Shown here: positions 1 through 33,197 of the stretch, piece after piece
Layout of the letters: each line of letters opens with the position of its first letter
Numbering within the stretch: the first letter of the stretch is position 1
Origin: Rhodothermales bacterium
GTDB taxonomy: Bacteria > Bacteroidota > Rhodothermia > Rhodothermales > JABDKH01
Length of the DNA: 33,197 nucleotides
Reading direction: 5' to 3'
Assembly: GCA_013002345.1 (NCBI GenBank)
Contig: JABDKH010000013.1
Span: 1-33,197, forward strand
Program-made: the position numbers and the translations under genes
The notes under the pieces: generated by a model
What the model saw: the letters and a program-made list of their open reading frames with translations, nothing else
What the model was told of the DNA's origin: nothing
Databases searched by the model: none

Positions 1-1451
1 CGGCTCTGCGCGCCGACCCCACGCCGGTCGTTCGATCCCGTGAAATCGTCGATGCTGCGCTCAAGGACGGATCAAGCTATTACGGCATCAACACAGGGTT
101 CGGTGCGCTCGCACGAGAGCGAATACCGGCCGACCAACTCGAGACACTGCAGCGAAATCTTCTGCTGAGTCATGCCGTTGGGGTTGGAGACTGGGTGCCG
201 GTACCGATATCGCGTTTGATGCTGCAGTTGAAGATTCACGCACTGGGACTTGGATTTTCGGGCGTGTCGCTGTCAGTCTTTGAACGGCTTCTGTCCTTCG
301 TGGAGATGGACCTAATCCCGGCTATCCCGTCCAAAGGCAGCGTCGGCGCGTCGGGAGATCTCGCCCCGCTCGCTCATATGACACTTCCGCTGATCGGCCG
401 TGGATTGTTCTGGAGTGGCGACGGCTCGACACTCCTCGACGCGGACAAAGTCCTTGCTCAGAATGGCCTGGCCCCGGTGACGCTGGGCCCCAAGGATGGT
501 CTCTCGCTCATCAACGGCACACAGTTGATGAGTGCCTATGGCGCGTATGTGCTTGAGAAATCGAGTCGACTCGCAAAGCTCGCGGATGTTGTCGCGGCGA
601 TGAGTCTGGAGGCGCTGCAGGGAAGTCTGCTCCCGTTCGACGAACGAATACAGGCTGTTCGGCCGTTCGCCGGGCAGATCGATGTGGCTGCCAACGTCAG
701 GGCGATGCTACTCGATAGCGAGATTCTGGAATCACATCGCGACTGCGGTAAGGTGCAGGATCCGTACTCATTGCGGTGTGTGCCGCAGGTTCATGGTGCC
801 ACACGAGGCGCACTTGGACACGCGTCAGAAGTGATCGAGACAGAACTGAATTCGGCGACCGATAATCCGCTCGTATTTTCGGACGGGTCCATTTTGAGCG
901 GAGGTAATTTCCATGGCCAGCCACTCGCACTGGCGATGGACTACATGGCGATAGCGCTGGCGGAGCTGGCCAGTATCTCGGAACGACGCCTCTATCTGCT
1001 ACTCTCGGGGCAGGATGGTTTGCCGCAGTTGCTGATGCGACAGACCGGAGTGAACTCGGGATTCATGATTCCTCAGTACACCGCTGCAGCACTGGTATCT
1101 GAGAACAAGATTCTCTGCCACCCCGCGTCCGTAGACTCGATTCCGACCAGCCTGGGTCAGGAAGATCACGTTAGCATGGGGAGCATCAGTGCGATAAAAC
1201 TTCTCCAGGTCTTTCGCAATGTTGAAACGGTGCTGGCGATCGAGCTGTTGGCGGCCTCTCAGGCGCTGGACTACCGACATCCGCTACGTCCCGGGCGCGG
1301 TGTAGCAGCGGCGCACGGCTTTGTGCGCCACGTGATAGCCCATCGTGAGTCGGACTACTATTTCCGGGAAGATCTGGATCCGTGTATGGAGATCGTACGG
1401 ACTGCAGGTTTACTGAAGTCGGTAGAAGAGGAGGTTGGAGCACTCCGATAA
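1..1451 (+). CDS. hutH: Histidine ammonia-lyase, 5' truncated
   Basis: First step of histidine degradation in the cytoplasm: non-oxidative removal of ammonia from L-histidine to give urocanate. The reading frame is already open at base 3 and encodes the YGINTGFG motif with the family's catalytic Tyr near the N-terminus. The Ala-Ser-Gly triplet that cyclises into the MIO electrophile is at 348-356, inside GSVGASGDLAP. Also present are the family segments SLINGTQ, TDNPLVF and GNFHGQP. Compared with the usual ~500 residues, roughly the first 30 are lost beyond the window edge. Only one base separates the TAA stop from the hutI ATG, so the two are surely co-transcribed. hutU (urocanase), the step between HutH and HutI, is not in the window and may lie upstream. 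Confidence 0.97.
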   Translation, partial: ALRADPTPVVRSREIVDAALKDGSSYYGINTGFGALARERIPADQLETLQRNLLLSHAVGVGDWVPVPISRLMLQLKIHALGLGFSGVSLSVFERLLSFVEMDLIPAIPSKGSVGASGDLAPLAHMTLPLIGRGLFWSGDGSTLLDADKVLAQNGLAPVTLGPKDGLSLINGTQLMSAYGAYVLEKSSRLAKLADVVAAMSLEALQGSLLPFDERIQAVRPFAGQIDVAANVRAMLLDSEILESHRDCGKVQDPYSLRCVPQVHGATRGALGHASEVIETELNSATDNPLVFSDGSILSGGNFHGQPLALAMDYMAIALAELASISERRLYLLLSGQDGLPQLLMRQTGVNSGFMIPQYTAAALVSENKILCHPASVDSIPTSLGQEDHVSMGSISAIKLLQVFRNVETVLAIELLAASQALDYRHPLRPGRGVAAAHGFVRHVIAHRESDYYFREDLDPCMEIVRTAGLLKSVEEEVGALR

Positions 1452-1452
1452 T

Positions 1453-2682
1453 ATGCCCACGCTTCGAAACATCACGTGCCTGGCAACCTGCTCGGCCGGC
1501 AAGGGGCCTTCCGATGCAGACGTGATCGAAAATGCCGCATTGGTCTGGACGGGCGACCGTATTCAGTGGGTCGGGCCGGAGGCGGATCTTCCGGAGCAGT
1601 ACCGTGGCGAGTTCCCGATGGATGCCGCGGGTGCACTGGTGGTGCCGGGTCTCATCGACTGTCATACGCACCTGGCGTTTGGTGGCTGGCGCGCCGACGA
1701 GTTTGAGTTGCGTTCGCGCGGCGCTACGTATCTCGACATTGCCCGAAAGGGTGGCGGCATCCTGAGCACGGTACGGGAAACGCGTCGCACCTCAGAAGAC
1801 GACCTGCTGCGGAGGGTCCGCGACTTTGGCGTTCATATGCTTCGATTGGGTGTGACAACGGTCGAGTGCAAGAGCGGGTATGGCCTGACTCTGGATGATG
1901 AACTGAAGCTGCTGCGGGTGTACCGGCGCCTGGCGCAGGAGGGGCCGATCAATATCGTCGCAACGTTGCTTGCGGCTCACACCGTTCCCGAGGAATTTCG
2001 AGACGATCGGAGCGGTTATGTCGACGAGATCTGTAGCCGCATCATTCCTCACGTGGCCGCTGAGAGACTCGCCGAATTTTGCGATGTGTTCGTCGAGGAG
2101 TCGGCTTTTTCTATCGACGAGGGTCGCCGCGTCCTCGTAGCAGCGGCCGAGCACGGTCTGAGAGCGAAGCTCCACGCCGATCAACTGACGGACGGCGGCG
2201 GCGCGGCGCTGGCGGCGGAGATGCAAGCCGCGTCGGCGGACCATCTCGAGTGCATAAGCGACGACGGGGTGACGGCGTTGAGCAAGGCCGACGTAGTGGC
2301 CGTGACCCTTCCCATTGCATCACTTTACCTGCGCCAGACGCCGCTTGATGCAAGAAGATTGATTGACGCCGGCGCGCGGGTAGCGGTGGCCACCGATTTC
2401 AATCCAGGCAGTGCTCCCAGCTATCACCTGCCGCTGGCCATGACCCTTGCGTGCATCATGAACGGACTCACGCCGGCGGAAGCCCTGCGCGCTGCCACCA
2501 TCAATGCGGCAGCGGCCATCAATCGCGAGCATCTTCTCGGATCACTGGAACGTGGAAAGCAGGCTGATTTTGTGCTTGTGGAAGCCGGATCCATCAATGA
2601 GTGGCTTTACCACTTTCGACCGAACTCCGTGCTGAATACATTCATCCGCGGTCGAATCGTGTACGAAGCGAGACGTAACTAG
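1453..2682 (+). CDS. hutI: Imidazolonepropionase
   Basis: Third enzyme of histidine degradation: a metal-dependent amidohydrolase that opens 4-imidazolone-5-propanoate to N-formimidoyl-L-glutamate. The 409-residue product has the usual family length. Visible motifs are the metal-binding HTH at residues 71-73 followed by LAFGGWRADEF, the AAHTVP segment, KLHADQ with its conserved His, SADHLE, and ATDFNPGS with the catalytic/metal Asp near the C-terminal third. I chose the ATG at 1453, preceded by GGAG about 12 bases upstream, over an in-frame TTG at 1435 that would overlap hutH. It is sandwiched tightly between hutH and hutG as one operon. Confidence 0.97.
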   Translation: MPTLRNITCLATCSAGKGPSDADVIENAALVWTGDRIQWVGPEADLPEQYRGEFPMDAAGALVVPGLIDCHTHLAFGGWRADEFELRSRGATYLDIARKGGGILSTVRETRRTSEDDLLRRVRDFGVHMLRLGVTTVECKSGYGLTLDDELKLLRVYRRLAQEGPINIVATLLAAHTVPEEFRDDRSGYVDEICSRIIPHVAAERLAEFCDVFVEESAFSIDEGRRVLVAAAEHGLRAKLHADQLTDGGGAALAAEMQAASADHLECISDDGVTALSKADVVAVTLPIASLYLRQTPLDARRLIDAGARVAVATDFNPGSAPSYHLPLAMTLACIMNGLTPAEALRAATINAAAAINREHLLGSLERGKQADFVLVEAGSINEWLYHFRPNSVLNTFIRGRIVYEARRN

Positions 2683-2725
2683 CGAGACTGCCGTATTTGC
2701 TCAAGAATCAAGTGGTCGATCCGGA

Positions 2726-3676
2726 ATGAATTACCAGGTATCAGATTTCGATGAGTGGAGCGGGCATTCTCCAGGAACCGACGACGATCCGCGTCTCGGG
2801 GACTATGTATCGTTTTCCCCGGGCGGACATCAGGAAATCCTGATTGCGATGGCGGGCTTTCCTGTGGACGACGGGGTCCGGACCAACGGGGGACGCGTAG
2901 GGGCCGCTCATGCGCCGGACGACATACGCAAAATTTTGTACCGCATGACGCCGGATGGTCGCCGCTCGACCGAGCACGTCCATGTCCTTCAACGGACGCT
3001 GGATGTCGGCAACCTTCGCGCTGGTCGATCCCTCGTCGAGAAGCAGGAATCGCTCGGACAATTCGTTCGGGATTGTCTCCTTGCCGGTGTGCTGCCCGTC
3101 ATTCTCGGCGGTGGGCATGAGACCGCCTACGGTCACTTTCTCGGGTACATGGAGGCCGACCGGAGCGTGAATATTCTTAACCTGGATGCTCACGCGGATG
3201 TGCGCCCGCTCGTCAGGGGTAAGGGCCACAGCGGTTCGCCGTTTCGGCAGGCGCTCGATCATCCGTCCGGTAAGTGCCTGTCATACTCGGTTGCGGGATT
3301 GCAACCCGGCCGCAACGCCTCGGCCCACCTCGCTTTTCTCGCGAAGCGTTCCGCTCGGGTGTACTGGGTCGACGATACGACCGAGCCGATGATCGAGCGG
3401 CTCATGGTGCCCGCTAACGAGGCCGGCCCCGTGATGCTATCTCTCGACATGGATGTTGTAGACCAGAGCTACGCTCCCGGCGTCAGCGCCCCAACGGTCG
3501 GTGGGATCGAACAACGATTGCTCATTGATCTGGCACTAACAGCGGGAGCGACACCGAGCGTAACGTCGGTAGATCTGGTGGAGGTCAATCCAATGGTTGA
3601 CGAAGGCGGTCGCACAATTCGCCTTGCAGCACACGTGATCTGGAGCTTCCTGCTCGGATTTGCGGAGAGAACATGA
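2726..3676 (+). CDS. hutG: Formimidoylglutamase (arginase/ureohydrolase family)
   Basis: Last step of this branch of histidine degradation: hydrolysis of N-formimidoyl-L-glutamate to glutamate and formamide with a binuclear Mn centre. The 316-residue protein shows the ureohydrolase metal ligands in order: GGGHE (His), the NLDAHADVRP segment (DxHxD), and SLDMDVVDQSYAPG (DxD). The arginase family includes agmatinase and arginase, but position directly after hutHI makes HutG the best assignment. The stop overlaps the next start by four bases (ATGA at 3673-3676), implying translational coupling to the asparaginase-like gene. Confidence 0.94.
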   Translation: MNYQVSDFDEWSGHSPGTDDDPRLGDYVSFSPGGHQEILIAMAGFPVDDGVRTNGGRVGAAHAPDDIRKILYRMTPDGRRSTEHVHVLQRTLDVGNLRAGRSLVEKQESLGQFVRDCLLAGVLPVILGGGHETAYGHFLGYMEADRSVNILNLDAHADVRPLVRGKGHSGSPFRQALDHPSGKCLSYSVAGLQPGRNASAHLAFLAKRSARVYWVDDTTEPMIERLMVPANEAGPVMLSLDMDVVDQSYAPGVSAPTVGGIEQRLLIDLALTAGATPSVTSVDLVEVNPMVDEGGRTIRLAAHVIWSFLLGFAERT

Positions 3677-4182
3677 CGCAGGAGAATCTCAGACCAGGGC
3701 GAGTTCGTGTGTTCACGACTGGCGGTACGATCGACAAGGTCTACTTCGACGCCAGGAGCCGTTATGAAGTTGGACGTCCGCAAATATCGGACATGTTGAA
3801 GGAGGTGAACGCGAGTGTCGAGTACGCCGTTGAGTCTCTGTTCATGAAAGATAGTCTCGATATGAACGATGAAGATCGGAGACTTGTCCTGGAATCCGTG
3901 GAGCGGGCCGATGAAGACCGAATTCTGATTACACACGGGACTGATACGATGGTCGAAACGGCGCGGGTGTTGTCGGTGGCCATTGGTAAGACGATCGTAC
4001 TTGTCGGTTCGCTCAGTCCATCCCGGTTTAAGGGCAGCGACGCGGAGTTCAATATCGGCTTTGCACTGGCGGCGGTGCAGCTTCTGCCTCCGGGTGTCTA
4101 CGTTGCGATGAACGGGCTGGTATTCCGGCACGATGAGGTTCAGAAAAATCTCGAGGCCAACCGGTTCGAAACGAACGTCTGA
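3673..4182 (+). CDS. Single-domain asparaginase-like protein
   Basis: A 169-residue protein resembling only the N-terminal domain of L-asparaginase/Glu-tRNA(Gln) amidotransferase GatD-type enzymes. The first nucleophile motif TTGGTI is at residues 15-20 (Thr19) and the second, THGTDT, at about 87-92 (Thr90-Asp91). A segment like the conserved SPSRFKGSDAEFN follows at 115-127. Full asparaginases have about 320 residues with a C-terminal domain that completes the active site; that half is absent, and the frame ends in a clean stop with no asparaginase-like sequence after it. GGAGAG precedes the ATG, which overlaps the hutG stop. The family annotation is secure; the substrate is not. It may be an amidase acting on a hut-derived or unrelated amide. 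Confidence 0.85.
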   Translation: MTQENLRPGRVRVFTTGGTIDKVYFDARSRYEVGRPQISDMLKEVNASVEYAVESLFMKDSLDMNDEDRRLVLESVERADEDRILITHGTDTMVETARVLSVAIGKTIVLVGSLSPSRFKGSDAEFNIGFALAAVQLLPPGVYVAMNGLVFRHDEVQKNLEANRFETNV

Positions 4183-4190
4183 GAGCCTGT

Positions 4191-5051
4191 ATGTGGAAGT
4201 CGTTGAACGGACTGGTGCGGATCGTACGTCCGCTCAACTGTGTTATGTTCTTCTCAGGCACTGTGGTCGGCGGCATCATCGTCGCCAGCGCCGGCGCACT
4301 TCAATGGCCTGGAAACGCGCCGCTGATTCTAGCGAGTGTTTCGGCCACGCTGGTCGGCGCAAGCGGTAACGTCATCAACGATTTGTACGATGTCGAAATC
4401 GATCGCTTGAATCGTCCGATGCGGCCGCTGCCATCCGGTATCGTCACACCCAACCAGGTACGCATTCTCTGGATTTTTCTCGCGATATCCGGACTTGCTG
4501 TCGCTCTGCTGGTTTCCGCCCTGCATCTGGCGATCGCAGCGTCATCAGTCGTGCTGCTCGTTGCGTACAGCGCCAGACTCAAGTCGGTATCACTGATCGG
4601 GAATCTGGTGGTGAGTATAGTTGTGGCCACATCACTGGTCTACGGAGCACTGAGCATCGGTGGAGCAGCTCTCGCGATTCCCGCGGCGATCTTCGCTCTC
4701 GTCACCACGATGTCACGCGAGTTAGTGAAAGACATCGAGGACCTGCACGGAGACAGAGCCCGGGGTGTCGGCTCGTTCGCAGTGCGTGCGGGGACTGCGA
4801 GGAGTGCACATTTAGCCGCCGCACTGCTGCTTGTTACGATTGGATTGACGCCGACGCCGTACCTCGTGATGGGATATAGCGGTCTCTACCTCCTGCTGAT
4901 GTTGGTTTCAAACGGTTTTCTGCTGTCGGCAGTGTGGTGGGTGCTTCATACCGATTCTGAGAAATCCGCTACCCGAGCCAGCCGCAACATTAAAGCCGCC
5001 ATGATTGTTGGTCTTGCCGCACTGGCGGCATCCGGCGTTGGTCCGGCGTGA
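4191..5051 (+). CDS. UbiA-family prenyltransferase
   Basis: A 286-residue polytopic membrane protein of the UbiA superfamily, which transfers polyprenyl chains from prenyl diphosphates to an acceptor. The first Asp-rich motif NDLYDVEID lies at residues 63-71, followed by RLNRPMRPLPSG. The second is KDIEDLHGDRARG in the middle of the protein. Several hydrophobic helices alternate with these loops. The N-terminal pattern and the NRP-RPLPSG block resemble the group usually annotated geranylgeranylglycerol-phosphate geranylgeranyltransferase in Bacteroidota; the acceptor (glycerol phosphate lipid, quinone precursor, heme or chlorophyllide) cannot be read from sequence. It starts 8 bases after the asparaginase-like gene and is probably the last gene of the hut transcription unit. 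Confidence 0.88.
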   Translation: MWKSLNGLVRIVRPLNCVMFFSGTVVGGIIVASAGALQWPGNAPLILASVSATLVGASGNVINDLYDVEIDRLNRPMRPLPSGIVTPNQVRILWIFLAISGLAVALLVSALHLAIAASSVVLLVAYSARLKSVSLIGNLVVSIVVATSLVYGALSIGGAALAIPAAIFALVTTMSRELVKDIEDLHGDRARGVGSFAVRAGTARSAHLAAALLLVTIGLTPTPYLVMGYSGLYLLLMLVSNGFLLSAVWWVLHTDSEKSATRASRNIKAAMIVGLAALAASGVGPA

Positions 5052-5125
5052 GTTCCCGCGGCATTGCAGTCGATGGTTGACGTGCGCATCTTGTGACGTC
5101 GGTTACTCCTGACATCATCATCCCC

Positions 5126-5686
5126 ATGAAGACGGATAGCGAACAGATTGCCGGTCTCGTTGATCGGGCCAACGATGGGGACGAACAGTCGCGCGATCGA
5201 CTGCTGCGTTGGCTCGAGCCCGTACTCAGGGGGTTCTTTGTGAAAAGAATCGGCTTGCGCACTGAGGTCGACGATCTGGTTCAGAATACACTCGTCAGAG
5301 TTCATCAAGGAATGCCGCGCCTGCGCGAGTCGGGCAGCCTCAAGGCGTTCTCGATGAAGGCGGCGCTGTTCGAACTCCAGGATTTCTATCGCGGTCGCTA
5401 CGGGCCGAAGGAGCGCAATCTCCTCGATGAGATCGAGTTGGAAGACGTACGAACCCGGGTACAGGATGCCATGTCAATTGACATTGAGATGGCGCTCAGC
5501 TCCTTGACTCCACAGGCGCGTCGGATTATTGAACTGAAGGAGTACGGATACAAGTACAGCGAAATCGCAGGAATGGTCGGATCGACCGAAGCAGCCATCA
5601 AGATGCAGGTCAAGCGCGCTTTTGAGAAGATGCGCGACCTGCTCGCCGCCATTTCTGTGCTGTTCATCATGTTACTATTTCGGTGA
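5126..5686 (+). CDS. ECF-type RNA polymerase sigma factor
   Basis: A 186-residue extracytoplasmic-function sigma-70 protein. Region 2 spans roughly the first 90 residues, with EVDDLVQNTLVRVH as region 2.2 and a DFYRGRYG segment after it. Region 4 has the helix-turn-helix YKYSEIAGMVGSTEAAIKMQ followed by VKRAFEKMRDLL. It directs RNA polymerase to target promoters once freed from its anti-sigma partner, which is very likely the FecR-type gene 38 bases downstream. The protein ends in a hydrophobic stretch of about a dozen residues (ISVLFIMLLF). Start choice is uncertain: ATG at 5126 is used, but a GTG at 5093 is in frame and neither has a clear ribosome binding site. Confidence 0.92.
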   Translation: MKTDSEQIAGLVDRANDGDEQSRDRLLRWLEPVLRGFFVKRIGLRTEVDDLVQNTLVRVHQGMPRLRESGSLKAFSMKAALFELQDFYRGRYGPKERNLLDEIELEDVRTRVQDAMSIDIEMALSSLTPQARRIIELKEYGYKYSEIAGMVGSTEAAIKMQVKRAFEKMRDLLAAISVLFIMLLFR

Positions 5687-5724
5687 ACCCTACGGCTATA
5701 GTATCTGGAAACGGATAGAAGATC

Positions 5725-6864
5725 ATGAACATCAGGTTTGAGCATATTGGCGAGATGTCCCCGGAGGCGCGGGCTGCGTTTTTGAGGGAAATCGGCGAAA
5801 ATGATGCCATTCTGAGCGATTATGCGGCCTGGTTGGCGATTTCGGAACGCATTCGCTTCCGGCAGGAAGAAGTCGTTTCCGACAGAAGGGTCCTCGTGCT
5901 TGCCGCCCTGCAGCGTGCCGGAATGGAAACGGCCCTGAGTGACGACGAGCGCGGTCAGTTGCGGGCTATCTGGCCGCAGATTGAAGAGTCATGGGAAGAC
6001 ACGACGTTTCTGGATGACATTCTGAATCGGATCGCGGCCGACGCGAGTGATTTTGAAGAGAGCTGGACGTTGCGAGAGGGCCACTTGCGTGACGCCGTAT
6101 CCGCCGTGTCTCCGCGGGCACATGAGCGTCGACTTGCGCGGACGGCGTGGCGCATCGCCGCCGTTGCCGCTACCGTGATCTTCGCGGGCATACTCCTTTT
6201 TGTCGCGAGGCGCGATGCAGGCCTTGTTACGTACGATGTGCCGACAGGCGAGATTCAGAACATTACCATGTTGGACGGCTCAATCGTTCGCCTCTTCGGA
6301 CCGGCGGAGTTGAGTTATCGCGGCGTTGATTCGAAATCGTCCCGCCCGGAAGTCATGCGCCTGACCGGTGATGCATTCTTCGAAGTTGTTGTATCGGATG
6401 CGCCGTTTCTCGTGGAAACGTCCACGGCGCGTGTCTCCGTCCTTGGTACGAGTTTTGGCGTTCAGAGCGTCGTTGATCAAACTGACGTTGTCGTCGTCGC
6501 GGGAGAAGTGTCCGTCGGATCCCGAGCCGGCCACGATTCGGTGACAAAGCTGATTGCCGGCCAAACCTGCGTCGTACTGCGAGACAATGCGCCATCTGGC
6601 CCAGTGGAGATCAACCTGTCCGAAGCTCTCGCATGGGCTAACCTGTTCGTCTTCCGCAAGACGCGACTGTCGGAGATTGCAGAAATCCTGTCACAACACT
6701 ACGGAGTGACTGTGACCGTCGATTCAGGTCTTGCCACGAAGACCATCACCGGCACGTTTGACAGATCCAGCGACCTTGAGGACATCCTTGAGACGCTCGC
6801 AAAGACGCTCGGCGCGAAGGTCGCTCGCATCTCGACCGGGTACCGTTTGACCGACCTGAGCTAA
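5725..6864 (+). CDS. FecR-type transmembrane anti-sigma factor
   Basis: A 379-residue inner-membrane regulator that would hold or activate the ECF sigma factor in response to the outer-membrane receptor downstream. The N-terminal ~140 residues are cytoplasmic and helical. A single membrane segment lies at about 142-161 (AAVAATVIFAGILLFVA). The periplasmic FecR domain runs from about 169 to 265 with the characteristic PTGE and LDGS.VRL blocks. A C-terminal DUF4974/STN-like domain follows from about 311 (TRLSEIAEILSQHYGV, then DLEDILETLAKTLG). Gene order sigma-FecR-TonB receptor is the classical cell-surface signalling arrangement of Bacteroidota. The N-terminal part is longer than in the E. 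coli FecR prototype, which is common in Bacteroidota. Confidence 0.93.
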   Translation: MNIRFEHIGEMSPEARAAFLREIGENDAILSDYAAWLAISERIRFRQEEVVSDRRVLVLAALQRAGMETALSDDERGQLRAIWPQIEESWEDTTFLDDILNRIAADASDFEESWTLREGHLRDAVSAVSPRAHERRLARTAWRIAAVAATVIFAGILLFVARRDAGLVTYDVPTGEIQNITMLDGSIVRLFGPAELSYRGVDSKSSRPEVMRLTGDAFFEVVVSDAPFLVETSTARVSVLGTSFGVQSVVDQTDVVVVAGEVSVGSRAGHDSVTKLIAGQTCVVLRDNAPSGPVEINLSEALAWANLFVFRKTRLSEIAEILSQHYGVTVTVDSGLATKTITGTFDRSSDLEDILETLAKTLGAKVARISTGYRLTDLS

Positions 6865-7016
6865 TTGGTCTGGCCCAGCGCCGCCTCGGGTAAAGCCACC
6901 CGTCATCTGGCAGCGCGCGTCATTTTTTGTCTCCCGGGAGAATCTTCGACGGTGCGTCGTTAGCACGGGACGTGCTCTCGATCCCCAAAGCCCGGATTCA
7001 CCCGTCGAGGATGTCG

Positions 7017-9626
7017 ATGCGTTCCTTGCTCGTCGCGTTCATTGCTTTGCTGCTTTGCGGCGGAATGACGCGAACCGGTCAGAGTCAATCCGTACGCCTT
7101 CCGACTGGCGAGTCGAGCCTCGCCGACGCGCTTGCCAGGATTTCGGTTCAGACGGGCGTTGATATCGTGTTTTCGCATGATCTCGTGGAAGGCTACCGGA
7201 CAAGCTGCACCTACGACGGGGAGAACGTCGCAGACGCCATTGCCTGCACGCTCCAGGGCCACGATCTCGAATTCGACCAGGTGGCTCCGCGGCAGTTTGT
7301 GATCATTGCGAGGAAGCACACCCGGTTCTACAGCATCAAAGGCATGCTGGTGGACGATGAAAGCAATGAGGGCCTCTATGGAGCACACGTATACCTTCCG
7401 GCTCTGAAGGTCGGCACGGTGACGCAGGCGGACGGGTCTTTCACGTTGCCAGGATTAACTCCCGGTCGCCACGCACTTCGTCTCTCCTACATCGGCTATG
7501 AGACTGTAGACACGCTTGTTCATGTGCCGGCGAAGCCGATTCGTGTCGCACTAGCGCCACGGAGTTTCGGGACGGAAGCGCTCGTTGTCATCGGCGACAT
7601 TCAGGATCGCGCGGATGTTGCGGCGATACCGGGAGTCGTGGCGCTTCCCGTCAGCGAGTTGTTGGAAATACCGACGTCCGTGGATGACCAGGACTTGTTT
7701 CAAGCTCTTGAATGGTTACCCGGTATCGAGCGCACGGGAGAAACGGTAGGTGGTCTCGTCGTGCGAGGCAGTGGGCCTGATCAGAACCTGTATCTCCTGG
7801 ATGGAGCGCCCGTCTATCATCCCTCACATGCGTTCTCACTGATCTCGACTTTTCAGACGCAAACACTTGCCGACGTCAAGTTCTTTCGGGGCTCTTTTCC
7901 CGCCGAACACGGGGGAATGCTCTCCGCAATCCTTGACGCAGAATTGAAGGACGGTCGAAGGACCCGGCCAACCACCACGATTGCCGTCAACGCCATCAGC
8001 GCGAGGTTCCTGGTTGAAACCCCGATCAATCGTTCGAGCTCGTTCATGATTTCCGGTCGTCGATCCTATTTCGACAAACTGATCGGCCGGACCCACCCGG
8101 TAGAGGAAGACGGTCGTCGGGACACACTTCGAACGGGATACTATTTCTTCGATTGGAGTGCCAAGCTGTCATTCCGTCCGGCTCATCACTCGCGCCTATC
8201 ACTATCGTATTACCGGGGTCGAGATGATCTCGACCTCAGGCTTCCGTTTGATCTCTCGCTGGATTTCTCCTCATGGTTGCGCCCCGCCGACCTGTACTTT
8301 GAGGTGGGTCACCGTTGGGGAAATGAGATCTACAGTGCCCGTTATCAATACGTGCCTAGTGACCGATTTCTTTTCACCCTCACCGCGTACGAGTCCGATT
8401 ACAAAGGTGCGGAGTCGACATTCGTCCGTCCCACGACTTCTTCGCTGGTTATCTCCGACTACTCCGTCTCGCTGAGGGATCTGGGTGCGAAGCTGGACGT
8501 CGATTTCGTGGCGAGCGATGAACTCACGCTGAAGGCCGGGGCCCGATTCATTGAGCATCGTTTCGGTAGTTCTCTGGCAGCCCAGTTGTTGCGGTCGGCA
8601 GGACTGGTCGATAACGTTGACGATCAAAGCAAGGTTCAGTCGAAGGAGTCGGTCGGATTCGTCCAGGCCCTCTGGGAGCCGTCTGCGAAGGTCCGAATTC
8701 AACCGGGACTCCGGTTGACCTCTTTTGACGGAGCGGGTGCCGTACGTCTCGATCCGAGACTAAGCGTTAGTTACGCGGCGGCACCCTGGATTGTCCTGAA
8801 GATGGCAGCAGGGACTCAGGTTCAGTACTTGCACAGACTTCGCGATCGATACTCGTTTCTTTATGATCTCGTGTCCAGTCGATGGGTGCCGGTTGACCAG
8901 CAGGTCGGACCTTCGATGAGCCGGCAGGGAGCATTTGGAATAGAAGCCCGTGCCAGCAGTTCTCTCAAGGTTCTGGCGGATATCTATTACAGAACCAGCG
9001 ACGATGTCCTTGTTCCACTCGACGAGCTTCAAACAAAGGAAGGTCTCGACGGGCCCGGAATCGGGGTTTCGGCCTTGCTCGGACAGTACACACGCGCAGC
9101 AACACGCAGTTATGGTTTCGAGCTCACAGGCGAGTGGGAAGTCGGATCATGGACGTCGATGCTGTCATATTCCGGTGGGAATTCGGAGAGCCGGGCACCG
9201 GAGATTGGAGAGACGGAATTCAGACCCAGTCGTTATCACGTGCCCCGTTCAGCGCGCGGTGTTGTGTCCCGGTCCGGGAGGAGGTGGTCGTACTCCGTTT
9301 CGGCGACCGCTCGGGCGGGTTATCCCGAGACGGTGCCGGTTGGCAAGTACGTGATAGGGAGCCCGGTCGAGGCTCCAACGCTCTATCTCCATCGACCCGT
9401 AGTCAACAACGGGCGGCTACCGGCATACATTCGAATCGACCTTCTCGGTGGATACAGATTTCGGTGGCTGAGCGCCGACTGGAAGGTTGGACTCCATCTC
9501 TATAATGTGACAAACAGGAGGAACGTACTGGGAAGGCAATACACGCTCACCGGCGACCGCGTGAAGATTGTGGATCGAGGAGGCTTGCCTATACTTCCAT
9601 TGTTGGAGATTCAGATCGAACTGTGA
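7017..9626 (+). CDS. TonB-dependent outer-membrane receptor with STN signalling domain
   Basis: An 869-residue outer-membrane transporter. A signal peptide (MRSLLVAFIALLLCGG, cleavage near GQSQS) is followed by an STN signalling domain at about 25-97 with two cysteines that could pair, a carboxypeptidase-regulatory-like beta domain at about 103-175 (GLYGAHVYL, DGSFTLPGL), a TonB plug at about 200-310 (LVVRGSGPDQNLYLLDGAPVY), and a beta-barrel ending in LEIQIEL. GAGG about 7 bases upstream supports ATG 7017; ATG 7011 is the alternative, and the in-frame TTG 6927 would put 30 non-signal residues in front. The substrate is unknown. The STN domain and FecR neighbour imply substrate-induced signalling. 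Its last bases overlap the lipoprotein start (GTGA at 9623-9626). Confidence 0.94.
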   Translation: MRSLLVAFIALLLCGGMTRTGQSQSVRLPTGESSLADALARISVQTGVDIVFSHDLVEGYRTSCTYDGENVADAIACTLQGHDLEFDQVAPRQFVIIARKHTRFYSIKGMLVDDESNEGLYGAHVYLPALKVGTVTQADGSFTLPGLTPGRHALRLSYIGYETVDTLVHVPAKPIRVALAPRSFGTEALVVIGDIQDRADVAAIPGVVALPVSELLEIPTSVDDQDLFQALEWLPGIERTGETVGGLVVRGSGPDQNLYLLDGAPVYHPSHAFSLISTFQTQTLADVKFFRGSFPAEHGGMLSAILDAELKDGRRTRPTTTIAVNAISARFLVETPINRSSSFMISGRRSYFDKLIGRTHPVEEDGRRDTLRTGYYFFDWSAKLSFRPAHHSRLSLSYYRGRDDLDLRLPFDLSLDFSSWLRPADLYFEVGHRWGNEIYSARYQYVPSDRFLFTLTAYESDYKGAESTFVRPTTSSLVISDYSVSLRDLGAKLDVDFVASDELTLKAGARFIEHRFGSSLAAQLLRSAGLVDNVDDQSKVQSKESVGFVQALWEPSAKVRIQPGLRLTSFDGAGAVRLDPRLSVSYAAAPWIVLKMAAGTQVQYLHRLRDRYSFLYDLVSSRWVPVDQQVGPSMSRQGAFGIEARASSSLKVLADIYYRTSDDVLVPLDELQTKEGLDGPGIGVSALLGQYTRAATRSYGFELTGEWEVGSWTSMLSYSGGNSESRAPEIGETEFRPSRYHVPRSARGVVSRSGRRWSYSVSATARAGYPETVPVGKYVIGSPVEAPTLYLHRPVVNNGRLPAYIRIDLLGGYRFRWLSADWKVGLHLYNVTNRRNVLGRQYTLTGDRVKIVDRGGLPILPLLEIQIEL

Positions 9627-10555
9627 TACGCCGACGTTCATATCTCAGACTCGTCGCGGCGGCAGCACTCGTCGTCGGAATCGTGTCATGCGATTCGGTC
9701 CGGCCGGAGGAGACGGGTTCGTTGGCTGTGGAAGCCTACATGAACACGGGACTGCGGCCGGGGCCAGTCATTCTTCGGACCACACAGCCGCTCGACGCAG
9801 AAGGTGATCTTTTTGATGGGTCGTCTGCAACAGGAGGCGGGGTCGACCTGGTCATAAATGGAGTGACGGTTGAGTACGAAGAGGGCTCCCCGGGTCACTA
9901 CTCGCCGCCTGACGAATACACAGATGCACTCGAAACCGGTGACCTCTTCGACGTCCATGTTCGCTGGGATGGCCGGACGGCGCGCGCATCCGGAATACTC
10001 CCTCCTCCGATTCGAATCGACAGCATCTCCGTCGTTGCGCCGGGTGAACCGGTGGAGGCCATTCTGATCGATTCATTACGGCTGGATAGCCTGGGCGTGG
10101 ATGCAACGACAGGCTATATCTACCCGATCGAAACAACTGCGTGGTGGACTCAGGATCCGGCTTCGGGGCCGGATAGCTGGATTCAGGCGCAGCTTCGTCC
10201 CCGCAGTCAATTCAGCTCTGTCGTCGTTGATTTCTTTCTGTTGCCGGAGCAGGTTTTCGCGGAAGACGATGCGGGGAGTGGCGAGTTTGCTCCGATGAGC
10301 TGGACGGGTCTGTATGCCATTCCGGTTGACCGAGCCGACCAGTCGCTTCCAAGTCATGAGTTGCGAATAGCGGTAGTTCGGTCAAGCAAGGTGTATGCAG
10401 ACTATGCGACAACCCAGTTCAATTCAGATGGTCGCGAACCTCCGTCAAACGTCGAGGGAGCACTTGGTATTGTTGTCGGGCTCTCGGTCGATTCCGTCGT
10501 CGTCCAGGTCGATCCTCTCGCCGCAAAGCAGCAGACATTTGCCATCAACAGATGA
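9623..10555 (+). CDS. DUF4249-family lipoprotein, partner of the TonB receptor
   Basis: A 310-residue predicted lipoprotein starting with GTG and overlapping the receptor stop by four bases. The N-terminus is RRRSYLRL, a hydrophobic stretch and a lipobox ending VSC (Cys23). The mature protein begins with LAVEAYMNTG and continues as beta-rich sequence of the DUF4249 type. DUF4249 genes commonly follow TonB receptors in Bacteroidota, analogous to SusD-like surface partners, but their ligand is generally not known. I base the family call on the first ~60 mature residues and gene order. The distal end overlaps the likely recX start. Confidence 0.8.
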   Translation: MIRRRSYLRLVAAAALVVGIVSCDSVRPEETGSLAVEAYMNTGLRPGPVILRTTQPLDAEGDLFDGSSATGGGVDLVINGVTVEYEEGSPGHYSPPDEYTDALETGDLFDVHVRWDGRTARASGILPPPIRIDSISVVAPGEPVEAILIDSLRLDSLGVDATTGYIYPIETTAWWTQDPASGPDSWIQAQLRPRSQFSSVVVDFFLLPEQVFAEDDAGSGEFAPMSWTGLYAIPVDRADQSLPSHELRIAVVRSSKVYADYATTQFNSDGREPPSNVEGALGIVVGLSVDSVVVQVDPLAAKQQTFAINR

Positions 10556-11192
10556 TATACCGACTGGCCTGATCACCACGATTCGAGTCCAGAGAAAAGA
10601 CCCGAGCCGGGTATCAATCTACATTGACGGGGAGTTCGCCTTCGGCTTGTATGCGGACATTGCGATGCAGTGTGGCTTGAGGAAGGACGTCGTCGCGGAT
10701 CGTTCTTCGGTCGAGTCTGCTCTGCGCGCTGAGAGTGTTCGAAGAGCGTATAACGCCGCATTGAATCTCCTGTCATACCGAATGCGGACGGTCTCCGAGA
10801 TCAGTCAGCGACTGAGTGACAAAGGTTTTGATGAAGAGACCGTCAGCGAAATACTGAGAAGGCTGGTGGAGAGAGGATATCTTGACGATCAAACATTTGC
10901 TCGCGAGTTCGCGACGTCGAGGGCGCGCGGTCGCGGCTTCGGGATTCACAGAATTCGGGGTGATCTGCGGAAGAAGGGCGTGGACCGGGAGATTGTCGAT
11001 GATGTGATTGCAACACTGGACCCGGAGGTCGATTGGCTGGCGCTGGCCCGGCAGCAGGCAGAAAAGAGATGGCCAAGGCTCGGAACAACGGCTGATCCGC
11101 GCCGTCGCCAGAAGAAATTGTTCGACTTCCTCATTCGACGAGGATTTGACTTCGGAACGGCTCGGCAGGTGGTCGAGGAAATGGGAGAGTAG
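10539..11192 (+). CDS. recX: Regulatory protein RecX
   Basis: About 217 residues matching RecX, the small helical protein that binds RecA filaments and limits recombinase activity. Family features are the N-terminal ITTIRVQRKDPSRVSIYIDGEFAF strand region (shown in part), then triple-helix repeats with the marks RMRTVSEISQRLSDKGF, RGYLDDQTFAREF and GIHRIRGDLRKKGV. No ATG is available at the expected point. TTG at 10539, inside the last codons of the lipoprotein gene, gives a good N-terminus, and CTG at 10569 is a less likely option. The frame continues open further upstream through the lipoprotein gene, but that part is a shadow. recA is not adjacent. Confidence 0.87.
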   Translation: MPSTDDIPTGLITTIRVQRKDPSRVSIYIDGEFAFGLYADIAMQCGLRKDVVADRSSVESALRAESVRRAYNAALNLLSYRMRTVSEISQRLSDKGFDEETVSEILRRLVERGYLDDQTFAREFATSRARGRGFGIHRIRGDLRKKGVDREIVDDVIATLDPEVDWLALARQQAEKRWPRLGTTADPRRRQKKLFDFLIRRGFDFGTARQVVEEMGE

Positions 11193-11197
11193 TTCAA

Positions 11198-12364
11198 GTG
11201 TCAGTTAAAGAGAACGATGCGTCCGCAAAGGCAGGCACGAAACCCGCGATGACGGTGGACGGCACAGAGTCGCTTGCAGTTTCGTCGAGCGAGGTGCGGA
11301 CGAACGCCCCCCGATTCACGGCGGATCGGATTATCAGGATCGTGGTGGTGCTGGTTGGTGCTATCGCTTTCGCGGCGCTCGTGTGGTATTTCGCCAGACT
11401 GGTGACTTACCTCGTCGTCGGCATCGTCCTGGCCTACTCTCTCCGGCCGATTGCCGATCGAATCGAGGGTCTTGGTGTGGGTCGGATCACGTCAATTTTC
11501 TCTGCCTTTGTTGTGTTCATGGGACTATTGAGTTTGCTGGCCACCTATCTGGTGCCATTCGTCGCATCTCAAGTCAGGGAATTGTCGCAGCTTGTCTCCG
11601 TAGAAGAAGTCTCAAATATCGCCGCGACATTCGAAGACCGCATCGCGAGGGTCTTTCCAATACAGGAAGGTGCAGTCATCAGCGGTGTCACGCGAGTGTT
11701 TCAAACGCTTTTCCAGGAAGAGGGAATAACGAGCGTCATGGCCTCGCTCGTCGGACTGTTTACCAACATCTTCTATGCAGTCATCATCGTTCCTTTCATC
11801 AGCTTCTTCTTCCTGAAGGATGGGCCACGGATTCGCCAGGGCATTGTTCAATTCGTACCGAATCGCTTCTATGAGATTACTCTCACGATTATCGAGAAGG
11901 TGGAAACGAATATCGGAAGGTACCTGAAGGGTCTTGTTGTACAGTGCCTGTCAATCGCTACGGTGGCGTCGATCTTGTTGTACATCGTTGGTCTGGACTA
12001 TGCACTGGCAGTCGGAATTTTCGCAGGCCTCGCAAACACAATTCCGTACTTCGGACCACTGATGGGCTTTCTTGCGGGTGTTGTTATCGGTGTTGTGCAG
12101 ACAGGCGATTTCTCTCTGTTTCTTGGCGTTCTGGTTGCGATGTTCGTGACCCAGTTGGCCGACAATGTGTTCTTCCAGCCTTTCATCTTCTCACGAGTCG
12201 CCGAGGCGCATCCACTTATTATTCTGTTTGTGGTGCTTATTGGTGCACAGCTGGGTGGAATTGTAGGGATGCTACTCGCGATTCCTGTGACAACCACCCT
12301 TCGCGTCGTAGTGCAGCAAGTGGTGTGGAGCGCACGCAATTATCAGGTTCTCAAGACGACCTGA
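11198..12364 (+). CDS. AI-2E family (PerM-like) membrane protein
   Basis: A 388-residue polytopic inner-membrane protein of the AI-2E/PerM family (Pfam type PF01594). A hydrophilic Ser/Lys-rich leader of about 45 residues is followed by the first helices (IVVVLVGAIAFAALVWYFA; LVTYLVVGIVLAYSLRPI). Then come the amphipathic central region, a pair of helices around IIVPFISFFFLKDG, and the conserved C-terminal part with ANTIPYFGPLMGFLAG and AHPLIILFVVLIGAQLGGI. Family members have been linked to AI-2 export or Na+/H+ antiport, so the transported species is open. It starts with GTG, 5 bases after recX. Confidence 0.92.
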   Translation: MSVKENDASAKAGTKPAMTVDGTESLAVSSSEVRTNAPRFTADRIIRIVVVLVGAIAFAALVWYFARLVTYLVVGIVLAYSLRPIADRIEGLGVGRITSIFSAFVVFMGLLSLLATYLVPFVASQVRELSQLVSVEEVSNIAATFEDRIARVFPIQEGAVISGVTRVFQTLFQEEGITSVMASLVGLFTNIFYAVIIVPFISFFFLKDGPRIRQGIVQFVPNRFYEITLTIIEKVETNIGRYLKGLVVQCLSIATVASILLYIVGLDYALAVGIFAGLANTIPYFGPLMGFLAGVVIGVVQTGDFSLFLGVLVAMFVTQLADNVFFQPFIFSRVAEAHPLIILFVVLIGAQLGGIVGMLLAIPVTTTLRVVVQQVVWSARNYQVLKTT

Positions 12365-12420
12365 CGAGCGCACACGTGGGGTAGGTTCGGGCTTTCTGGA
12401 AATTACAGCAGAGGATTGAA

Positions 12421-13272
12421 GTGGCAGGTCAAAGCGAGATTACAGTTTGTGCCGACGTCCGTGATGCAGTCGATTACATACGTGAACGCGAGTCGAGAAC
12501 CCCTGAGGTTGCTCTGATACTGGGGTCGGGACTGGCTCATCTTGCCGCAACGCTGGAAGATGCAACGGTATTCGAGGATGAGGCCATCCCGGGGTACCCG
12601 CACGCGACGGTGGAGGGTCATACGGGCCGGCTGCTCGTAGGTCGGCTGGAAGGACGTATCGTAGCCATCGTCCAGGGTCGACTTCACTCGTATGAGGGTC
12701 ATTCGGTCAGGACGACAGCCTTCCCGGTCCGGCTTCTGCACGGACTGGGAGTGAAGAGACTGGTGGTCACGAATGCGGCGGGGGGAATTAATCCCCTGTT
12801 GCATCCCGGTACAATCATGTTTATTGAGGATCACATCAATCTGGGTTTCGGAAGCCCGTTGACAGGTCCGAATATGGATGGGATGCCCCGCTTTACAGAT
12901 ATGTCTGAGCCCTACGACGTGAAATGGATTGCCGATATGGAGGCTTCCGCACTTCGTCTTGGGATTCCGACTTATCGAGGCGTTTACGTGTGGACCCCGG
13001 GTCCTTCGTACGAAACCAGTGCGGAGATCAAGTTCTTCGAAAAGATCGGTGGTGACGCGGTCGGCATGAGTACGGTGCCGGAGGTCATTCAGGCTCGATA
13101 TCTGGGCATGCACGTACTTGGTATTTCGACGATCACGAACCGTGCGACCGGACTGTCCGACACGCCTCTGAATCATGAAGAAGTGCTGGAGGTGGGTAAC
13201 GAGATACGGGCCGAGATGGAAATGCTGGTTCGAGAGGTGGTCAGGAGTCTGGAAACAGGAGATCAGACCTGA
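12421..13272 (+). CDS. Purine nucleoside phosphorylase (PNP-I)
   Basis: A 283-residue cytoplasmic enzyme for phosphorolysis of purine nucleosides (inosine, guanosine) to base and ribose 1-phosphate. Motifs of the trimeric PNP family are ALILGSGLAHLA near residue 30 (phosphate-binding Ser), GRLHSYEGH, VTNAAGGIN, GPSYETSAEIKF (purine/ribose pocket with Glu), and MSTVPEVIQARYLGM followed by TNRATG. It uses a GTG start with AGAGGA about 8 bases upstream. The TGA stop overlaps the ATG of the protease gene by one base (TGATG). Trimeric PNP is preferred over MTA phosphorylase because of the TNRATG and ETSAE signatures. Confidence 0.95.
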   Translation: MAGQSEITVCADVRDAVDYIRERESRTPEVALILGSGLAHLAATLEDATVFEDEAIPGYPHATVEGHTGRLLVGRLEGRIVAIVQGRLHSYEGHSVRTTAFPVRLLHGLGVKRLVVTNAAGGINPLLHPGTIMFIEDHINLGFGSPLTGPNMDGMPRFTDMSEPYDVKWIADMEASALRLGIPTYRGVYVWTPGPSYETSAEIKFFEKIGGDAVGMSTVPEVIQARYLGMHVLGISTITNRATGLSDTPLNHEEVLEVGNEIRAEMEMLVREVVRSLETGDQT

Positions 13273-15002
13273 TGAGACCGTACTTCGAAGGAACCGTATG
13301 GATACTGGTCGTGGTGTTGGCGGCTGCGTTTTCGACTGAGCCGCCGAACGAATCGAACGTCCATCTCTATGGTCGCCTGAACAAGTCTGTCGTCGCAGTT
13401 GGGGAGCCTTTTACGCTTCAGGTTGAAGCGTACGCACTGGTTGCGGGAGAAGACGAGGCGGAGGGATTTCGGCGTGCTTTCGATGGACTGGCAATGGCTC
13501 CCGCTCCCGGGGTATTGCGCGTCGTCCGAAGAGAAGAAACAGTCGTAAGCGTTGAAGTTGACAAAGACGGACAACACGTTGTCCGTGCGTCGCTACGGAT
13601 TGTGTTTCGTGCCGGTGACGCTGGTTCTATCGTAATCCCAAGCCTGTTTGTTGACTGGAAGGGAAAGCGTCTTCGCCTTCCTTCACGCACCGTGGCTGCG
13701 TATCGCATAAGCGAAGCGTTTCATCGCGCTGCCAACGCGATCGTACCGGTCTTCGTCGAACGGAAGGATGAGACCAGACAGCTCACGTACAAGCGCACCG
13801 GATCGGCGTTCTTCATCCGGCATGATGCGCTTGTCACCAGCTACCATGTTGTGGCTGATGGTCGGCGGGTCAACGTCTTACTGCCCGACGGAAGTAGCCT
13901 CGAAAGCAAGCATATCTGGGGAATCGACCCGATTCGTGACGTTGTGGTTCTGCACGTAGACCCCGAGCGCGTGCGTGCTGCCGGGATTCGTCCGCTCGCA
14001 CTGGCAGAGGATATATCCGGGATGGGCGCCCCGGAGTCTGCACAGGCGAAGGTCGTTCTTACAAACGGCTGGCCGGGAGGGGTGCGGCGCAGCACGGCGG
14101 GTGTCGCCTACAGCTCGGCCCGGCTAGGATTCGACCGGACTTGGATCAGCAGTAACGGCGTGCGGCCGGGCGACAGCGGCGGGCCTCTGATGAACGAGTT
14201 CGGTGAAGTGATCGGTGTAATTACACTGGGGACCAAGACTAGCGACGGGCCGGACGTGCTACAAGAGGACGTGTGCATAGCGAATGATCCCCGTCCGGCA
14301 ATCGGCCAGATGAACCTGGCGCTCGGAACGCGATCGATGAGGTCAGTCTTTCGACAACCTGGTTTCAGGGAACGTCCGTACGTTCAGGCCTTCCGACTGC
14401 TTGCGATGATCTCCCTGCGCGAACGGTTCGATGAAAGTCTGAGAGAGGCGCTCGCCTCGTTCGAGTCTGCGGTGGAGCAACGAGAGGCAGATCCGGGTCT
14501 CCACTTCATGCGCGGCATTCTGTATCGAATGCTCGGAACCGATCAAGAGGCGAACACTTCTTTCTCGGAGGTGATCAAGCTTTTTGAAGGGTTCTTCCCC
14601 GCGTCATACTTGCTGGGTCTGGATCACCTGCAGAAGCGTGAATTCGCTGACGCCGCCGAGCATTTCGAGCGGACTCGACGCGAAGTCCCGTACAAACATC
14701 TCGCTGAATACGGTCTGGCACAATCCCGGATCGGGCTCCACCAATATGACGAGGCGCTGGTCTTGCTCGAGGAGGTGCTGGACTACGATCCCTATTTCGC
14801 ACCCGCACTGTATGACCTGGCGCTGTGTCACATGGTATTCGGCAATTCGGCGGATGTGACGTTGGTTTCGGCTCGGCTTGGCCATGTTAGCAGGCTCTGG
14901 CAGAAGCAGCTGCACCGTATTGCGTCAAATCCGATCCTGCAACCTCGTTACTTGAAGCCGCTGCCGAGGGCAACACTCTCCTCCCAGGACAACATGAAGT
15001 AG
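13272..15002 (+). CDS. Exported trypsin-like serine protease with BatD-like and TPR domains
   Basis: A 576-residue secreted or periplasmic multidomain protein. A signal peptide (WILVVVLAAAFS) is followed by a BatD-like/immunoglobulin-like beta domain at about 28-145 (NKSVVAVGEPFTLQVEAY) and a chymotrypsin-fold protease at about 155-345. The catalytic triad is readable: His192 in TSYHVVADG, Asp223 in DPIRDVVVLHVD, and Ser302 in RPGDSGGPLMNEFGEVIGVIT. The C-terminal ~220 residues are TPR-like helical repeats (EANTSFSEVIKLF; YDEALVLLEEVLDYDPYFAPALYDLALC). GGAG lies about 10 bases before the ATG. There is no PDZ domain, unlike DegP/HtrA. A role in envelope protein processing is inference. Confidence 0.87.
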   Translation: MRPYFEGTVWILVVVLAAAFSTEPPNESNVHLYGRLNKSVVAVGEPFTLQVEAYALVAGEDEAEGFRRAFDGLAMAPAPGVLRVVRREETVVSVEVDKDGQHVVRASLRIVFRAGDAGSIVIPSLFVDWKGKRLRLPSRTVAAYRISEAFHRAANAIVPVFVERKDETRQLTYKRTGSAFFIRHDALVTSYHVVADGRRVNVLLPDGSSLESKHIWGIDPIRDVVVLHVDPERVRAAGIRPLALAEDISGMGAPESAQAKVVLTNGWPGGVRRSTAGVAYSSARLGFDRTWISSNGVRPGDSGGPLMNEFGEVIGVITLGTKTSDGPDVLQEDVCIANDPRPAIGQMNLALGTRSMRSVFRQPGFRERPYVQAFRLLAMISLRERFDESLREALASFESAVEQREADPGLHFMRGILYRMLGTDQEANTSFSEVIKLFEGFFPASYLLGLDHLQKREFADAAEHFERTRREVPYKHLAEYGLAQSRIGLHQYDEALVLLEEVLDYDPYFAPALYDLALCHMVFGNSADVTLVSARLGHVSRLWQKQLHRIASNPILQPRYLKPLPRATLSSQDNMK

Positions 15003-15020
15003 AGCCCGCCCCACGTCTCG

Positions 15021-15049
15021 TTGTACTTTTGCACGATCATTTGCATATT
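15021..15049 (+). promoter_or_regulatory. Possible sigma70-like promoter upstream of the PUR-like gene
   Basis: TTGTAC at 15021-15026 and CATATT at 15044-15049 are separated by 17 bases. An exact match to the Bacteroidota -7 pattern TAnnTTTG (TACTTTTG) overlaps it at 15024-15031, without an obvious -33 TTG. Transcription from the first would begin near 15056, beyond the GTG at 15052. Confidence 0.4.
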
Positions 15050-15126
15050 GTGTGAAAATTCTCGAGTTGTTGTTTGCGGAGATTCACGGGCGACGCGTGT
15101 TGGGATCGCAAGCGGAAGTCAACAGG

Positions 15127-15546
15127 ATGAGTGGTGACACCGAGCGGGGGAATCATGGCCACGATTCTCCGGACCTGAATGAGTCGACTCTCAGTCCGGG
15201 CGACGGCAGCGGCCCCGACCGGGGTCGTTATCGGGATGAAGTGTTCTCCAAGCGGGTCCCCGCTGGAAAGAGGACCTACTTTTTTGACGTCAAGACGACG
15301 CGATCCGGAGAGGACTTCTTCATAACAATCACGGAGAGCAAGCGAATCGAAGAGGGTCGATACGAGAAGCACAAGATATTTCTCTATAAAGAGGACTTCG
15401 GGAAATTCGTGTCGGCTATTCATGACACCATGCGGTTTGTGTGCAGTGAATGTCTGCCGGGCTACGAGTTTCGCGGCATGCCTGAAATACCTCCTGCCGC
15501 CGAGCAAGAGGACGCGCCTCGCGACTATACCGACGGAGAGTATTAG
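15127..15546 (+). CDS. PUR-family DNA/RNA-binding protein (DUF3276)
   Basis: A small protein of 139 residues if it starts at ATG 15127. The first ~35 residues are polar and Gly/Asp/Ser-rich, probably disordered. They are followed by a single PUR repeat: VFSKRVPAGKRTYFFDVK, then DFFITITESKR and HKIFLYKEDFGKFVSAIHDTM. This matches the bacterial PUR-alpha-like group (DUF3276; Borrelia BpuR is the studied member), which binds nucleic acids. An acidic tail (EQEDAPRDYTDGEY) closes it. A GTG at 15052 is in frame but would fall before the predicted transcription start and adds 25 residues not expected for the family. Confidence 0.88.
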   Translation: MSGDTERGNHGHDSPDLNESTLSPGDGSGPDRGRYRDEVFSKRVPAGKRTYFFDVKTTRSGEDFFITITESKRIEEGRYEKHKIFLYKEDFGKFVSAIHDTMRFVCSECLPGYEFRGMPEIPPAAEQEDAPRDYTDGEY

Positions 15547-15772
15547 ATCCCCCGCATTGTCGGCCGGTTGTCTGATCTTCCACACGACGCTTCCGAAGGT
15601 ATCCGGCCATCCATCTGTTTCACCTCTGCGTAGTACCGATCCGTTCGTGCAGTGCAGTCGCCGTCCGACCCGGATTTGAAGCGAGTTGAGTACCCACCTT
15701 CGTTCGAGGTCGTCGCCCCGACGATTCAATGCGTAATTTGAGTCGTCCGACCTAACTCCGCCCATCGTGATT
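15547..15772. other. Intergenic spacer before hisC
   Basis: 226 bases with no convincing reading frame, tRNA fold or terminator hairpin on either strand. It presumably holds the hisC promoter, but I find no clear -35/-10 pair. Confidence 0.4.
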
Positions 15773-16852
15773 ATGGCAACATCATCGTCGCCCATCGATA
15801 GGATTCGCCCGCAGGTACGCGCCGAGAAGCAGTACACCGTCAAGGCTCATCCCGGCATCAGCTGCAAACTCAACCAGAACGAAAGCCCGTTTGATGTTGA
15901 TGACGATCTGAAACAGGAAATTCTAGACGAGATGCTATCGGTGCCGTTCAATCGGTACCCCGAAGATCAGCCGGCGCCACTGATTGAGGCCGTTGCATCA
16001 TCTCTCGGTTGCAGCCCCGACTCGATTCTCGTTGGCAACGGGTCGAATGAACTGACGCATACGCTCGGCCTTTCGCTGATCGCCGGTGGGCAGAACGTCG
16101 TTCTCCCGAAGCCGATGTTCGCGTTGTTCGCAAGCGTCGTCAGACTTTTCGGCGGCCGTTTGACGTCGATTCCCCCTCGTGGCGACCTGTCGTTTGACAC
16201 CGATGCGATTGTGGAAGCCATCCGCGAGGAGGATCCTGCTCTCACGGTAATTGCGACCCCGAACAATCCGACTGGTCTGGAAATGACCCGAGATGAGGTC
16301 GTCGCCATCCTCCGTGCGGCGCGCGGATTTGTTCTGGTGGACGAGGCGTACGTCGAGTTCGGTCGTGAACCGGATGCGTTGCCTCTTATTGAGGACTATC
16401 CAAACACGATCGTTATGCGAACCCTGTCCAAGGGAGTCGGGCTCGCCGGCCTGCGTGTCGGATTCCTGGTCGCTCACCCCGATGTAATCCGGGAGTTACT
16501 GAAGGCCAGGCTCCCCTTCATGATCGGCGAATTCGCGCAGAGAGCTGCGATCCGGTTGCTGCAGCGTCCAGATTACGTTCGCTCACGAGTGGCGGCAATG
16601 CAGCAGGGAACGCAGGCCCTTGGTCGTGCGCTCACCGAACTGGGAGTCGAGCACGTACCCTCTAGTGCCAATTTCATCATTTTCAAGTCACCGATCGGCT
16701 CGCGTGAACTGTTCGAGCGAGTAGCCGGCTCGGGCGTATTGATCCGTGACATGAGCGGTTATCCGGAACTGGAAGGTTATGTCCGGGTGTGTGTGGGCAC
16801 TGCGGATGAGAACAAGGCCTTTTTGACCGCGTTGAAAACGGCGCTATGTTAG
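15773..16852 (+). CDS. hisC: Histidinol-phosphate aminotransferase
   Basis: A 359-residue PLP-dependent class I/II aminotransferase that converts imidazole acetol-phosphate and glutamate to histidinol phosphate in histidine biosynthesis. Motifs are KLNQNESPF (residues 32-40), NRYPE, GNGSNEL (phosphate cup), ATPNNPTG (161-168), VDEAYVEF (189-196), and the PLP lysine Lys220 in MRTLSKGVGLAGLRVGF, where GVG replaces the commoner AFG. ATG 15773 is chosen; a GTG two codons earlier (15767) is possible. It stands alone, without other his genes, so a broader role as an aromatic or other aminotransferase cannot be excluded, although the motif set is HisC-like. Confidence 0.92.
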   Translation: MATSSSPIDRIRPQVRAEKQYTVKAHPGISCKLNQNESPFDVDDDLKQEILDEMLSVPFNRYPEDQPAPLIEAVASSLGCSPDSILVGNGSNELTHTLGLSLIAGGQNVVLPKPMFALFASVVRLFGGRLTSIPPRGDLSFDTDAIVEAIREEDPALTVIATPNNPTGLEMTRDEVVAILRAARGFVLVDEAYVEFGREPDALPLIEDYPNTIVMRTLSKGVGLAGLRVGFLVAHPDVIRELLKARLPFMIGEFAQRAAIRLLQRPDYVRSRVAAMQQGTQALGRALTELGVEHVPSSANFIIFKSPIGSRELFERVAGSGVLIRDMSGYPELEGYVRVCVGTADENKAFLTALKTALC

Positions 16853-16907
16853 TCCAGGGCCCGTACCCGCCGCCTCATCGAACGAAATCGGGAGTTCCAC
16901 AGGTTTA

Positions 16908-17489
16908 ATGGATTTCATTCAAGTCGACATTATCGGTCTCTCCACAAGTCCCTCGAGCGGTGGCGCTTATGCCCTGGTTCTTGGCGAAATCGAGGGAAAC
17001 CGACGTCTTCCGATCATCATCGGGGCGTTCGAGGCCCAGGCGATTGCACTCGAACTCGAGAAGATCCAACCCCCCCGCCCGATGACCCACGACCTGCTGA
17101 GAGACCTGTTCGAGTCGGTAGGAGCACAGGTCCTCGATGTCGTGATCGACGAGCTTCGAGAGGGCACCTTCTTCGCGAAGGTGCGATACATACACGAAGG
17201 CGAAGAGGACCAGCTCGACGCGCGTCCTAGCGATGCCGTCGCACTTGCGGTTCGTGTCGATGCACCCATCTACGTCGCGCCGAGCGTGTTGGAAGAGGCC
17301 GGAATACCGTCCGATGAGGAAGGCGTCTCCGTGTCCGAGGAGGAGCTCGAGGAAGATGAGCCGGCCGTTCCGGTCTCGCCCATTGAGCGACTGAAGGAAC
17401 AGCTCTCGAAAGCAATACAGGATGAGGACTACGAGCGGGCAGCGCAGCTTCGCGATGATATCGAGCGCCACGACGGCGACAAAAGCTGA
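16908..17489 (+). CDS. Bifunctional nuclease domain protein with UVR motif
   Basis: A 193-residue protein. Residues 1-130 form the DUF151/bifunctional nuclease domain (VLGEIEGNRRLPIIIGAFEA, RPMTHDLLRDL, LDARPSDAVALAVRVDAPIYV). An acidic linker (VSVSEEELEEDEP) follows, and the C-terminus carries a UVR motif at about 160-190 (LKEQLSKAIQDEDYERAAQLRDDI, shown in part) as found in UvrB/UvrC and ClpC. Founding members of the family have been reported with RNase and DNase activity; partners and substrates here are unknown. The domain order is the normal one for Bacteroidota. It starts at ATG 16908 after CAGG. Confidence 0.93.
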   Translation: MDFIQVDIIGLSTSPSSGGAYALVLGEIEGNRRLPIIIGAFEAQAIALELEKIQPPRPMTHDLLRDLFESVGAQVLDVVIDELREGTFFAKVRYIHEGEEDQLDARPSDAVALAVRVDAPIYVAPSVLEEAGIPSDEEGVSVSEEELEEDEPAVPVSPIERLKEQLSKAIQDEDYERAAQLRDDIERHDGDKS

Positions 17490-17551
17490 GTCCCGAGAGG
17501 ACTATCGGAGACACGGGATCCGTTCGCACGACGTGACTACGCATGGCGCCC

Positions 17552-17597
17552 TCGTACCGTTGATGACGGATACAGCAAGACTTCAAGTACGGTACGA
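17552..17597 (+). promoter_or_regulatory. Inverted repeat abutting the bshC start codon
   Basis: Perfect 9-base arms TCGTACCGT (17552-17560) and ACGGTACGA (17589-17597) enclose a 28-base loop; the right arm ends on the base just before the bshC ATG. It could be a dimeric repressor operator or an mRNA stem covering the translation start. No protein partner can be named. Confidence 0.4.
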
Positions 17598-19259
17598 ATG
17601 AATCCCAACGCCCCTCTGACTCTAACGTCACGCCGGCTTCCGTTCAGTACACTTCCTGGCTTCAACCGTCTGTTCACCGACTATTGCGAAGAGTTCGATC
17701 GGGTCTCCCGTTACTTCGCGGTCGACTATCGTGACCCAGTACGCTTGCAGGCTCACTGCGACCGCGTTCTCTCGATCGAACGCGACCGGGACCTCCTGGT
17801 GAACGTGCTCCTGGAGCAGAATGAGCAGTGGGGCCTTGACGAAGCCACGCGCCTGAACATCGAAAGCCTTGCAAATCAAGATTCGGTCGCAGTTGTTACC
17901 GGCCAGCAGGTCGGCCTCTTCGGCGGACCACTTTACACGATCTACAAGACAGCCACGGCGGTCAAGCTTGCTGCGGAGTTGTCAACCGCGGGCCGGTCGG
18001 TGGTCCCGGTCTTCTGGCTCGAAGGCGAGGACCACGACCTCGACGAAGTCCGCAGTACCCGTATCATCGGTTCCAGGGGGTTGGTCTCGATCGATTACGA
18101 CTCCGGGCCACCGATGCCGAAGGGGAATTATGGTCCGGTGGGGCGGCTGCCGCTCGGCCCATCCATCGACGACCTGATTGGCGAAGTAGAAAGTGAGCTT
18201 CCGCCAACCGAGTTTCGCGACGAGGTCATGGATCTGCTTCGGGACACGTATGAACCCGGAACGACATTCAGAGACGCATTTGCGAGATTTCTGAAAGCGC
18301 TCTTTCCGTCATCCGGACTTGTCCTTATTTCGCCCGACCACCGCGGTTTCAAGGATGCGGCCGTTCCGCTCTTCGTAAAAGAGGTCAAGGAATCTGCCGA
18401 CGTGGCCGAGCGCGTGTTGCGCGTCAGCGAGGAGTTGGCAAAGGACTATCACGCGCAGGTACGAGTCCGACCCACCAATCTTTTCTACGTGGATGACCGG
18501 GGCCGATCTGCCATTGATGCCGAGTCATCCGGTGATCGGTTTTCAATTCGCGATCACGATGGTACCCTTACGCGAGACGAGTTAATCGCGCTGATCGAAT
18601 CGGATCCGTGCGCCATCAGTCCAAATGTTGTGCTTCGGCCGATTCTTCAGGACCGGCTGCTGCCTACTCTGGCGTATGTCGGCGGACCGGGCGAGGTGGC
18701 CTACTTCGCCCAGTTCAAGCCGGTTTACGACTGGGCCGGTCAGCCCATGCCGGCTGTGTATCCGAGGGCAAGCGTGACCTTCGTGGAAGCTAGGATTCAG
18801 AAGATCCTGGCCCGGTACAACCTGAGTATCCCGGACATAGGATCTGACCTCGAAGGGCTCTTCAAGCAGGTCATCCTGGACAAGCTGGATGTTGACTTGC
18901 CGGCCCGATTTGAAGATGCCGCGCGTCGTATTGATCAGTCCATCGAGGAGATAAGACCGGTCGTTGTAAGCACGGACGCGACTCTCGCCAAAGTCCTTGA
19001 AGCGACACGTGCAAATTTGCACAACGAGTGGAAGAAGCTGCAGGGCAAAGTGCTGAAGGCGGAGAAGCGGCATCACGATGAGGACCGCAGTCGGCTTGAA
19101 CGCCTCCAGGAGAACCTGTATCCGGGCGGAAGCCTCCAGGAGCGCGGCCTGTCCGTCATCCAGTTCCTGAACAAGTATGGGCTGGGGTTCACGGAAGATC
19201 TGATGTCTGCGATGTCTACAGATACTCGTGAGCATCAGGCAATCATGGTGGGTTCCTGA
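17598..19259 (+). CDS. bshC: Bacillithiol biosynthesis cysteine-adding enzyme
   Basis: A 553-residue protein matching BshC, which joins cysteine to the glucosaminyl-malate backbone in the last step of bacillithiol synthesis. Recognised blocks are STLPGFNRLFTDYCEEF at the N-terminus, VVTGQQVGLFGGPLYTIYK around residue 95, VPVFWLEGEDHDLDEV around 135, GLVLISPDHRGFK, and VAYFAQFKPVYDWAGQPMPAVYPRAS, followed by the C-terminal coiled coil (LEKLQ-type heptads around WKKLQGKVLKAEKRHHDE). Length is typical. The HD hydrolase starts 5 bases after its stop. bshB1 is 4 kb downstream; bshA is not in the window. Confidence 0.95.
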   Translation: MNPNAPLTLTSRRLPFSTLPGFNRLFTDYCEEFDRVSRYFAVDYRDPVRLQAHCDRVLSIERDRDLLVNVLLEQNEQWGLDEATRLNIESLANQDSVAVVTGQQVGLFGGPLYTIYKTATAVKLAAELSTAGRSVVPVFWLEGEDHDLDEVRSTRIIGSRGLVSIDYDSGPPMPKGNYGPVGRLPLGPSIDDLIGEVESELPPTEFRDEVMDLLRDTYEPGTTFRDAFARFLKALFPSSGLVLISPDHRGFKDAAVPLFVKEVKESADVAERVLRVSEELAKDYHAQVRVRPTNLFYVDDRGRSAIDAESSGDRFSIRDHDGTLTRDELIALIESDPCAISPNVVLRPILQDRLLPTLAYVGGPGEVAYFAQFKPVYDWAGQPMPAVYPRASVTFVEARIQKILARYNLSIPDIGSDLEGLFKQVILDKLDVDLPARFEDAARRIDQSIEEIRPVVVSTDATLAKVLEATRANLHNEWKKLQGKVLKAEKRHHDEDRSRLERLQENLYPGGSLQERGLSVIQFLNKYGLGFTEDLMSAMSTDTREHQAIMVGS

Positions 19260-19264
19260 AGGTT

Positions 19265-19957
19265 ATGGAGGATCAGCGCCCACAAAGTGATTCGAAACAG
19301 CCGCTCCCGTTTTCTCCGCTTGTAGAGCAGGCAATCGAGCTTTCAGCCCAGTGGCATGATCGCACGTATCGAAAGAGTCGTTGGCGAGATGAACCGTTTG
19401 AGGTGCCCGATGATGAGTACCTCAAGGTCCCGGTCGTATCGCATGTGACCAGTGTCGCAATGATTGTTCAGCGGGCAGGATGGGATGATGAAACCGTGGC
19501 CGCAGCGTTCCTTCACGACGTCATCGAAGATGAGAATCGCTGGGAAGCACGTTTTCGCTACGAGAATCTCTCCGATCTGATGGGCGCGAGTGTCGCGGAG
19601 CTTGTACGGGAAGTTTCGGAAGAGAAGCTTGATGCCAGCGGCCGAAATCGACCATGGCGGGATCGGAAGATCGGCTACATCGAACGCCTCCGGAACGCCT
19701 CGGACGGGGCTGTGGCGATCAGTGTTGCGGACAAACTGCACAATCTGTGGACCATCAACAAGAGCCTGAAGAACGGTGTCGATGTCTTCAGCCGCGGCCG
19801 GATGCGGAAAGCGTTGCAGGGCGATCCGGATCAGCAGCGCTGGTTTTTCAATGAGATCCATTCGATCGCCGAACAGCGAGACGATCCGAGACTGAACGCC
19901 ATGCGTTCTCGTCTGAAGGAGGAAATGACTCGGTTCGACGTGCTAACTGGCAAGTAG
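19265..19957 (+). CDS. HD-domain hydrolase, SpoT/MESH1-like (possible small alarmone hydrolase)
   Basis: A 230-residue cytoplasmic HD-superfamily protein. The metal ligands of RelA/SpoT-type hydrolases can be read in order: His60 in VSHVTSVA, His84-Asp85 in FLHDVIEDE, and Asp156 in SVADKLHNLWTI. Glu88-Asp89 follows the HD pair exactly as the catalytic ED of SpoT and MESH1. There is no synthetase, TGS or ACT domain, so if it acts on (p)ppGpp it is a stand-alone hydrolase. The substrate could also be another pyrophosphorylated nucleotide. The start has GAAGG 4 bases upstream, and the gene follows bshC closely. The 3' end converges on a minus-strand gene 12 bases away. Confidence 0.85.
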   Translation: MEDQRPQSDSKQPLPFSPLVEQAIELSAQWHDRTYRKSRWRDEPFEVPDDEYLKVPVVSHVTSVAMIVQRAGWDDETVAAAFLHDVIEDENRWEARFRYENLSDLMGASVAELVREVSEEKLDASGRNRPWRDRKIGYIERLRNASDGAVAISVADKLHNLWTINKSLKNGVDVFSRGRMRKALQGDPDQQRWFFNEIHSIAEQRDDPRLNAMRSRLKEEMTRFDVLTGK

Positions 19958-19969
19958 CCCGGCCTGACG

Positions 19970-20383
19970 TCAGGTCAGGAGTCGGCTGTGTTCGACCAGA
20001 GTGCAGCGATTGCGGATGTACGGTATCCCGGCTTCGTTCGCCAGTTCCTCGGCCTCGAATGACGAGACGCCAATCTGCGTCCAGATTACGGGATTGTTGC
20101 CCGACCGATCCCTGCGGGCGATGGCCTCACGCACGACGCCCTCCATGAATTCCGGTCTTCTGAATACATCCACCAGATCGAGGGAGATGGAATCGGGGAT
20201 GTCAAGCAAAGATGGATAGGCTTGCTCACCAAGCAGTTCGTCCCTGTGCGGGTTGACTGGAACAATAGTGTATCCGGCCTCCTGCAGGTACACCGCTATC
20301 TTGTAGCTGGTGCGGGTCGACCGCGGGGAAAGGCCCACAACGGCGATCGTACGTGTCCGTCTCAGTAATTCAGCTATGTCCAT
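19970..20383 (-). CDS. CoA-binding domain protein (YccU-like)
   Basis: A 137-residue Rossmann-fold protein of the CoA_binding_2 type. IAVVGLSPRSTRTSYKIAVYLQEAGY at the N-terminus (given in part) is the nucleotide-binding loop. It is followed by IVPVNP, the DLVDVFRRPEF segment, VIWTQIGVSS and AGIPYIRNRCTLVEH, all diagnostic of this small family related to the succinyl-CoA synthetase alpha subunit N-domain. The physiological role is not established. It is transcribed divergently from leuS and convergently with the HD gene. Confidence 0.92.
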   Translation of the reverse strand: MDIAELLRRTRTIAVVGLSPRSTRTSYKIAVYLQEAGYTIVPVNPHRDELLGEQAYPSLLDIPDSISLDLVDVFRRPEFMEGVVREAIARRDRSGNNPVIWTQIGVSSFEAEELANEAGIPYIRNRCTLVEHSRLLT

Positions 20384-20573
20384 CGTCGAGGTATCTGCGC
20401 GGCCGGGAAATTGTTAGCATGGGAGCATACGCCAAAGACGCTAATGACAATCGCACTCGGGAATCATATCAACCCCAAATTCAAACTCGGAATCGTATTA
20501 TTGCCGGTCGGAGGATGTTCGAAGTGCGAAACGGGTGAGGTCGCGGCCCCACCGAAATCACAGCAGTGAGTAC
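20384..20573. promoter_or_regulatory. Divergent spacer between the CoA-binding gene and leuS
   Basis: 190 bases that must hold promoters for both directions. On the minus strand, TTGTCA followed 15 bases later by TATGCT is the best pair (short spacing). On the plus strand no strong pair is seen. No T-box leader or leucine-rich leader peptide is recognisable ahead of leuS. Confidence 0.35.
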
Positions 20574-23360
20574 ATGGCGAGCTACCCATTCACGGAGATC
20601 GAGGAAAAGTGGCAGAGATTCTGGGAGACGGAGTCTGTCTTTGCCACGAATCGGCATCCGAAAGGGGATCTGGAGAAGTTCTATGTCCTCGACATGTTTC
20701 CTTACCCGTCCGGCGTCGGACTGCACGTCGGCCACCCGCTGGGATACATTGCGACCGACATCGTTGCGCGATACAAGAGGATGCTGGGACTTGAAGTGCT
20801 GCACCCCATCGGCTTCGATGCGTTCGGTCTTCCTGCCGAGCAGTTTGCCGTGGAGCACGGCGTTCACCCGCGGATCACGACTCAGAAGAACATCGAGAAT
20901 ATGCTTCGTCAACTCAAGCGTCTTGGCTTGAGTTATGACTGGAGCCGGGTAGTAGCCACGACAGATCCGGAGTACTATCGGTGGACGCAATGGATATTTC
21001 TCAAACTGTACAACAGCTACTACGACGGGGAATTGTCGAAGGCTTGTCCGATCGACGAGCTGATCGCTGCATTTGATGACGGCAGCAAGGCACCTGCGAC
21101 TGGCGAGGACTGGTCGTCTCTCAACGAAGTAGAGCGGCAGGACGTACTCGCGGGGTATCGGCTCGCCTTCATGGCGGAAGTTCCGGTCAACTGGTGCCCC
21201 GCCCTTGGGACTGTTCTTGCAAACGAGGAGGTTACGAACGAGGGCAGAAGCGAGCGTGGCAATTACCCGGTATTCAAACGTCCGCTGAAGCAATGGATGC
21301 TTCGGATTACGGCGTACGCGGACCGTCTTGAGGATGACCTGAAGCTGGTCGACTGGCCAGAGCCGATCAAGATCATGCAGCGAAACTGGATCGGTCGTAG
21401 CCAGGGTGCAATGGTCGATTTCGCGATCGGCGGTCTTCCGGACGTGATCCGTGTCTTCACGACACGACCCGATACTCTGTTTGGTGCGACCTACATGGTC
21501 CTCGCACCGGAGCATCCGCTCGTCGACCTCGTCGCGACACCCGAACACCGTTCGGAGGTACGCAAATACCAGAGCGATGCGGCTGGCATGACCGAGGTCG
21601 ATCGTATGGCGGAGGGCAAGCGGAAGACCGGTGCGTTTACTGGAGGATATGCGATCAATCCGGTGAACGGTCAAGAGATTCCGATCTGGATCGCCGACTA
21701 TGTCCTTATGGGATACGGTACAGGGGCCATCATGGCCGTTCCCGGACACGATCAACGCGACTTCGAGTTCGCGAAACAATTCGATCTGGATATTCGCCCC
21801 GTGGTGATACCCGATGCCGCCTGGTTACAGCAGCGTGACATCGAGCAGGAAGCCTACCTGGCCAATCCGGCGGCGCTGGAGGAAACATTTACAGGAGCGG
21901 GATTCGGAGTCAACTCCGCAAATGCTGATGTATCTCTAAATGGTGTTGAGACGGATCAAGCCAAAACGTTGATAACCGGGTGGCTTGCCGAACACGATCT
22001 GGGTGAACAGGCTATTCAGTACAAACTGCGCGACTGGTTATTCAGTCGTCAGCGCTACTGGGGTGAGCCGTTTCCAATACTCCACGGTCCGGACGGTTCG
22101 ATTCATGCTGTCCCGGAAGATGATCTCCCCGTAGTGCTGCCGGAGATGGAGGACTTCAGGCCACAGACGAGCGACAACCCGGACGATCCTCCGCGTCCAC
22201 CATTGGGTCGGGCACCGGAATCGTGGCGGCACGTCATCGTGGACGGCGTGCGGTACGAGCGCGAGTTAAACACGATGCCCCAATGGGCTGGCTCATGCTG
22301 GTACTATCTCCGCTTTATCGAGCCGTGGAATAGCGAGCACTTCGTCGGCAAGGAACTGGAGGAGTTCTGGATGGCTCCGGGCGGGGTGGACTTGTATGTG
22401 GGGGGCGTTGAGCATGCCGTGCTACATCTGCTCTATGCCCGCTTCTGGCACAAGGTGTTATTCGATCTGGGCTATGTATCGGGACCTGAACCCTTCGGCC
22501 GCCTCATCAATCAGGGATACATTCAGGCCTACGCGTATCGGGACGAGCGCGGAGTCATCGTCGACTCTGAGAAGGTCGTCGACCAGGACAATCGTCCGGC
22601 TGCTGACGTGCAGGGCGAATCGGGGAAGGAGTACTTCCACGAGAGTGCGCCGGTCACGCAGGAGTATGGCAAGATGGGAAAGAGTCTGAAGAATGCCGTG
22701 AGCCCCGATGAGATAGCAGCCGAGTTCGGTTGCGACACCTTCCGACTCTACGAAATGTACCTGGGGCCGCTTGAAGCATCCAAGCCGTGGTCCACGCGAG
22801 ACATCATCGGCGTACATCGCTTCTTGAACCGTGTCTGGCGGAACCTCGTCGATGAGGACACAGACACACTGCTCGTTACGGATGAAGATCCAGATGACGA
22901 ACTTGGGCGCCTTCTGAATCGAACGGTGAGACGTGTGACGGATGATCTTGACCGTTTGAGTTTCAACACCGCCATTGCAGCACTCATCGAGTTGAACTCC
23001 GAAATGGTTGCATTGAAGCGGATTCCGCGACGTGTTGCGGATACGTTCATCTTGCTCCTCGCCCCGATGGCTCCCCACATGGCGGAAGAGCTGTGGCACA
23101 GGATGGGAAACAAGGAATCGCTGGCGTTTGCATCCTGGCCTTCGGTGGACGAGCAGTTGCTGCGCGAGGAGCAGGTCCACGTCGCTGTTCAAGTTAACGG
23201 GAAAGTACGTGGCTCCGTAGCGGTCGCGCCGGATGCCGACAAGGAGGTTGTCCTTGCTGCCGCACGTGCCGATGTGAACGTGGCCCGGCACCTGGAAGGA
23301 AAGGTTGTAAGGCGTGAGATCTACGTTCCCGGCAAGATTGTCAACCTGGTTGTGGAATGA
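20574..23360 (+). CDS. leuS: Leucyl-tRNA synthetase
   Basis: A 928-residue class I aminoacyl-tRNA synthetase. The HIGH motif is HVGH at residues 51-54 within MFPYPSGVGLHVGHPLGY, and the KMSKS loop is KMGKS at about 700-704. The CP1 editing domain lies between (TTRPDTLFGATYMVLAPEH; GYGTGAIMAVPGHDQRDFEF), and the leucine-specific segment RDWLFSRQRYWGEPFPI precedes the second half of the catalytic domain. The C-terminal helical and anticodon-binding parts end with VQVNGKVRG and IYVPGKIVNLVVE. ATG 20574 begins the family-typical YPFTEIEEKW; an upstream in-frame start would add 13 unrelated residues. Confidence 0.97.
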   Translation: MASYPFTEIEEKWQRFWETESVFATNRHPKGDLEKFYVLDMFPYPSGVGLHVGHPLGYIATDIVARYKRMLGLEVLHPIGFDAFGLPAEQFAVEHGVHPRITTQKNIENMLRQLKRLGLSYDWSRVVATTDPEYYRWTQWIFLKLYNSYYDGELSKACPIDELIAAFDDGSKAPATGEDWSSLNEVERQDVLAGYRLAFMAEVPVNWCPALGTVLANEEVTNEGRSERGNYPVFKRPLKQWMLRITAYADRLEDDLKLVDWPEPIKIMQRNWIGRSQGAMVDFAIGGLPDVIRVFTTRPDTLFGATYMVLAPEHPLVDLVATPEHRSEVRKYQSDAAGMTEVDRMAEGKRKTGAFTGGYAINPVNGQEIPIWIADYVLMGYGTGAIMAVPGHDQRDFEFAKQFDLDIRPVVIPDAAWLQQRDIEQEAYLANPAALEETFTGAGFGVNSANADVSLNGVETDQAKTLITGWLAEHDLGEQAIQYKLRDWLFSRQRYWGEPFPILHGPDGSIHAVPEDDLPVVLPEMEDFRPQTSDNPDDPPRPPLGRAPESWRHVIVDGVRYERELNTMPQWAGSCWYYLRFIEPWNSEHFVGKELEEFWMAPGGVDLYVGGVEHAVLHLLYARFWHKVLFDLGYVSGPEPFGRLINQGYIQAYAYRDERGVIVDSEKVVDQDNRPAADVQGESGKEYFHESAPVTQEYGKMGKSLKNAVSPDEIAAEFGCDTFRLYEMYLGPLEASKPWSTRDIIGVHRFLNRVWRNLVDEDTDTLLVTDEDPDDELGRLLNRTVRRVTDDLDRLSFNTAIAALIELNSEMVALKRIPRRVADTFILLLAPMAPHMAEELWHRMGNKESLAFASWPSVDEQLLREEQVHVAVQVNGKVRGSVAVAPDADKEVVLAAARADVNVARHLEGKVVRREIYVPGKIVNLVVE

Positions 23361-23383
23361 TCTCGTAGAGATCGGAGAAAGCT

Positions 23384-24148
23384 GTGACAGAAGATTCGAT
23401 CGACGTTCTCGCGATAGCGGCACACCCGGACGACGTGGAATTGTGGGCCGGGGGAACCATCTGTTCGCTCACTGCGCGCGGGTTGGCCGTTGGCATCATT
23501 GACTTGACGCAAGGAGAACTCGGTTCGCGCGGGTCGGTCGAAGAGAGGCGAGAGGAGGCTGCCGCCGCTGCGACGATCATGGGGGTCCGTGTTCGGGAGA
23601 ACTTGAAGATTCCGGACGGCAACATCGAGAACAACCTTCGGAATCGACTCCTTCTCATCCAGCAGATTCGGCGCTATCGACCAACGACGGTTCTGGTCGG
23701 CGCACCGGTTTGCCGACATCCGGATCATGGAGCGGCAACCGAACTTGCGACGGCTTCCGTCTTCTACTCCGGCCTCCGCAAGATTGAAACACTCGCCTCA
23801 GACGGTACACCACAGGAGCCGCATCGACCAGATCACGTCCTCCACTATATGCAGTCGATCCCTTTCGATCCAACGTTTGTCGTTGACGTATCCGACTTCT
23901 GGGATCAGAGAACCCGCGCAGTGCAGGCGTTCAAAAGCCAGTTCTTCAATGCAGACTACGAAGCGAAGTCCAATGAGCCGGAGACGTATGTTTCAAACCC
24001 GGCGTTCTTCGAATGGACGGAGGCGCGTGCCAGATCGTACGGCTACCCCATCGGTGCTCAATTCGCTGAACCGTTCCTGTATCGCAACGGGCCTGTGGGC
24101 CTTGATGACCTGACGTCGGTCCTGGCCCGTAAGCGCACGTTCAAATAG
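23384..24148 (+). CDS. bshB1: Bacillithiol biosynthesis deacetylase BshB1
   Basis: A 254-residue zinc-dependent deacetylase of the LmbE/PIG-L family that removes acetyl from N-acetylglucosaminyl-malate. The metal motif AHPDDVE is at residues 13-19 (His14, Asp16/17), and the third ligand region RHPDHGAA is at about 111-118. TQGELGSRGSVEERREEA and the C-terminal SDFWDQRTRAVQAFKSQFF are specific to BshB1 rather than general LmbE proteins. It uses a GTG start preceded by GGAGAAAG. It follows leuS by 23 bases and converges with the minus-strand KaiC-like gene 11 bases beyond. Confidence 0.94.
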   Translation: MTEDSIDVLAIAAHPDDVELWAGGTICSLTARGLAVGIIDLTQGELGSRGSVEERREEAAAAATIMGVRVRENLKIPDGNIENNLRNRLLLIQQIRRYRPTTVLVGAPVCRHPDHGAATELATASVFYSGLRKIETLASDGTPQEPHRPDHVLHYMQSIPFDPTFVVDVSDFWDQRTRAVQAFKSQFFNADYEAKSNEPETYVSNPAFFEWTEARARSYGYPIGAQFAEPFLYRNGPVGLDDLTSVLARKRTFK

Positions 24149-24159
24149 TCGCAAGGTCG

Positions 24160-25521
24160 TTAGTCTTCTTCGTCGAGGACGTACCGTACGAATTCTTCTG
24201 CCGTCGTGAAGGGCTTCCCGTCGGGAACGACCACGGCCGCGACAACATTCAGGAGATGGTCTGCCTTGTCCGGAGCGGTTTCGCGTAGCCGGTTCTTCAC
24301 CGACGCGAACAGGTTCTGTGCCTCGTCTGATTTGCCGTCTCCGAGGATGACAATGATGCGTTCGACTATCGGGTCTGCGAACAGTGAGTCTTCTCGCTTC
24401 AGCACGTTCTGAAGGGCCTGAATGATTTCTCTGAAGTCGTCCGACCCTGTGCCGTCGTCTGGATCCTCCGTTCGCATGGCGACGAGGGTAAACGAAGAAC
24501 CCGAAGTCTCGTAGTCGTCGAAGTAGAGCTGCAGTTCGTCAGTGAATCTTTCGCGGTTGAGGAAGACAAGCCCGGCGTCTTCAACAGGTGTCGGAGGCGC
24601 GGGTTCGACTGAGAATTCAAATGACGATGGCTCGTCAGGTGTTGCATCGACGGACACGGTCTGGTCAATGACAGGCTCTTGATGTGTCGGGACCCACAGA
24701 TCCGTCTCTTCAGTTGGCTCCTCCGTCGTCGCATCGGATGGCGGCGTCGGTGCAACAGGTGGCACCTCAGCAACTGACGGCAAGGCCGTCGTTCCGCGAA
24801 GGCGCTGCAGTGATTTCGCAACATCGTCGGCTCTCGCAACAACATGTTCCAGCTGCCACCCGACGTCAACACGGCGCGTGACGTGGCCGATCTGAGGAAT
24901 GAGAGAGATCGTTCGTTGCGAGAACCCGTCGACGCAGGCCAGGTGAACGCGCAGGCACCCGGTCATCAGGGTACTCATATAGTCGATGATCCGCCGCGAT
25001 GCATCGTTGGCGGGCTCGGGCATGCCGAACAGAATCGTCGACGGGATATGTTCAAGTTCGGTTATGAGGCGAGCGAATGCGGTGCGGAACCGATCGAAGG
25101 ACGAGAATCGGGCGAAGGCGCTGAAGTCATCGATGACGACTCGATCGGCCGTCGCATCTACGATGAGGCTGGCGAGGACCTTGAGCGACGACTCGAGGGA
25201 GTCGTCGTCGCGGTCGATCAATTCAAGCTCGAACGGTGTGCGGCTGACGCGGAGAAGGCCACTATTAACCGCCTGCGGGAGGTCAAAACCAAGAGACGTG
25301 GCCTGAATGGCCAGATCGGCGCTCCGCAGACGTGAAACGAGAAGCGAAGTCTGTAGCGACCGGGTTGCTGCAGCGATAAACGCTGGGGGCAGAAGGCTGC
25401 GACCGCTGGCGTTTGTTCCGTAGGTCAGGTAGCGGCCTCCCGCAAAGAGTCCACCCCACGACTGATCGACACTGTCAATGCCGAAAAGCGTTCTGGGAGC
25501 AAATGTAGCGGAGTCGTCCAT
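24160..25521 (-). CDS. KaiC-like ATPase with degenerate P-loop fused to a GGDEF-like domain
   Basis: A 453-residue protein that I do not recognise as a named family. Residues 10-200 follow the KaiC/RecA layout (FGIDSVDQSWGGLFAGGRYLTYG, then a Walker A position GTNASGRS at 35-42, where Arg41 replaces the invariant Lys). A Walker B-like VVIDDFSAF lies at 128-136. An acidic, proline-rich linker spans about 248-315. Residues 317-453 resemble a GGDEF fold (FLNRERFTDELQLYF; LQNVLKREDSLFADPIVERIIVIL), but the GGDEF signature is replaced by DPIVE. Loss of both signatures suggests a binding or scaffold role. ATG 25521 is preceded by AAAGG; an upstream in-frame start adds 16 residues. Confidence 0.75.
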   Translation of the reverse strand: MDDSATFAPRTLFGIDSVDQSWGGLFAGGRYLTYGTNASGRSLLPPAFIAAATRSLQTSLLVSRLRSADLAIQATSLGFDLPQAVNSGLLRVSRTPFELELIDRDDDSLESSLKVLASLIVDATADRVVIDDFSAFARFSSFDRFRTAFARLITELEHIPSTILFGMPEPANDASRRIIDYMSTLMTGCLRVHLACVDGFSQRTISLIPQIGHVTRRVDVGWQLEHVVARADDVAKSLQRLRGTTALPSVAEVPPVAPTPPSDATTEEPTEETDLWVPTHQEPVIDQTVSVDATPDEPSSFEFSVEPAPPTPVEDAGLVFLNRERFTDELQLYFDDYETSGSSFTLVAMRTEDPDDGTGSDDFREIIQALQNVLKREDSLFADPIVERIIVILGDGKSDEAQNLFASVKNRLRETAPDKADHLLNVVAAVVVPDGKPFTTAEEFVRYVLDEED

Positions 25522-25553
25522 GTGCCTTTTATAACACGAGAATTGGAAGTGCA

Positions 25554-25676
25554 CTAGTCGCTGACACAAATCTTGTGCCGCGCCGTGAAGGTACTACCGC
25601 ATTCACACCCGAATGGAGGCCTTTGGGGCCTGAGGCCGCAAATTGACACCTTCTCAACCGCCGACGAGCCACCCAT
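25554..25676 (-). CDS. Small Cys-rich reading frame (possible zinc-binding peptide)
   Basis: A 40-residue frame from ATG 25676, 32 bases ahead of the KaiC-like gene. It contains CGLRPQRPPFGCECGSTF and then ARHKIC, giving a C-x11-C-x-C-x11-C arrangement with a His, reminiscent of a zinc-binding knuckle. Codon third positions are about two-thirds G/C, close to neighbouring genes. The same frame is open upstream for 19 further codons to the TGA that ends the anti-sigma-like frame, so it may be the distal part of that gene rather than an independent one. No strong ribosome binding site is seen. I do not recognise a family. Confidence 0.3.
   Translation of the reverse strand: MGGSSAVEKVSICGLRPQRPPFGCECGSTFTARHKICVSD
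25565..25577. repeat. Short inverted repeat CACAA-atc-TTGTG
   Basis: Perfect 5-base arms around a 3-base centre, 44 bases upstream of the KaiC-like start and inside the small Cys-rich frame. It is too short to be more than a possible operator or chance palindrome. Confidence 0.25.
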
Positions 25677-25733
25677 TACAAGGTCCGGCGCCTCGATATC
25701 AACTACAATCCCCCGATGAGACTCTTCCGGCGA

Positions 25734-25967
25734 TCAGAGGGCGCTGTTCCTGCGCTCGGCGAGCATGGCTGCGTACGCCATTGAAAGCACTTCTCGTGCT
25801 TCCGGGCTGGTCGCGAGGTGCCGGGCCACCTCGAGTCGCTGATTATCACTGAGAGTGCCTGCCAGGTAGGCCGCAAGAAGCTCCTCATTGATCTGAGCGG
25901 GGTCGCCCGGTGGACCACCGTGTCGTTCGGCGGGGGCGCGTTTGGGTTTCTTGCTTCGGGGAGCCAA
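25734..25967 (-). CDS. Small anti-sigma-like helical protein (zinc-less zf-HC2 type)
   Basis: A 77-residue product from TTG 25967, with GGA about 7 bases upstream; TTG 26036 gives 100 residues. No ATG occurs before the C-terminal helix. A basic start (RSKKPKRAP) leads to NEELLAAYLAGTLSDNQRLEVARHL followed by ATSPEAREVL (quoted in pieces), the pattern of anti-sigma zinc-finger N-domains, but with Ser-Pro-Glu-Ala where the CxxC cysteines would be. Such zinc-less versions are found in several phyla. The frame stops at TGA 25736-25734 and stays open afterwards into the Cys-rich frame. No sigma gene adjoins it; the KaiC-like gene follows on the same strand. Confidence 0.5.
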   Translation of the reverse strand: MAPRSKKPKRAPAERHGGPPGDPAQINEELLAAYLAGTLSDNQRLEVARHLATSPEAREVLSMAYAAMLAERRNSAL

Positions 25968-26126
25968 ATTGATTCCGGACAGTGTCCTGAAAGGTCTCGG
26001 CCGATATCGTCGGTAGACACCTATATTAACGGTCAAAATCGGTCGAATAGTGCCGGAAAGTCGTCAATTCTTTGACGGCAGCGGTCAGTGACGGCCGACT
26101 TTCCATCGAATTGATCGCTCACCTTC

Positions 26127-27716
26127 ATGGATCCCGACCTTACCTCGATTCAGCAAGCTCGCGAACTCGTGGAGCAGGCGCATGCCGCACAGCACACGTA
26201 TTCGAAGTTCACGCAGGACAAAGTTGATCATATCGTTGCTGCTATGGCCGGGGCAGGTGCCGGCGCGGCCTCCGAGTTGGCGCGCCGGGCACATGAAGAA
26301 ACCGGCTTCGGCCGGATAGACAGCAAGACAGAGAAAAACCTGTTCGCTACGAAGACACTTCATGAGCGAATGCGCGGGATGAACACGGCGGGGATCATTA
26401 ATCGGCCGGAGGGTGGTTCGATCTGGGAGGTCGCAACTCCGATGGGTGTGGTCGCTGCACTGATTCCGTCCACGAATCCGACATCGACGGCGATGTACAA
26501 GGCGATCATATCTGCGAAAGCGCGGTGCGGAATAGTCATGAGTCCACATCCACGTGCGGTTCGATGCACGCGGCGCGCACTTGCCGTCGTAGCCGATGCA
26601 GCCTACGATGCTGGAGCGCCCCCGGGGCTCTTCGGCTGCCTTCAGGATGTATCGCTCGCCGGCACGAACGAACTGCTCGAGCACGATCATACCGACGTGA
26701 TCCTGGCCACCGGTGGTACGGCGATGGTGCAGGCAGCCTATTCGAAGGGCAAACCGGCCTACGGTGTCGGATCTGGTAACGTGCCGGTCTTCGTGGATCG
26801 ATCCGCTGACGTGACCAAAGCGGCGGCGGACCTTGTGTACGGGGCGTCGTTTGACTGGGGCACGCTCTGTTCTACAGAACGGAGTATCGTTGCCGATCTT
26901 CCGATCCGTACCCGTTTGTTGAACGCCCTGAGATCGGAGGGCGCATACGTCGTCGACGAGCGGGAGAAACAGAAACTTCGAGATGTTCTGTTCGTGAACG
27001 GGCGGCTGAACGTGGAGCAGGTGGGGCGGTCACCCTCACATGTCGCCGGGTTGGCAGGTTTCTCTGTACCACCGTCGACCCGGGCGCTCGTCGCCGAAGT
27101 GGAAATGGTCGGTAAGAATGAGCTGCTGTCCTCGGAGACGCTCTCTCCCATCTTGTCATTCTACACGGCTGATGGATGGGAAGCCGGGTGCGACCGCTGT
27201 ATCGAAGTGCTCGGTTTTGGCGGTATGGGTCACACGCTTGGTCTGCACTGTGAGAATGACCGAATCATTGAGGCGTTCGCCCTCGAAAAGCCGGCGATGC
27301 GGATTGTCGTAAACACGGTGGCGGCTCTTGGCTCGGTCGGGTTTACAACCGCGCTCTTCCCTGCGATGACTCTGGGCCCGGGCACGACGGGCGGTTCAAT
27401 CACGAGCGACAATATTTCTCCGCTTCACCTGTTGAACTACAAGCGCCTCGCGTTCGAAACGGATCCGGTTAACCCGCCTGCTGAGCAGCGCCGAGGTACG
27501 TCGGCCGGTCAGAAGACCACGCGATCGCCAGCGCACGGGTCGTGGATTGACGAGATCGAGAGCCGCCTTCGCGAGCGGGCGGGAAACCCGCCTGTGCAGC
27601 CGACTGCAACCCGCCGGAGCCCCGCCGGCAACCTGCAGACGGCACGACCTGATACCTCGGCCGGGGAGATCGACGAAAAGCGTGTTCAGGACCTGATCAA
27701 GCGCTTCAAGAAGTGA
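26127..27716 (+). CDS. CoA-acylating aldehyde dehydrogenase with C-terminal extension
   Basis: A 529-residue enzyme of the EutE/AdhE-N/SauS type, which oxidises an aldehyde to the acyl-CoA with NAD and CoA. Landmarks are [25 protein letters not shown] (cofactor domain, in part), [41 protein letters not shown], and the catalytic Cys248 in [15 protein letters not shown]. The dehydrogenase core ends near residue 445. An Ala/Pro/Thr/Arg-rich stretch follows, with two short helices at about 472-486 and 514-529 ([16 protein letters not shown]), absent from ordinary family members. The substrate is unknown. It stands alone between the minus-strand island and the efp promoter. Confidence 0.9.
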
Positions 27717-27738
27717 CGGATCCGGGTCACAATCCAAA

Positions 27739-27768
27739 TTGACTGGCGCCTCGAAGGCGGGCTATATT
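27739..27768 (+). promoter_or_regulatory. Sigma70-like promoter for efp-accB-accC
   Basis: TTGACT (27739-27744) and TATATT (27763-27768) are spaced by 18 bases, the closest match to the housekeeping consensus noticed in the window. The predicted transcript starts near 27775, about 25 bases ahead of the efp ATG. GGCGCC hexamers flank the -10 (27745-27750 and 27777-27782). Confidence 0.6.
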
Positions 27769-27799
27769 CTTCTTTGGCGCCACGACACAAACGTACAGA

Positions 27800-28369
27800 A
27801 TGGCATCGACGAGTGATTTTCGCAATGGTCTCGCAATCGTCTGGAATGACGATTTATGGACGATTACGGAGTTTCAGCACGTGAAACCCGGCAAGGGGGG
27901 TGCATTCGTTCGTACGAAGTTGAAGAACGTCCGCACAGGGCGTACGATGGACAACACCTTCCGCGCTGGAGAAAAGGTCGAGACCGCCCGCATTGAGCGT
28001 CGACCACACCAGTTTCTGTATCAGGATGATCTTGGCCTGCACTTTATGAACGCAGACACGTACGAGCAACTCCAGTTGCCGGCGGAAAGCGTTCCCGGTC
28101 GCGAGTTCGTCAAGGAGGGTGGGATGATCGATATCCTGTTCCACGCGGAGACGGAAGCGGCTCTAACGACCGAGATACCGAAGTCGGTTGATCTGGCCGT
28201 CGTCGAGACAGAACCCGGCGTCAGGGGCGATACAGCGACGGCAGCGACGAAGCCCGCGAAACTGGAAAGCGGTGCGTCCGTGAACGTCCCTCTCTTTATC
28301 AACGAAGGCGATGTCGTGCGAGTCAATACTGAGACGGGAGCGTACATCACGCGCGCGTCATCGAACTAG
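27800..28369 (+). CDS. efp: Translation elongation factor P
   Basis: A 189-residue EF-P that relieves ribosome stalling at polyproline stretches. The three-domain layout is intact: a KOW-like N-domain with WTITEFQHVKPGKGGAF, in which Lys32 is the residue at the tip of the loop that is modified in many bacteria, then an OB domain and a C-terminal OB domain (VNVPLFINEGDVVRVNTETGAYITR). The modifying enzyme cannot be told: beta-lysylation uses a Lys at this position, and no epmA/epmB is nearby. It is followed by accB, the common efp-accB-accC order. Confidence 0.96.
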   Translation: MASTSDFRNGLAIVWNDDLWTITEFQHVKPGKGGAFVRTKLKNVRTGRTMDNTFRAGEKVETARIERRPHQFLYQDDLGLHFMNADTYEQLQLPAESVPGREFVKEGGMIDILFHAETEAALTTEIPKSVDLAVVETEPGVRGDTATAATKPAKLESGASVNVPLFINEGDVVRVNTETGAYITRASSN

Positions 28370-28383
28370 CCGACTAAGCACAG

Positions 28384-28395
28384 GCCCCGCGGGGC
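28384..28395. repeat. 12-base perfect palindrome GCCCCGCGGGGC
   Basis: Lies in the 45-base gap between efp and accB. It could form a tight GC stem in the mRNA, but there is no U-tract, so it is not a classical terminator. Confidence 0.3.
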
Positions 28396-28414
28396 GCAAA
28401 CGAAGAGCACACAC

Positions 28415-30307
<1,893 letters not shown>

Positions 30308-30403
30308 CTAGAAAATCCCGCGATCGGGTGTTATCATCTCGAATCGGCATGCGCGATGCCACCCGCAGCGGTCTACTAATCACAACGTTCGGTGCAAAGC
30401 AAG

Positions 30404-30790
30404 ATGACCTTTCCAGAAGACCTGCACTACACGAAGGACCACGAGTGGCTCCGGATAGAGGACGATGGAACGACGGCCGTAGTCGGGATTACGGATTTCG
30501 CTCAGTCGGAGCTGGGGGACATTGTCTTTATTGAGCTGGAGCCGGTCGGAACGGAACTCGACAGCGAGTCCGTGTTCGGAACGGTTGAAGCCGTGAAGAC
30601 GGTTTCGGAGCTATTCGCTCCGGTGGCAGGGATCATCACGGAGGTCAACGAGGAACTCGATTCGAATCCGGAAGCGGCTAACGACGATCCTTACGAACGG
30701 GGTTGGATGGTCAAGATCGAGATGAAGGATGCATCTCAGTTAGACATCCTACTCTCATCTTCCGAGTACCAGGAACTCGTCGCGGCCTGA
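30404..30790 (+). CDS. gcvH: Glycine cleavage system H protein
   Basis: A 128-residue lipoyl carrier that shuttles the aminomethyl group between the P, T and L proteins of glycine cleavage. It has the family opening (PEDLHYTKDHEWLRIE), GITDFAQSELGDIVFIELP-type core, and the lipoylation motif around Lys65 (FGTVEAVKTVSEL). It ends in the usual EYQELVAA. ATG 30404 is used, because the GTG at 30392 adds four residues without support. The P, T and L genes are not in the window. No glycine riboswitch is recognisable in the 96-base leader. Confidence 0.95.
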   Translation: MTFPEDLHYTKDHEWLRIEDDGTTAVVGITDFAQSELGDIVFIELEPVGTELDSESVFGTVEAVKTVSELFAPVAGIITEVNEELDSNPEAANDDPYERGWMVKIEMKDASQLDILLSSSEYQELVAA

Positions 30791-30826
30791 GCCCCGTGGC
30801 TCATGACTCCGCTGCGGAAGCGTGTA

Positions 30827-32395
30827 ATGCACGAAAGAATTGTCATTCTTGATTTTGGTTCGCAGTACACGCAGCTGATCGCTCGCCGAGTTCGGGAGAA
30901 CGGGGTTTTCTCTGAGATTTTTCCGTGCACGGCCGATTTTGCGGATATCATGCGAACCCAGCCGAGGGGAATAATTCTCTCCGGAGGCCCGTCATCAGTT
31001 TACGATCCGGACGCCCCTCAGCTGAATCCGTCTTTTCTGTCCCTCCGAAACGGTGAGGACAAACCTGTGCCGGTGCTTGGTATTTGCTATGGGCTCCAGG
31101 CGATAGCGTTTAACCAGGGTGGCGGTGTGGAGCGAGCCGGTCGGCGCGAATTTGGTCGGGCTACGCTCCTGGTGGATAATGACAGCGATCTATTGGCGGG
31201 TGTATCGTCGTCCAGCAGCGTCTGGATGAGTCATGGTGATCATCTGACGACCCTCCCGGACGGGTACGAGATAATCGGGCACACATCCAATGCTCCGATT
31301 GCTGCCGTTCGGCACGTCGAACGTGGGATCTACGGAGTTCAGTTTCATCCCGAGGTCGTTCACACGGAGGAAGGCTCAAGGATTGTAGGAAACTTCGTAC
31401 GTCACATCTGCGGTTGCCGTGGAGATTGGACACCGGCTTCGTTCATAGATGAGAAGACTGCGGAGATCAAAGATCTCGTGGGAGATGATCATGTGATCCT
31501 CGGCTTGTCCGGGGGCGTGGACTCATCGGTTGCCGCCGTCCTGTTACATCAGGCAATTGGTGACCAGGTTACGTGCATCTTCGTGAACAACGGTTTGTTG
31601 CGACTGGGTGAATGGGAGCAGGTGCAGCACACTTTTCGCGATAGCTTCCACATCAAGTTGCTGGCCGTGGATGCGTCAGATACCTTCGTGGAAAGGCTTG
31701 AAAACGTGGAAGACCCGGAGCGCAAGCGGGTAATCATCGGTAATACGTTCGTCGACATTTTCGAGGAGGCAACGCACCGTGTCGAAGCGGCGATGGGAAG
31801 AAGACCGAAATACCTCGCACAGGGCACGCTGTATCCGGATGTTATCGAGAGTGTTTCGTTTAAGGGTCCGTCGGCCACGATCAAGACGCATCACAATGTT
31901 GGTGGACTGCCGGAGAAACTGAATTTTGAGATCCTGGAACCGTTTCGTGAGCTGTTCAAGGATGAGGTCAGGGCAATCGGAAGGCTACTGGGTGTGCCTG
32001 AATCGATTGTCGGACGGCACCCTTTTCCGGGACCAGGTCTGGCGGTACGGATACTGGGGCCGATTACCGCTGAGAACCTGGACCTGCTTCGGCAGGCCGA
32101 TGCGGTCTTCATCGAAGAGCTTCACAATCAGGAGCAGTATCATGAGGTTTGGCAGGCGTTTGCGGTCCTCCTTCCTATCCGCTCCGTAGGAGTGATGGGA
32201 GATGAGCGGACCTACGAAAACGTCTGTGCGCTTCGGGCAGTAACCAGTGTGGATGGAATGACGGCCGATTGGGCCAAGCTTCCACACGATTTTCTTGCTC
32301 ACGTGTCAAATCGTATCGTTAATGAAATCCGCGGAATCAACCGGGTCGTTTACGATATCAGTTCCAAACCACCGGCGACAATCGAATGGGAGTAG
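30827..32395 (+). CDS. guaA: GMP synthase (glutamine-hydrolysing)
   Basis: A 522-residue amidotransferase that converts XMP to GMP with glutamine and ATP. The N-terminal class I glutaminase has nucleophile Cys87 in [11 protein letters not shown] and His174-x-Glu176 in VQFHPEV. The PP-loop ATP pyrophosphatase motif LSGGVDSSV is at about 227-235, and the C-terminal dimerisation domain ends with the characteristic PATIEWE. ATG 30827 (GGAAG about 9 bases upstream) starts the family-typical [23 protein letters not shown] 30803 would add eight residues. The downstream gene begins inside its last codons. Confidence 0.97.
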
Positions 32396-33197
32396 CTCCA
32401 GCATTACAGATCAGGCGTTGGTATGCGGCCACCTTCGTGATATGGTCACTTTTGTGGATCGCCCCGCCCGCGATGGGTCAGGACGACGCACTCCGCAATG
32501 AGGAAGCGGAGTTTGTTTTCGCAGAAGGACTCGATCTGTTCGAACAGGAATTCTATGGAAGCGCGTTGGGCCGCTTCGAGCGTGTTTATGCCGATTACCC
32601 GCTAAACCGTAAGACGACTTCCGCGTGGCTGATGGCGGGGAAGTCCCACTACCGAAGAGGTGAATACCAGAAGGCGATCGATTTGCTGACGCAGTTCGTG
32701 CGCGAGTTTCCGCGAAGTCGCTACGTGGCTGATGCGGAGCGGACCCGGCGTTTCGCGGCCGAGACCATGCGCGCCGAGCAGCGTCGTGGTCGCCTGATAA
32801 AGCTCGGAGTTCTGCTTCCGACCGAATCTGAGTCGCTTGATCTCACGCAGTCGATGTTTAACGGGATCCGCATCGCGGTTGAGGAGCATAACACGACCGG
32901 CGGAGGACAGATGCCGGTCAGAATGATCTTCAGGGACAGCGGTAACAGGTCTGACGTCGCCGCGGACGCAACCGAGGATTTGATTCGGGAGCGTGTCGAT
33001 ATCATCATCGGTCCACTGTACAGCGATGAAGCGAAGGCGGCGGCGGGCGTGGCTCAGCTGAATGGCGTTCCGATTATTGCACCGCTCGCAACCGACGAGG
33101 ACGTGTCGCGGAACCGATCATATGTCTTTCAGGCCAACCCGAGCATCAGTATGCGAGGGAGGCTGATGGCGCGGTTCGCAATGCGCAGCCAGCGTCT
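32386..33197 (+). CDS. Exported TPR plus periplasmic-binding-fold protein, 3' truncated
   Basis: The first 270 residues of a protein running off the window. The ATG at 32386 overlaps the guaA end by ten bases. An N-terminal signal peptide or anchor ([22 protein letters not shown]) is followed by TPR/YbgF-like repeats at about 40-130 ([49 protein letters not shown], in part). From residue 137 a type I periplasmic-binding fold begins ([55 protein letters not shown]). This resembles LppC/LpoA-like penicillin-binding protein activators or branched-chain amino acid receptors. The role cannot be fixed without the rest. Confidence 0.85.

What the first reader, a model, noticed from the sequence alone, without database searches (positions are those of the whole stretch)
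24160..25521. Pseudo-KaiC joined to a pseudo-GGDEF domain
The sequence shows a KaiC-like N-domain whose Walker A lysine is Arg41 (GTNASGRS) while a Walker B-like VVIDD is kept. A disordered acidic/proline linker follows, and then a GGDEF-like C-domain in which the signature is DPIVE. KaiC-type ATPases and GGDEF cyclases are both signalling modules (known). A fusion in which both have lost their catalytic marks suggests a sensor or scaffold, possibly binding ATP or c-di-GMP without turnover (inference). I know of no named family with this composition.
Basis: partly seen in the sequence, partly recalled or inferred. Interest (0 to 1): 0.6.

Follow-up and report, generated by a model that had tools for sequence, protein, structure and literature searches.

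The report
Dead-enzyme exopolysaccharide secretion regulator, BcsE-like
This gene encodes a protein built from two enzyme domains that can no longer work as enzymes, kept like this across two bacterial groups and usually found beside genes that make and export a surface sugar polymer, so it is probably a scaffold for that machinery, surprisingly in bacteria that mostly lack the signal molecule its best-known counterpart senses.

Summary
Residues 9-245 are a KaiC/RecA domain (Pfam E 6e-12). Residues 321-453 are a GGDEF fold without its signature (model pLDDT 90.5; Foldseek top hits nearly all GGDEF). This copy has not merely decayed: Arg at the Walker A lysine is kept in 54/61 relatives in Rhodothermales and Ignavibacteria, and a second Arg (R66), aligned with KaiC's catalytic Glu, in 53/61.

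The composition is not unheard of: E. coli BcsE is NTPase*-REC*-GGDEF*. Weak collinear similarity to BcsE beat 60/60 shuffles, but Pfam's BcsE cut-off is not reached.

In both groups the gene usually leads an exopolysaccharide operon: TPR/beta-barrel exporter, GT2 synthase, single-TM protein, deacetylase-like proteins, and in Ignavibacteria a GH9 cellulase. Two genomes lacking the rest keep only this gene and the single-TM gene, like BcsE-BcsF.

c-di-GMP sensing is an unlikely shared function: 21/32 relatives carrying the gene have no Pfam GGDEF match, and 37/37 Ignavibacteria have only a signature-less one. The window genome has one GGDEF-EAL protein.

Best reading: a BcsE-like pseudoenzyme scaffold, probably c-di-GMP-independent. 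The window's family has lost the operon, so this copy's own role is open.

The parts
24160..25521 (-). 453-aa gene: KaiC-like pseudo-ATPase, disordered linker and pseudo-GGDEF domain
24787..25497 (-). KaiC/RecA-fold N-domain (residues 9-245)
   Evidence: Pfam KaiC 6.3e-12; Foldseek KaiC 2.6e-14 and FlaH 2.8e-14
25396..25419 (-). Degenerate Walker A GTNASGRS (35-42); Arg41 in place of Lys, Arg in 54/61 relatives
25324..25326 (-). Arg66, aligned with the second residue of KaiC's FEES glutamate pair; Arg in 53/61 relatives
25126..25143 (-). Walker B-like RVVIDD (127-132); D131 is Asn in 24 of 42 Rhodothermales members
24562..24786 (-). Acidic/proline-rich linker (residues 246-320), mostly disordered
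   Evidence: pLDDT 39-49 over most of it
24163..24561 (-). Pseudo-GGDEF C-domain (residues 321-453)
24388..24399 (-). I-site position, KRED (375-378): Asp kept (45/52 with data), Arg in 26/52 relatives but Lys here
24358..24372 (-). PIVER (384-388) at the place of the GGDEF signature
   Evidence: placement by spacing from D378
25734..26036 (-). Small ORF upstream on the same strand, conserved in Rhodothermales; function unknown, possible neighbour gene
   Evidence: tblastn

Best explanation
The protein belongs to a two-pseudoenzyme family that works like BcsE. SHOWN by sequence: a KaiC-fold domain lacking the Walker A lysine and the aligned catalytic glutamate, a disordered linker, and a GGDEF-fold domain without its signature. 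SHOWN by gene order: in many members it precedes a TPR/beta-barrel exporter, a membrane GT2 synthase, a single-TM protein and deacetylase-like proteins. INFERRED: the pseudo-ATPase domain oligomerises or docks rather than hydrolysing ATP; it is held at the inner membrane by the single-TM protein's cytosolic tail, as BcsF holds BcsE; and the pseudo-GGDEF domain contacts the synthase or a regulator, switching on or stabilising polymer secretion, mostly without c-di-GMP. In the window's family the rest of the operon is gone, so this copy is an intact orphan with another, unknown partner.
For: Folds. Conserved loss of catalytic residues; tree. The operon recurs in Rhodothermales and Ignavibacteria. 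In the 60-genome set the operon GT2 (E < 1e-150), the deacetylase-like gene and the barrel segment (E < 1e-30) occur in the same 12 genomes. G011 and G026 lack those three yet keep a single-TM protein directly downstream of this gene. Both domains align collinearly with a BcsE profile, scores 35.9 and 28.2 against shuffle maxima of 24.3 and 19.5. BcsE: NTPase*-REC*-GGDEF*, recruited by single-TM BcsF to the cellulose synthase (PMC7439463, PMC11470070). c-di-GMP machinery mostly absent: 21/32 carriers without a Pfam GGDEF match; 37/37 Ignavibacteria with one signature-less match.
Against: The BcsE similarity is weak: hhalign probability 9-17%, and the only Pfam BcsE hit (7e-4, one member, N-domain) is below cut-off. 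The KaiC and GGDEF controls were single sequences, less sensitive than a profile. No REC* domain, BcsQ or BcsR was identified. About 20 of 32 carriers, the window's family among them, lack the operon, so its function cannot always be tied to it. Neither the polymer nor any interaction is known.
Confidence: 0.5

Rival explanations
1. A c-di-GMP receptor: the pseudo-GGDEF domain binds c-di-GMP at its I-site, as PelD and BcsE do, and relays it to the synthase.
For: The I-site Asp is kept in 45 of 52 and RxxD-type Arg in 26 of 52 with data; PelD_GGDEF matches 7/36 members weakly; the window genome has one GGDEF-EAL protein with intact motifs.
Against: The window protein has Lys at the I-site Arg. 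17 of 26 carriers of high completeness have no Pfam GGDEF match, and 11 of the 12 with the operon have none. EAL, searched in 20 genomes, is absent from 7 of the 12 carriers among them. All 37 Ignavibacteria have only a signature-less match.
Confidence: 0.2
2. A nucleotide-regulated switch: Arg41 and Arg66 still hold ATP or ADP without hydrolysis, and occupancy sets the oligomer state and so the polymer output.
For: Glycines of the P-loop are kept (G35 59/61, G40 61/61) and Ignavibacteria keep Thr after Arg and mostly an Asp-Glu Walker B; Foldseek also finds ATP-bound FlaH.
Against: Rhodothermales mostly have Gly after the Arg and Asn in Walker B. No ligand was modelled.
Confidence: 0.2
3. The window copy is a relic of the lost operon without a function, on its way to decay.
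For: No relative of the operon's barrel segment, single-TM or deacetylase-like genes, and no close GT2, in the window genome.
Against: The frame is intact with conserved motifs, and all six genomes of the window's family still carry matches, none with an internal stop. The P-loop Arg is not local decay.
Confidence: 0.1

Closest known systems
BcsE (E. coli type II cellulose secretion; Pfam PF10995)
   Same: Degenerate RecA/KaiC-like NTPase joined to a signature-less GGDEF; membership of an exopolysaccharide secretion locus; a single-TM partner gene (BcsF)
   Different: No REC* domain identified; disordered linker instead; below Pfam's cut-off; found mostly without canonical diguanylate cyclases; operon GT2 has no PilZ match
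PelD (Pseudomonas Pel system)
   Same: Degenerate GGDEF linked to a synthase-dependent polysaccharide system; PelD structures among the Foldseek hits
   Different: No KaiC-like domain in PelD (own knowledge); the window's I-site Arg is Lys
KaiC / ArlH (FlaH) ATPases
   Same: Same fold and clear sequence homology of the N-domain
   Different: Only one KaiC domain here, where KaiC has two; Walker A lysine and aligned catalytic glutamate replaced by Arg

Membership tests
BcsE (PF10995) | Reaches Pfam's curated score for BcsE | tested here: not met
   No match for P0001; best member 18.8 bits against 25
BcsE (PF10995) | Degenerate RecA/KaiC-like N-domain | tested here: met
BcsE (PF10995) | REC* domain between NTPase* and GGDEF* | tested here: not met
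   Residues 246-320 are predicted mostly disordered
BcsE (PF10995) | Degenerate GGDEF domain | tested here: met
BcsE (PF10995) | I-site RxxD motif | tested here: not met
   Window has KRED; RxxD-type Arg in 26/52 relatives. Binding of c-di-GMP itself is not testable here
BcsE (PF10995) | Encoded with a polysaccharide synthase and a single-TM partner | tested here: inconclusive
   Met in many relatives; not met in the window genome
Active KaiC-type ATPase | Walker A lysine and catalytic glutamates | tested here: not met
   Arg41 and Arg66
Active diguanylate cyclase | GG(D/E)EF signature | tested here: not met
   PIVER at that place

The most novel reading that the evidence does not exclude
A new kind of synthase-dependent exopolysaccharide secretion system of Rhodothermales and Ignavibacteria in which a BcsE-like double pseudoenzyme controls polymer output without c-di-GMP, its dead cyclase domain having become a purely structural contact.
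Probability: 0.3. Interest if true: 0.65.

Novelty: new variant of a known kind. Interest (0 to 1): 0.5.

Why it matters
It offers a second, widespread case of the NTPase*-GGDEF* design beside a polysaccharide secretion operon, in bacteria that mostly have no canonical diguanylate cyclase. That makes testable whether dead GGDEF domains in such systems act as structural parts once c-di-GMP is gone. It also gives unnamed EPS operons of these groups a marker gene.

Tried and rejected
Decay of this copy alone: rejected, Arg is the common state. Plus-strand gene: several stops in the frame read. A first C-domain alignment failed on coordinates. hhalign against single E. coli BcsE: insignificant; a six-sequence profile gave weak collinear signals, above 60/60 column shuffles. 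Full-length PDB fold search was dominated by KaiC in the rows shown, so BcsE could not be judged there. Promoter and terminator scans gave nothing above shuffles. Searches of the held library for a description of this family or operon, with a few term sets, found none; most subscription papers are not held.

Full report
OBSERVATION. The ORF at 24160-25521 is real and lies on the minus strand: 453 aa from ATG 25521. The N-domain matches Pfam KaiC at 6.3e-12 and PDB KaiC at 1.6e-13. Walker A is GTNASGRS with Arg41 for Lys, and VVIDD is present. In a full-length AlphaFold2 model (pLDDT 83.2) the two domains are confident and most of the linker is not. The C-domain modelled alone reaches 90.5, and its Foldseek PDB hits are almost entirely GGDEF domains, PelD among them. 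Single C-domains match GGDEF_2 (19/36), GGDEF (10/36) and PelD_GGDEF (7/36) at E up to 1, best 6.9e-5.

FAMILY AND CONSERVATION. Of 60 relatives 32 carry a match. A genome-contig scan gave 44 loci in Rhodothermales and Ignavibacteria. Weaker matches in other families have the length of two-domain KaiC, which is inference from length except for one that I read. In 61 non-identical proteins the Walker A lysine position is Arg in 54, Lys in 4, Asn in 2, His in 1; position 66, aligned with KaiC's FEES glutamates, is Arg in 53; Walker B D131 is Asn in 24 of 42 Rhodothermales members. On a tree of the N-domain the four Lys rows need at least three changes and sit inside Arg-bearing groups. The dead state is therefore the family's rule.

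NEIGHBOURHOOD. Among 45 loci (44 plus the window) the gene is often followed by a TPR protein of about 850-1290 aa with a C-terminal part I read as an outer-membrane barrel from its sequence, a GT2 membrane protein (Pfam 3.8e-34; PDB hits include hyaluronan and cellulose synthases), a single-TM protein of about 140 aa, and one or two deacetylase-like proteins; Ignavibacteria often add a GH9 cellulase (Pfam 8.7e-80). The barrel call is not confirmed by a fold search; PDB hits covered only the TPRs. In the 60 relatives the GT2 at E < 1e-150, the deacetylase-like protein and the barrel segment (E < 1e-30) occur in the same 12 genomes. The window genome and the other five of its family lack them, apart from one weak barrel match in G002 (1.7e-10). 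G011 and G026 also lack them but keep a single-TM protein directly after the family gene. The window gene itself is flanked by bshB1 and, beyond the small ORF, by an aldehyde dehydrogenase-like gene that also flanks many operon-bearing copies, which suggests loss of the operon from a shared site.

KNOWN COUNTERPART. BcsE of E. coli has an N-domain of RecA/KaiC-like fold with a divergent Walker A, then REC* and GGDEF* that binds c-di-GMP by RxxD (PMC7439463). The single-TM BcsF recruits the NTPase* domain by beta-strand addition (PMC11470070). hhalign of the family against a six-sequence BcsE profile gives E 0.0015 for the N-domain and 0.0037 for the C-domain, collinear but with probabilities of 17% and 9%. 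Both scores beat 60 column shuffles; a single true KaiC scored 25.9 in another region and a single canonical GGDEF 15.1. Those two controls are weaker queries than a profile. Pfam's BcsE cut-off is not reached. I therefore say 'works like', not 'is', BcsE.

C-DI-GMP. PF00990 was searched in all 60 relatives: 21 of the 32 carriers have none, among them 17 of the 26 that are at least 90% complete with at most 5% contamination; 11 of the 12 with the operon have none. EAL was searched in 20 genomes, 12 of them carriers, and is absent from 7 of those 12. Each of 37 Ignavibacteria has one PF00990 match; no GG[DE]EF was found in the fetched reading frame of any of them. Non-canonical cyclases and assembly gaps remain possible. 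The window genome has one protein with intact GGDEF and EAL motifs.

VERDICT. A conserved double pseudoenzyme, probably a membrane-docked scaffold or regulator of exopolysaccharide secretion in much of its family; the role of the operon-less window copy is open. Oligomerisation, docking, partner contacts and the polymer are inference.

Noticed in passing
window 25734-26036, minus strand: Small ORF upstream of the gene, recognisable at a like place in several Rhodothermales loci (motif LAxYLAGxL...EARELL); looks anti-sigma-like by eye.
   Followed up: partly
L099-L135: Each of 37 Ignavibacteria has one PF00990-matching protein without GG[DE]EF; in the three read in full (about 620 aa) the site reads GRLDER or GRLSER and a phosphopentomutase-like gene follows.
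   Followed up: partly
L058, L061, L064: Some Ignavibacteria carry a tandem pair of the family: a copy of about 280 aa without the C-domain, next to a full-length copy.
   Followed up: no
G000:C59 (L091:7086-9242): The only PF00990/PF00563 matches of the window genome lie in one 718-aa GGDEF-EAL protein.
   Followed up: partly
window 23384-24148 and 17598-19259: Genes that look like bacillithiol genes bshB1 and bshC, by eye from the translations.
   Followed up: no
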